Source: an uncultured Bacilli bacterium
GTDB lineage: Bacteria > Bacillota_I > Bacilli_A > RF39 > UBA660
Direction of reading: 5' to 3'
Assembly (NCBI GenBank): GCA_947589435.1
Contig: CANQBI010000008.1
Coordinates: 1-50,110, forward strand
DNA: 50,110 nucleotides
Below the pieces are notes generated by a model that saw nothing but the letters and a program-made list of their open reading frames with translations, was not told the origin of the DNA and did no database searches. This document shows, in pieces, positions 1-50,110 of this stretch (within the stretch, counting starts at the first letter, position 1; each line of letters begins with the position of its first letter). A program made the translations under genes and the position numbers.

Positions 1-644
1 ATAGTAAATACGTCTTCAATACTCATTAAGAATGGTTTATCAGTATCTCTTACTGGAGCATCGATATAACTATCAACAGCAGCCATTAAATCACGGATAC
101 TTTGAGCAGCTTCTTCATCACCTTCAAGGGCTTTTAAAGCACTACCACGAATGATAGGACAATCAGAATCAAATCCATATTCTCCTAATAATTCTCTAAT
201 TTCCATTTCTACTAAGTCTAGTAATTCTGGATCGTCTACTTGATCAGTTTTGTTCATGTAAACAACAATTTTAGGCACACCAACTTGACGAGATAATAAA
301 ATATGTTCTCTAGTTTGTGGCATTGGACCATCAGCAGCAGAAACAACAAGGATAGCACCATCCATTTGAGCAGCACCAGTAATCATGTTTTTAACATAAT
401 CGGCATGTCCTGGACAGTCTACGTGAGCATAGTGACGTTTTTCAGTTTCATACTCAACGTGAGCAGTATTAATTGTAATACCTCTTTCCCTTTCTTCTGG
501 AGCTTTATCGATATCAGCATAATCGACAAATTGTCCAAAATATTTAGTGATCGCAGCAGTTAATGTTGTTTTACCATGGTCAACGTGGCCAATAGTACCA
601 ATATTAACGTGTTCTTTAGAACGATCGAATTTTTCTCTTGCCAT
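1..644 (-). CDS. tuf: Elongation factor Tu, 5' part (runs off left edge)
   Basis: EF-Tu is the cytoplasmic GTPase that delivers aminoacyl-tRNA to the ribosome. About 214 N-terminal residues of the usual ~395 are present. The protein starts [14 protein letters not shown], with the P-loop GHVDHGKT at about residues 19-26, the switch II motif DCPGH near 81-85, and NKTD, the guanine-specificity motif, near 137. The start is fixed by a strong GGAGG site just upstream. The gene is the last visible member of the order rpsL-rpsG-fusA-tuf, 93 bases after fusA, and has its own promoter in that gap, so it can be expressed both by read-through and separately. The C-terminal domains lie outside the window. 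Confidence 0.98.
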
Positions 645-677
645 ATAATATTTCCTCCTTTTCTTTATTACTATTAT

Positions 678-706
678 ATTTTATCTAATGCTTGAAAGTT
701 TTTCAA
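678..706 (-). promoter_or_regulatory. Promoter of tuf
   Basis: Reading the minus strand, TTGAAA (701-706) and TAAAAT (678-683) are separated by exactly 17 bases, about 35 bases before the tuf start. A small inverted repeat, CTTGAAA/TTTCAAG (691-707), overlaps the -35 region. Confidence 0.6.
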
Positions 707-737
707 GTATTATTCGGCTTTTAGGTATTAATTATTT

Positions 738-2813
738 CTAATTAACACTATTTTTCTTAATAATATCATCAGCGATATTTCTTGGTACTTCTTCATAATG
801 ATCTAGTGTCATTGTAAATGTACCACGTCCTTGCGAATTAGAACGTAATGTAGTGGCATAACCAAACATTTCAGCTAAAGGTACCATAGCATTAATTGAT
901 AACGCATTTCCTCTTGATTCATTTCCTAGAGGTTTACCTCTTCTACTTGTAAGGTCTCCCATAACATTACCCATATATTCTTCAGGAACAACTACTTCAA
1001 CCTTCATAATTGGTTCAAGTAAAACTGGCTTACATTTTTTAGCAGCTTCTTTTAAAGCCAATGATGCGGCAATTTTGAAGGCCATTTCTGATGAATCGAC
1101 ATCATGGTATGAGCCATCAAATAAGGTTGCTTTAACATCTACTACAGGGTAACCCGCAATCATACCACCAGCCATAGCTTCTTGTAATCCTTTATCAGTT
1201 ACAGGAATGTATTCACGAGGAACTACACCACCAACAATCGCATCAACGAATTCATAACCTTTTTCAGGATTTGGTTCAAACTTAACCCATACGTGACCAT
1301 ATTGTCCACGACCACCTGATTGTTTAATATATTTACCTTCACAATCAGCAGTTTGAGTTATAGTTTCACGATAAGCTACTTGTGGACGACCAATGTTAGC
1401 GTCAACATTATATTCATCTTTCATTCTTCTAACTAAAACTTCAAGGTGTAATTCACCCATACCACTGATAACTGTTTGACCAGTTTCAGGATCTGTTTTA
1501 TATCTGAATGTTGGATCTTCTTCCGCAAGCTTTTGTAAGGCTTGGCCAAGTTTTTCTTGATCAGCTTTACTCTTTGGTTCAATTGCTTCATCAATAACTG
1601 GATCAGGGAATTCCATACCATTCATGATTACTGGATTCTTTTCATCACATAGGGTATCAGCAGTAGTAGTATTTTTTAAACCAACTAAAGCCGCAATTTC
1701 ACCTGTATAAACATCAGTTATTTCTTTTCTTTGATTGGCATGCATTTGTAAAATACGTCCAACTCTTTCTTTAACGTTTTTCGTACTATTTAAAATGTAA
1801 GAACCACTTGATAAGTGACCAGAATAAACTCTAAAAAATGCTAAGTGACCAACATAAGGGTCAGCGGCAATTTTGAAAGCCATAGCCATAAATGGTTCTG
1901 AATCACTTGGATGTCTTTTAACAATATTACCGTTAAAGTCTGTACATTCAATAGCTTCAACATCAGTTGGAGCAGGCATGTAATCAATAACAGCATCTAA
2001 TGCTAATTTAACACCTGTATTTGATAAGGCACTTCCACATAATACTGGGAAGAATTCTGCCTTTAAAACACCTTTACGGATAGCACTTTTAATTTCGGGA
2101 ACACTTAATTCTTCACCATTTAAGTATTTTTCCATTAAAGCATCATCAAATTCCACAGCCTTTTCGATTAATTCAAGTCTTTTAGTTTCGACTAAATCCT
2201 TTAAATCATCAGGAATAGGAATTTCTTTATAATTTTCATGTTCATCGGCTCTATCGAAAGTATAAGCTTTCTTTTCTAGTAAATCAACGATTCCATGAAA
2301 ATCATTTTCCGCTCCAATTGGCCATTGAATAGGGGCATAATTAACTCCTAATCTTTTACCAATTGTGTCTAGTGAAAATTCAAAATCCGCACCTAATTTA
2401 TCCATTTTATTAACGAATATCATTCTAGGTACTTTGTATTCCGTAGCTTGACGCCATACTGTTTCAGATTGAGGTTCAACCCCAGCATTACCATCAAGTA
2501 AACAGATAGAACCATCTAATACTCTTAAACTTCTTTGAACTTCAACAGTGAAGTCTACGTGTCCCGGAGTATCAATGATATTTAGACGATATCCTTTCCA
2601 ATGGGCTGTAGTAGCCGCACTAGTAATCGTGATACCTCTTTCTTTTTCTTGTTCCATCCAGTCCATTTGGGATTCTCCATCGTGAGTTTCCCCAATTTTA
2701 TGAGTAATACCAGTATGGAATAAAACTCTTTCTGTAAAAGTAGTTTTACCGGCATCTATATGGGCCATTATACCAATATTACGTATCTTATCTATTGTAA
2801 CATCTCTTGCCAT
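738..2813 (-). CDS. fusA: Elongation factor G
   Basis: EF-G is the GTPase that drives ribosomal translocation and, with RRF, ribosome recycling. The 691 residues match the usual length. The N-terminus carries [16 protein letters not shown] (P-loop), switch [15 protein letters not shown] and NKMDK. The middle and end hold the remaining EF-G domains, including [10 protein letters not shown] and the domain IV run [14 protein letters not shown]. It starts six bases after rpsG stops, so the two are translationally close, and it continues into tuf. Nothing in the sequence suggests a paralogue: the G motifs and domain IV are intact. Confidence 0.98.
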
Positions 2814-2819
2814 ATCACA

Positions 2820-3287
2820 CTACCATCTATAATGAGCAAATGCTTTATTTGCTTCGGCCATTTTGTGAGTATCTTCACGTTTTTTAACCGCTCCACCTTC
2901 ACCATTAGCAGCATCAATAATTTCATTTGCTAAATTTATAGCCATTCCCTTTCCATTTCTTAATTTTGCATAATTTACTAACCAACGAAGGGCCAAAGTT
3001 TGCGCTCTTTCATCAGTAACTTCCATCGGTACTTGATAGTTAGAACCACCTACACGGCGTGATTTAACTTCAAGTGCTGGACTTATATTTTTTAAAGCTT
3101 CTTCGTAAACTTCCATGGCTTTTTTACCAGTTTGTTTTTCGACTATATCAAAAGCTTCATATAAAATCTTTTGGGCAGTACCTTTTTTACCATCTAACAT
3201 AATTGCATTAACAAGTTTAGTAACAACTTTCGAATTATATATAGGATCTGGTAACACATCTCTTTTAACTGCTCTTCTTTTACGCAT
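2820..3287 (-). CDS. rpsG: 30S ribosomal protein S7
   Basis: S7 is a primary 16S rRNA binding protein that nucleates assembly of the 30S head. Its 155 residues match the family length. Typical segments are [19 protein letters not shown] at the start, [27 protein letters not shown] and the end [15 protein letters not shown]-like site precedes the ATG. It lies between rpsL (28-base gap) and fusA (6-base gap) in the same minus-strand operon. In many bacteria S7 represses this operon by binding the rpsL-rpsG junction. The gap here is too short for me to claim that structure. Confidence 0.98.
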
Positions 3288-3315
3288 ATGTTTTCCTCCT
3301 TCTCTATTTATTTAA

Positions 3316-3726
3316 TTATTTACTTTTTTTAGTACCATATCTACTACGGGCTTGTTTTCTATTTTCAACACCATGAGTATCTAATGTACCACGAACAATG
3401 TGATAACGAACACCGATTAAATCTTTTACACGTCCACCACGTACTAAAACAACACTGTGTTCTTGTAAGTTGTGTCCTTCGCCAGGAATGTAAGCATCGA
3501 TTTCTTTACCATTTGAAAGTCTTACTCTCGCATATTTACGTAAGGCTGAGTTTGGTTTCTTTGGTGTCTTAGTTCCTACACGAGTACAAACTCCTCTTTT
3601 TTGAGGGCTTTTCGCATCAGTTTGTTTTCTTTCTAAGGTATTGAATCCCACATTTAATACGGGACTTTTACTCTTTTTCGTTTTCTTTTGACGATTTTTC
3701 TTAACTAATTGATTAATTGTAGGCAT
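3316..3726 (-). CDS. rpsL: 30S ribosomal protein S12
   Basis: S12 sits at the decoding centre and is the classical streptomycin-resistance target. The 136 residues include [15 protein letters not shown] at the start, [17 protein letters not shown] with the lysine mutated in streptomycin-resistant strains elsewhere (here wild-type K), and [17 protein letters not shown]. It is the first gene of the str operon on the minus strand and has its own promoter and a hairpin-bearing leader. The C-terminal tail [13 protein letters not shown] is normal for Firmicutes. Confidence 0.98.
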
Positions 3727-3782
3727 ATTTTCTCCTTTCCATTAACACTAACCCAAGTGTGTCATAATTTCTTTTAAATTAA

Positions 3783-3849
3783 GTTCTACCAAGGTAGAAC
3801 CTAAATAAAATGCGTTATTAATATACCATTTTAATATATGTTTTGTCAA
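3783..3849 (-). promoter_or_regulatory. rpsL promoter and palindromic leader hairpin
   Basis: On the minus strand TTGACA (3844-3849) and TATATT (3820-3825) are 18 bases apart. About 13 bases after the expected transcription start lies a perfect 8+2+8 palindrome, GTTCTACC/GGTAGAAC (3783-3800), so the str mRNA should begin with a hairpin. A second weak hairpin (ACACT/AGTGT) lies closer to the rpsL start. The strict symmetry of the first would also suit a DNA operator. Confidence 0.6.
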
Positions 3850-3867
3850 TATTTTTTATACATTTTT

Positions 3868-4242
3868 TTAATAATTTAAAGTTGTATAATTAGGACACTT
3901 AATTCTTCCTTCATAATCATAAGCAATATCGTTTTTAATGACGATAACATAACCATCACAACTATTACCTAAATCATCTTTAAAATCATTAACTAAACCA
4001 CTATTTTGAAGGGCATCTAAATCTACTCTAAAACTACTAGATACTTCAATACTATTTAATCTAATAAATAAAGCGGCGGCATTTTCGATTCTGGCTTCTA
4101 AATCGGCATATTCTTTATTACTTTTAGAACCTTCATAAGAACCATATAATTTAGATATAAAGAAAACGGCGATTAATAAAGCCAGTAATAATCCCCCACT
4201 TAATAAAAGCATTTGTAATGTTCCCCATCCATTTTTTTTCAT
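3868..4242 (-). CDS. Pilin-like single-pass membrane protein, function unknown
   Basis: About 124 residues from the ATG that best fits the AGGTG site; a GTG nine bases upstream directly abuts the previous gene. A hydrophobic segment (about residues 8-32, TLQMLLLSGGLLLALLIAVFFI) is followed by an amphipathic helix with YADLEARIENAAALFIRL. The C-terminal module has two cysteines, in CDGYVIVI and IKCPNYTT. The layout resembles type IV pilin or pseudopilin minor subunits, but there is no clear prepilin peptidase site, so pilus membership is inference. It follows the 89-residue membrane gene without a gap and is probably co-transcribed from the promoter in the RNA repeat upstream. Confidence 0.6.
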   Translation of the reverse strand: MKKNGWGTLQMLLLSGGLLLALLIAVFFISKLYGSYEGSKSNKEYADLEARIENAAALFIRLNSIEVSSSFRVDLDALQNSGLVNDFKDDLGNSCDGYVIVIKNDIAYDYEGRIKCPNYTTLNY

Positions 4243-4251
4243 ATAATACAC

Positions 4252-4521
4252 CTAACCTTTAACACTTTCTCTTACATTTATAAATATATGTCCAAACTCT
4301 TTACCATATAAACTTGTTCTTTCATAAGTAATTGATTTATAACCTAGTCCATAATAAACATAGACATGCCCATCAGGGTATGTTAGGGTATCTTCTTTTA
4401 ATACTACTAACATTGGTTCATTATTCTTATAACGATTAAATTCAATCACAATTAAACCTACCCACATTATGACTAGTGTTACAATTAATACTTTAAGTAT
4501 AATCCCCAATGTCTTCTTCAT
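4252..4521 (-). CDS. Small membrane protein, unknown
   Basis: 89 residues with one N-terminal membrane segment (about residues 5-26, LGIILKVLIVTLVIMWVGLIVI). A compact, tyrosine-rich domain follows, with DGHVYVYYGLGYKSITYERT and FGHIFINVRE. I do not recognise a named family with certainty. Its stop codon abuts the pilin-like gene, so the two form a bicistron. The only obvious promoter upstream is the TTGACA/TATAAT pair inside the structured repeat at 4596-4823, which makes that element its apparent 5' leader. Confidence 0.6.
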   Translation of the reverse strand: MKKTLGIILKVLIVTLVIMWVGLIVIEFNRYKNNEPMLVVLKEDTLTYPDGHVYVYYGLGYKSITYERTSLYGKEFGHIFINVRESVKG

Positions 4522-4595
4522 AGTATCACCAATAATTATTATAAATTAAATGGCCTAAAAAAGCAAACCACTTTACCATAATTTACTTATTTATC

Positions 4596-4823
4596 AGAAC
4601 AATAAGTAAAACTCAATAAATAAATTTATTTCGTTTCACTTTGATAAGCCTCACGGCTTATCTTTCCTGTTTCATTGGATTTCACTCCTCCACAGGCCAT
4701 TTTTCCGACAGTCGCTGCCGTACTTTTTTTATTTTATATTTTATTTTCCCTAGGTACATTTTAATTATACTATACGAACAAATGAATGTCAAGATGTAAT
4801 TTTACTTTTTGCATGACTTTCCT
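4596..4823 (-). ncRNA. Dispersed structured-RNA repeat, copy 1
   Basis: About 228 bases that recur at 43492-43720 in the same orientation. On the minus strand it opens with a near-perfect promoter: TTGACA (4787-4792), 17 bases, TATAAT (4764-4769). Downstream three hairpins are visible: CGGCAG/CTGTCG, CCTGT/ACAGG enclosing GGA/TCC, and the perfect 8-bp GATAAGCC/GGCTTATC (4643-4662). An AT-rich stem AAGTGAAAC/GTTTTACTT follows. Between copies the first two stems change but keep pairing (G-U to G-C, C-G to U-G, A-U to G-U), which argues for a functional RNA. It matches none of the riboswitch or housekeeping RNA cores I know (6S, SRP, RNase P, tmRNA, T-box, TPP, cobalamin). It may be a free ncRNA or a leader for 4252-4521. 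Confidence 0.65.
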
Positions 4824-4830
4824 AGTATAT

Positions 4831-4857
4831 AAAAAAAGCGTTAACCATAAGGTTAAC
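4831..4857 (-). terminator. Rho-independent terminator of the rplJ-rplL operon
   Basis: On the minus strand GTTAACC-TTAT-GGTTAAC is followed by GC and then seven T. It lies 22 bases after the rplL stop. Confidence 0.85.
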
Positions 4858-4878
4858 AACTTTTTCTAAACTTTTTAA

Positions 4879-5250
4879 TTAAGCAAGTTCTACTTCAGCA
4901 CCAGCTTCAGTTAATTGGTCAGCAATTTGTTTTGCTTCATCAGCAGGAACATTTTCTTTAATGTTTCCACCATTATCAGCAAGTCCTTTAGCTTCAACTA
5001 AACCTAAACCAGTAATTTCTTTAATGATTTTAATAACAGCAATTTTATTGCCACCAGCATTCTTTAAAACAACAGTCTTAGTAGCAGAACCAGCATCTTC
5101 AGCGGCACCAGCAGCTGGAGCAGCAGCAACAGCTACAGCATAAGGATTAATTCCTAATTCCTCTTGCATTGCATCTACTAATTCTTTTATTTCAAGAACA
5201 GTCATTTCTTTTAATGAATTTATAAATTCATCTCTTGTTAATTTTGCCAT
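4879..5250 (-). CDS. rplL: 50S ribosomal protein L7/L12
   Basis: L7/L12 forms the mobile stalk that recruits translational GTPases. The 123 residues show the expected layout: an N-terminal dimerisation domain (MAKLTRDEFINSLKEMTVLEIKELVDAM), an Ala-rich hinge (VAVAAAPAAGAAEDAG) and a globular C-terminal domain with KIAVIKIIKEITGLGLVEAKGLAD. It starts one base after rplJ stops and ends at a strong terminator, so rplJ-rplL is a tight unit. Confidence 0.98.
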   Translation of the reverse strand: MAKLTRDEFINSLKEMTVLEIKELVDAMQEELGINPYAVAVAAAPAAGAAEDAGSATKTVVLKNAGGNKIAVIKIIKEITGLGLVEAKGLADNGGNIKENVPADEAKQIADQLTEAGAEVELA

Positions 5251-5251
5251 A

Positions 5252-5752
5252 TTAATTCTCCTTCCCTTCTAATTGTTCGGCATATAATTTTAAACTTATT
5301 GCTAAATCTTTGACATATTGAATCATGCCACCTGCAAGCATTGTAAGTAATCCTTCTCTTGATGGAATACTTGCATACTCTTTAATGGTATCAATATCAG
5401 CAACATCACCACTGATAATTCCCACGCGAATGCTTAGTTTATCATGGTCTTTAGCAAAGTCCGCAATAATCTTAATTGGTTCAAGTAAACTTTTACCAAA
5501 AAGCATTGCATTTGGGCCATCTAAGAAGTTATCCATATTAATGTTAAGTTCATCTAATGCTCTTTTTAAAAGAGTATTTTTATAAATCTTAACAGAACTA
5601 GATACTTCATTTAGTTTGTTTCTTAGTTCAGTCATTTCAGAAACAGTTAGGCCTTGATATTGAAACATAATGACAGATTCACTATTCTTGATATTATCAA
5701 CAATTTCCTTCACGATTTCTTTCTTTTCATTAAGATTTTTTTCGCTTGCCAT
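5252..5752 (-). CDS. rplJ: 50S ribosomal protein L10
   Basis: L10 anchors L7/L12 dimers to 23S rRNA. The 166 residues include the typical core YQGLTVSEMTELRNKL, VYKNTLLKRAL-like IYKNTLLKRALDEL and GPNAMLFG. The long C-terminal helix (AGGMIQYVKDLAISLKLYAEQLEG) binds L7/L12. The start follows a strong AAGGAGG site. The gene is preceded by a canonical L10 leader through which L10 with L7/L12 is expected to repress its own synthesis. Confidence 0.97.
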   Translation of the reverse strand: MASEKNLNEKKEIVKEIVDNIKNSESVIMFQYQGLTVSEMTELRNKLNEVSSSVKIYKNTLLKRALDELNINMDNFLDGPNAMLFGKSLLEPIKIIADFAKDHDKLSIRVGIISGDVADIDTIKEYASIPSREGLLTMLAGGMIQYVKDLAISLKLYAEQLEGKEN

Positions 5753-5769
5753 ATTTCCTCCTTATTTTA

Positions 5770-5895
5770 TTTTTTAAGAAAAGCTTCCGCGTTAAGGGAA
5801 GCTTCAAAAAACATAAGTTATTTAAATTTCCCCTCGGTAGGATTATTAAAAGTTAAACTTCCCTACTGTCTTCGGTTTCTTTTCTTAAAATTTAT
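5770..5895 (-). promoter_or_regulatory. Ribosomal protein L10 leader
   Basis: The rplA-rplJ gap carries the Firmicute L10 leader. On the minus strand ACCGAAGACAGTAGGG and CCTACCGAGGGG flank an internal region (about 5829-5880); these are the conserved kink-turn-like strands that bind L10. They are followed by the hairpin AAGCTTCC/GGAAGCTT (5781-5804) and a partial U-run, which looks like an attenuator just ahead of the rplJ ribosome binding site. Confidence 0.85.
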
Positions 5896-5911
5896 TATAA
5901 TATACTACTTC

Positions 5912-6610
5912 CTAAATGTCAAAGGAATTTTTATCAACTTTAATTCCAGGTCCCATAGTAGTAGCAACACTTATCTTATCAATAAAGATACCTTTAACAG
6001 TGTTTGGTTTCGCTTTATTGATAGTTCTAATTACATACTCTAAATTCTCTAGTAATTTAGATGCCTCAAATGAAGATTTACCAATAATAGTATGAACATT
6101 ACCATAAGAGTCATTCTTATAAGTTACCATACCACTTTTTAAGTCTTTAACAACTTCCGCAACCTTCATTGTAACTGTATTAGTTTTAGGGTTTGGCATT
6201 AAACCTTTAGGTCCTAAAATGTTACCGATTTTTCCAACTTCTGGCATCATGTCAGGAGTTGCCACAACAACATCAAAATCAAACCAGTTTTCATTTTTGA
6301 TTTTATCAAGCATGTCTTTATCGCCAACATAATCAGCTCCAGCATCTTTAGCAGATACGGCTGCATCACCTTTAGCAATAACTAATACTTTCTTACTTTT
6401 ACCAGTTCCATTAGGTAAAACTAAAGAACCACGTAATTGTTGATCAGTCTTTTTAGCATCAATGTTAAGTTTAATAGCTACTTCAACCGTACTATCAAAT
6501 TTGGTAACATTAGATTTCTTAACTAAATCAATAGCTTCTTCTTTAGTATATAATTTGTTGCTATCAATTAATTTAGCAACTTCCACATATTTTTTACTAT
6601 GTTTTCTCAA
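5912..6610 (-). CDS. rplA: 50S ribosomal protein L1
   Basis: L1 binds 23S rRNA at the mobile L1 stalk near the E site. The 232 residues match the family length. Recognisable stretches are SKKYVEVAKLIDSNKLYTKEEAIDLV at the start, VVATPDMMPEVGKIGNILGPKGLMPNPKTNTVT in the middle and the end TVKGIFIDKISVATTMGPGIKVD. It lies 60 bases after rplK and ahead of the L10 leader, the usual rplK-rplA-rplJ-rplL order. A TCCTCC-type site precedes the start. Confidence 0.98.
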   Translation of the reverse strand: MRKHSKKYVEVAKLIDSNKLYTKEEAIDLVKKSNVTKFDSTVEVAIKLNIDAKKTDQQLRGSLVLPNGTGKSKKVLVIAKGDAAVSAKDAGADYVGDKDMLDKIKNENWFDFDVVVATPDMMPEVGKIGNILGPKGLMPNPKTNTVTMKVAEVVKDLKSGMVTYKNDSYGNVHTIIGKSSFEASKLLENLEYVIRTINKAKPNTVKGIFIDKISVATTMGPGIKVDKNSFDI

Positions 6611-6670
6611 AACTTCTTCCCTCCTAACTGTGGTTAATTAGCGGATTTTTTATTATCATCATTTATTATG

Positions 6671-7267
6671 TTATTTTTCTTCTTCTGTTTCTTCTTCAGC
6701 TTTTTCTTCGTCACCAATTACTGGAACTTCAACTTCAGCATCAAGACCTGCTTCCATTTCTTCAAGTTCAGCTTCTCTTTTAGCCATTTCTTTTTCTTCA
6801 GCTTCAGATTCTTTTTCTTGTTCGGCTAACTCTTTATCAGTACGACCAGCAACCGCAATTCCCATATTTCTTGCTGTACCTTCAATGATATTCATTGCTT
6901 CTTCAACGGTATAAGCATTTAAATCTGGTAATTTAGTTTCGGCAATACTTCTAAGATCTGCTTCACTAATTGTAGCAACGATATGATTTGCTCCTTTAGC
7001 ACTTCCCTTATTAATCTTTGCAACCTTCTTTAGTAAGAAACCTGCTGGTGGAGTCTTTAGAACAAAATCAAAAGTTCTGTCTTCATAAATAGAAATTTCA
7101 CAAGGAACAACATCGCCCATTTTATCTTTAGTTGCATCATTGAATTTCGTACAAAATTCTTGTAAATTGATTCCAGCAGGTCCTAAAACAGTACCAACTG
7201 GTGGAGCGGGAGTCGCTTTTCCTGCTTCAATCTCTAACTTAATTCTTTTTACGACTTCTTTTGCCAC
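6671..7267 (-). CDS. rplK: 50S ribosomal protein L11 with long acidic C-terminal tail
   Basis: L11 forms the GTPase-associated centre with L10-L12 and takes part in the stringent response. I place the start at a GTG (7265-7267) because AGGAGGTG lies just upstream and the protein then begins with the family start [13 protein letters not shown]. The longer frame upstream runs through the leader and is not coding. Core motifs are [35 protein letters not shown] and [11 protein letters not shown]. The normal protein ends soon after that last motif, at about 141 residues. This one continues for about 57 more, almost all E, K and A, ending [10 protein letters not shown]. The tail is predicted helical or disordered and is unusual. 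Confidence 0.96.
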
Positions 7268-7300
7268 GAAAACACCTCCTATAAAATAAATTTTTTCGTG

Positions 7301-7339
7301 TAAGTGGTCTTGGGCAAATCCGCATTTCCCTCCCACTTA
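7301..7339 (-). promoter_or_regulatory. Structured leader of rplK
   Basis: The minus-strand leader of rplK contains a 7-bp stem, TAAGTGG (7333-7339) with CCACTTA (7301-7307). It encloses GGGAGGGAAAT and ATTTGCCC, which pair in an inner stem. A GTGGGAGG...CCAC leader hairpin ahead of rplK occurs in many Firmicutes, where autoregulation by L11 is suspected. That role is inference here. Confidence 0.5.
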
Positions 7340-7367
7340 ACTTGGCAATATATAAATTGCACTAGAA

Positions 7368-7396
7368 ATAATACCATAAAACCCTTAAATATGCAA
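7368..7396 (-). promoter_or_regulatory. Promoter of the rplK-rplA operon
   Basis: On the minus strand TTGCAT (7391-7396), 17 bases, then TATTAT (7368-7373). The transcript would start about 30 bases before the leader hairpin. Confidence 0.6.
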
Positions 7397-7510
7397 GTAT
7401 TTTCCCATATAAAATTGTATGCAATTTGTGTAAAATAAAGAATAAATACTATTTTTTAAACACATAATATGGTATTATTTAGATATATTAAAGAATAAGA
7501 GGTTTTTATT

Positions 7511-8539
7511 ATGGCAAAGTTTTTTAATACAAGAGTTTATAATTCGAAAAGAACAATCATAAACATTGTTGTAATTGCGGTTTGCATCATTGGCATTGTT
7601 GTTTGTTTTGTTTTAACACGTAATTTCCAAGGGGAAAATCAAAATGAACCCCAAAGTAACTTAAGTATTAAAAGTGAAGTAACATCCGAAATAAATGAAG
7701 AATTTTCCAAAGAAATCTTCTTCTCTCGAATTGAAAATATTAAACTTGATGATATTGATGTTGTCTATCCTGATGATTTTAATATTCATGTTGTAGGTAG
7801 TTATGATGTTAAAATAGTTGTTAATAATGAAGAATATACATCTACCTTAAAAATAGTAGATACGGAAAGACCAGAACTCGCTTTAAAAGAAGTAAGAATT
7901 AATAAAAATGGTTCATATACAGCTAAAGACTTCGTTAGTTCTTGTAAAGATAATAGTGATACTGAATGTATAATAAACTTCTATAATGGTATTGATGAAG
8001 AAGGTAATACAGTTGATTATTCTACTTATAAAGATAATGGTACTTATACCATTAAAATTGAGGCTTTAGATGGCGAAGGAAATCAAACAGTTGGAGAAAC
8101 AAAACTTGTAATTGGGGAACAAACTACAACCGAAGAACCAGAAACTCCAACAACACCTGAAAAACCGGTAAATTGTAAATATGGTAATGGCGAATATGAT
8201 ACTAATCAATATCTAGTTGCAGTTAATGTTACTTCAAATAACTGTGCTGTAAGTCTTGATTTATATAAAGTAGATGCTATGAGTCAAGAAATAAATAAAC
8301 TATTAGAAACTGAAACTATTAGAATTCAAAAAGATATTGATGCTTTAAACTTAAAACTAGAAGGTACTAAATCATTAAATAGATTAAGAACCGCTGTTGT
8401 TAATAAATCTGGTGATGGTATTGTCGGTTACGAAATAAGATTTACTATTACCATTGAAGAAAATACAATTGCTGATTATAAATTAGATAGTAATGGTAAA
8501 AGAGTATTTATCTCTAACCCATATAATTTACCAAATTAA
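7511..8539 (+). CDS. Membrane-anchored Ig-like (DUF5011-type) protein
   Basis: 342 residues, divergent from rplK. A short cytoplasmic N-terminus is followed by one membrane segment (about residues 15-38, TIINIVVIAVCIIGIVVCFVL), then an outside portion. Two Ig-like units are visible: one to about residue 115 that closes with YTSTLKIVDTERPEL, and a second at about 116-200 ending GNQTVGETKLVIG, the usual repeat boundary of bacterial surface Ig domains. A Thr/Pro-rich linker (TTTEEPETPTTPEKP) leads to a C-terminal domain with two cysteines that I do not recognise. It is probably a cell-surface protein. The ATG is preceded by a weak AGAGG site. It ends just before the toxin-antitoxin locus. Confidence 0.7.
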   Translation: MAKFFNTRVYNSKRTIINIVVIAVCIIGIVVCFVLTRNFQGENQNEPQSNLSIKSEVTSEINEEFSKEIFFSRIENIKLDDIDVVYPDDFNIHVVGSYDVKIVVNNEEYTSTLKIVDTERPELALKEVRINKNGSYTAKDFVSSCKDNSDTECIINFYNGIDEEGNTVDYSTYKDNGTYTIKIEALDGEGNQTVGETKLVIGEQTTTEEPETPTTPEKPVNCKYGNGEYDTNQYLVAVNVTSNNCAVSLDLYKVDAMSQEINKLLETETIRIQKDIDALNLKLEGTKSLNRLRTAVVNKSGDGIVGYEIRFTITIEENTIADYKLDSNGKRVFISNPYNLPN

Positions 8540-8559
8540 AAAAGTATAAGTAATACTCA

Positions 8560-8588
8560 TTGTAATTTTATTAAATTACGAGTATAAT
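8560..8588 (+). promoter_or_regulatory. Promoter of the antisense (antitoxin) RNA
   Basis: TTGTAA (8560-8565), 17 bases, TATAAT (8583-8588). Transcription should begin near 8595, directly at the repeat AACGCAAGGA. Confidence 0.6.
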
Positions 8589-8594
8589 AAAATT

Positions 8595-8668
8595 AGAAAA
8601 CGCAAGGACTGCGTTGTTGTGTTGTTTAGCCTACTCTGGTAATATTACCAAAGTAGGTGTTTTTATAT
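8595..8668 (+). ncRNA. Candidate antitoxin antisense RNA
   Basis: A short plus-strand transcript is predicted from the promoter just upstream to a Rho-independent terminator: CCTACT, inner stem GGTAATATTACC, AGTAGG (about 8630-8657), then TGTTTTTAT. The RNA would be about 74 bases and fully complementary to the 3' end of the toxin mRNA on the other strand, including roughly its last 12 codons. It begins with a small hairpin, ACGCA/TGCGT (8600-8612). This convergent, 3'-overlapping layout is that of par/Fst-, TxpA/RatA- and BsrG/SR4-type systems. Confidence 0.6.
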
Positions 8669-8741
8669 CTTTTAGTATTAACAAATACAAAAGAATAAAA
8701 ACTATAAAGAATAATACTTTTACTAAAGTCTTCATCTTCAT
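8631..8741 (-). CDS. Candidate type I toxin, 36-residue membrane peptide
   Basis: The frame reads MKMKTLVKVLFFIVFILL, then YLLILKDIKTPTLVILPE. That is a basic start, a single hydrophobic helix of about 18-20 residues and a short polar tail, as in Fst- and Ldr-type pore-forming toxins. No family name can be assigned from sequence alone. AGGAGGTG sits six bases before the ATG. The ~85-base leader contains CACCT (8774-8778), complementary to part of that site, within the palindrome TAGTCACCTGACTA. The mRNA's 5' end (8805-8824) and 3' end (8599-8616) are complementary over about 17 bp, interrupted only by a small bulge, as in fold-back-inhibited hok and aapA mRNAs. The reading frame ends inside the shared terminator hairpin. 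Confidence 0.6.
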   Translation of the reverse strand: MKMKTLVKVLFFIVFILLYLLILKDIKTPTLVILPE

Positions 8742-8832
8742 AAGCAACACCTCCTTTTTATTCATTATTAGTCAGGTGACTAGATGAAAATAAAAGGTAT
8801 TTTACAACGCATTATCCTTGCGTTAAGTCGTT

Positions 8833-8860
8833 ATTATACTTATATTTTTTATAAAATCAA
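8833..8860 (-). promoter_or_regulatory. Promoter of the candidate toxin mRNA
   Basis: On the minus strand TTGATT (8855-8860), 16 bases, TATAAT (8833-8838). The predicted start near 8826 places the 5' pairing repeat (8805-8824) at the very end of the mRNA. Confidence 0.55.
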
Positions 8861-8897
8861 CACGTTCGACAAATGTTGTCAAAACTTCTAATATTAT

Positions 8898-8929
8898 GAC
8901 AAAATTCGACATTTCTGTCGAACTTTGTC
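8898..8929 (-). terminator. Long hairpin, probable terminator of the first variable-surface cassette
   Basis: A 14-bp stem with a GAAA tetraloop on the minus strand: GACAAAGTTCGACA pairs with TGTCGAATTTTGTC, with a single G-U. It lies 18 bases after the stop of the 373-residue gene. The U-run is weak (ATTTTGTC), so termination is likely but not certain. Partial copies of the GTTCGACA/TTGTC words lie at 8862-8885. Confidence 0.5.
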
Positions 8930-8946
8930 TATTATTTATACTAATT

Positions 8947-10068
8947 TTACTTAATAGTTGTTATCGTGTATGGACTTGATTCACTTCCAAATCCTATTAG
9001 TCCTGCTGTAGATTGAAGATAGAAGACTGGGCGAACCACATGCGTATTGTACAACCAATCGGGGCGCAAGGTGCCGTCCGGAAGCACACGCCACGCAACG
9101 AGACCGCCGTCAGCGCCACACCTAGACATGGTCCATTCGTCCTCAGCGATGTTACCACTATAACCATTTTGTATGAATAACCAATTATCTGTTGAACTAT
9201 TTTGATATGCATTTACATAATCTGAACCATACATTAATCCTATATTTGCTGACACTGTTCCATCTTCTTGTCCTGTTGTTGCTTCTGGTGTTGAGGTTTT
9301 TTTCTCCATATTCCATGTATGATTTTCTATTAATCCTTTTATTCTTGCATTTATTGAACTATAAAATGTTACATTTAAATATGTATATAATGATGATGAA
9401 TCCCATTTTGGATCAGTTGAGGAACTACTATGCCATACTTGGTTTTCTCCATATTTTGAAGCTTTGATTACTTTTAGTTTTCCATCTGTTGTTACACCGA
9501 TTATTCGATACATATTATCAGTATTTGTTTTACATACATCTGGATTTTCATCTCCTAGGCATATGTAATTATTTGTTATTTGGTCTTTTGTTCCTTTAAA
9601 TCTATACATTCCATCTACTGCTGTTGTATGTTCTCCACCTCCAGCATAATAATCGCCACCTTGTTTATCTAATACTTCTAAGGCAGGTCTTCCTTTAGCA
9701 AAGTATAATGTGCAATATATTGTTTGTTTTGTTTTTATTGTTACTATGGGATTCGGACTTGTTTCTTCAAAACTTATATATGGTGTTGTATCTCCTAGGT
9801 CTTGATTATCTTTATCTACACATTTTGATCCTGCATACATATATTCACTTCTACTTGGCCATGTTGTTCTACTTGTATCTTCTTTATAATTAAAATTATC
9901 TTGTTGAATCATTATAGATAATGTCTTATCTTTATTATCAAATGTATCTACTGTTTTTATATCTTCTAAGACTTTGTTATTTGATTTAATTATAAAGTAA
10001 CTACTTATCTCATATATTACTCCAATAGTTAATATAACTACTAATATATTTAATATTCTCTTTTTCAT
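8947..10068 (-). CDS. Variable surface protein A, probable DGR target with C-type-lectin-like C-terminus
   Basis: 373 residues. An N-terminal membrane segment (about 5-27, ILNILVVILTIGVIYEISSYF) anchors an extracellular protein. A conserved module (about residues 130-240) carries YRFKGT, NNYICLGDENPDVC, NMYRIIGVTTDGKLKVIKA, W and YTYLN. The C-terminal module opens IGLMYGSDYVNAY, continues through WTMSR and ends VVRPVFYL; the stretch between the last two is hypervariable among the four paralogues in the window. This plan (constant body, variable patch before a constant RPVFYL end) fits the C-type-lectin-like variable proteins of diversity-generating retroelements. The gene overlaps the partner gene upstream by four bases (ATGA), so the two are translationally coupled. 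Confidence 0.7.
   Translation of the reverse strand: MKKRILNILVVILTIGVIYEISSYFIIKSNNKVLEDIKTVDTFDNKDKTLSIMIQQDNFNYKEDTSRTTWPSRSEYMYAGSKCVDKDNQDLGDTTPYISFEETSPNPIVTIKTKQTIYCTLYFAKGRPALEVLDKQGGDYYAGGGEHTTAVDGMYRFKGTKDQITNNYICLGDENPDVCKTNTDNMYRIIGVTTDGKLKVIKASKYGENQVWHSSSSTDPKWDSSSLYTYLNVTFYSSINARIKGLIENHTWNMEKKTSTPEATTGQEDGTVSANIGLMYGSDYVNAYQNSSTDNWLFIQNGYSGNIAEDEWTMSRCGADGGLVAWRVLPDGTLRPDWLYNTHVVRPVFYLQSTAGLIGFGSESSPYTITTIK
9021..9138 (-). other. DGR-type variable region of protein A
   Basis: Bases 9037-9120 are about 63% G+C by hand count (53 of 84), against an AT-rich remainder of the gene. Constant flanks are shared with the paralogues: GAATGGAC-ATG before and GTTCGCCCAGTCTTCT (9021-9036 on the plus strand) after. 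Relative to proteins B and D, the changes fall mainly on the first two bases of NNC/NNT codons. Confidence 0.7.
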
Positions 10069-10793
10069 TTTATATTTCCTTTCTGTGGTTTATCAAAATA
10101 AGCATGACATATATTTTTACCTGTGGTTTTAAACATAAATCCATTTGTTGCATCATATGTTATTTCTGTTTGTATTCTATCTTTATTATCACATTCATAA
10201 TAAGACATTGTGTAACCACTAGGTATATCCCCTACTATATAGTATTTGTTGTCTCTTACAGTTACGATTGAACCTGTATCAGACTCTATATAAGTAATAA
10301 TTTTTATATCTCCATCTTTTTCTTCATATGGGGTTAAGTTAAAACTATAATATATTCGACATACTACTTGATATGGTTTATTCTCGGTTATTTTTATTAT
10401 TACTTCTCCATCTGTAGGATTAATTGAATAATCTGTTGGATATGTTACTCCTTCAGATTCTTTTGGAATACAATTACTTCTTTTTTCATCTAATACATAA
10501 TTATTTTTAACATCTAAAGGCGGAGTATCATATATATCGTATTTTCTTAAATTAGTTCCATTTTGAACATAATATAATAAATTAACATCTGTAGTTCTAT
10601 CAGTTAAAGGAGAAGTATCTCCTTTACCAGTAAAGTTTCCTACTTTGCTAGTAAAGATTGGAGTCCAAGCGCTTTCATAATTATAATAGGCATGAGTTCC
10701 TTTTAAATATATAAATAGAACAATTACAAAAAGACATATAACAATATACATAATTTTTATATCTAATAATTTTTTTAATTTCTCTCTTATCAT
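10065..10793 (-). CDS. Membrane-anchored partner of surface protein A
   Basis: 242 residues. A short positive N-terminus and one hydrophobic segment (about 14-33, IMYIVICLFVIVLFIYL) end in GTHAYYNYES, which resembles the HAYF/AYY end of SipW-type signal peptides, so cleavage or anchoring is possible. The exported part has KVGNFTGKGDTSPL near its start, a central TPPLDVKNNYVLDEKRSNCIP with a conserved Cys, PYQVVCRIYYSF, and GKNICHAYFD at the end. No known family is recognised. It is a clear paralogue of the protein at 12633-13346 and precedes the variable protein in both cassettes, so the pair probably acts together at the surface. Confidence 0.65.
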   Translation of the reverse strand: MIREKLKKLLDIKIMYIVICLFVIVLFIYLKGTHAYYNYESAWTPIFTSKVGNFTGKGDTSPLTDRTTDVNLLYYVQNGTNLRKYDIYDTPPLDVKNNYVLDEKRSNCIPKESEGVTYPTDYSINPTDGEVIIKITENKPYQVVCRIYYSFNLTPYEEKDGDIKIITYIESDTGSIVTVRDNKYYIVGDIPSGYTMSYYECDNKDRIQTEITYDATNGFMFKTTGKNICHAYFDKPQKGNIK

Positions 10794-10860
10794 TTAACCA
10801 TTCCCTTATATGTTGCATTTGCCGAACTCAATATCCGAAAATGCTATATCATATATAAAA

Positions 10861-10907
10861 AATATATAGTATTTTAAGATAAATGTCAATATCTTATTTT
10901 ACGATAT
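10861..10907 (-). promoter_or_regulatory. Promoter and likely XRE operator of cassette 1
   Basis: On the minus strand TTGACA (10884-10889), 17 bases, TATATT (10861-10866), driving the partner and protein A. The inverted repeat AAGATA/TATCTT (10876-10881 and 10890-10895) straddles the -35 box. TACGATAT (10900-10907) recurs in the cassette 2 control region. The divergent XRE gene next door is the natural candidate to bind here. Confidence 0.5.
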
Positions 10908-10931
10908 GATAAGTTTTTGATGTGATGAATT

Positions 10932-11372
10932 ATGAATAGATTAAAAGAATTAAGAAATGAAAAAAAGTTATTTCAAACCGACTTTGCTAAAATGATTGGA
11001 ATGAGTCAAGGTGGATATTCCCAATATGAAAATGAAGTAACGGATATACCTACTTCAATGCTTAAGAAGTTTTCTAGATATTATAATGTTTCCATTGATT
11101 ATATCTTATATCTAACTAATGTTAGAGAGGCCTATAAAAAATCAAAAGTTGATTATAGTAATCTTAATAGATTAAAAGATATTAGAGAAGATAGAGATTT
11201 ATTACAAAAGGATATAGCTAAAATACTTAATATGAGCCAAAACGGCTACTCCCAATATGAAACAAATACTTTAGATATATCTACTAAAGTACTTAAAAAA
11301 CTATCAGAATTTTATAATGTATCAGTTGATTATTTATTATATATGACTGATGAAAGAAAACCACATAGATAG
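10932..11372 (+). CDS. Double-HTH XRE-family regulator of cassette 1
   Basis: 146 residues made of two tandem Cro/C1-type HTH domains. The first (about 1-65) has MNRLKELRNEKKLFQTDFAKMIGMSQGGYSQYE. The second (about 78-140) has LNRLKDIREDRDLLQKDIAKILNMSQNGYSQYE. Each ends YYNVSIDYILYLT or FYNVSVDYLLYMT, so the protein is an internal duplication that could bind two half-sites as a monomer. It is divergent from the partner/variable-protein pair, the normal place for a local repressor, and ends at a bidirectional terminator. Two further genes in the window (13503 and 27858) share this plan. Confidence 0.85.
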   Translation: MNRLKELRNEKKLFQTDFAKMIGMSQGGYSQYENEVTDIPTSMLKKFSRYYNVSIDYILYLTNVREAYKKSKVDYSNLNRLKDIREDRDLLQKDIAKILNMSQNGYSQYETNTLDISTKVLKKLSEFYNVSVDYLLYMTDERKPHR

Positions 11373-11374
11373 TA

Positions 11375-11403
11375 AAAGGAATTGGTGTATTGCCAATTCC
11401 TTT
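11375..11403. terminator. Bidirectional terminator between XRE gene 1 and protein B
   Basis: AAAGGAATTGG-loop-CCAATTCCTTT, an 11-bp stem with A/T runs on both sides. It serves the plus-strand XRE gene and the minus-strand gene for protein B. Confidence 0.8.
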
Positions 11404-11433
11404 AATATATAACTTATTTATTATTTATTCTAA

Positions 11434-12618
11434 TTATTTAATAGTTGTTATTGTGTATGGACTTGTTTCAGTTCCAAATCCTATTAGCCCTGCTGTGGAT
11501 GACAGATAGAAGACTGGGCGAACCGCACTCGTATAGTGCACAGGGTAGGCGCTAAAGCGGCCGTCCAAAAACACATACCACGCATAGTAAGACTCGCCAT
11601 CTCGGCCATACCTAGTCATTGTCCATTCGTATGTATTACTATATGTTGTTGAACTACTACTTAATCCATGTGTTATATGTAACCAACTATTGGTGTTTGT
11701 TGCGTATGTCCATGAATTATAATAATCTCCTGCATACATTAAGCCTACTCGATATTGAGTGGATGTCGCAGTTTTTGATTCTGCTCCACTTGTTGTTGCG
11801 TCTGTTCTGTCACCTTTCCACCATTTTACTTCTGCTATGTACGGTTTTATTCTTGAATCTATTGTACTTCCATTGTAGAATGTTCCATTTAAGTATGTTC
11901 TTACTGTATTACTTCCATTATCCCAATCTATATTTGAACTAAAACTACTTGACCATGCTTGGCCTATATTTGATGGTGTTGCCTTTATTACCTTTAACAT
12001 TCCTGCTTTTAATCCTAGCGTACTTTCTTCACTTCCGTCTGTTACCCCTATTATTCGATACATATTATCTGGATTTGTCTTACATTTTTCGGGATTTTCG
12101 TCTGCTCCTAAACATATATAGTTATTTGTTACTTCACTATATGTTCCCTTGAATCTATATAATCCTTCTACTGCTGTTCTACTTCCTTGTTTACCACCAC
12201 CATAGTATTGTCCGCCTTGAGAATCTAATACTCCTAAGGCCGATTTACCTATTGTAAAATATAGTGTACAATATATGGTTTTCTTTGTTGTTATTGTTGC
12301 CGTATGACTTGTTTCTTCAAAACTTATATAGGATGAGGTGTCTTCTATATCTTTTCCATCTTTATCTGTACATTTAGCCCCTGAATATAAATATTCTGTT
12401 GTACTTGGCCAAGCAGTCCTACTTGTATCTTCTTTATAAGTATAATCTTCTTGTTGAATCATTATAGATAATGCCTTATCTTTATTATCAAATATATCTA
12501 CTGTTTTGATATCTTTCAAAACTTTTGTGTTTGGTTTCAAATTAAAATAACTATATGCTTCATATATTATTCCAAATGTTATTATAAATACTAATATGTT
12601 TAAGATTTTTCTTTTCAT
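11434..12618 (-). CDS. Variable surface protein B, probable DGR target
   Basis: 394 residues, paralogue of protein A and close to it over the first half (LNILVFIITFGIIYEAYSYF anchor; VLKDIKTVDIFDNKDKALSIMIQQ). The middle module has LYRFKGT, NNYICLGADENPEKC, NMYRIIGVTDGSEESTLGLK and VRTYLNGTFY. The C-terminus runs VGLMYAGDYYNSW, then WTMTRYG, then the variable stretch, and ends AVRPVFYLSSTAGLIGFG. The end is nearly identical to that of protein A, so recent duplication or gene conversion is likely. The difference in the middle of the C-terminal module is much greater than in the flanks. Translated 14 bases after the cassette 2 partner. Confidence 0.7.
   Translation of the reverse strand: MKRKILNILVFIITFGIIYEAYSYFNLKPNTKVLKDIKTVDIFDNKDKALSIMIQQEDYTYKEDTSRTAWPSTTEYLYSGAKCTDKDGKDIEDTSSYISFEETSHTATITTKKTIYCTLYFTIGKSALGVLDSQGGQYYGGGKQGSRTAVEGLYRFKGTYSEVTNNYICLGADENPEKCKTNPDNMYRIIGVTDGSEESTLGLKAGMLKVIKATPSNIGQAWSSSFSSNIDWDNGSNTVRTYLNGTFYNGSTIDSRIKPYIAEVKWWKGDRTDATTSGAESKTATSTQYRVGLMYAGDYYNSWTYATNTNSWLHITHGLSSSSTTYSNTYEWTMTRYGRDGESYYAWYVFLDGRFSAYPVHYTSAVRPVFYLSSTAGLIGFGTETSPYTITTIK
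11508..11630 (-). other. DGR-type variable region of protein B
   Basis: The variable core is about 11524-11610. It is bounded by the same constant end as in protein A (AGAAGACTGGGCGAAC, 11508-11523 on the plus strand) and by GAATGGACAATGACTAGG. G+C is raised relative to the neighbouring coding sequence. Reading from GCGTGG, codons TAT, TTT, TTG, GAC, CGC, AGC, GCC align with CGT, CTT, CCG, GAC, ACC, CGC, CCC in protein A. Confidence 0.68.
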
Positions 12619-12632
12619 TTTGCTTCAACTCC

Positions 12633-13346
12633 TTAACTTGCTTTGTCAAAATATGTATGGCATATATTCTTTCCTGTGGTTGTGAATGTAAATCCTTTAC
12701 TTGCATCATAATTAACTTCTGTCGTTATATTATTTGTGTTATTACATTCATAATCTGTCATGGTATATCCTGTTGGTACTGTATCTCCTAAAACATAGTA
12801 TTTATTATTTCTTACTGTTACAATATCACCTGTATCAGATTGTAAATATATTATTATCTTTACATCGCCATCTTTTTCTTCATATTCTGTAAAATTGAAA
12901 CTATAATATATTCGACATACTACTTGTTTAGGTGTATTTTCACTTACCTTCATTGTTACTGTTCCATCTTCTTTTATAGAATATGTTTTATCTCCATCCA
13001 TTTCATATGTGGCATCAGTTGGAATACAATTACTTCTTTTTTCATCTAATACGTAATTACTTTTAACATCTAAAGGTGGTGTATCATACACATCATATTG
13101 TTTTAAATTAGTTCCATTTTGAATATAATATAAAACATTAACATCCGAAGGTTGGTCTAAAGGAGAAGTATCTCCTTTACCTGTAAAGTTACCAACCTTT
13201 CCTGTAAATATCGGAACTGGTTCCATCTCATAATCATAATAAGCATGAGTATTTTTTAAACATATAAATAAAATTATAACTAAAAGGCCTATAACTATGT
13301 ATATTATTCTTATATTTAATAATTTTTTAAACTTTTCTTTTATCAT
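12633..13346 (-). CDS. Membrane-anchored partner of surface protein B
   Basis: 237 residues, paralogue of the gene at 10065-10793 with the same layout. The anchor IIYIVIGLLVIILFICL ends NTHAYYDYEM, followed by KVGNFTGKGDTSPL, TPPLDVKSNYVLDEKRSNCIP, KQVVCRIYYSF and the end GKNICHTYFD. Cysteines are at the same places. The charged regions between these blocks differ more than the blocks. It is the first gene of cassette 2 on the minus strand and is divergent from its own XRE gene. Function unknown; a surface co-factor of protein B is inferred only from the conserved pairing. Confidence 0.65.
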   Translation of the reverse strand: MIKEKFKKLLNIRIIYIVIGLLVIILFICLKNTHAYYDYEMEPVPIFTGKVGNFTGKGDTSPLDQPSDVNVLYYIQNGTNLKQYDVYDTPPLDVKSNYVLDEKRSNCIPTDATYEMDGDKTYSIKEDGTVTMKVSENTPKQVVCRIYYSFNFTEYEEKDGDVKIIIYLQSDTGDIVTVRNNKYYVLGDTVPTGYTMTDYECNNTNNITTEVNYDASKGFTFTTTGKNICHTYFDKAS

Positions 13347-13400
13347 TTAACCATTCCTTTTTATGTTGCATTTACCGATATAATATTGCCTAAATAATCT

Positions 13401-13485
13401 TTATGTTAAATTATACGATATTTTATAATAGAATTATATCGTAAAACTTAACATAAATCAATAAGCAGTTTTATATTTATGTTAA
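13401..13485. promoter_or_regulatory. Operator region of cassette 2
   Basis: Three copies of one 9-base word lie between the divergent XRE and partner genes: TTATGTTAA at 13401-13409, its complement TTAACATAA at 13448-13456, and TTATGTTAA at 13477-13485. Nested inside the first two is TACGATAT (13414-13421) with ATATCGTA (13436-13443). The symmetrical arrangement suits binding by the double-HTH regulator and overlaps the TATAAT-like sequence at 13410-13415 on the minus strand. Confidence 0.5.
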
Positions 13486-13502
13486 CTTTTCTATGATGAA
13501 TT

Positions 13503-13949
13503 ATGAATAGATTAAAAGAATTAAGAAAAGAAAAAAATTTACTTCAAAAAGATATTGCGGAATTTCTTAAAATGAGCCAAAATGGTTATTCTCAATATGA
13601 GAATGAAATTACCGATATCCCTACTGTTGTTTTAAAGAAGTTATCTAATTATTATAATGTTTCCATAGATTATATTCTTTGTTTAACTGATAAAAAAGAT
13701 AAATACTATCCTTCAAATATTGTTAATATTACTAATAATATGAATAGACTTAGTGAAATAAGAAATGATTTAGATTTAAAACAAATAGAAGTTTCCGAAA
13801 AATTACCTATAAGTAGACCTACTTATTCTACTTATGAAACTTGTTATTGTGATATTCCTATAAAAATTTTAAAAGACCTAGCAACGTTTTATAATGTATC
13901 CGTAGACTATATATTATACGCAACTGATGAGAGAAAACCTCATAGATAG
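13503..13949 (+). CDS. Double-HTH XRE-family regulator of cassette 2
   Basis: 148 residues with two Cro/C1-type HTH units. The first is MNRLKELRKEKNLLQKDIAEFLKMSQNGYSQYE. The second, after NITNN, is MNRLSEIRNDLDLKQIEVSEKLPISRPTYSTYE and is more diverged in its recognition helix. The C-terminus, VDYILYATDERKPHR, matches the end of regulator 1 (MTDERKPHR). It lies divergently upstream of cassette 2. Because the second HTH has changed (SRPTYSTYE against SQNGYSQYE), the two regulators may no longer read the same operator, which would let the cassettes be controlled separately. Confidence 0.85.
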   Translation: MNRLKELRKEKNLLQKDIAEFLKMSQNGYSQYENEITDIPTVVLKKLSNYYNVSIDYILCLTDKKDKYYPSNIVNITNNMNRLSEIRNDLDLKQIEVSEKLPISRPTYSTYETCYCDIPIKILKDLATFYNVSVDYILYATDERKPHR

Positions 13950-13951
13950 CA

Positions 13952-13983
13952 AAAGAATTGGCATTTTAAGCCAATTCTTTTTT
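13952..13983. terminator. Bidirectional terminator
   Basis: AAAGAATTGGC-loop-GCCAATTCTTT followed by TTT, shared by the XRE gene on the plus strand and the ATPase gene on the minus strand. It is the counterpart of the hairpin after regulator 1. Confidence 0.82.
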
Positions 13984-15187
13984 ACTTATCTAATAACCAT
14001 TCATAAACATTTTGGACTTTTATACCCTCTTCATTAGATAACGGTATATTGTCTGATGTTAAGATTATTTTTTCATAGTTATCATTTATCTTTTTTAAAG
14101 ATCTTAATTCTCTATCTAAAACTTTAGAATCATTTTCATCTTTGCCTTTTAAAGTATCTGTAACTTGGATATATACCCTTCCATCTTTATTAAGGGCTAC
14201 AAAGTCAACTTCATAATTATCAAACTTACCTATATAGACATCATAGCCTCTTCTTAAAAGTTCTAAATAAACAACATTTTCTAATACATGACCATAATCT
14301 CCTAATTTACGTCCTAAGATAAAGTATCTTAATCCTAAATCAGTTACATAATATTTTTCACCAGTTTTTAAATAAAGTTTACCCTTGATATCATATCTAG
14401 TAGTTTTATAAAGAAAATAACTTTCCGTAAATCCTTCCAAATATCTTTCAATAGTGCGAACATTAATATCTCGGCCATCACTAGCAAGCGTACTCGCAAT
14501 ATTATTTATTGATACTAAATTACCGATATTATCCATCGCAAAATTAGCCACACTTCGAAGCATTGTTTCATCAGTTATTTTTTTCCTTGTCATAACATCT
14601 TTTATGATAATATCATTATATAAACTACTTAAATAGATATTTACATCATCTTCTGTTTCTAAAGATGTTGTAAAAGGAAGGGAACCAAAAGAAATATATT
14701 TACGATATAATTCTTCATTAGACAAATCTTTATAAACACTCTTATATTCTTTAAATGATAAAGGTAACATTTTGACTTCGATATATCTTCCGGATAAAAG
14801 AGTAGCAAGTTCACTAGATAACAAATTAGCATTAGAGCCTGTTATATATAAATCAACATTTTTCTTTATATATAAACTATCCACTGCTTTTTGAAATTCA
14901 TTTATCTTTTGAACTTCATTGATAAAAACATAATTTTTCTTATTATCTTTTAAATTATCATTTATATAATTATATAAAGACATATAATCAGTTAGAAAAT
15001 TATATTTTAAGTCTTCTAAATTGATACTTATTATTTGGTCTTTTTTAACACCATTATTAAGTAAATATTCTTTATATAATTCTAAAAGCGTAGATTTTCC
15101 ACATCTTCTAATACCGGTTATTACTTTGATTATTTCTTTATCCTTAAATCTTTTTAAGACATCTAAATATTCATTTCTTTCAATCAT
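13982..15187 (-). CDS. AAA_14/DUF4143 family ATPase
   Basis: 401 residues. The N-terminal AAA domain has the P-loop GIRRCGKST (about 25-33), a Walker B-like NYVFINEVQKI and the sensor-like LYITGSNANLL. The C-terminal DUF4143 region has YYVTDLGLRYFILG and then VLENVVYLELLRRGYDVYIG, EVDFVALNKDGRVYIQV, which resembles a PD-(D/E)XK nuclease fold in which the usual Lys is replaced by Gln. Members are common, often multicopy, in gut Firmicutes and Bacteroidetes and have no settled function. The gene is a single transcription unit with an unusual repeat array upstream (15243-15304). Confidence 0.88.
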   Translation of the reverse strand: MIERNEYLDVLKRFKDKEIIKVITGIRRCGKSTLLELYKEYLLNNGVKKDQIISINLEDLKYNFLTDYMSLYNYINDNLKDNKKNYVFINEVQKINEFQKAVDSLYIKKNVDLYITGSNANLLSSELATLLSGRYIEVKMLPLSFKEYKSVYKDLSNEELYRKYISFGSLPFTTSLETEDDVNIYLSSLYNDIIIKDVMTRKKITDETMLRSVANFAMDNIGNLVSINNIASTLASDGRDINVRTIERYLEGFTESYFLYKTTRYDIKGKLYLKTGEKYYVTDLGLRYFILGRKLGDYGHVLENVVYLELLRRGYDVYIGKFDNYEVDFVALNKDGRVYIQVTDTLKGKDENDSKVLDRELRSLKKINDNYEKIILTSDNIPLSNEEGIKVQNVYEWLLDK

Positions 15188-15242
15188 TGTAAATTCCCCT
15201 CTTTCTATATATATTATACATCTTCTAATTAAAAATGCAAAG

Positions 15243-15304
15243 TTTTTGTACTCAAATACAAAAAAGTTGTAATTTTAAAAAGTTTTTGTAGTTTAATACA
15301 AAAA
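15243..15304. repeat. Two inverted-repeat units upstream of the DUF4143 ATPase
   Basis: TTTTTGTA-6 bases-TACAAAAA (15243-15264) and TTTTTGTA-6 bases-TACAAAA (15283-15303), start to start 40 bases apart, so on the same face of DNA at about four helical turns. They lie 55-120 bases before the ATPase start and look like a pair of operators. Confidence 0.5.
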
Positions 15305-15330
15305 TTTTAAAATATTAAAAAACATATAAA

Positions 15331-15348
15331 AACCCGATTGCTCGGGTT
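15331..15348. terminator. Terminator after the ABC transporter gene
   Basis: AACCCGA-TTGC-TCGGGTT with T-runs on both strands, five bases after the stop codon at 15354. Confidence 0.85.
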
Positions 15349-15353
15349 ATTTT

Positions 15354-18300
15354 TTATTCTGTTCTTAAAGCTTCCACTGGATCTTTCTTTGAGGCCGCTC
15401 TTGCAGGAATTAATCCTCCAATTAAAGTTAAGATAACACTTAAGATAACTAAGATTAAAGCTTTACTTATATCAAGGGAAGCAGAAAGTGGAATATTTCC
15501 GGTAAAGTGATGAAGAACAGCATTAATAATTGGAATAAAAGCATAGGAAATTCCAATACCTAAGGTTCCAGATAAAAGACCAATAATAAAGGTTTCTGCA
15601 TTAAAGATAGATGAAACATTTCTTTTGGAGGCTCCAATCGCTCTTAAAATACCAATTTCTTTAGTTCTTTCATAAACAGAAATATATGTTATTACCCCAA
15701 TCATAATACTAGATACAACTAAAGAGATAGAGACAAAAGCAATTAAAACATAACTTACGGCATTAACAATGGTCTTAACCGAATCCATTAATATTCCCGT
15801 CATATCGGTATAATTAATTTTCTTTTCTTCTTCCACCCTATCATTATAATTATCTAAGAAACTTAAGAAATCTTCTTTGCCATCAAAATCCGTAAAATAG
15901 AAAGACATGGCGGTTGGTTCTTCATAATCTTGATAACCTAAAGAAAGTAAATTACTACTTGCGGAAGCTTCACTTGAACTCATCATCGCACTTACAATTC
16001 TCGTTAATTCTTCCTCAGTATATTTTAATTTAAAAGCTGAGGCTATTTTACTTTGGTCAACATTAAAGGAACTAGCTAAAGAACTGGTATAAACAGTTGT
16101 GAGTTCTCCTACTTTTGTTAAAATATCTTTTTGCATTTTAGCTTCCGTCATGGCACTGCCCATTTTCTCATTTGTAGCTAAGATAGCGGCACTCTTTAAA
16201 TAACTATCGATAACGGTATTTTTTAATTCCTCAATAACAACTGCTTTTGGATTTGTTGTATCTACCACATATTCAGAATTAGTTGTTTTCATAAATTCAT
16301 TATATCCCGTAATATAAGCATTAAGTAAAGATGTTAGTAATCCTTTATAAGTAGTTATTAAAGTACTAGTTGGAATAATATAGTTTGTTTCCATCGTCAT
16401 TAACTTATTTAAAACATCTTCTTTATTTAAATAATTATCGACAATAGTATTTACTTCACTTAAACTAAATTCATTTACGCTCGCAAATATATCTTTAGCA
16501 AAACTATCTAAATTTTCTTTAAAGGCATTCGTGGCTCCACTTGTATCCGTAGTAATAGATTTAGATATTTCTTCCATATATCCTTTAGTTTTTTCTTCCA
16601 TTACTTTAGAATCTATATTTATATTAAAAGCACTTTGGAGTTTTTCTTCATCAATTTCCATTAAATCTTTAAATTCAAAATTAACTTTTTTATTTTTATC
16701 GGTAAACTTCTTACCAGAAAAAACGTCAATATCTTCATTTGCTATTTGCTTTTTAACAACATCTTGGTCCTTCGCATAATCAATTATATATTTAGTTAAA
16801 GCGGATGTATAATTAACCCCGGGATTTAAAGCCATGGTATTCATACTGCCTTCTTTCGGAGCAAGAATTCCCACGATTTTTAATTTTAAGGCTTTATTAT
16901 AAACATTCTTAACATAATCTTTGTTGGCACTCATATCTTCATAAATGTTATATTCATTATTATATTTATATAAATCACTTGGCATAACGACTCTTAAATC
17001 TATATTCATTAAATCATCATAAGTTAATGTCATTGGTTCATTAGCAACACTATTGCTTTTACCATTCATAATATTATTAACCATTTCCGTTAGTTCATTA
17101 TTATCTCTTAAACCTAAAGAATAAACCAGTAGATCAGATATTTCATTTTTATCTGATAAAACAATGATTGCTTCATCATAGTTTTTGGGGTATCTTCCCT
17201 TTAAAACATCATATTGTTCTTCAATTTCTTTCGTATTATCAACCATTTCGGAATAAACGGAAGAAAAAGATGACATTGAACTCATTAAACCATTTGATCC
17301 CATAATGGAGGTAAATAAACTACTTGGATTTACTTTAACTATTTCTTTAGTTTCATCAATGGTATAAATATTAGGACTTATGCTATAAGTATATTTTAAG
17401 TTAGCAATATCTTTATCTACTTTTTTATAATTATCTTCTAAATAACTTTTAAAACTTTTTAAATCATTAGTACTAATACTGGAAAGCATCGAAGAAATAT
17501 TTTGTCTTTCCACAACTGTTCCATCCGCTACATCCTCGGTACTTCCCCCTTGCATAGATAAAAGAGCACTTGTTAAATCTCCCGTTTCACTCATAATCGT
17601 TAACGGGTATGAAGTCATCGTTTCTTCTTGAATGGAATCGACATAATTTTGAAAACCAGTGGAAACAGACATTATAAGAGCAATACCAATAATTCCAATG
17701 GAACCCGCTAGGGCTACCAGTAAGGTTCTCGCCTTTTTGGTCATTAAGTTATTAAAAGATAAACTTAAAGCTGTTAAAAATTTCATTTTCGTTTTATTTC
17801 TTTTCCGGTTACTTTCTTCCCCATCTTCTTTGGTATTAACCTTTCCATCATAAGGATTAGAATCGGAAATTATTTTCCCATCTTTTAAGTTAATAATTCT
17901 AGTCGAATAAGTTTCGGCAAGTTCTGGATTATGCGTAACCATAATAACTAATTTATCTTTCGATATTTTCTTTAAAACATTCATTATTTGAAGACTTGTT
18001 TCACTATCTAGGGCCCCTGTTGGTTCATCCGCTAAAATTATTTCGGGGTCATTAACTAAAGCTCTTGCTATAGCTACCCTTTGCATTTGCCCACCCGAAA
18101 GTTGATTAGGCTTTTTATAAATATGATCTTTTAATCCTACTTCTATTAAAGCCTTCTTCGCTCTTTCTAAAGCTTCTTTTTTAGAAATACCAGATAATGT
18201 TAAAGCAAGTCGCACATTAGATAAAACACTTTGATGACTAATAAGATTATAACTTTGAAAAACAAAACCAATTCTATGATTTCTGTAACTATCCCAATCC

Positions 18301-18524
18301 GCATCTTTAAACTTTTTAGTACTTACTTCATTAATAATTAAATCACCAGAATCATAATGGTCTAGGCCTCCAATGATGTTTAAAAATGTTGTTTTACCAC
18401 TTCCAGATGGCCCTAGGATACTTGCAAATTCACATTTTCTGAAATTAACACTAACGCCATCTAAAGCCTTTTGTTTAAAACCTTCCGTATTGTATTCTTT
18501 TTTAATGTTTCTAATCTCTAACAT
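15354..18524 (-). CDS. ABC transporter, ATPase fused to FtsX/MacB-type permease
   Basis: About 1056 residues. The start is set at the ATG that lies seven bases after AAGGAG; an ATG two codons earlier abuts that site. The ATPase (about 1-230) has Walker [10 protein letters not shown] (38-46), the signature LSGGQMQR and Walker [13 protein letters not shown]. The permease follows: the first membrane helix near 265 ([19 protein letters not shown]), a very long outside domain of about 600 residues, then three C-terminal helices in FtsX style with [17 protein letters not shown]. It ends [15 protein letters not shown], the usual last motif. The family exports or releases peptides or lipids, or transmits force to cell-wall enzymes. 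The substrate is unknown. Confidence 0.93.
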
Positions 18525-18593
18525 AGGCATCTCCTTAACAATCTACTTAATTATATTAAATGAATGTGAAAAATACAAGAAAAGATTAAGATA

Positions 18594-18624
18594 TAACCAA
18601 AAAAAGTGAAATTTCTTTCACTTT
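18594..18624 (-). terminator. Terminator of the variable surface protein C/D operon
   Basis: On the minus strand AAAGTGAAA-GAAA-TTTCACTTT followed by a run of T, 28 bases after the stop of protein C. Confidence 0.82.
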
Positions 18625-18651
18625 CTAAACTTTATACTTATAAATTTATTA

Positions 18652-20079
18652 CTAAGCCTCTAAAATTATAAATGGATTATCTTCTTTTCCTTCACCAGAT
18701 AATAATATATCAGGTGTTAGATAGAAAACAGGTCGAAACGCATATCCAACACTCACTCCATAACCCCAAAACAAACCACCATCATGAAACACAGCCCATG
18801 CATCATAAAAGCCACCAGGATATATGCCATACCTAGTCATTGTCCATTCGTTTAGACTACTATATGTTGAACTACTACTTAATCCATGTGTTACATGTAG
18901 CCAATTACTTGTTGATGCCATATATGCATTAATATAATCTGTTCCATACATTAACCCTATTTTGCCCGGATTAGTTGTCTTTTTTCCAGTTGGTTCTTCT
19001 GTTGCTCCTGGGGTGCTTGGTTGATCTTGAATGTACCAGTTTTGAATTGTTATAAGTTTATCCCAGTATGTTCCATTTAATCCATTTTTGATTGTATCTA
19101 AGAAATCTTCATTTAAATATGTAAACATTGTCGATGAATCCCATGGCACATCTGGTGACGAATCACTGTGCCATGCTTTACTTTGAGATGTTGGTACGGC
19201 TCTTATTATTTTTAATTGTCCTTCTTGTAATCCAATTTCATTATCATCTTTATTTGTTAATCCTATTATTCTATACATGTAAGTTTTTGGTGCTCCTAGA
19301 CATTCATCTGTGTCATCTGTTCCAAAACATATATAGTTATCTGTTACTGTTGAGGCATCTCCAACAAATCGGTACATTCCTGATTTTTCTATAAATCCAG
19401 GTTTTGATTGTAATGCCTCTAATGGTGGTAAACCCTTAAGTTCTTTACATACAAAACTATCTACACTTATCTTTACTTTCATTTCTTGGTCTGCTAAGTA
19501 TGATTGGTCTCTATCAGCATTATTTAATTTTAAATAGGCTTTTATATATGTAGGAGTTGCTGTTTGTCCATCCAATTTAAATTTTATAGTAGTGCCAGAA
19601 GTAGATATATTTTTTAAATCTATTTCTTGTTCTTCTTCTCCATATATTAGTCCTAAGGTAAAATCTCCTTCTTGTATTTGGTCTTTTATACTAGTAGTAA
19701 ATTCTAATTTAATTGTGGCACTACAAGTTTGAGTTTCGGATAATATTCCATTTATATCTATTCTTCCTAAATCTTTTATTCCTTCTTCTTTACTATCTGC
19801 ATAATTCTTATCTTGATTATCAGTAGCATAATAATCTCCTAAGTTTTTATATGCCATATCTTTAGCATCTACAGATATATGAAAGTTCTCTACTTTACCT
19901 GATAAGGTTATACCTCCTGCTTCACCAGTAGATATTTCTATTTTAGTAGTAGTATCTTCTCCATTTACTTGTAATGAAAAGAAAGCATAAGATACTCCAA
20001 TTACTGCAAGTATTAATGCAAGTACTATTGCTGTAGTGGCTATTATTATATTTCTTTTATTATTTATATTATCATTCAT
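18652..20079 (-). CDS. Variable surface protein C with SipW-like N-terminus
   Basis: 475 residues. The N-terminus, NNKRNIIIATTAIVLALILA then VIGVSYAFFSL, is the SipW-dependent type found on TasA/camelysin-like matrix proteins. A beta-rich region follows (about 40-215: ITLSGKVENFHISV, TCSATIKLEF, YIKAYLKLNNADRDQSYLA, ISVDSFVC). The shared module (about 228-320) has MYRFVGDASTVTDNYICFG, YMYRIIGLTN, LKIIRA and TYLN. The C-terminus has IGLMYGTDYINAY, WTMTRYG, a variable stretch and FRPVFYLTPDILLSGEGKEDNPFII. It differs from A and B in the N-terminal half but keeps the same C-terminal display module. It begins three bases after protein D stops, so D and C form one operon. Confidence 0.7.
   Translation of the reverse strand: MNDNINNKRNIIIATTAIVLALILAVIGVSYAFFSLQVNGEDTTTKIEISTGEAGGITLSGKVENFHISVDAKDMAYKNLGDYYATDNQDKNYADSKEEGIKDLGRIDINGILSETQTCSATIKLEFTTSIKDQIQEGDFTLGLIYGEEEQEIDLKNISTSGTTIKFKLDGQTATPTYIKAYLKLNNADRDQSYLADQEMKVKISVDSFVCKELKGLPPLEALQSKPGFIEKSGMYRFVGDASTVTDNYICFGTDDTDECLGAPKTYMYRIIGLTNKDDNEIGLQEGQLKIIRAVPTSQSKAWHSDSSPDVPWDSSTMFTYLNEDFLDTIKNGLNGTYWDKLITIQNWYIQDQPSTPGATEEPTGKKTTNPGKIGLMYGTDYINAYMASTSNWLHVTHGLSSSSTYSSLNEWTMTRYGIYPGGFYDAWAVFHDGGLFWGYGVSVGYAFRPVFYLTPDILLSGEGKEDNPFIILEA
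18731..18850 (-). other. Variable region of protein C, diverged
   Basis: Position and protein flanks match the other variable regions (WTMTRYG before, FRPVFYL after). At DNA level the flank differs (GTTTCGACCTGTTTTC rather than GTTCGCCCAGTCTTC) and the core is T/G-rich without the C-rich third positions. It may use another template, or may have been diversified long ago and then drifted. Confidence 0.45.
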
Positions 20080-20082
20080 ATA

Positions 20083-21554
20083 CTATCCCTCACTTATTAC
20101 AAATGGATTTGTTTCTGTTCCTTCTCCAGTTAAGGTTACATCTGGTATTAGATAGAAGACTGGACGAACCGCATAAGAACTGTCCACATAATAGGTGCCG
20201 TTCAAGGTGCCGCCCGAAAGCACAGACCACGCATAGCAATTGCCGAGGGCGTTGCCATACCTACTCATGGTCCATTCATATAATGCATTTCCACTTAATG
20301 ATGAACTTGCACTTATTCCATTTTTTACATATAACCAACAACTGGTATTTAAACTTTTATTACATCCATTGTAATAATCACTCGCATACATTAATCCTAC
20401 TTTATGATTTGCTGATAATGTTGTTTTGTTTTTTTCTGTTGTTAATATCCATGAACCTACATTATTATCTGCTATGTACCATTGTGGATTACTTATTAAT
20501 TCACTCCAATTATGTGTCTCTACTTTTGTAGTTATATCTGTTATTGTTTTAAAAAATGTTGCATTTAAATATATCTTTTGAACATCTGCTGAATCCCATA
20601 TAACATCACTATTACTGCTATGCCATACTTGACTTGTATTTGATGGCGTTGCCTTGATTATTTTTAATTGGTCCGGTACTAAACCTAATTCAGTATTTAC
20701 ATTATCTGTTGTTATTCCTATTATTCTATACATATAGGTATCTTTATCACTGGTGCATGTATCTTTTTCTGTTGTTCCAAAACATATGTAGTTATTCTTT
20801 ACTTCTTCATATGTTCCTACATATCTTATTAGTTCATCATTATCCGCTACTGTCTTTAAATGGTCTGAATCGGTTGTTTTTTGTAATGTAGCAAGAACAC
20901 TTTTATCTACTTCACACACAAAATCAGTAATGCTAATAGTTACATTTAAGGTTTTACCGGCTAAACCACTTTGGTCTGTTTCTTGATTAGTAAATTTAAG
21001 ATAGGCTTTAATTGGTTCTATGTTATTTAAAGCAAACGAAAAAGTTGGAGATGTATTAATTTCTGATAAGTCATATTCACTTTCTTTATTCCCTTGAATT
21101 ATAACTAATACTAAATCATTAGTTTTTAATTCAGGTTTCATATCTCCATCTAATCCTATATTTATTGTAGCACTACATACATAATCATCTACTAAAGTAT
21201 CTTGAGTTTGAATATCTCCTAAAGTTATTGTTCCTGATTCTTTATCTGTTTCATAGTTTTTACTTTCATCAGTTGTTCCATAATAAACATTATTTACTTT
21301 ATTTTGAGCCATATCCGAAACATCTAAATGAATTTTATAATTTGATACTCCTCCACTTAATGTTATACTATTTCTTTTTCCGGTATGAATTGTTATATCT
21401 GTATCTTCAAAATTATTTTGTACCCCTAGGGTAAAGTAGGCGTAAGTAACCCCCCCCCGATTGCCAAAATTAACGCTACTAAACTAAGTATACTTCTTTT
21501 TATTATTTTCTTTCTATCCTTATTATTGTTATTTAAAATATTATCCTCGACCAT
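20083..21554 (-). CDS. Variable surface protein D, frameshifted in a G9 tract (phase-variable or broken)
   Basis: The gene should start at 21554, where ATG follows an AAGGAG site: MVEDNILNNNNKDRKKIIKR, then SILSLVALILAIG. It then meets nine G (21450-21458). With nine the frame hits TAG within 12 codons. With four, seven or ten G it continues as GVTYAYFTLGVQNN, a SipW-like signal peptide like that of protein C, and stays open to 20083 (about 490 residues). The body has YIKA-like PIKAYLKFTNQETDQSGLAG, NNYICFGTTEKDTC, MYRIIGITTDN and KIYLNATFF. The C-terminus has VGLMYASDYYNG, WTMSRYG, the variable stretch and AVRPVFYLIPDVTLTGEG. As sequenced, only an internal start such as the ATG at 21312 could give product, and that would lack export. 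Confidence 0.7.
20157..20278 (-). other. DGR-type variable region of protein D
   Basis: The core is about 20171-20260, C/G-rich. The end flank is GTTCGTCCAGTCTTCT (one base from A and B) and the front is GAATGGACCATGAGTAGG. From GCGTGG its codons TCT, CTT, TCG, GGC, ACC, AAC, GGC align with those of A and B, with third bases unchanged. Confidence 0.68.
21450..21458 (-). repeat. Homopolymer of nine G in the signal-peptide codons of protein D
   Basis: Nine consecutive G (coding strand) in a region that is otherwise AT-rich. The homologous position in protein C reads ATTGGAGTA. Slipped-strand changes here would switch the frame. Confidence 0.85.
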
Positions 21555-21597
21555 TATACTACTCCTTCATTTTGTTTCAAATACCGAATATACTATC

Positions 21598-21644
21598 ATT
21601 AATAATATGGCATACAATTTTATTTTATATACCATATTATTAAT
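21598..21644. repeat. 13-bp perfect inverted repeat upstream of protein D
   Basis: ATTAATAATATGG (21598-21610) and CCATATTATTAAT (21632-21644) flank 21 bases, about 45-90 bases before the protein D start. It could be an operator or a leader hairpin. The spacer looks too short for an invertible promoter. Confidence 0.5.
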
Positions 21645-21752
21645 GTCGCTACTTGGTATGTTACATTTAAATGATATCTCAAATAATGCCATTAGTCAAT
21701 ATCTCAAAGAGTATATTTTAAAAATATAATGTTTCTTTATTCCAAGAAAAAA

Positions 21753-21768
21753 GGTCTTTTTTAAGACC
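21753..21768 (-). terminator. Terminator overlapping the stop of the membrane XRE gene
   Basis: On the minus strand GGTCTT-AAAA-AAGACC followed by TTTTTT; the TAA stop at 21761-21763 lies inside the hairpin. Confidence 0.82.
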
Positions 21769-23128
21769 ATTTTTCAATAATACTATTATTTTCTTTTATT
21801 TTATTATAATTGTCTTTACTTATATGGATAACTATTCTAACACTTTCTTTATAGACATATATTTCTTTATTTCTAATCATATCTAAAGTTGCCTTAATTA
21901 AGCTACTCACACTTAAATCTTCATATTCCACTCCATACCCAATAACATAAAAACTTCTTTCTCTATCAAAATAGCCAAAGTCACTCCAAGAAGATGGATA
22001 AGTATTAATTATATCTTTATTAAATACATAGTATTCTATTTTGATATCCTCTCGATCTTCAAATAAAATTACCGAGTTATTTAAATGCTCAATCGCTAAA
22101 TTATCTTGCATCGGAATAGTCATTTCATTATCTAATTCTTCTAATCTGGTAACATTTGTTACCTTATATTGGGATACTTCTCCTAAAAACAAGCCTAAAC
22201 TTACACCCCCAAGAATAAGACCAACAGTAAATGTTATTAAATATCTTTTAGCGTTATGTTTCATATTAAAGATAAATCGAAATATTATCTCTATAACTAA
22301 ATAAGTAATAATTATTATACTTATAACCCCTAATAAAACATAAAGTAAAACTAAACCATTTTTTAAATAATATAATATAAAGATGGCAACAGTTATTAAA
22401 AGAACTAAACCAATAATGATAGGAATACTCCATAACCCTACCAAAAATTTAACTAATAAAATAAATAATTTTTTAAGCCATAAGAAGGGATTAACGGAAG
22501 AATCTCGCATAATTATTTTTTCTTCTTTAATATCTATTTTTTTATTTTCTTTATTATTTACTTTAATTTCAGTTTTATCATCATCTTTAATATTCTCATA
22601 ATAATCTAAATATCTTATCTTATAAATTTTCATAATTAAATAAATAGCCAAAACTAAATACCCAAAAGTAAAAAGTCCTTCAAAGATATTAATTAAAGAT
22701 GCCATTATATCCATCGGTATAAATGAAAATATATCATTTAAAATATATGTTAGTATTACCCTTAAACCAAAATACAAGAAAATTAAACAAAGAGCATAAA
22801 AGATAATCTCCATAAGACACTTTAACTTTTGGGTAAAAGTCATAAGTGAAAACATCTTAATACCTTTTAGAAAATTATCAAAAATATTATTAAAAGCATT
22901 TTTAATTTTACTTTCTTTAAAACTTCCCCCTTCTTTTAAACCAATTAACTCATCCATACTAAAGTTAAATAATTTACAAATAGCCACAATTTTATCAGTT
23001 TCGGGGTATGATACATTACTTTCCCATTTCGATACTGCTTGTCTTGAAACATTTAACTTGTGAGCCATTTCTTCTTGACTCATATTATGTTCTTTTCTTA
23101 AACTAGCCAATTTTTCTCCAAAACTCAA
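21761..23128 (-). CDS. XRE-family regulator with multi-pass membrane domain
   Basis: 455 residues. A standard N-terminal HTH (about 1-65) reads MSFGEKLASLRKEHNMSQEEMAHKLNVSRQAVSKWE. Hydrophobic segments lie near 105-135, 143-170, 215-245, 248-275 and 288-312, with charged cytoplasmic links such as NIKDDDKTEIKVNNKENKK. The last ~130 residues (from about 320, VSQYKVTNVTRLEELDNEM) look soluble and outside. The family is common in Firmicutes and is thought to link membrane or wall signals to transcription; the target is unknown. It lies next to the variable surface operon C/D but has its own terminator, so a regulatory link is speculation. Confidence 0.85.
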   Translation of the reverse strand: MSFGEKLASLRKEHNMSQEEMAHKLNVSRQAVSKWESNVSYPETDKIVAICKLFNFSMDELIGLKEGGSFKESKIKNAFNNIFDNFLKGIKMFSLMTFTQKLKCLMEIIFYALCLIFLYFGLRVILTYILNDIFSFIPMDIMASLINIFEGLFTFGYLVLAIYLIMKIYKIRYLDYYENIKDDDKTEIKVNNKENKKIDIKEEKIIMRDSSVNPFLWLKKLFILLVKFLVGLWSIPIIIGLVLLITVAIFILYYLKNGLVLLYVLLGVISIIIITYLVIEIIFRFIFNMKHNAKRYLITFTVGLILGGVSLGLFLGEVSQYKVTNVTRLEELDNEMTIPMQDNLAIEHLNNSVILFEDREDIKIEYYVFNKDIINTYPSSWSDFGYFDRERSFYVIGYGVEYEDLSVSSLIKATLDMIRNKEIYVYKESVRIVIHISKDNYNKIKENNSIIEKWS

Positions 23129-23360
23129 TTTTCCTCACCTCACGCACCATTTTAATAAAAAATGAGAATAGCAACCACCAACTTTCGGTATCTTTTTGTC
23201 AAAATACGGTTGCAAACACATAAAAATCATTTAAATTAGATTATAACTGATTATTTTTATTTTACAAGTCTAAATCCAATGTTAATAATTAGTAAAAGAA
23301 AATCTCTCTAATATTGTCTAAAATATAAATATTTAGTACAATTATCCTAGGAGACTATTT

Positions 23361-24404
23361 ATGGAAAGTGTTAATATTAAAGATGAAAAGGGTAATACCT
23401 ATGAAATTCAAATTCAAAATGGCGAATATGAAATATATAAAAAAGAAGGTAATGCTTTAACTAAAGCCACTGCCGAAGAATTAGAATATGTTTTAGAAGA
23501 ACTTAAAAAAATTAGAAGTGATTTATTTAAAGAAGATAATAAATTTGATAACTATAAAAATCTACTTAAGCAAATGGTTGAAAGTGGAGCTATAAAAGAC
23601 TTTGAATCTTTAAAACAATTCTTAAATAGTACCGATTTAACCGAGGAAGAAAAAAATCAACTTTTAAATGAAGGAATTGGTGAGTTAGACTTACAAGAAA
23701 TAATCGATTTAAAAAATAAAATATTAGAAAATTTAGAGAATAATAAAAAGCCAGATTTAAAAGCCATGATTAGTTTCAATATTAAAGATGTATCTCTTGG
23801 CGAAAAATATTGTGAAGTAAAACTAGGTTATAAAGAAAATGAAAATACCATAACCCATATTAGTAAGGTTATGAATTATAATGAAACTTTAAAAAAAGAA
23901 TTAATTGAGCCCATAATTTTAGAAGTTACTCTAAAGGGCAAACTAAAAAATACTTTAGTATCTAAAACCCAAGATAATTTTAATAATCGTGGTAATTTCC
24001 GTTTAAGTACCGAAGATAATACTTACTTAGGTATTAATAATTCGGAATATGATTACTTACAAAAATTAGAAGAAAGAGTTACCAATTTAAAGAATAGAGA
24101 ACCAATCCAAGATAAAGAAGCACGAGCAAATGAAGTTAGTGAACTCCAAAACGAAGAATATCAAAACAACCAAGATGATGTTATTACTGATGAAGTAGGT
24201 AACGTCTATGATTCAAATGGTAATTATCTAGGTCATGTTGATGAATATGGTAAAGTTGTTTACGATAATAAAAATTTAGAATATGATAAAGGAAAGAAAA
24301 GAGTATTAGTTAAAGAAAATGGCTTTACCATGACTCTAATAATTTCTCTTACCAGTTTCATAACCAGTATTTTAATGGTTTTAGAAATACTTTGGTTAGG
24401 ATAA
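23361..24404 (+). CDS. Tail-anchored coiled-coil protein, unknown
   Basis: 347 residues, highly charged and helical (KATAEELEYVLEELKKIRSDLFKED; LEERVTNLKNREP). An early part with MESVNIKDEKGNTYEIQIQNGEYEIYK looks like a small beta domain, echoed near residue 275 by DEVGNVYDSNGNYLGHVDEYGKV. The only membrane segment is at the very C-terminus (about 325-346, FTMTLIISLTSFITSILMVL), so the protein is probably anchored with its bulk in the cytoplasm. A clear CTAGGAG site precedes the start. I do not recognise a family. Confidence 0.6.
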   Translation: MESVNIKDEKGNTYEIQIQNGEYEIYKKEGNALTKATAEELEYVLEELKKIRSDLFKEDNKFDNYKNLLKQMVESGAIKDFESLKQFLNSTDLTEEEKNQLLNEGIGELDLQEIIDLKNKILENLENNKKPDLKAMISFNIKDVSLGEKYCEVKLGYKENENTITHISKVMNYNETLKKELIEPIILEVTLKGKLKNTLVSKTQDNFNNRGNFRLSTEDNTYLGINNSEYDYLQKLEERVTNLKNREPIQDKEARANEVSELQNEEYQNNQDDVITDEVGNVYDSNGNYLGHVDEYGKVVYDNKNLEYDKGKKRVLVKENGFTMTLIISLTSFITSILMVLEILWLG

Positions 24405-24417
24405 TAATTTAAATTTA

Positions 24418-24451
24418 AAAATAAGGATTATTTAATAATAGTCCTTATTTT
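24418..24451. terminator. Bidirectional terminator between convergent genes
   Basis: AAAATAAGGA-14 bases-TCCTTATTTT; it serves the plus-strand tail-anchored gene and includes the stop codon of the minus-strand phosphatase gene. Confidence 0.75.
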
Positions 24452-24987
24452 ATTTCATATTCAAAATATTCACAATTTTCTAATTTAAAACCACTAAAAT
24501 CTGTATCTTCATTATATCCTACTAAATTATAATATAAACATTTTCCACAAAAACCATGGGTAACAATTAAAATATTTTCATAATTACTATAATTCTTTTT
24601 TAAATCTTCTAAAAATATATGACATCTTTTAAGTAAATCTTGAAAAGGCTCTACCCCATGATCACTGGCATTTATCTTGTAATTCATATAATAGTAAAAA
24701 TCATATTTACCATCTCCAATAGTAGTTCCTTCAAATTCTCCTAAATATCTTTCTTTTAATAAATCATTGGTTATAATGTTATCTTTACCATATATAATTT
24801 CTGCTGTCTTGTATGCTCTTTTTAAAGGAGAAGATATACATAAATCAAATTTTATATCTTTTAATTTATCTTTTAAGATATTTGCTTGTTCAATTCCTTT
24901 TTCATTTAAAGGAATATCTATAGACCCTTGTCTTCTTCCCTCTTTATTCCAATCTGTCTCTCCATGTCTTACTATATATACTTTCAT
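24445..24987 (-). CDS. Histidine phosphatase (phosphoglycerate mutase-like)
   Basis: 180 residues from the ATG that begins MKVYIVRHGETDWN and lies five bases after GAGGTG; a longer reading adds MRCF without a site. RHGETDWN (7-14) holds the catalytic His. SSPLKRAYKTAEII supplies the phosphate-binding Arg, and VTHGFCGK carries the second His. These are the marks of the broad-specificity histidine phosphatase branch (GpmB/CobC-like). Substrate cannot be told from sequence. A single-gene unit. Confidence 0.88.
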   Translation of the reverse strand: MKVYIVRHGETDWNKEGRRQGSIDIPLNEKGIEQANILKDKLKDIKFDLCISSPLKRAYKTAEIIYGKDNIITNDLLKERYLGEFEGTTIGDGKYDFYYYMNYKINASDHGVEPFQDLLKRCHIFLEDLKKNYSNYENILIVTHGFCGKCLYYNLVGYNEDTDFSGFKLENCEYFEYEIK

Positions 24988-25081
24988 AAAACACCTCACT
25001 CATGATTATACTTATCTTTTATTTATTAATCAAGTTAATATTCATATTAAAATATAACCCACATAAAATTTAATAACTTAA

Positions 25082-25110
25082 TTGACATGCCTATTATTTT
25101 AAGGTAAAAT
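25082..25110 (+). promoter_or_regulatory. Promoter of tRNA-Cys
   Basis: TTGACA (25082-25087), 17 bases, TAAAAT (25105-25110), 16 bases before the mature tRNA. Confidence 0.75.
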
Positions 25111-25126
25111 ATTAATGTTATTTGAT

Positions 25127-25201
25127 GGAGCCGTAGCCAAGTGGCTAAGGCGTGGGTCTGCAACACCCTGATCGCCGGTTCGAATCCGGCCGGCTCCTCC
25201 A
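25127..25201 (+). tRNA. tRNA-Cys (GCA)
   Basis: The cloverleaf closes: acceptor GGAGCCG/CGGCTCC, D stem GCC/GGC, anticodon loop CTGCAAC giving GCA, T arm GCCGG-TTCGAAT-CCGGC, discriminator T and encoded CCA. 75 bases. Confidence 0.96.
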
Positions 25202-25214
25202 AGGTCAAGTAAGG

Positions 25215-25245
25215 GAATTATCCAGATAAAGATAGTTCTTTTTTT
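25215..25245 (+). terminator. Terminator of tRNA-Cys
   Basis: GAATTATC-8 bases-GATAGTTC (one G-U) followed by seven T. A second hairpin, CCGTAAAAAAA/TTTTTTTACGG (25279-25311), follows, with a third CCGTAAAA at 25318; it may be an operator or transcription-stop remnant. Confidence 0.75.
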
Positions 25246-25330
25246 ATTTTACTCGCAGATTTTAAAAAAATTCTCCAACCGTAAAAAAAGCAAAAAATCA
25301 TTTTTTTACGGCTACAACCGTAAAACTTGA

Positions 25331-25438
25331 CATATTTATAAAGAATTTAGAACAAGTAAAAAATTAACTCAACAATCCCTTGCTGATAAATGTAATATTT
25401 CTTTGAATTATATAGTAATATTAATTATAGATACTTAA
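25331..25438 (+). pseudogene. Remnant of an XRE-type HTH gene
   Basis: The plus-strand frame reads HIYKEFRTSKKLTQQSLADK then CNISLNYI, unmistakably helices 1-3 of a Cro/C1-type HTH. There is no start codon (TGA directly upstream) and the frame ends after a few unrelated residues. It overlaps the 3' end of the lipoprotein gene on the other strand and sits just downstream of tRNA-Cys. It is probably the scar of a lost mobile element or regulator. Confidence 0.6.
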
Positions 25439-26570
25439 TATCTTTAAGTAAGGTATCAATGATATTTTTATATTCATTAGTACCTGCAATAAAGATTAAA
25501 GTGTTTTTTACTTGAGACATAACAATATATTCGTCTGTAGAAACCGCTACTATTCTTGCAAATACTTGTCCTTTTGTTTCTTGATTTTTAGAAGAGGTTG
25601 TTATATAGTCAGCAATGCTGTCTTTATATTTTTTATATACTTCTTTAGCTTCAACATCACTTTTAAATTCATAATATTCTATTTTAAAAGGAACATCGCT
25701 TTTTGAAGCTACTAAATAAGTATCCGTTTCATATTTAGCTTCTTCTTTATCACTTATCGTATAACCCAAACTATTAAAATGTTTATTAAACTCATCTTTA
25801 TTTAACGGCGTTGTTACATCATTATCTTTACAATAACAATCTTCAGAATCTGGATTTATGAGTGTTTGATTACTCTTACAAGTTTTTTTACAAGATTTTT
25901 TTTCATTTTCATTAGAAGTATTATTGCTTGTAGTAGTATTACTACTACTGCTTGCTGTATTATTTAAATCATTACTATTGTTTGGTTTTGTATTGCTATT
26001 ATTGCTTGAGGTATTAGTTGTTGTTGTTTTCTTTTCTTCTTTTTTATTTACTTTTAAAGTAAATTCTTCTTCAGCTTTATTATTACTACTATCAGTAGCC
26101 ACATATTTTAAAGTATAAGTTCCTTCTTTATTAAAATCATATTTCCCTTCAACAGTAACCTTTATCTCTTCTTTAGAATTATCGGTTACTTTAACACCTT
26201 TTAATAAATCTATTTTGGCTCCTACTGTTGTACTTAATTCTTTTTTAAATTCAATAACTGGATTAGTACTATCTTTTATATTAATAGTAAATTTATATTC
26301 TTTTTCTTTACCTTCTTCTTTATATTTAACTACTAATTCTTTTTCTCCTAAAATACTAGTATCTACTTTAGTATCTTCACTAATTATTTCTAAATCTTTA
26401 TTATCACTTATAAATGATAATAAACTTACTTCACTATTTACTTCTACTTCTAAATTATCCGTTAATTTTATTTTTGGAGTTTCTTCTTTTTTATCTTCTT
26501 TATTATTGCATCCCGTTACCCCTACTAATAAAATTATCAATAATAAAACTGTTAATATTTTCTTTTTCAT
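25425..26570 (-). CDS. Lipoprotein with Ig-like (DUF5011-type) repeats
   Basis: 381 residues. The lipoprotein signal MKKKILTVLLLIILLVGVTGC puts the acylated Cys at residue 21. Two Ig-like units follow: about 33-105 (LTDNLEVEVNSEVSLLSFI to EYKFTINIKDSTNPV) and about 106-175 (FKKELSTTVGAKIDLLKGV to KAEEEFTLKVNKKEE). An Asn/Ser/Thr linker (about 178-222) leads to a small Cys-rich stretch, CKKTCKSNQTLINPDSEDCYC. The C-terminal domain of ~120 residues has TYLVASKSDVPFKIEYYEF. It is surface-exposed on the outer face of the membrane; the ligand is unknown. Its signal region is nearly identical to that of the next gene. Confidence 0.75.
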   Translation of the reverse strand: MKKKILTVLLLIILLVGVTGCNNKEDKKEETPKIKLTDNLEVEVNSEVSLLSFISDNKDLEIISEDTKVDTSILGEKELVVKYKEEGKEKEYKFTINIKDSTNPVIEFKKELSTTVGAKIDLLKGVKVTDNSKEEIKVTVEGKYDFNKEGTYTLKYVATDSSNNKAEEEFTLKVNKKEEKKTTTTNTSSNNSNTKPNNSNDLNNTASSSSNTTTSNNTSNENEKKSCKKTCKSNQTLINPDSEDCYCKDNDVTTPLNKDEFNKHFNSLGYTISDKEEAKYETDTYLVASKSDVPFKIEYYEFKSDVEAKEVYKKYKDSIADYITTSSKNQETKGQVFARIVAVSTDEYIVMSQVKNTLIFIAGTNEYKNIIDTLLKDIKYL

Positions 26571-26594
26571 AAACTCACCTCTAGCATTTAATAT

Positions 26595-27389
26595 CTATTG
26601 TAATTTAAATGATATTTTATACATTTTGTTATCCTTAGTAGCTAAATAATCTCTACTTAAATAAACTATTTCATTTTTAAAATCCTTAAATAAATCATCA
26701 AAAATATCAGTTTTCTTTAATACATAAGTGCATTCTACATCTTCATATTCATGACATTTATCATTTTTATCAACTCCTAAAGTATAAGCATTATTTTCAG
26801 TTATAATAAATGGTCCTCGTCCATTTATATAATCTATTGCATATAATATTTTTTCATCCGAAGGAGTATTTACATAAGTATCTTTTTCAGTAGCATACTC
26901 ATACTTTATCTTTTTATCAGTAACTTCTAATCCATTACTATAGTAATAAAAGGAATTATCTCTATAATTCTTTAAAATATTAGAAACATTACTAATATCT
27001 GATTGTTTTTTTAAGTTTAAATCATAATCAAAATAATAAAAATCATTACCATCGGTTGTAAAAGATTCAGGATGATTATAATTACTGCTATGGGCATTAT
27101 CTAAATAAACAAAATTATCATTAGGATTATCAGTTACGGCATTTTTACAATGAGTATCTGTTTCACTATATTTTTTATCGGCATATAAATATACTTTTCC
27201 TTCAGCCACAATTACATCTTTATTTAAAAAAGTTATATTTTCTAAATTACAATCACTATTAATTTGCTTTAACTCATAATTTTTTTCTTTAGTTTCATTT
27301 GAAATTTTTAGCTGTTCTTTTTTTCCACAACCAGTAAATCCAAGTAATAGAATTATCAATAATAAAACTGTTAATAATTTCTTTTTCAT
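26595..27389 (-). CDS. Lipoprotein, unknown
   Basis: 264 residues from the ATG eight codons into the longest frame, chosen because the lipoprotein signal MKKKLLTVLLLIILLLGFTGC begins there and AGGTGAG lies five bases upstream. The mature part is rich in Tyr, Asp and Asn (YADKKYSETDTHC, NDFYYFDYDLNLKKQS) and looks like a beta-rich, possibly propeller-like surface domain. Its end, DYLATKDNKMYKISFKLQ, has no recognised motif. It is 24 bases upstream of the Ig-like lipoprotein and shares its signal peptide and ribosome binding region almost base for base, so the two are probably co-transcribed. Confidence 0.6.
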   Translation of the reverse strand: MKKKLLTVLLLIILLLGFTGCGKKEQLKISNETKEKNYELKQINSDCNLENITFLNKDVIVAEGKVYLYADKKYSETDTHCKNAVTDNPNDNFVYLDNAHSSNYNHPESFTTDGNDFYYFDYDLNLKKQSDISNVSNILKNYRDNSFYYYSNGLEVTDKKIKYEYATEKDTYVNTPSDEKILYAIDYINGRGPFIITENNAYTLGVDKNDKCHEYEDVECTYVLKKTDIFDDLFKDFKNEIVYLSRDYLATKDNKMYKISFKLQ

Positions 27390-27464
27390 AAACTCACCTA
27401 CAAATGACAATTAATTTACTTAATTATACTATACTATTTTAAAATATGCCATCTTCTATTTTAT

Positions 27465-27673
27465 TTATTTATAATGAACTACTTTTATTTTTTCTATTTT
27501 CTTAGCAAATCTTTCTTTTAACTTTTTTGAAGTATAGGAAGTGACCTCGCAAATTCACTCTCAAATTTGTCCTCTTCTAATTTTAAAATATCTAAATACC
27601 TTAAAGTAAATGTATCAACATATAGTTCCGTAAAATTAGTTGTTATTTCTTCTAAAAATTCTTGTCTAGTCAT
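27465..27673 (-). pseudogene. Small hypothetical gene, probably frameshifted
   Basis: From ATG at 27671-27673, with AAAGGAA seven bases upstream, a frame of 51 residues runs MTRQEFLEEITTNFTELYVD, then TFTLRYLDILKLEEDKFE, to a TAA at 27518. Immediately after, another frame continues plausible coding sequence, SYTSKKLKERFAKKIEKIKV, to 27465. A single base change in length would make one protein of about 75 residues. Function unknown; it could equally be a genuine 51-residue protein (27518-27673). Confidence 0.35.
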
Positions 27674-27826
27674 AATTTTTTTCCTTTCATAATTATTTAT
27701 TATTTTTTTAATTCATTAATATAAAATGTTTAATCAATAAATTGATCTCCTTTTTTATTTACATTGTAATTATACTCATTTTACCATATTTGACGAACTT
27801 TTTGCAATAACAATTTATAAAATGGG

Positions 27827-27838
27827 ACAATATATTGT
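27827..27838. promoter_or_regulatory. Palindromic operator candidate for the XRE gene
   Basis: ACAATATATTGT, a perfect 12-base palindrome, 19 bases before the XRE start. The position suits autoregulation. Confidence 0.4.
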
Positions 27839-27857
27839 GGAAATTGACGTGATATAT

Positions 27858-28307
27858 ATGATTAATAATAGACTCGAAGAATTAAGAGAAGAAAAAGATT
27901 TAAAACAAATAAACGTTGCAAAATTTTTAAATGTTGCAAAAAGCACCTATTCAGAATGGGAACATAATAAATCTCCTATTCCAACAAAAAGAATAATTGA
28001 ATTAGCAAACTTTTATCAAGTTAATATTGATTATATGCTAAATTTATCAAAATACAAAAAAGTTATAAAAGAAAAAACAAATATTAATTTAAAGGATATA
28101 GGTTTAAAAATTAAAAATATTAGATTAAGTTTAAATTTAACCCAAGATGAACTTGCAAACAAACTTAATATTGCTCAAACAACATTAAGCAATTTTGAGA
28201 TTGGAATATCTTTAATTAAAATTGATCCTTTAATAGGATTATCAAAATTAACTAATTATTCTATAGACTATATTCTAAATAGAAGCAAAGAAAAAAATAT
28301 CAAATAA
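27858..28307 (+). CDS. Double-HTH XRE-family regulator
   Basis: 149 residues from the ATG beginning MINNRLEELREEKDLKQINV. The longer frame starts 36 bases earlier without a ribosome site and runs through the palindrome at 27827-27838. The first HTH ends VAKSTYSEWEHNKS; the second has IGLKIKNIRLSLNLTQDELANKLNIAQTTLSNFE. Both are followed by IDYMLNLS/IDYILNRS. It has the same two-domain plan as the regulators at 10932 and 13503 but a diverged sequence. Its likely target is the surface protein gene 150 bases downstream on the same strand or itself; which of these is not shown by the sequence. Confidence 0.8.
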   Translation: MINNRLEELREEKDLKQINVAKFLNVAKSTYSEWEHNKSPIPTKRIIELANFYQVNIDYMLNLSKYKKVIKEKTNINLKDIGLKIKNIRLSLNLTQDELANKLNIAQTTLSNFEIGISLIKIDPLIGLSKLTNYSIDYILNRSKEKNIK

Positions 28308-28410
28308 AAAGCCAAAGTATTAAATAAACCTTATTTTAAAATTATTACCTCATCTAATATAATACTATAATCTTCAATTTTCTGTTTTTTAAATCTTAAA
28401 TAAAAATTGT

Positions 28411-28440
28411 TTGACACCAATTATTTATAAGTAGTAATAT
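28411..28440 (+). promoter_or_regulatory. Promoter of the sortase-anchored protein gene
   Basis: TTGACA (28411-28416), 18 bases, TAATAT (28435-28440). Confidence 0.55.
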
Positions 28441-28461
28441 ATTAAATAGGAGATGAATAAA

Positions 28462-29790
28462 ATGAAAAAATTTTTAAAATTTACTTTTGTAGTCTTAATT
28501 TTAACAATAATGGCTTATAGTCCTAATGTATTTGCAGAAGAACCTAGCATTTCAGGAGGCCTTGAAGGTGGAAAGAATTGTGGAAAGCCTAATGTAACAG
28601 TAGATACTGATACTACTTTAACTACAAGTAATATAGGTTATGCAAATTGTTATGAAAATACAAATAATACTGCTACTATTGAACTTAGTTATGGAGATGA
28701 TTTAATAACTAACGAAGTAAAAGTAGAAAAGAATTTGCTAGATCGTGTTAAGGAACAAAATCTAACTTTAGTAATTAAAGCCCAAGATGCTAATAAAAAT
28801 GATTTATATACTGCTACTGTAACTTCTGATGAAATAAAAGCAAATCCTAATAATTATTCTCAACAATATTATAATGTTACAGTATGGTTAGAAAAAAATA
28901 CTGATAACATAAATGGATATAATATTGTAGCTCGTTTAAAAGCTGCCGACAATGGCAACGAAATTTTAAAAGCAACATATAAAATAAATACTACAGGCAT
29001 TTTAAATGATGGAACATATGGAGTTCTCGGAAAAGATTATACAGTAAAAACTACTTCCCTAACCATTTCTAATAAAAGTTTAGAAGTATCTAATACAAGT
29101 TTGTTTAATAGTTATATCTTTGATAGTAAAGTTATTAATAACACTCCTAGTACTAGTACAAGTACATCTAATAATTCTAGTACTTCTAAAGAAGTAGTGG
29201 AATTTAAACAAGAAATTGTCAGTCAAAGTTTATCAATTCCTAGTAGTAAATATGAAGATGTAATTAAAGATACAATTGCTAGTGACGAAAATTTAAAAGA
29301 TAAATTAGCAAATGGAGCCAATGTAGTAATTAAAGGAGAAAAAGCTCCTGTAAGTGAAAATTCTCAAAATTCATTTAAAGCTGTAATTCAAGGTGGTATG
29401 ATTTTGGATTATGTCGATATTAAAATTAATCTTCAATCAAATAATCAAGATTATCCAATAACTAATTTAAAAGATAAAATTGAGTTAGCATTAACTATTC
29501 CACCTGCTCCAGCAGTTGAAAGTGGTTATTATAGAGAATATTATGTATTAAGAGAACATGATGGCAGCATTGAAAAATTAGACTCTAAAGTAAGTGAAGA
29601 TGGAAAAACAATAACATTTAGTAGTGATAAGTTTTCTGTTTATGCTGTTGGATATGTAGATAGAAAAATAAGTTCTTCTAATCTTAATAATCCTAAAACT
29701 GGCGATATTATATACTTTATATTAAGTATGGTTATAATAAGTGCAGTTGGTATATACTTATCAATAAAAAGAATGCTTACAAACAAATAA
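28462..29790 (+). CDS. Sortase-anchored cell-wall surface protein (NPKTG)
   Basis: 442 residues from the second ATG, nine bases after AGGAG; the first ATG abuts that site. The signal peptide MKKFLKFTFVVLILTIMAYS ends near NVFAEE. The body is Asn/Thr-rich with no named domain until SVYAVGYVDRK near the end, a motif typical of dockerin- and InlB-type wall proteins. The C-terminus is a classical sorting signal: NPKTGD, a hydrophobic stretch (IIYFILSMVIISAVGIYL), then SIKRMLTNK. NPKTG rather than LPXTG implies a sortase of class B-like or specialised taste, encoded elsewhere. Confidence 0.82.
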   Translation: MKKFLKFTFVVLILTIMAYSPNVFAEEPSISGGLEGGKNCGKPNVTVDTDTTLTTSNIGYANCYENTNNTATIELSYGDDLITNEVKVEKNLLDRVKEQNLTLVIKAQDANKNDLYTATVTSDEIKANPNNYSQQYYNVTVWLEKNTDNINGYNIVARLKAADNGNEILKATYKINTTGILNDGTYGVLGKDYTVKTTSLTISNKSLEVSNTSLFNSYIFDSKVINNTPSTSTSTSNNSSTSKEVVEFKQEIVSQSLSIPSSKYEDVIKDTIASDENLKDKLANGANVVIKGEKAPVSENSQNSFKAVIQGGMILDYVDIKINLQSNNQDYPITNLKDKIELALTIPPAPAVESGYYREYYVLREHDGSIEKLDSKVSEDGKTITFSSDKFSVYAVGYVDRKISSSNLNNPKTGDIIYFILSMVIISAVGIYLSIKRMLTNK

Positions 29791-29809
29791 TAATTAAACA
29801 AATAATTTA

Positions 29810-29834
29810 AACTTCTCGTTTTTGAGAAGTTTTA
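29810..29834 (+). terminator. Terminator after the wall-anchored protein gene
   Basis: AACTTCTC-GTTTTT-GAGAAGTT then TTATTTT. Confidence 0.85.
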
Positions 29835-29864
29835 TTTTGGATATTTTTTAATAATTAGTATTTT

Positions 29865-30539
29865 TTAGATTTCCTTTTTAAGATATATTTTATAAGAAAT
29901 TAAATAAGAAACACTATAAAATATAATATTTAAAATAAGACAAATAAAGGAAGATATTTGAAATAAATATTCTAAATTAACATTTAAATATAATCCTGGG
30001 AATAACACTAATAATAAGGAACCAAGCATCCCTAGAACAAAAACAAATAACGCCGGAATTATAACCGATTGCATTCTCCCTTTTTCAACGCCCCATTTAT
30101 AAATACAAGGCACATTGGAGCACATTAAGAAAGAAGTACTTGTAAATACTATAAGACATATTCTTAAAGAAGTGCCTATATTATCTACGCTACCCCTAAC
30201 TAAAATAGTAATAAATAAACTAACTAACATGCCTACTATAAGGGATATAAAAGAATCTAAAAAGACAAATAAATACTTAGATAAAACAACTTCTTTTCTC
30301 GTAATGGGTAATGATAACAAATATTTATCCGAATCCGCATTTTCATCATAAGAGAAAGAAGAAATACTATTCATCCCAAAAAAGATTAAGAATAAAATAG
30401 AACCAATTGTAAACATATCCATTCTTAATGAACCAATAAATATTAAAAATATAAACATAAAGACACTAAATATTATATTACCTTTAAAGTTTCTAAAAAC
30501 ATATAAATCTTTTAATAATAATCCTTTTATTATATTCAT
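29865..30539 (-). CDS. ABC-2 type permease
   Basis: 224 residues with six hydrophobic segments (first at about 22-40, IIFSVFMFIFLIFIGSL; last at about 190-215). Features of the ABC-2 permease 5 group are FSYDENADSDKYLLSLPITRKEVVLSKYLFV after the second helix. It starts two bases after the ATPase gene ends, so they are coupled and form one exporter. The pair resembles the two-gene exporters related to ytr of Bacillus, but the usual GntR regulator is not adjacent. Confidence 0.85.
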   Translation of the reverse strand: MNIIKGLLLKDLYVFRNFKGNIIFSVFMFIFLIFIGSLRMDMFTIGSILFLIFFGMNSISSFSYDENADSDKYLLSLPITRKEVVLSKYLFVFLDSFISLIVGMLVSLFITILVRGSVDNIGTSLRICLIVFTSTSFLMCSNVPCIYKWGVEKGRMQSVIIPALFVFVLGMLGSLLLVLFPGLYLNVNLEYLFQISSFICLILNIIFYSVSYLISYKIYLKKEI

Positions 30540-30541
30540 GC

Positions 30542-31399
30542 TTATTCTCCTTTCACTAGCATTAACATTAATTCTTCTAAAATTGGTTTTCTTAAAATCA
30601 TTTTAGAATATTTTTTTAGAAATTCATCTTTGGAATTTACTAAAACTAAATATTCATCTTTATATTTTAAACTTTTAAAATAATCTTCTTTTTTTATTTT
30701 AATAAATTTTTCTTCAGGTAATTCTAAAATTCCATATTCATTATCAATTACCTCTTTTGAAACATCTAAAATAATATGACCATCATCAATAAATATTACT
30801 TCATCAGTTAAATGTTCTAAATCACTAGTTATATGGGTAGTCATTAAAATAGAATTTTCTCCATTACTAACAAAATTATTAAATAACTCAATTATTTCAT
30901 AACGAAATATAGGATCTAATCCATTAGTGGGTTCATCTAAAATTAATAATTTAGGTTCATGAGCTATTGCACATAATACTTTAATTTTCATTTTCATCCC
31001 ACTTGAAAATTCTTTTAAAGGTTTATTACAAGGTATTTTAAATTCTTTAATCATTTCATAATATAATTTTTCATTCCAATTATGATAAAAATCTTTCATT
31101 AATTTATTAATATCATTAACATTTAAAATAGGAGAAAAGAAACTATCAGATAAAACTATACCTATTTGTTCTCTTTCTTCTTTAATTAAACTTCTACTAT
31201 CTTTTCCAAATATTTTAATATTACCTTTATCATAATTCATTAAATTTAATATTGCTTTAATCGTTGTGGTTTTCCCACTTCCATTTTCGCCAATTAAACC
31301 AATAATCTTCCCTTTAGGTAATTTTATATTAACACTATCTAATTTAAAATCAGGATATTTTTTTACTAAATTTAGAACTTCTAAATTATATTCCATCAT
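30542..31399 (-). CDS. ABC transporter ATP-binding protein
   Basis: 285 residues. Walker A is GENGSGKTT (about 37-45), the signature is the short form FSSGMKMKIKVLCAIAHEP, Walker B is LLILDEPTNGLDP, and the switch His is in TTHITSDLEHL. A C-terminal regulatory part of ~75 residues follows. It begins MMEYNLEVLN; either Met could be used, and the GGTGA site slightly favours the first. Forms a bicistron with the permease downstream. The substrate is unknown; relatives export antibiotics or sense envelope stress. Confidence 0.9.
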   Translation of the reverse strand: MMEYNLEVLNLVKKYPDFKLDSVNIKLPKGKIIGLIGENGSGKTTTIKAILNLMNYDKGNIKIFGKDSRSLIKEEREQIGIVLSDSFFSPILNVNDINKLMKDFYHNWNEKLYYEMIKEFKIPCNKPLKEFSSGMKMKIKVLCAIAHEPKLLILDEPTNGLDPIFRYEIIELFNNFVSNGENSILMTTHITSDLEHLTDEVIFIDDGHIILDVSKEVIDNEYGILELPEEKFIKIKKEDYFKSLKYKDEYLVLVNSKDEFLKKYSKMILRKPILEELMLMLVKGE

Positions 31400-31455
31400 T
31401 TATCACCTATTTTAAGTATACCATAAAATGATTTTGTAGTATAATATCTTTAGAT

Positions 31456-31529
31456 GCAGATATAGTTTAATGGTAAAATATAAGCTTCCCAAGCTTAGGT
31501 TACGGGTTCGATTCCCGCTATCTGCTCCA
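31456..31529 (+). tRNA. tRNA-Gly (CCC)
   Basis: Acceptor GCAGATA/TATCTGC, anticodon stem TAAGC/GCTTA around TTCCCAA giving CCC, T arm with GGTTCGATTCC, discriminator T and encoded CCA. 74 bases. Confidence 0.95.
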
Positions 31530-31542
31530 TTTTGTATTTTAG

Positions 31543-31566
31543 TCGAACTTTTTAGTTCGATTTTTT
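31543..31566 (+). terminator. Terminator of tRNA-Gly
   Basis: TCGAAC-TTTTTA-GTTCGA followed by six T. Confidence 0.85.
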
Positions 31567-31593
31567 AATGCAAAAATAATATGTGGTCGAAAA

Positions 31594-32013
31594 GTGGTCG
31601 AATACATTGATAATATTTTTTATAGATTAAGATATGTTGAAAGTTTTGGGACAGGAATAGGAAGAATTTTAGAATCCTATCAAGAATATGAAAAGAAACC
31701 TTTAATATTAGATTCTGATAATGCCTTTAAAGTAACATTATTTAATGTAAATTATATTGATGTTGATGACTATATACAATTGTTGCCACCAAATTTAACA
31801 CAGGAAGAGCAAATAGTAAAATACTTAAAGAAAAATAATAAAATAAATAGATTAACAGTTGAAGCTTTGTTAGAAGTTTCTAAAACAAGAGCAAATGATA
31901 TTTTAAACAAAATGATTGATGACAATATTTTAATACAAACAGGTTCTGGTAAAAATATATATTATATGTTAAAAATAAAATTGATTGATTTACTATATAT
32001 TAAATCGTTATGA
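31594..32013 (+). pseudogene. 3' remnant of an AlbA_2/HATPase_c_4 (Schlafen-like) regulator gene
   Basis: About 139 residues. RLRYVESFGTGIGRILESYQEY is the C-terminal GHKL-ATPase-like motif that normally follows a 350-residue N-terminal part in COG2865 proteins. The end (TQEEQIVKYLKKNNKINRL, then VEALLEVSKTRANDILNKM) is their winged-helix tail. The N-terminal AlbA_2 domain is missing and the frame begins right after the tRNA-Gly terminator at a GTG without a ribosome site. I read it as a gene cut by insertion at the tRNA. Its own end overlaps the first direct repeat of the island. Confidence 0.65.
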
Positions 32014-32047
32014 GTGAAAGTTGTAGATATCTTCCACAATTGCTCCA
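31981..32047 (+). repeat. Direct repeat 1 at island boundary (att-like)
   Basis: About 65 bases repeated at 40039-40102, with a core of 24 identical bases that includes TTGTAGATATCTTCCACAAT, and ending TTGCTCCA. TGCTCCATT is also the 3' end of tRNA-Gly and its flank (31523-31531). Confidence 0.6.
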
Positions 32048-32113
32048 TTATAAAAAACATCAATAAAAAGCATAACCTTTAATAGTTATACTTCTTACAT
32101 TTTTTATTATTGT

Positions 32114-33247
32114 CTAAATTTTTGGGGTACAGTCAAGTTCCGTATTATTTTTTTTAATTCTTTTTAATACTTTATAGTTTCCACCAATTTCATTTGTTTG
32201 CTTATCAATATATTTTAAATCATCGTGAATATTATTATAAGCATCATCTAATAAACTGATATTATCATTTATTAATTCCATTAAATTTTCAAAACTAAAA
32301 ATAAAATCTTTTCTAGAAAATGCTGGTTTAATGTCTCCTAGCAATAATTTGTCAAATATATGGTTAGGATCAGAACAAGGATCTAACATAAAAGTCATTA
32401 AAGGTTTTATTTGAAATTCTCCCTTTCCATTTATAATAGATGCCGTTTGAGAATCTTTAATGTTTAGGGCATATATATTCGTTGGGTCATAGGCATATAT
32501 CTTTCCATTTTCTTCAATTAAGGTTATAGAATGATTTCCAACTTTATTAATTAATCCACCTAGAAAAAATATCATAAAACTACTCAAAACTTTACTACTT
32601 ATATTACTTTTTATATCTCTTTCTATTTTAGGTCGATAATCACAACTAATAGCATTTTTCTCTGTTGGCACCTTACAATTTAATATTGCTGAATTTTTTT
32701 CACATGTTGATAAATAATTATGTAAAAGTTCAGCATACGCTAAACAAACGCCTCCCCCTTTTATGACATCAAAAGAATACATTCCCGGCAACATTAATCT
32801 ATCTTGTAATTTATAAGAATGCTTTTTATTTACCGAAAAATAGCCATTCCATAACAAATAAGTTAAAAAATGGGATAAATCTAAAGATGAATTTATTTTA
32901 AGTTCTTGAGCCAATATTTTATAATTTTTCAAAATATTGTTGTAACAAATTAATGATTCTTTATAAATTTCTTGATATTTTAAACGATAATCACGCATGG
33001 AATATACTACTAAAGGTTTTAAATAGCCTATATCAGCAGCTTTTATTAAACATAATAATTCCTCCGAACTTATATTTTTATTATAATAAAAACTATTAAA
33101 TCCTTTAGAATTATCTTCTATCTTTCCTATTTCAGTGATTATTCTATATAATAACAACTCTTTTTGCTCTATAGTAAAATCTTTAAACACTTGCTTTAAT
33201 TTTTCGGCTTTTTGCTCTAATTCAGTTGTAACCTTTTTGTTTTCCAT
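32114..33247 (-). CDS. Transglutaminase-like cysteine protein, unknown
   Basis: 377 residues, cytoplasmic by appearance. GGGVCLAYAELLHNYL (Cys at about 177), GNHSITLIEENGKIYAYDPTN (His about 248 and Asp about 260) form the Cys-His-Asp order of the transglutaminase/peptidase-like fold, so an enzyme that cleaves or links peptides, or acts on a small amide, is plausible. The helical N-terminus (about 1-130) is unassigned and a charged tail follows. It is the first gene inside the direct-repeat-bounded island, next to a restriction-modification system. A defence or toxin role is possible but not shown. Confidence 0.6.
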   Translation of the reverse strand: MENKKVTTELEQKAEKLKQVFKDFTIEQKELLLYRIITEIGKIEDNSKGFNSFYYNKNISSEELLCLIKAADIGYLKPLVVYSMRDYRLKYQEIYKESLICYNNILKNYKILAQELKINSSLDLSHFLTYLLWNGYFSVNKKHSYKLQDRLMLPGMYSFDVIKGGGVCLAYAELLHNYLSTCEKNSAILNCKVPTEKNAISCDYRPKIERDIKSNISSKVLSSFMIFFLGGLINKVGNHSITLIEENGKIYAYDPTNIYALNIKDSQTASIINGKGEFQIKPLMTFMLDPCSDPNHIFDKLLLGDIKPAFSRKDFIFSFENLMELINDNISLLDDAYNNIHDDLKYIDKQTNEIGGNYKVLKRIKKNNTELDCTPKI

Positions 33248-33484
33248 TTTATTTCCCCCACATAATCAAATAGTACTATCACAAAGTACATCTAACGGAT
33301 TTGTATTCTATCAAAAAAATGGCAAATTTTCAAGTAACTTTCCTATTACATTAAATAATTAATCTATAATAAAATAGTATTGTAAATTGATATTAATGTA
33401 TTAGATGATATAAAGTTTGGAATAACTTTACCAATCGCTCCAATATTTTTTTACTTTTACGTAGCAAAAAATAATTAAAAATGT

Positions 33485-33778
33485 GTGTTTTTAAAGCAAA
33501 AATTATCTCACACTTTATATTGTAAACGATTAAAAAAAGAGATTTTATTAAGAGATTGTAGCAAATGTAAATATAAAGAATATAAATTTGAAAAAATTAA
33601 AAATAAAACCACTAAAATATCAAAATCAGAAAAAAATAGATTTAGTCTTTTTATTAGTGGCAAAGATAAATGTATGTTTTGTGAAAGCAATTATCAATTA
33701 ACTTGGCATAAATTAGGACAACAAAAATTTATACAATATTATAATAAAACTATAGAAGATTTTATAAATATTTTTTGA
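33485..33778 (+). pseudogene. Fragment with HNH-like zinc ligands
   Basis: About 97 residues from a GTG without a good ribosome site. CKRLKKEILLRDCSKCKYKEY carries a Cys cluster, and KCMFCESNYQLTWHKL recalls the C-x2-C...H start of phage HNH endonucleases, but the catalytic and second Cys pair that should follow are absent. I take it as a truncated phage-type nuclease gene, possibly intact as a small zinc protein. Confidence 0.4.
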
Positions 33779-33798
33779 AGATATTATATATTATTGGT

Positions 33799-34608
33799 TT
33801 ATCTTTTTAATTTTTTTTGATTAACTGAAATATTACTTAAAATTTCTTTTTCTGGAATATCATTTATATGATTTCCATTTTCTTGCGCATACGATAATAA
33901 TCTACTAACTATTTTTCTCATAATATCATTTTTCAAATAACAGTAAATTGTACTATTACCATTTATTTCTAAGCAAGAATCATTAGTAGATGGAAGTAAA
34001 TTGGTTTCAAAGTAGTAATTAGATGCTATAATTAATGATTTTTTACTTTCTAATATTTTAGTAGTAAAACTCTTTATATCACTTTCCCAATATACTTTTT
34101 CATCTTCAAGTTCTGCTAAAGCATTAGAGTCTCCAATTATATAAACTGTTCCACAAATTTGTTCAGTTTCTCTTGTACCATGCTTTATTTCAAAAGAACC
34201 TATTCCACTAGCATATATTTTCTTTAAAGCAAAATCAGATGAATTTTGAGCATTAAATAAAATATACATTATTTTTTCAAAATCTCTAATAAATAACTCT
34301 TTAGATGCTTTATATTCATCTGCATCATATTCAATTTTACTTTTAACACGATTAGCTAAAATTATTAAGTGAGAGGCTAAGTCTGAAATCTTATTACCTA
34401 AAGATTGTCTATTATTAAAACTTTGACTATATTCCTCTTCTAATTCGTATAATCTATTCAATGCTTGAAAAAAGACCTTAATATCCTCTTTATTAAGTTC
34501 TCTAGGATTATTACACCCTATAATATAAAGACTATTTGACAGTATTTCTTTATAAACCTCATCTATTTTTTTACTTAATTCTATATCATTATTTTCAATA
34601 CAGTGCAT
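33799..34608 (-). CDS. Hypothetical island protein
   Basis: 269 residues with no recognised family. The first half (about 1-125) is helical and charged (EVYKEILSNSLYIIGCNNPREL, LASHLIILANRVKSKIEYDAD). The second half seems mixed alpha/beta with GTVYIIGDSNALAEL, then SLIIASNYYFETNLL and STIYCYLKNDIMRKIV. No signal or membrane segment. The start codon follows an AGGTTTTGG stretch, a weak site. It lies inside the island between the transglutaminase-like gene and the methyltransferase; co-regulation with the latter is possible. In the 244 bases to 34853 the minus strand reads DERESYRDTLLETLFQRLF, then TVFDESFSKRNLI, without a start, probably another gene scrap. Confidence 0.5.
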   Translation of the reverse strand: MHCIENNDIELSKKIDEVYKEILSNSLYIIGCNNPRELNKEDIKVFFQALNRLYELEEEYSQSFNNRQSLGNKISDLASHLIILANRVKSKIEYDADEYKASKELFIRDFEKIMYILFNAQNSSDFALKKIYASGIGSFEIKHGTRETEQICGTVYIIGDSNALAELEDEKVYWESDIKSFTTKILESKKSLIIASNYYFETNLLPSTNDSCLEINGNSTIYCYLKNDIMRKIVSRLLSYAQENGNHINDIPEKEILSNISVNQKKLKR

Positions 34609-34852
34609 CCAAAACCTCCATCAATGCCTATTATCATATCATATTTAAAAACATTTATCTATACAAAATTATAATTTTACAATATATTTTAAAAATTTAT
34701 TTTATTTATTAAATTTCTTTTTGAAAAACTTTCATCAAATACAGTAAATAATCTTTGGAATAACGTTTCAAGCAATGTATCACGATAACTTTCTCTTTCA
34801 TCACCTTTTTAAATATCCTAGTAAAAAATTACTTATACCATCTTTTATTTTA

Positions 34853-36820
34853 TTAATAATTTGTTACTAAAACTTCTGTTGTTTTTGTAATATTCCCTTG
34901 TTGTTTATGATAATTAGAATTATTATAATCACATTCAATTATATGAACATTATATTTATGTTCTTTAATCCAAGCTTCAAGTATAATATTTTTATTCCCT
35001 TTATGTTCAATTACATTTGATAAGGCAAATTTTATACCTTTACTATCTAAAATAGCTAAATAGTTTAATAAATCTATTTCATCTTGTTCTGTCCATCCAC
35101 CATTTTCGTTATAACTTGCTGTTCCTAAAAAATAAGGAGGATCACAATATACTAAAGTGTTATTAGTTGTTTCAATTGCAAATTCTCTAAAATCAGAATT
35201 AATAAATTCGATATTTTTTGATTTCAATTTTGTTATAAAATTTTTTAAATTTTTTCTTAAAGAATTATTAAAATCTCTTTTTCCAACCGGAATATTAAAT
35301 TCACCATTAGAATTAAATCTAATTTGATTATTAAATCCATAAATTACTAGTGTTAAAAATAATAAATCTTTTTCTGTAGAATTATTTTTCATATTATTAT
35401 AATCTTTTCTCAATTCTAAATATTTTGATTTATTATATGTTCCTAAGCCCTTATTACTAGTACAATTATATGCTTCATATCCATTTAATAAAGAATTACT
35501 TAGATTATATTTATCAATAATTTTTTCTAAAGAACTTATAATAAAACCATCTTCATATTTTTTAAACAATTCCATAACTCTAATAATCTCTTCTTGTTTG
35601 TCTACACATACTATTCTTTTGGCATTAACATTAACTCCAACATTAGATCCCCCAGAGAATAAATCTACAAATAAGTCTAGATTACTAGGAAATATAGGTA
35701 TTATTTGATTTAATAGTTTATATTTCCCACCTGTATAATTTAATGGAGATTTTACTTTATCAATAATTGGTTCTAGATGGCTAGTTTTTTTCTTTGTACT
35801 TTTTCCAACTTTACATATAAATAATCTTTCTTTATGATTATCAATATGGGTTTTTCCTGTATTAAACTGATTAAAATCAGTTTCATATACTTTTACTTTT
35901 CCTTTCAATCTTAAAGTATTCATAATATCGTCATCACTAATTTTAGCTTGGGACCTTCCTGCTCCCTTTGTTCCCATATTGTTATATGAAACAATTATGT
36001 ATTTAGCCTCGATGTTATCAATTAAATCTTTAAAAGCAAGCGGAGCTGATACAGAACAATATTTACTTTTAATACCGTTTCTTTCCATTTTTTTGGCAAC
36101 CCCTTGAACTTCATTTTTTTCCCACATTGCAACATTTTCTAATAAATGATAGGCATCAGAATATTGTCTTGAATTATATGGTGGATCAATATAAACAACA
36201 TCTGCCTTTATAATTTTTACAAGTTCATTAGAATCTTCATTAAAGACTTTATTATTTTTATTATTAGTATTGGATTTTAAATCAAGCATACACAATTCTA
36301 ATTTTTTATCTAAATTTCCATTTTTTCTATAAGCATCATAATGCCCAACTGTATTGGCAATTTTATCCATAGCATATAATAGAGATGTTATAAGAATAGC
36401 TCTTTCTCTAGTATTTAAATTATTAGAAAGATAATTTGCTTCAATATCTTCTCTTATATAACCAATTTTTTTACAATTATCTTTGCTAAAATAGGTATCA
36501 CTAAAATTAATTGAAAAATAATTTTCTTCTAAATTAGAAAGTGAATTATATTTATTTATAAAAGTTTTTATTTTATTTTTATCTATTTTTTCATTTCCAA
36601 ACCAGGCTAAATACGATAAGTAATTAGACTTTAACAAATCATTAACATAGATTTTGGTTTTTTGGTCATTAAAAAAATTTCCAACTATACCTGTTCCACC
36701 AAATAAATCCAAAAATGAAGAAAACTCAATTTTTTCTTTTTTCATGGTTTCATTAATAAAATCAATCATTCTTGCTTTACTACCAATATATCTTCTGTTA
36801 TTTATTGAAATAGTTTTCAT
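34853..36820 (-). CDS. Fused double DNA adenine methyltransferase (type IIS modification enzyme)
   Basis: 655 residues holding two D12-class N6-adenine methyltransferases. The N-terminal one has NNRRYIGSKARMIDFI, motif I FLDLFGGTGIVGNFF (about 36-50) and motif IV DVVYIDPPYNSRQY (near 207-220). The C-terminal one has LNYTGGKYKLLNQIIPIF, motif I LFVDLFSGGSNVGV and motif IV TLVYCDPPYFLG. Two catalytic domains in one chain, as in M.FokI, allow each strand of an asymmetric site to be modified. The neighbouring AlwI-family nuclease fits that. The target sequence cannot be read from the protein; GGATC is only the site of the AlwI prototype. Confidence 0.9.
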   Translation of the reverse strand: MKTISINNRRYIGSKARMIDFINETMKKEKIEFSSFLDLFGGTGIVGNFFNDQKTKIYVNDLLKSNYLSYLAWFGNEKIDKNKIKTFINKYNSLSNLEENYFSINFSDTYFSKDNCKKIGYIREDIEANYLSNNLNTRERAILITSLLYAMDKIANTVGHYDAYRKNGNLDKKLELCMLDLKSNTNNKNNKVFNEDSNELVKIIKADVVYIDPPYNSRQYSDAYHLLENVAMWEKNEVQGVAKKMERNGIKSKYCSVSAPLAFKDLIDNIEAKYIIVSYNNMGTKGAGRSQAKISDDDIMNTLRLKGKVKVYETDFNQFNTGKTHIDNHKERLFICKVGKSTKKKTSHLEPIIDKVKSPLNYTGGKYKLLNQIIPIFPSNLDLFVDLFSGGSNVGVNVNAKRIVCVDKQEEIIRVMELFKKYEDGFIISSLEKIIDKYNLSNSLLNGYEAYNCTSNKGLGTYNKSKYLELRKDYNNMKNNSTEKDLLFLTLVIYGFNNQIRFNSNGEFNIPVGKRDFNNSLRKNLKNFITKLKSKNIEFINSDFREFAIETTNNTLVYCDPPYFLGTASYNENGGWTEQDEIDLLNYLAILDSKGIKFALSNVIEHKGNKNIILEAWIKEHKYNVHIIECDYNNSNYHKQQGNITKTTEVLVTNY

Positions 36821-36906
36821 ATATTTATATCTCCATTTCCATTTTCGGCATCGTATTTTCTAATAACATTATAGCAAAAAAAAGATAGATACTCAACACC
36901 TATCTT

Positions 36907-38886
36907 TTATATATTTTTTAATATTTCTTCATTATACCAAATTGGATCTGGAATAGTTGATTTATAAGCTTTATCAAACCAATTGTATATTTCATTATAA
37001 GTTATATTGTTTTCTAATATTTTCATTAATACATTTATATCAATAGGGATAATTTTTAATCCTTTTATAAACTCACCATTGCCTTTTGGATAGAATCTAG
37101 TTTTCATATTTCTAAAATCCAATATTACTCTTTCTTCTAAATTAGAAGCAACGAATAAAGCATAGTCATTCAAATTATTTGTAAGCTTTATATTTTCACC
37201 AAGATGTCTAGATACAGGTTCCATTTCCATAACTCTTTGTCCAGTTGATTCAGATAAAGTTGCTTCAATTAATAAATCATGTTTAGGATATGAATTATTT
37301 TCATATTTATAAACAATATCAGCCATTCCACCACCTGCATGAGTCTTAGGCAAAAAATCTGCATCTAAACTTAAATTCATAAAATCTAAAATATTACCTT
37401 TTTTACCACTGATTCTATACCATGCTATACCAAGTATATATTCAAAAATAGTTGGAATATCGGCATTATCTGTTATGTATGAATTTAGTTCTTCATCATC
37501 TCTATCTTTTATTTGTTCTAATATTCTAATTAAATCTTCATTTTTAAATTTATAATCAATTAAGTCATTGAAATTTTTAAGTTTTTCATCTTTAATATAA
37601 GAATTTACATTTTCTGGTGTTAAATTTATTCCTAAGTCAGTATTAATATTATTAACAATATTAGTTATATCAATTTTATATAATTTAGAAATATTTTCTA
37701 TAGGAATATCCGAATAAAATTGTTTTAAATATTGTTCATTATCAAGTAAATCTTCGTTTAATAACTCATCAATAATATCTTTAAAATAATATTTAGGCAA
37801 CATATCTAATTCTATTTTTTCATCTTCAAATCTTATTATATCTGTTAATGAAAAATATCGCTTATTTAAATCAAAATATTCTCTTAAATTTACTTTCCAT
37901 TTAAATAAATGCATTTTCAAAAAAAATTCTTTTTTAAAATCACTAATATTATTAGGTAAACTAATATCTAATGTTTTAAACTTTTTATCAAATTCTTCAT
38001 CTATTTTATTAATTTTAACATCCATAAATAAATAGGTTTGCCATAACATTTTAGCTTTACCAGATATTTTTTTACATTTATCAAATAATTCTTGATACTT
38101 AGGAAGTCTTTCACTAAAATTATTATTCTTTAAATTAAACACTAAATCAACTAAAGTATGATAAACTGCATTATAAGGTCTATCATAAATTTTACTTTTT
38201 CTATTTAAACCTACTTTTTCAAATGTTTTTTCCGTTACAGGACAATCTCTATTAAAATAATTTAATGCTTGGATATAATTATTCATATCAAGTATTTTTT
38301 TCTTTATAATATCATCAACAGAAAATTCTACTCTTGCCGTATTTTTTATTGTTTGGACCATTTTTCTAACATCATATTTATTTTTGCAAAGAGGAAGCAA
38401 ATAAGTAAATTCATCATATGATAAGTAATCTAATTTTTCTATTAAATATATAAGAGCAATAAAAGGTTTTATTTTTATACCTTCATTAGCATTATTAATT
38501 TGAAGTTTTAAAAATTGTAATAAATATTTATAACTATCTTCAGATATCATAAAAATATTATCTTTGTTCATTGTTTTATATAATAGTTGTTCAATGTTAG
38601 AACCTACTTCAGTTAATTTTCTATCACTTGTTAATACACCAATGTCGACTAAACCTGATGTTTTTTCTCTAGCATCCTTATCGGGAATCCTAGCCTCACC
38701 ATATAAAAAATTATTTTCTTTTAAATAATTATAATATTTTTCTTGAGTCTCATTATCCCAATCTAAATTAGGATTATCATTCCAAAATTTCTTTAATAAT
38801 TGTAATTGTCTTTCAATTTTATAATTTAATTGACTAGTTCTAAAACTTGTCGTTCCTATAGACCAACTATAACTCTTAAATGCCAT
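36907..38886 (-). CDS. AlwI-family type IIS restriction endonuclease
   Basis: 659 residues, close in length to BspD6I/BstNBI-type enzymes. The start MAFKSYSWSIGTTSFRTSQ and EARIPDKDAREKTSGLVDIGVL correspond to the DNA-recognition region of this family. The catalytic part near residues 525-575 reads THAGGGMADIVYKYENN, LLIEATLSES, MEMEPVSRHL, the PD-(D/E)XK-type core seen in AlwI, PleI and nicking enzyme BstNBI. It lies 86 bases upstream of the fused methyltransferase on the same strand, so a complete restriction-modification pair. Catalytic residues appear intact. Members of this group can nick or cut both strands; which applies is open. Confidence 0.88.
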   Translation of the reverse strand: MAFKSYSWSIGTTSFRTSQLNYKIERQLQLLKKFWNDNPNLDWDNETQEKYYNYLKENNFLYGEARIPDKDAREKTSGLVDIGVLTSDRKLTEVGSNIEQLLYKTMNKDNIFMISEDSYKYLLQFLKLQINNANEGIKIKPFIALIYLIEKLDYLSYDEFTYLLPLCKNKYDVRKMVQTIKNTARVEFSVDDIIKKKILDMNNYIQALNYFNRDCPVTEKTFEKVGLNRKSKIYDRPYNAVYHTLVDLVFNLKNNNFSERLPKYQELFDKCKKISGKAKMLWQTYLFMDVKINKIDEEFDKKFKTLDISLPNNISDFKKEFFLKMHLFKWKVNLREYFDLNKRYFSLTDIIRFEDEKIELDMLPKYYFKDIIDELLNEDLLDNEQYLKQFYSDIPIENISKLYKIDITNIVNNINTDLGINLTPENVNSYIKDEKLKNFNDLIDYKFKNEDLIRILEQIKDRDDEELNSYITDNADIPTIFEYILGIAWYRISGKKGNILDFMNLSLDADFLPKTHAGGGMADIVYKYENNSYPKHDLLIEATLSESTGQRVMEMEPVSRHLGENIKLTNNLNDYALFVASNLEERVILDFRNMKTRFYPKGNGEFIKGLKIIPIDINVLMKILENNITYNEIYNWFDKAYKSTIPDPIWYNEEILKNI

Positions 38887-39060
38887 ACTACACCTCCAAA
38901 GAATTTATAGTTATATTTTATCATAAAAAATGAAAATTTGTAGATTCTATCCGTAATTTTTGATACAATTATGATAGTTATAGATTGCTATTTGAAGGAA
39001 TAGTCTGAAAAACAATTGTTTTCATGACTATGTGTACCTTGAACAAACTGAAAGGAATGT

Positions 39061-40008
39061 GTGGTTATTATGAATAGTCTTGAAATAAAAGATGTTTTGG
39101 GTGTAGCAGAGCCAGCAACTAAAGTAATTGAAATAATTAGTAATGCAATTGGGACATTATATGAACCCAGAAAAATTAGAAAACGTGCAGACGCAGAAGC
39201 ATATAGAATAAAGAAAATTACTACTGCCGCAAAAGAAAGTAATTTTAATGGGAACATTGAACTTTTTGATGGGAAAATAACAATAAGTGGTAATGATAAC
39301 AATTTAGAAGAAATAAAAGCTATAATAAGTTCAGAAGTAAGAAGATTGTATAATGAAAAAGAAAATATTATGAAAATTGCAGATTATGCTTATGATGAAT
39401 TAGAAAATGATAAAAGTATAATAAAAGAAGAAATAGATAACGATTGGATAAAAAATTTTTTAGATACAGGTCGTAAAATTTATAGGGACGATTTACAATT
39501 TGTATTTGGAAAAATTTTAGCAGGAGAAATTAAAAATCCTGGTAAATATTCAAAAAGATTATTTAATGTACTATCAAACCTTTCTCAAGAAGAAGCTGAA
39601 TTATTTAATAAAATATCAAATTTTGTTTTAAGAAAAGGAAATAATTCATTTATTATAGCAAATACTGAAATACTAAATAATTTTGAAATTACACTTGATC
39701 AAATTATATTGCTAGAAGAAGCAGGACTTATAAATAGTGATTCTTTAAATATGAAATGTAATGTAGTTGAATATAAAGACTATCTTGTAAATTTTAATAA
39801 CGACAATCCAAAGTTAGATGTATATTTTTTAACTAAATGTGGATCTGAATTAGAAATGATAATAAATAATAAAATAAATTTAGATTATTTAGTAAAAATA
39901 AAGCAACGTTATAACATTAAAGAAATGGATTATAGTATTATAAAATCAAAAGAGGTTGTCGGAGATAAGATAACTTATTCATCATATGATTTCAAAAATA
40001 TAGATTAA
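39061..40008 (+). CDS. DUF2806-type protein
   Basis: About 315 residues; GTG at 39061 is well placed after AAAGGA, while ATG at 39070 gives MNSLEIKDVLGVAEPATKVIEI and is the likely family start. NAIGTLYEPRKIRKRADAEAYRIKKI (residues ~25-50) is the recognisable conserved motif of the DUF2806 group. Later parts are helical (KNFLDTGRKIYRDDLQFVFGKILAGEIKNPGKYSKRLFNVLSNLS, split in the protein by no gaps) with a winged-helix-like end. Function unknown; it appears in mobile and defence-rich regions. It is transcribed away from the endonuclease, with 175 bases between. Confidence 0.65.
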   Translation: MVIMNSLEIKDVLGVAEPATKVIEIISNAIGTLYEPRKIRKRADAEAYRIKKITTAAKESNFNGNIELFDGKITISGNDNNLEEIKAIISSEVRRLYNEKENIMKIADYAYDELENDKSIIKEEIDNDWIKNFLDTGRKIYRDDLQFVFGKILAGEIKNPGKYSKRLFNVLSNLSQEEAELFNKISNFVLRKGNNSFIIANTEILNNFEITLDQIILLEEAGLINSDSLNMKCNVVEYKDYLVNFNNDNPKLDVYFLTKCGSELEMIINNKINLDYLVKIKQRYNIKEMDYSIIKSKEVVGDKITYSSYDFKNID

Positions 40009-40038
40009 TTTTATTAAACATGATATATTATATTAAGA

Positions 40039-40102
40039 TTGATATTTTATATATCAAATCGTTTATGAGCAAAAGTTGTAGATATCTTCCACAATCGCTC
40101 CA
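40039..40102 (+). repeat. Direct repeat 2 at island boundary (att-like)
   Basis: Homologous to 31981-32047 and ends CAATCGCTCCA. A third, shorter copy of the core (TTGTAAATATCTTCCACAAT) lies at 41301-41320, upstream of the phosphodiesterase gene. Confidence 0.6.
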
Positions 40103-40143
40103 CTTAAATATATTTCATCTCTATTAGAAGTTAAATATAGAAA

Positions 40144-41259
40144 TTAATTTTCAATTTTATCTACTATAATTAAAGGAACGAAAACCTCATCATCTGTATA
40201 ACCAGCATGGTGAGAAAATAACACCTCATCTCCATCAGTTATTAAACATTTATTAGATTTTGCTATAGCTATAAAGTCCCCTATGGCAGCATCAAATAAT
40301 TCATTTGGTATTCCATCTCCAAAAATTTTGCTTTCTAATATTTCAGATTTATTATAAATTTTAAAATCATTTCCAAAAAGTTCATTGAATTTAGAAGCAA
40401 AAACGTTTAAATACTCTTTTTTTACTTTAAAAGAAACTGCTCTTTCTTCAATGGATGTAGTTCTTTCTAACATATCTAATAGTTCAGGATAATCATTTAA
40501 AAATATATTATCAACTTTTATATGACCATGGTCTGCGACAATTATAACTAAAGAATTTTTTAAGTTTTTACAAAAATTAGCTACTTTTATATCTCTTTCT
40601 TTTATAAGACTCTTAACAATTTCACTATCAGGCCCATAATTATGCATAGATTGATCTGGTTCACCATCATATGCATATAAATATTTTTTGCCAGGAATTT
40701 TTGTTTCTTCCATTACAAGATCCAACATATTATCTAAATTCGAATAAACAAATGCATTACCTGTTTTAAAAGGGAAAAATTCTTTGGCATGGTATATTCC
40801 TTCTTTTTCAATTTCATCTACTATAGTTGTATTTACTAATTTATTTTTAACATCTAAAAATTCGGGACATACTTCTTCTTTTCCTTTTTCACAGTTTAAA
40901 AATAAAGTTATAGTTTTGTCTATTGGTTTTATATAGGTATTCCATCCAAGCCACCCGTGTTCAATAGGATTTAATCCCGTTCTAATAGATGTTGTCGCCG
41001 CGGTTGTCGTTGCTGGAAAAACTGTCGTTATTTCTTTATATTTATTCTTTCTAAAAAAGGCATCTTTTTCTAATGTTCTATCTAATATTCTTGAACCCAT
41101 TCCATCAAAAAGCATTATGATAACATTATCAGGTTGTTTTTCTTCTAATATTTTATCAATATAATCTATTGATTTGTGATGATATTCTAAACCAAAATAT
41201 TTTCTAATAGAGCACGCTAAATTTGTTAAGCATTCATCATAATTGTTTTTAACCTTCAT
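40144..41259 (-). CDS. Alkaline-phosphatase-superfamily phosphodiesterase
   Basis: 371 residues from MKVKNNYDECLTN, chosen because AGGTGTATTGTT directly precedes that ATG; the longer frame adds 20 residues through the repeat core. IIMLFDGMGSRILDR holds the first metal Asp, TTVFPATTTAATTSIRTGL the nucleophile Thr region, and HGWLGWNTYI follows. Metal ligands continue in YGPDSEIVKSL, VADHGHIKVDN and LFSHHAGYTDDE. This is the nucleotide pyrophosphatase/phosphodiesterase-like branch. No signal peptide, so cytoplasmic. Substrate unknown. Confidence 0.85.
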   Translation of the reverse strand: MKVKNNYDECLTNLACSIRKYFGLEYHHKSIDYIDKILEEKQPDNVIIMLFDGMGSRILDRTLEKDAFFRKNKYKEITTVFPATTTAATTSIRTGLNPIEHGWLGWNTYIKPIDKTITLFLNCEKGKEEVCPEFLDVKNKLVNTTIVDEIEKEGIYHAKEFFPFKTGNAFVYSNLDNMLDLVMEETKIPGKKYLYAYDGEPDQSMHNYGPDSEIVKSLIKERDIKVANFCKNLKNSLVIIVADHGHIKVDNIFLNDYPELLDMLERTTSIEERAVSFKVKKEYLNVFASKFNELFGNDFKIYNKSEILESKIFGDGIPNELFDAAIGDFIAIAKSNKCLITDGDEVLFSHHAGYTDDEVFVPLIIVDKIEN

Positions 41260-41406
41260 AACAATACACCTCAAATATATTTTATATGATAATAAATAAA
41301 TTGTAAATATCTTCCACAATTGTGAGTACGGTAAAAGTTACCTAATAAATTGATAATCAAAGAAAATGAGTATATAATAATAAATTATAAAAACGAGGTG
41401 AAATAA

Positions 41407-41892
41407 ATGGCAAATTTTACTTGGCTTAAAAAAGAATTACCCCCAAATATTGATATTAGACAAGTTTATGGTATTGTTTTTTCAGATACTGGAAATATTC
41501 TTTTAAGAGTTGAGGATAATAAATATAAATTAACAGGGGGTAAACCAGAATTATTCGATTCTAATTTAAAAGAGACCCTAAAAAGAGAATATCTTGAAGA
41601 ATTAAATATTGAAATTAAAGATATTCATTATTTAGGATATTTATTAGTTGAAGAAGATTCCAAAGAAAGATATGCCCAAGTTAGAATGATTGCCAAGATT
41701 AAAAATATTGGAAATGTTAGACCTGACAAAGATAACGGAAAAACATATAAAAGATTTATGGCAAATATAAAAAATGTAAAAAACTATTTGAATTACTCTG
41801 ATTTAGCAGGTAATCAATTAATTGATGATGCCATTAAAATGGCAAAAGAAAAATATAATATAAATTTTAGTGATGATGAACATTTTATATAA
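41407..41892 (+). CDS. NUDIX hydrolase
   Basis: 161 residues. The NUDIX box reads GGKPELFDSNLKETLKREYLEELNIEI (about residues 45-71), matching G-x5-E-x7-RE-x2-EE-x-G except that Asn replaces the last Gly. Such enzymes cleave nucleoside diphosphates linked to another moiety; the substrate cannot be told. The ribosome site GAGGTG is clear. About 50 bases after its stop the plus strand reads SIDNIDERSFYENNALTLIG then VYKN before a stop (to ~42028), likely a gene scrap. Confidence 0.8.
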   Translation: MANFTWLKKELPPNIDIRQVYGIVFSDTGNILLRVEDNKYKLTGGKPELFDSNLKETLKREYLEELNIEIKDIHYLGYLLVEEDSKERYAQVRMIAKIKNIGNVRPDKDNGKTYKRFMANIKNVKNYLNYSDLAGNQLIDDAIKMAKEKYNINFSDDEHFI

Positions 41893-42039
41893 CTTATCCA
41901 AAACAACAGACACTGTATGTTAAATGAGTTGGTCTCATTGCTGTGAATTACAAAGTATTGATAATATTGATGAGAGAAGCTTTTATGAAAATAATGCATT
42001 AACTCTAATTGGAGTGTATAAAAATTAATATTTAGAAAT

Positions 42040-42522
42040 TTAAATTAAATTTTCTTTTTTTAAAATATCTTCTAATGTTTCATTATCTTTTAATATATAT
42101 AATTTTTCATAATTTCGTTTTAAAGAATCTTCATAATAAGGAATAAATACCTCTTTTAACCTTTTTATAAATGCCTCATTATTTCCCCGCTCAATACATC
42201 TTTTTTCTACCACATTCCAATTGTTAATATTAGGATAAACAATAGAATATTTTATATTATGTTTATCAAAGTAATCAAAATGTTCCGGTTTTAATTGAAC
42301 AAGAACAATATCATATTGATTTGTGGCTTTAAGTATAGCATCATAATAATTCTGAGGCCACATAGGATTTATTTCTCTTTTTGTTCCCTTTTGTTCTTCT
42401 ACTGATAAATCTTCTCTCATTATACTTTTATAAGGACTTGATTCTAAATCTTTAATATTACTATATTTTTTACCTAATATACTTTTACCACACGTAGCAA
42501 ATCCTGCAATTATAATTCCCAT
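42040..42522 (-). CDS. P-loop nucleotide-kinase-like protein
   Basis: 160 residues with the P-loop GFATCGKSILG at residues 7-17. A substrate-like region NPMWPQNYYDAILKATNQYDIVLVQL and RCIERGNNEAFIKRL recall small deoxynucleotide or adenylate-type kinases and phage AAA proteins. It lies 12 bases after the HAD hydrolase and is probably co-transcribed. A nucleotide-processing pair is plausible but the substrate is not shown. Confidence 0.65.
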   Translation of the reverse strand: MGIIIAGFATCGKSILGKKYSNIKDLESSPYKSIMREDLSVEEQKGTKREINPMWPQNYYDAILKATNQYDIVLVQLKPEHFDYFDKHNIKYSIVYPNINNWNVVEKRCIERGNNEAFIKRLKEVFIPYYEDSLKRNYEKLYILKDNETLEDILKKENLI

Positions 42523-42534
42523 ATTAAATACACC

Positions 42535-43029
42535 TCATTTTATCTCATTTATGTTAATAACATTTATACCATTATCTTTTAAATATCTAACTGTATCTTC
42601 TAAATCTTCTATAAATAAAATTTCCTCTAAATTACAATTATTAATATTAGAAATTATCTTTATACCATCTAATTTTAATTGTTGAGTTCCAACAGATATC
42701 AGTTCTATATCCTTACCATATTTTTTATTAACAAAATCTTGTTTAGCTCTAAAATGAAAAGAAAATTTCATTGCTGATAAACAATACATTTTTATGTTTT
42801 TATTTCTTAATTTATTAATAAGATTATAAAGAATTTCTGATTTATCACATGGTTCTATTTCTTCAAAAAAACCATTTGGATTTTGAAATGCACTAGCATA
42901 ATAGTTTAATCTTTTATCATCACTTTCATTACGATGTTTTACAAAATCTTTATCTTTATGATTCGCTAATGTTCCATCAAAATCAAATATAACTACTTTT
43001 ATAGTATCAATATTTAAATTATTATTCAT
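42535..43029 (-). CDS. HAD-superfamily hydrolase
   Basis: 164 residues. Motif I is VVIFDFDGTLANHKD (about 12-26), motif II the Ser in MYCLSAMKF, and motif IV is the acidic pair in ILFIEDLEDTVRYL. The cap domain is short, so a small-molecule phosphatase or nucleotidase is likely. First gene of a pair with the P-loop protein. The region upstream (43030-43845, about 800 bases) holds only a small frame, the RNA repeat and AT-rich sequence. Confidence 0.75.
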   Translation of the reverse strand: MNNNLNIDTIKVVIFDFDGTLANHKDKDFVKHRNESDDKRLNYYASAFQNPNGFFEEIEPCDKSEILYNLINKLRNKNIKMYCLSAMKFSFHFRAKQDFVNKKYGKDIELISVGTQQLKLDGIKIISNINNCNLEEILFIEDLEDTVRYLKDNGINVININEIK

Positions 43030-43121
43030 TATTTAATACCTCAATCTTCTAACATTATATCATTAGGAAACATTTTATTAAATAATTTCATCTATATCTC
43101 TAAAAAGTTTTCATTAATTGT

Positions 43122-43244
43122 TTACATAAGAAAAAAAATCATACTTTCCCTAAAAATAACTCTAAAGACGTCTACAGCTTTCTCTTCTTCACTCATCGAA
43201 GATAATATTTTTATTGCTGTCTTACTTTCAAAATAATTATACAT
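43122..43244 (-). pseudogene. Small frame, probable gene remnant
   Basis: 40 residues, MYNYFESKTAIKILSSMSEE, then EKAVDVFRVIFRESMIFFLM. The composition looks coding, but I see no good ribosome site and no family. A second scrap on the plus strand nearby reads EEVPAYDEVEFWLNMG before a stop (about 43413-43459). Both suggest a decayed region between the HAD gene and the RNA repeat. Confidence 0.3.
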
Positions 43245-43491
43245 CTTTGATAATTTTTTAATTTTTCATTGGACTTAATATTCCACAATAATCCCTATCA
43301 AAGTTTAAATTGTAAATAATTTTTAACTTATAATGCAAATAATGCAAAAAATCTTAAAATAGGGAAAATTTTACGGAATTTATTCAAATCTATGCTAAAA
43401 TAATAATGAGAAGAAGTTCCTGCATATGACGAAGTTGAATTTTGGCTAAATATGGGATAGACAAAAATTTTTAACAGTTACTCACCTATAA

Positions 43492-43720
43492 AGAACAAAA
43501 GTAAAACTCAATAAATAAAATTTATTTCGTTTCACTTGATAAGCCTCACGGCTTATCTTTCCTGCTTCATTGGATTTCACTCCTCCACAGACCATATTTA
43601 AGGGCAGTCGCTGCCGTACTTGTTTTATTTGTTATTTTATTTTCCCTAGGTACATTTTAATTATGCTATACGAACAAATGGATGCCAATACATAATTTCA
43701 ATTTTTGTGTGACTTTCTTA
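43492..43720 (-). ncRNA. Dispersed structured-RNA repeat, copy 2
   Basis: Same element as 4596-4823, roughly 85-90% identical by eye. Its promoter is weaker (TTGGCA, 17 bases, CATAAT on the minus strand). The GATAAGCC/GGCTTATC stem is perfect. The CCTGT/ACAGG stem has become TCTGT/GCAGG, both still paired, and CGGCAG/CTGTCG has become CGGCAG/CTGCCC with the inner five pairs kept. No gene starts within 450 bases downstream on the minus strand, which favours a stand-alone RNA or mobile repeat over a leader. Confidence 0.6.
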
Positions 43721-43845
43721 TTAAATAAAAAATATATTTTAATTGATTTTAATGACAAAATAGATTTAACTTTTGAATAATATTTTGTTTATAACTCTTA
43801 AAAATATGTTAAAATATAAAAAACAAATTAATTTAAGGAGGCGTT

Positions 43846-44538
43846 ATGGATATTATTGATTTATTACATAATTATAAAGAAGAAAAAATAATTAAGTTAA
43901 TTGAAAAAAATAAACTAGAAGTTAATTTAGAAGAATTATTAATTAAAAGTGTTAATGTAGGAAATGATAAATTAAGTAACTATTTAATAGATAATGGGAT
44001 TTCTTTTGAATATCAAGACTATTTAGGTTTTGATTGCTATTTAATGGCCGTTACGAGAGGGAACATAAATATTATTAAAAAACTGATGACTAAAGGACTT
44101 AATTTATACAAAAAATATAATATAGATAATGAAGATACTTATGCCATTAGTTTTATTAATGATTTAGAAACTTTTAAATTTTTTGAAGAGCAAAAACTAC
44201 CTAAAGAAGTTTTTAATAAATGTGTTGAACGTATCGTTAATAGGACCATAACTACCCATGATATAGAGTTACTTTCCTATTTAATTGATAATTATAAAAT
44301 AGATATTACCAAATTTACTTATTCTGTTTTAGAAAAAACAAAAGAATTAAGGGATTCCATGAAAGAAAGAGAAAAAAGAAGACGAGAAATGACCTATTTT
44401 ATCGATGATATTTTTAGCGATAAAAAATATAAAAAAGAAATAAAGAAAGCTTTCGACTCATTAAAAGATTTAGAACAAGAAAACAAAGAAATAGAAAAAT
44501 ATTACAATTTTGTTAAAGAAAAATTTACTAGTAAATAA
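43846..44538 (+). CDS. Ankyrin-repeat-like protein
   Basis: 230 residues. The segments VGNDKLSNYLIDNGISFEYQDYLGFDCYLMAVTRGNINIIKKLMTKG (about residues 42-88, one continuous run in the protein) and later SYLIDNYKIDITKFTY have the spacing of ankyrin helices (LxxAVxxGxxxIxxxLLxxG). The C-terminus is a charged helix (EREKRRREMTYFI, LEQENKEIEKYYNFVKE). Probably a cytoplasmic binding protein; partner unknown. AGGAGG precedes the start by seven bases. Confidence 0.6.
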   Translation: MDIIDLLHNYKEEKIIKLIEKNKLEVNLEELLIKSVNVGNDKLSNYLIDNGISFEYQDYLGFDCYLMAVTRGNINIIKKLMTKGLNLYKKYNIDNEDTYAISFINDLETFKFFEEQKLPKEVFNKCVERIVNRTITTHDIELLSYLIDNYKIDITKFTYSVLEKTKELRDSMKEREKRRREMTYFIDDIFSDKKYKKEIKKAFDSLKDLEQENKEIEKYYNFVKEKFTSK

Positions 44539-44604
44539 AACTAACCAATTGCCCTTTAAATATTTCTATGCTAGAATAAATAATTAATTAGAAGGAGATT
44601 TGTT

Positions 44605-44979
44605 ATGAGTAAAAAGAAAATAAGAATACCAAAGAGAAATATTCAACCAGCATTTGAAACTGTCCAAGTAGGAACAAATATAAACCCTGATAAATTACAA
44701 GTATCACAAACACGAAAAGAAGAAATAAAATATGAAGTTTTAGTAGAGACCGCTAATATGTCTTACGCAGAAATTGAAGAAATAGTTCAAGGATGGGTAA
44801 AAGAACCTTATGGTAATGATGAAGATATCTATAAAATTTTTGAATTACAAAAAATGCTAAACGCTTTTTCAAGAGCCGAAAGTGAAAGAAGATTAGAAAC
44901 AATCTTAAGAAGAAATGAAAATATGTTTAGAAATGATGTCTTAATAATAGAAGATGACCAATATATTTGTCGAAGATAA
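44605..44979 (+). CDS. Hypothetical protein
   Basis: 124 residues, strongly charged: MSKKKIRIPKRNIQPAFETV at the start, central VETANMSYAEIEEIVQGWV, helical AFSRAESERRLETILRRNE. No recognised domain, signal or membrane segment. AGAAGGAG site seven bases upstream; followed directly by a terminator. It lies 66 bases after the ankyrin-like gene on the same strand, so the two may be co-transcribed. Confidence 0.55.
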   Translation: MSKKKIRIPKRNIQPAFETVQVGTNINPDKLQVSQTRKEEIKYEVLVETANMSYAEIEEIVQGWVKEPYGNDEDIYKIFELQKMLNAFSRAESERRLETILRRNENMFRNDVLIIEDDQYICRR

Positions 44980-45005
44980 AATGCCAGACACTGTCTGGCA
45001 TTTTT
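44978..45005 (+). terminator. Terminator after the 124-residue gene
   Basis: AAATGCCAGA-CACTG-TCTGGCATTTTT; U-run on the plus strand, A-run on the other, so it can also serve the minus-strand gene that stops at 45015. Confidence 0.85.
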
Positions 45006-45014
45006 ATTTAAATA

Positions 45015-45356
45015 TTATTTAAAACTATTTTCATCTAATAAAGGAATAATATCAATCGCTGGTTCTTCATATAGATGAACTTTTCTAATAGCTTTTACTA
45101 CTTCTTTTACATATTTCACATCACAAATTACTTCTAATCTTATTTCTTTAACTTTCTCTAATTTATTAGCCTTACCCACTGTGGGATTAGCCCTTTCATT
45201 AGGCATAAAGGTTCCTTCTACTTTAGATGTAGTGGAACAATTTTGATAATTACCAATCTTCCCACCACCAGAGGCAAAAATAGCATCTTTAACATCTTCC
45301 AAATTTTCTTCTGGTACCATTACCACTACTAAAACTTCATTCACAAATAAATTCAT
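45015..45356 (-). CDS. Nif3/YqfO-type PII-like (CutA-like) domain protein
   Basis: 113 residues from MNLFVNEVLVVVMVPEE, eight bases after AAGGATG; an in-frame start three codons earlier is not supported. The run GGGKIGNYQNCSTTSKVEGTFMP, NERANPTVGKANKLEKVKEIRLEVI is the YqfO/CutA-like insert domain found inside Nif3-family GTP-cyclohydrolase-like proteins, here as a free protein. It is expected to form a ferredoxin-like trimer; ligand unknown. The first helix pair EENLEDVKDAIFASGG matches the family. Confidence 0.75.
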   Translation of the reverse strand: MNLFVNEVLVVVMVPEENLEDVKDAIFASGGGKIGNYQNCSTTSKVEGTFMPNERANPTVGKANKLEKVKEIRLEVICDVKYVKEVVKAIRKVHLYEEPAIDIIPLLDENSFK

Positions 45357-45458
45357 AATAAGCATCCTTTCTTATTTATTATATCACGTATAATATAATT
45401 AATTAAGTTGAATAAAAAATCCACATAGAGTATAATAGAAAACTATCAGGAGTTAAAT

Positions 45459-46265
45459 ATGCGAAGTTTAGAAGAAGATATTAAATATGTTAATGAAGTT
45501 TTAAATCATACTTGTTATGATGAATTTCCGAAAATTTATTCTAACACTAATGAAAATTTATTAGCCTTATTTAATAATATAGATATTCATGATAAAGATA
45601 TACTTACTGTTTTATCTTCAAGTGATTATTTATATATGGCTTATTTAAATGGAGCAAGATATGTTGATACTTTTGATATCAATCCTTTAACTTATCGCTA
45701 TTATTTTTTAAGAAAATGGTTACTTCAAAACAAAATAATTGATATTAATATGGTTGATTTTAACGACATAAAAGAAATACTTAAGAAAGTAAATTATACT
45801 TCAGAAAGTGAAAAAGAAAGTTTACTCTTTTGGAAATATGTTTTAAACATTCTAAAAGATAGTGACTTATTATTTACCCCATGTTTTAATCGTTTTAATG
45901 AATATTATAAAGATAAAATTGATTTAATACTTAAATATCTTAATTTAAATAAACTAACATTTTATAATCTAAATCTTTGTAAACAATTTAAATTACAAAA
46001 TAAAGCATATGATTTTGTATTTTTATCTAATATTTTAGATTATAACAGGAAGAAAGAAAATTTAGAAATAGTTCTTAATAATCTTTTACCCCTCATTAAA
46101 CCAAATGGTTCCTTAGTTTGTGCTCATGTTGGTTTTTATAGTAATGAAGATATGGAGAGTACCATAAGTGTAGAAAAAGAACTATTGGAAAATTATTTTA
46201 CTTATGATCGAATATATTGTAGTGACTCTAATGAATTTAGTTATTATAGATATATAAGAAAATAA
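45459..46265 (+). CDS. SAM-dependent transferase-like protein (DUF3419/BtaA-like)
   Basis: 268 residues. VLSSSDYLYMAYLNGARYVDTFDINPLTYRYYFLRKW (about 46-83) is the nucleotide-binding region of the DUF3419-type proteins, with DINP as the acidic end of strand two. Later FVFLSNILDYNRKKENLEIVLNNLLPLIKPNGSLVC has the shape of a methyltransferase motif IV-VI. Relatives act on glycerolipids (BtaA) or are uncharacterised. Reaction not provable here. GGAG site upstream. Confidence 0.6.
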   Translation: MRSLEEDIKYVNEVLNHTCYDEFPKIYSNTNENLLALFNNIDIHDKDILTVLSSSDYLYMAYLNGARYVDTFDINPLTYRYYFLRKWLLQNKIIDINMVDFNDIKEILKKVNYTSESEKESLLFWKYVLNILKDSDLLFTPCFNRFNEYYKDKIDLILKYLNLNKLTFYNLNLCKQFKLQNKAYDFVFLSNILDYNRKKENLEIVLNNLLPLIKPNGSLVCAHVGFYSNEDMESTISVEKELLENYFTYDRIYCSDSNEFSYYRYIRK

Positions 46266-46344
46266 TCTATAAAGTAAGTGTCTAATTGTTAAATTACTCT
46301 ATCTAAAATTTTTAAATATGTTAAAATATTGTATGTGATTTATT

Positions 46345-46848
46345 ATGAGTTTTGATTTTTATACCGTTAAAATTTTATTTGAACAATTTAATATCGTTAA
46401 AAATAAAGATAGATATATTATAATTGATGTAACTGATAATAAAGAATATGACTTTTATGATAGTAATTTTGCCGAAATGGTTAAATTTGCCTATGTTTGG
46501 GCTTATGCCGCCAACGGGGAATTTGAAAAACCATTTAAGTATGAAGAAATAACTTTAAACAAAAGTGACTTTCAAATCTATTTTAAGGAAGATTATATTA
46601 CCCTTTATGAAGTAATAATGAAAACAGTTATAGAAAGTATGCAAAATGATAATCTTATGTTAGATGAAGATACTCTTCTTAGTAAAGTAAATAAAGAAAA
46701 TATTAATTTAGACATTCCATCCCTTATAAAAGGACTATACCTAAGTGACTGTTACCCATCTTTTTACTACTGGGTAGAATTGGCTAGTCCTTATGAAATA
46801 GTCCCTTATCATGAGTTATTTACGAAAGTTAAGAAAAAAACTAAATAA
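46345..46848 (+). CDS. Hypothetical protein
   Basis: 167 residues: MSFDFYTVKILFEQFNIVKN, a Tyr/Phe-rich central part FAYVWAYAANGEFEKPFKYEE and the end LASPYEIVPYHELFTKVKKK. No signal, membrane helix or known motif. It follows the DUF3419-like gene by 79 bases and overlaps the convergent peptidase gene by eight bases at its 3' end. Start ATG has a weak GTGA site. Confidence 0.5.
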   Translation: MSFDFYTVKILFEQFNIVKNKDRYIIIDVTDNKEYDFYDSNFAEMVKFAYVWAYAANGEFEKPFKYEEITLNKSDFQIYFKEDYITLYEVIMKTVIESMQNDNLMLDEDTLLSKVNKENINLDIPSLIKGLYLSDCYPSFYYWVELASPYEIVPYHELFTKVKKKTK

Positions 46849-48034
46849 TTAAATTACCATCTTGCATAATTGTGATTCTTCCCATAACAGTCTCGGCCTC
46901 AATGGTTAAGTCCTTGGTACCAATCATAAAATCAACGTGATTTGAAGCGGTATTAACTCCCGTTTTTTTTAAATTTGCTTTATCCATTTTTTGACCATTT
47001 TTAACACATTCCGGAAAACCACTTCCTAAAGCTAAATGGCAAGAAGCATTTTCATCAATTAAAGTCGTTTCAAATACTAAATTCGTATTGGATATTGGAG
47101 AATCATAATTAACTAAGGCAACTTCTCCTAAGTATCCCATTAATTTATCACTATTTATTAATTCTTTTAAAGTAGTATTACCGCATTTTGCTTTACAAGA
47201 AGTAACTTTTCCTTCTTTAAATTTAATATAAAAATCACTAATTACTTGCCCATTATAAATTAATGGTTTGGAACTATAAACTATACCACTTGTTCCATTA
47301 TATAGAGGTGTTGTAAATATTTCATAACTAGGCATATTTACGAGCCATTTATCACTTGACGCACTTCGCCATAAAGCATTTTCACTTAAAGTAATTTCTA
47401 AATTTGTTCCGAGTTTATTTTTATAATATAATTTAGTTATTTTTAAAGCATTTAATTTATCTTCTAGTTTTTTTTGACTACTTAAATATTTCTCCCAATT
47501 TTTAATCGGGTTACCTTCTTTAAACATACAGATATCGGCTAAAACTTTCCAAAAATCTTCTAAAGGATGTTTACTTTTAGGAAGTATTTTTTCGGCCCAT
47601 AAAAGATTGGGAACAATCGCAATACACCAAGGGATTTCCCCTTTTAATTGTTTTTCTCTATATACTGGTTTACTTTTTAATTTTAAATCGGCCATTTTAG
47701 CTACTTTGGATGAATCTATATCTTCCATTAAATTAGGTATTTCACTTTCAAGCATTAAAAATGCCGCCTTCTTCTTAGCATATTCATCCCAAACATGTAA
47801 GTCAAATAAAGGACTGTTTTCCATCTCTTTTAAAGAACTATTTTTTAAAACATAATAAACTTCATAAGGATTTTTCTCATCTAAATAAATATCTTTAACT
47901 CCTAGTTTTTCCGCATAAGCTTTTAAGTTCATAACAAAAGGACGACATATTAAAGGATAACTTATAAAAAGAGGGGTATTTTTATTAATCTTTAAAGAAC
48001 CCTCTAATAATAATTTTATATACTTATTTTCCAT
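46841..48034 (-). CDS. Aminopeptidase, M29 (AmpS/thermophilic aminopeptidase) family
   Basis: 397 residues from MENKYIKLLLEGSLKINKNTP, eight bases after GGTGATAAT; the upstream nine codons in frame have no site. M29 marks: WRSASSDKWLVNMPSYEIFTTP, GEVALVNYDSPISN, ETTLIDENASCHLALGSGFPE, TGVNTASNHVDFMIGT. Metal ligands (Glu, Glu, His, His, Asp) are in those segments. Cytoplasmic, releases N-terminal residues from peptides. Complete length. Confidence 0.9.
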   Translation of the reverse strand: MENKYIKLLLEGSLKINKNTPLFISYPLICRPFVMNLKAYAEKLGVKDIYLDEKNPYEVYYVLKNSSLKEMENSPLFDLHVWDEYAKKKAAFLMLESEIPNLMEDIDSSKVAKMADLKLKSKPVYREKQLKGEIPWCIAIVPNLLWAEKILPKSKHPLEDFWKVLADICMFKEGNPIKNWEKYLSSQKKLEDKLNALKITKLYYKNKLGTNLEITLSENALWRSASSDKWLVNMPSYEIFTTPLYNGTSGIVYSSKPLIYNGQVISDFYIKFKEGKVTSCKAKCGNTTLKELINSDKLMGYLGEVALVNYDSPISNTNLVFETTLIDENASCHLALGSGFPECVKNGQKMDKANLKKTGVNTASNHVDFMIGTKDLTIEAETVMGRITIMQDGNLII

Positions 48035-48166
48035 ATTATCACCATTTAAATTATAACACAATAATGAAAAATTATTTATTATGAAGAATAATTTTTACTT
48101 TTAATTACCAAATATTGGTAACTAATATGTCCGGTTGTGTGTTATAATAAAGGTGAGGAAAGAAAT

Positions 48167-48328
48167 ATGGACAAAAAAGAATTTTATGAAGAAATAATCA
48201 AACCTATCGAAAAAAAATATCAAAGAATGGATAAATTATCTATGGTTTTACCATGGAAATTTATCCTAAATAAAAAAGATAAATATAATAAATTACTGAT
48301 GCAATTATATATTTATCTTTTAAAATAA
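48167..48328 (+). CDS. Small hypothetical protein
   Basis: 53 residues from MDKKEFYEEIIKPIEKKYQR, which follows GGTGAGG; the longer frame has no site. Basic, with WKFILNKKDKYNKLLMQLYIY at the end. No membrane helix long enough to be certain. It ends one base before the convergent membrane-protein gene. Confidence 0.5.
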   Translation: MDKKEFYEEIIKPIEKKYQRMDKLSMVLPWKFILNKKDKYNKLLMQLYIYLLK

Positions 48329-49936
48329 TTATTTAAATTTAACTAAGTATTCTTTGTTTCTAATTCTTATTACTAAAGAGAAATGACTAGTATCTCTTAC
48401 TTTACTTGGTACTTCTAATACTAATTTAGATTTATCACTACTTGGCGTAACATCTTTAACATTTTCCACGACATCTTCCCCATCATATTCGTATTTTATT
48501 TTAAAGAAAGAAGATGCAAATGTTGATATATCAGAAGAATAACTATAAAAAGGAATACTTTCGGACATTTGATAATCATAACCTAAGATTAGCAAAGTTT
48601 TTTCATTGGTATTAAAACCAACATTAATCATATTAGTGTATTCCGTACACATATCACTTCGAATACAACTTTGATATTTATAAGTATAACGATTAGATAC
48701 TTGATAATCCGTAACTGTAAATTTCGTATCTTTTAAATTAGAGTTGTGGAAAACTATTTCTTTTCCAACTTCATATTCCCCTTCACTTACTATTCTATCA
48801 ACAATTATTGGAGTTATCGTAACATAGTTATATTTACCTTTAAAAGTTTTATCAACAAAAGCCGAACCATTACTTATTTTAATTCGATATGTTTTTCTAA
48901 CTTCTTTTTGTTCTAGTTCATACACTAAAGAAAAAGTATTCTCACTTTCTCCTTTAATATCACTACTAAAGAAGTTCTTCGCATAATCAATAAAATTATC
49001 CCCTTTATCGGAAATTGGATAGTAATAATTATTATCAACTTCCAATCTAAAATTATTATAATTTAAACTTTGAACTAAAGTCGTATTATTCTTAGCATAT
49101 AATTTAATTACTAAATAATACTTTCCATTCTTTAAAGTATCTCCCTTATAATCTAAATTGGTAATAATACTATCTTCAATACGATAACTAACATTTTGAT
49201 AAGTAAATATATCTCCTTGAATATAAGTAGCATCAATAATGTTAGGTAGAGATTTATAAACTACATATCCTAAAAGAATCGCTACTCCCCCACATATTAA
49301 AATAAAGATAAATCTATTCTCTTTAATATAATAAATAAATTCCCTCGAGAATCTTCTTAAATTTCTTTGCAATTTAACATTATCTTTCTTAATCGTTATT
49401 TCGACTTCTTCACTATCTTCTTCGCTAATTTGTAAATCTCTTAAATCTTGTTGAAAGTTAAATTTACTAAAGTTAAAACCAAAGCCATACATTAAGAAGA
49501 AAATAATAAATGTAAATTGGGGAATTAATAAAATCAAAGAAATATCCCTATAAGCCCTAGATGCTTCCGCAGTGATAACAGATGTTTCCATAGATATCAT
49601 TAAGCCTTTTACTAAGGATAACAACACAAAACTTAATAAATAAAAACCAAGGGCTCCTAAATAAACTTTATTCTGCCTTTTTTTATAGATGAATAAAACA
49701 ACTAAAGAGATTAAACCAAAAACCAAAAGAATTAAAGCAACATAAAAAGATAAAGATATATAGTTAGTATAATATCCCTCATAAAAAGCCCCCGTATAAC
49801 CATTATTTATATAGTCAATAAAAAAACGGGCTATTTGAAAAGTATTATAAGCTATAAAACCACTTATAATAGCTAAGATAAAATTAATTAATCTAAAATG
49901 TTTAATTAAAAATGCATATGGTCTTCTTAGTATCAT
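48329..49936 (-). CDS. Multi-pass membrane protein with outside C-terminal domain
   Basis: 535 residues from MILRRPYAFLIKHFRLINFI; the longer frame adds ten residues and has no better site. Hydrophobic segments lie near 15-40, 65-90, 98-118 and 135-155. A charged cytoplasmic loop (EEDSEEVEITIKKDNVKLQRNLRRFSREF) leads to a further helix at about 208-232 (FIFILICGGVAILLGYVVY). The remaining ~300 residues look beta-rich and outside, with DIFTYQNVSYRIEDSIITNLD and GSAFVDKTFKGKYNYVTITP. No named family recognised. It could be part of an envelope or lipid system. Confidence 0.6.
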   Translation of the reverse strand: MILRRPYAFLIKHFRLINFILAIISGFIAYNTFQIARFFIDYINNGYTGAFYEGYYTNYISLSFYVALILLVFGLISLVVLFIYKKRQNKVYLGALGFYLLSFVLLSLVKGLMISMETSVITAEASRAYRDISLILLIPQFTFIIFFLMYGFGFNFSKFNFQQDLRDLQISEEDSEEVEITIKKDNVKLQRNLRRFSREFIYYIKENRFIFILICGGVAILLGYVVYKSLPNIIDATYIQGDIFTYQNVSYRIEDSIITNLDYKGDTLKNGKYYLVIKLYAKNNTTLVQSLNYNNFRLEVDNNYYYPISDKGDNFIDYAKNFFSSDIKGESENTFSLVYELEQKEVRKTYRIKISNGSAFVDKTFKGKYNYVTITPIIVDRIVSEGEYEVGKEIVFHNSNLKDTKFTVTDYQVSNRYTYKYQSCIRSDMCTEYTNMINVGFNTNEKTLLILGYDYQMSESIPFYSYSSDISTFASSFFKIKYEYDGEDVVENVKDVTPSSDKSKLVLEVPSKVRDTSHFSLVIRIRNKEYLVKFK

Positions 49937-50049
49937 ATCTAATCCCCTACTATATAATAATATCAAAAAACAGTTAAAAAGTAAATTTGATTAAATTAAA
50001 ACATTTAAAAAAGAGTAAACATATTACCCTTTTAGGTTGTATTATAAAT

Positions 50050-50086
50050 AGTGTTGGTGAGAGAAAACTAACACTACTTTTTATTT
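50050..50086 (+). terminator. Stem-loop with U-run near the right edge
   Basis: AGTGTTGGT-8 bases-ACTAACACT (one G-U), then ACTTTTTATTT. No plus-strand gene ends here; a TATAAAT just upstream suggests a very short transcript or an attenuator for a gene beyond the window. Confidence 0.4.
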
Positions 50087-50110
50087 AACAAAAAAGACAT
50101 GTAATCTGAT

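Follow-up and report, generated by a model that had tools for sequence, protein, structure and literature searches.

Three genes in the window (the whole 50,110-nucleotide stretch analysed here), designated A, B and D, are very probably among the targets of a single diversity-generating retroelement (DGR) whose reverse transcriptase (RT) and Avd-like protein are encoded on another contig, C13, and which would use at least 13 dispersed template RNAs for homing throughout the genome. DGRs are bacterial machines that rewrite the tips of proteins.

Target genes and their variable repeats

Gene A (positions 8947..10068, reverse strand) is an open reading frame (ORF) whose N-terminus suggests a membrane-anchored surface protein, and upstream of it lies the gene for a membrane-anchored partner protein without Pfam or NCBIfam match (10065..10793, reverse strand). 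Gene B (11434..12618, reverse strand), an ORF paralogous to A with 60% identity, likewise follows a membrane-anchored partner, recognized from its ORF and translation (12633..13346, reverse strand). The target pair is adjoined by a double HTH regulator of the Cro/C1 type (10932..11372, forward strand; HTH_3, 9.5e-30), and a further ORF (13503..13949, forward strand) reads by eye as a similar HTH regulator. Paralogue C (18652..20079, reverse strand), which has a fold region in common with A, B and D, is situated between B and D and carries a variable repeat-like stretch at approximately 18734-18834. The body of target gene D is an ORF at 20083..21312 (reverse strand); its start codon and signal-anchor frame (21450..21554, reverse strand) end in a nine-G run (21450-21458) and, as assembled, do not share the reading frame of the body, and such nine-G runs, found in some targets, may provide added on-off switching.

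The preliminary description, made from the sequence of the window, had claimed a constant DNA flank at the ends of A, B and D, and the element GTTCG[C/T]CCAGTCTTCT is indeed found in all three, while the codon rows given for the segment after GCGTGG proved correct on re-reading. The variable repeats (VRs), all on the reverse strand, span 9032-9123 in A (92 nt), 11519-11613 in B (95 nt) and 20165-20262 in D (98 nt), and their 3' constant flanks, for which we propose an IMH-like role, match the 21-base flank pattern with one mismatch in A (9019..9039, reverse strand) and exactly in B (11506..11526, reverse strand) and D (20152..20172, reverse strand). G+C content around the VRs reaches 62% in A (against an earlier estimate of about 63%), 52% in B and 53% in D, compared with 31-34% for the genes and 26.7% for the window. 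Allowing up to two mismatches, the flank pattern has 35 matches across the genome (1.44 Mb), of which one belongs to a template, and the same pattern read backwards has none there, so that its occurrence is above chance. In total, 34 VR candidates are distributed over 22 contigs, 11-13 of them with a clear match to a template repeat (TR). The VR analysis took in 29 of the 34 sites (C10:10651, C16:17701, C18:19688, C20:12593 and C26:19227 were left out), and the per-VR mismatch table holds 30 rows, these 29 and gene C. The VR flank reads CCAGTCTTCTATCT as opposed to AGCCTTCTATAACTT in most TRs and AGACTT and AGTCTT in two, a difference that would correspond to IMH versus IMH* roles.

Prediction of the C-terminal fold, proposed as a check in the preliminary description, yielded an AF2 model covering the last 224 residues of A that is C-type-lectin-like by fold comparison (VIA-align), with 2y3c among the matches; the VR is predicted to lie at the C-terminal end of a protein with a C-type-lectin fold. 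At the sequence level, the target domain has no match in the PDB up to an E value of 1.

The reverse transcriptase locus and the template repeat genes

The genome encodes one DGR RT, at C13:36703-37824, together with Avd-like and MutS-I-like proteins. The RT matches RVT_1 (66.5 bits), the PHROG Reverse transcriptase family (9.4e-74) and, as its best PDB match, 8ub7 (3.6e-22), with NCBIfam models matching only below their cut-offs, and its translation contains IGNMTSQ and YMDD motifs, which we take to be marks of DGR RTs. The Avd-like protein matches the PHROG 'Avd protein of DGR' family (4.2e-15) and, below the respective cut-offs, Pfam bAvd (28.5 bits, cut-off 40) and NCBIfam Avd (34.4 bits, cut-off 80). 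Two TRs lie near the RT, at C13:38798-38944 and C13:40255-40386 (L010). An adenine-bearing template beside an RT and an Avd-type gene, as anticipated if A, B and D are remote targets served by a DGR at another locus, is therefore present in the genome; what the earlier reading did not foresee is that there are 13 templates rather than one, and that the majority lie a long way from the RT.

These 13 TR genes, of 265-287 nt each, are found on eight contigs, and a search of the genome with a model built from them yielded no fourteenth. Each consists of a -10-like box, a constant leader, an in-frame TR, a structured 3' module and a terminator, an organization from which we infer stand-alone RNA genes that would each be transcribed. 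Leader, 3' module and terminator are intact in all 13, and the TRs, 83-107 nt long, are without exception 2 modulo 3 in length and open in the VR frame, with 386 of 389 adenines at codon positions 1 or 2. Covariation across 36 sequences and 33 base pairs leaves 100% of cells paired, with double changes in eight pairs, versus 45-53% paired in slid controls. No Rfam match above the gathering score was obtained for L005, L013, L014, L017 or L001. Phage carriage of the TR RNA was considered and dropped, as 25 bases of the 3' module, searched for as an exact string, have no match in viral_contigs, a search that would miss variants.

Within the genus, the RT is present in 16 of 18 TR-bearing genomes, and no full RT, fragments aside, occurs in the 19 TR-less ones; G014 yielded 11 TR matches and not a single RT. 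The closest sister-species TRs differ from those described here by 0, 1 and 2 bases, and the RT-adjacent backbone DNA is approximately 95-97% identical to that of G060. As to target orthologues in sister species, the best body match over most of the length is 86% (784 bases), in an allele comparison that set 21 VR loci of this genome beside 38 more, some of the latter being own loci again and accounting for the 100% rows. An assembly or binning artefact that pooled the TRs of several strains or organisms in one MAG might be suspected of a draft in 62 contigs (93.09% complete, 1.12% contamination), but is exceedingly improbable given that the TRs each have different neighbours, that at least two TRs are present in 11 other genomes of the genus, and that G001 and G034 hold four TRs in one contig stretch beside the RT.

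Adenine bias and template choice

Compared with L014 on contig C45, its best template, the VR of A is changed at 20 of 30 template adenines and 4 of 62 other bases, with 0 of 25 third bases altered. The corresponding counts against the best TR are 15/29, 10/66 and 5/26 for B and 19/33, 9/65 and 4/27 for D, whose best ungapped template is L011 (C6:27904), and the VR on C44 has 0 of 28 third bases changed; all third-base counts refer to the best of 13 templates, picked by total identity. The proposal that all three VRs can be derived by changing only adenines accordingly fails at 4, 10 and 9 non-adenine bases, and no single recovered template fits the VRs of B and D at all such bases. No VR agrees with a TR throughout its non-adenine bases, the closest case in a 12-VR matrix having 3/66 mismatches; in the available text on known trans targets, these can match their template perfectly (PMC10907252).

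The VR-like stretch of gene C, which serves as an internal control, matches no recovered template (identity to the best TR 0.49, with 13/27 third bases changed), yet it also passes the adenine contingency test (21/27 adenines versus 29/71 other bases, p 9.8e-4). The test is unspecific because template adenines fall at unconserved protein positions, and its p-value was abandoned as sole proof; what separates A, B and D from C is their low non-adenine and low third-base change.

In 13 pooled VRs, again picked by total identity, 222 of 401 template adenines are changed as against 119 of 855 other bases, and 65% of mismatches face an adenine in the TR while 13% face one in the VR. At codon positions 1 and 2, the 11 best VRs have changes at 193/324 adenines versus 42/258 other bases, a set chosen by non-adenine mismatch below 20% and hence favouring the claim of adenine bias, and all 29 VRs have 495/814 versus 222/734. 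Differences of the 11 from their own templates number 134, 108 and 34 at codon positions 1, 2 and 3. The preliminary description had named, as evidence against a DGR, between-strain variation spread equally over codon positions together with a genome devoid of RT and template; an RT and templates exist here. For individual VRs, template adenines account for 83% (A), 86% (C44), 79% (C1:13111), 60% (B) and 68% (D) of mismatches. Roux et al., in the text available, set a threshold of 75% (PMC8144416), and B and D lie below that mark.

Such data also bear on a fast-evolving family of paralogous surface proteins under positive selection and gene conversion, with no retroelement involved. The size of the paralogue family, the quick gene turnover among close relatives and the positive contingency test in gene C would all suit this explanation; it is nevertheless highly improbable in view of third bases that stay fixed amid rewritten first and second bases (in A and C44), mismatches that face adenines in the TR and rarely in the VR, and the co-occurrence of template RNA genes and RT.

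The TR-VR matrix and a mosaic test covered 12 of the 29 VRs. A remote TR fits better than both RT-side TRs in eight of the 12, and eight have the appearance of a two-TR mosaic, among them B, best matched by a mosaic of L016 (C4) and L010 (C13:40255; P 0.001). The mosaic test charges skipped template bases, an uncharged version that favoured the longest TRs having been discarded. A single TR as the source of all VRs is rejected because TRs are not uniform in length or in their fixed bases, and different VRs are best fitted by different TRs. Pairing of each TR with the target next to it was likewise set aside, as the VR at C11:30576 fits a C6 TR (5/64) over its neighbour (12/61).

Could only the RT-side TRs be active, as in an ordinary DGR, the others being inactive remnants of duplicated target-TR cassettes? 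Four of the 13 TRs do lie within 1.5 kb of a same-strand VR candidate, as in a classic cassette, G014 has TRs without an RT, and L010 is the best ungapped TR for two of the 12 VRs (C3:53265 and C12:14660) and ties with the best remote TR for B. We nevertheless consider this unlikely, since all 13 TR genes have retained intact, covarying modules and an open reading frame, near-identical TRs are maintained in sister species, and remote TRs provide the better fit for most of the VRs compared.

A proposed dispersed template library and its relation to known systems

We therefore favour dispersed templates serving one machine, and propose that the RT-Avd pair encoded on C13 would accept any one of 13 or more template RNAs and copy it into adenine-mutated cDNA, each RNA presumably being transcribed from its own small gene at a separate place in the genome and acting in trans. 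The common leader and structured 3' module could constitute the handle recognized by the RT-Avd complex, and the cDNA would home, in a many-to-many fashion, into approximately 12 to 34 alternative surface-protein genes, at their 3' ends, which have the TR-like sequence and the GTTCGCCCAGTCTTCTAT flank in common, and would there swap the tip of the C-type-lectin-like domain. As fixed codons and length (83-107 nt, always in frame) vary from template to template, a template switch would alter both scaffold and loop length. The stronger reading, a multi-template DGR in which a dispersed library of templates, transcribed independently and each providing a different in-frame scaffold, serves a library of lectin-like genes and successive partial homing creates mosaic VRs, we regard as evenly balanced; diversity would then arise from adenine mutagenesis, inter-template recombination and loop-length change, comparable, in bacteria, to the combinatorial use of segments.

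The system resembles the BPP-1 DGR (bRT, Avd, TR and Mtd) in its RT, Avd-like protein, TR, adenine-directed change and predicted C-type-lectin-like target, and its 3' module resembles in position the BPP-1 3' spacer, which is folded and recruits bRT-Avd according to the available text (PMC12875486). BPP-1, however, has one TR between avd and brt, whereas here there are 13 separate TR genes with promoter-like box and terminator, and dispersed targets. The Treponema denticola DGR shares a bacterial host, remote surface-protein targets and the lectin-like fold (2y3c), but strain ATCC35405 is described, in the accessible text, as having seven targets served by a single TR and a single RT (PMC4891356). 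Thiohalocapsa PB-PSB1 has incomplete loci with targets served in trans (nine loci, 15 targets), but four RT classes with a complete locus for each, and the available account describes no stand-alone template gene family (PMC10907252). Yan et al. (2019) report, in the text at hand, one TR in 216 of 271 multi-VR DGRs, so that the rest have more; their A-type example with several TRs has only two, and a six-TR Pseudomonas case has, by the authors' own account, few A-to-N changes (PMC6642488). Trichodesmium and other cyanobacterial DGRs similarly have numerous lectin-like targets at scattered positions, with 18 loci in Trichodesmium, but two DGR RTs, and dispersed templates go unmentioned in the accessible parts of these reports (PMC8867640, PMC7517822). 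In one further DGR paper, 'multiple TRs' denotes different TRs in the metagenomes of individuals. Multi-target and few-TR DGRs are known, and template genes that are dispersed as a family and act in trans, as proposed here, are a new variation on them; the accessible open-access literature yielded no description of a multi-template DGR.

If the trans action is true, the DGR template would be an RNA gene that can be separated and amplified and that brings its own RT handle, open to direct testing, rather than a fixed part of the cassette, and one RT would diversify many proteins along many scaffolds. Surveys that seek repeats beside the RT would then undercount both templates and targets, and remote targets are, by the statement of Roux et al. 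in the text available, invisible to their survey (PMC8144416). This gut bacterium would further bring together, in one cell, 13 natural templates and approximately 30 targets for the study of template and target choice.

A retroelement locus and its dispersed template genes

Genes A (8947–10068), B (11434–12618) and D (20083–21312), all on the minus strand, carry variable repeats (VRs) of 92, 95 and 98 nt, respectively. The preliminary description had read them as remote targets of a diversity-generating retroelement (DGR); on inspection of the sequence, the constant flank it reported is present at all three ends, its codon table is correct, and the VRs are indeed distinct in G+C, as it had claimed. 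The mechanism class it proposed is right as well, and the genome reveals more than that description asked of it. Divergent double-HTH regulators adjoin the target gene pairs (10932–11372 and 13503–13949).

The source genome, of which the window is contig C8, is a 62-contig draft of 1,440,375 bases (93.09% complete), and its named near relatives are 'Bacilli bacterium' MAGs from rabbit gut and goat rectum. It encodes two RVT_1-family reverse transcriptases (RTs). One, on contig C17 (L001:1261–2232), is retron-like and scores 215.5 bits against NCBIfam retron St85, just below the cut-off of 235. The other, a 374-residue protein on contig C13, matches the PHROG reverse transcriptase family (9.4e-74) and carries YMDD and IGNMTSQ motifs, IGxxxSQ being a mark of DGR RTs; its top PDB match (3.6e-22) is 8ub7, which we take to be the Bordetella phage DGR RT. 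Immediately upstream lies an Avd-like protein (PHROG Avd, 4.2e-15; Pfam bAvd, 28.5 bits, under the cut-off of 40), and between the template and the avd-like gene, just ahead of the RT, a short protein (L002:2739–3098) scores 32.0 bits for MutS domain I, above the cut-off of 20.6. A similar short protein is seen by reading in the related genomes G001, G024 and G034. MutS-like accessories are known for DGRs, and we can only guess that this one might shelter mismatched cDNA from repair. The system as a whole belongs to the DGR kind.

Searching the genome with the template repeat (TR) stretch beside the C13 RT returned 36 matches, 13 of which combine a TR with long common flanks that are absent from every VR. 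These TR genes share the order TATAAT-like box, leader GGTAATCTTGA, TR and about 139 bases with a terminal G+C hairpin and T run, and are 265–287 nt long with the -10-like box and the terminator as end points. Two lie on C13 near the RT, four on C6, two on C7 and one each on C4, C11, C18, C28 and C45. R1, a covariance model of the TR RNA 3' module, retrieves the same 13 and no other in the genome at E up to 1, a result that shows only the lack of a fourteenth close copy since the model was built from these genes. Despite lying outside genes, all 13 TRs are open in the VR frame; their length between fixed ends is 2 mod 3 in every case, and 386 of their 389 adenines occupy codon positions 1 or 2. 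DUF3800 or PD-(D/E)XK-transposase-family (PDDEXK_2) genes often adjoin TR genes (L227 and L235 on contigs C6 and C7; L217 and L218 in G001 and G034) and may be a route by which TRs spread.

Yan et al. report cases in which a DGR has more than one TR (PMC6642488), so that plurality of TRs is not itself new. The stand-alone, dispersed template-gene family is a variant for which we found no description in literature searches or in the consulted portions of PMC8144416, PMC10907252, PMC4891356, PMC6642488, PMC8867640, PMC7517822 and PMC12875486.

Fold of the template RNA

Across 36 TR RNAs from this and related genomes, a four-helix fold comprising 33 pairs is paired in 100% of cells, the structure having been derived from the same sequences that were used to score its covariation; sliding the partners by 1–3 columns lowers pairing to 45–53%. 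Double-sided changes occur in 8 of the 33 pairs, a count matched by 1 of 500 shuffles, and pair types number 17, under the shuffled mean of 19.1. Most of the covariation comes from helix 3 and the terminator. Helix 2 is invariant and hence uninformative, and helix 1, which pairs the leader 5' of the TR with the end of the 3' module, rests on few events, as its double changes all stem from one sequence (L100). Rfam matched no family to the five loci submitted. In a phage DGR the RT-Avd complex is recruited by a folded spacer that follows the TR on its 3' side (PMC12875486), and by analogy the 3' module may play the same role here.

Adenine bias, template fit and G runs of the targets

With up to two mismatches, the 21-base VR flank occurs at 34 places on 22 contigs besides one TR, and the reversed pattern has 0 occurrences in the genome. 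Comparison of 29 of these 34 candidates with the 13 TRs yielded 13 pairings with a total identity of at least 0.64, in which template adenines are changed at 222 of 401 positions versus 119 of 855 for other bases. The TR base is an A at 65% of mismatches, the VR base at 13%. Counting codon positions 1 and 2 alone, and so excluding ordinary codon degeneracy, gives 193/324 for A versus 42/258 for non-A in the 11 best VRs, and 495/814 versus 222/734 in all 29. Gene C, a paralogue between B and D that fits no TR, still passes the adenine contingency significantly (A 21/27, non-A 29/71) because template adenines fall at free protein positions. It is the fixed remainder, not the adenine contingency, that sets the VRs apart from gene C: third bases differ at 0/25 positions in A, 0/28 in the VR at C44:7925, 4/27 in D, 5/26 in B and 32/291 in the 11 best pooled, against 13/27 in gene C.

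In a matrix of 12 VRs against 13 TRs, a remote TR fits better than the RT-side TRs for 8 of the 12 by our count, and no VR matches any TR at every non-A base. Aligned ungapped to the C45 TR, gene A differs at 4/62 non-A bases; against the two RT-side TRs it differs at 14/66 and 10/63, and these alignments need 15 and 3 gap columns, respectively. C44:7925 differs from the C11 TR at 3/66 and from the RT-side pair at 9/71 and 6/64, both of the latter alignments containing 6 gap columns. D is equivocal, since a remote TR gives 9/65 without gaps and an RT-side TR 8/64 when one codon is gapped; for B the remote and RT-side TRs fit equally well (10/66 and 10/64, respectively); and for C3:53265 and C12:14660 the RT-side TR at C13:40255 (L010) is best among ungapped TRs. 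When one switch of TR was allowed and the drop in non-A cost compared with 1000 simulated single-TR VRs, 8 of 12 VRs, including B and D, gave P ≤ 0.010, with no such signal in A (P 0.085) or C44. The clearest mosaic, C1:13111, joins a 5' part from the C11 template to a 3' part from the C45 template, its cost falling from 5 to 1, unmatched by any simulation. TRs of sister species, by reading, look recombined too (L128), and part of the mosaic signal may therefore reflect template evolution rather than homing. We infer that the TR genes are transcribed, that homing operates in trans and that the system is active at present.

Despite a genomic G+C of 27%, nine-G runs are present where target genes encode the signal anchor or leader (window 21450–21458, L238:1745, L017:1962, L048:2534, L151:2411), and in D and its counterpart in the related genome G061 the frame of the start codon does not match that of the body. 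From the sequence, these runs look like switches that would make DGR targets phase-variable. Between TTGACA-like and TATAAT-like boxes upstream of surface-protein genes there are also runs of eight or nine G (L016:1846, L121:668, L132:837, L109:11683, L199:2728), which are possible promoter-spacer switches. Twelve distinct runs of 8–9 G were counted in loci that total about 1.03 Mb when overlapping stretches are included.

Distribution in relatives and turnover of targets

R1 matches 18 of 60 relatives, all of the same genus (18/37 genus genomes, 0/23 others). When 296 genomes of the class were scanned under a stricter filter, which recovered 11 of the 13 own copies, it was found in three, namely the present genome, G014 and G160, the last from another genus of the family. 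Two or more TRs occur in 12 of the 18 TR-bearing genomes (13 here, 12 in G026, 11 in G014, 7 in G032), and the RT has a series of adjacent TRs next to it in G001 and G034 (four each) and a pair in G024. A DGR RT of at least 56% identity is found in 16 of the 18, incomplete or stop-broken in several (G003, G012, G021, G024, G027). The exceptions are G029, 62% complete and with only another RT, and G014, 94% complete, with 11 TR matches (L222, L223, L224) and no RT detected. The 19 TR-less genus genomes yielded at most an RT fragment (63 residues at 75% in G009) or weak matches (G018).

In G060, the DNA flanking the window target genes is 94–98% identical on both sides. The A–B site (window 8947–13192) holds one different target gene, a paralogue, in G060, and the stretch 18583–21739, with genes C and D, is missing from G060 and G061; target modules turn over, by either gain or loss. 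The closest sister-species TRs differ from those of this genome by 0 (L127), 1 (L134) and 2 (L078) bases, so the templates persist through the turnover of targets.
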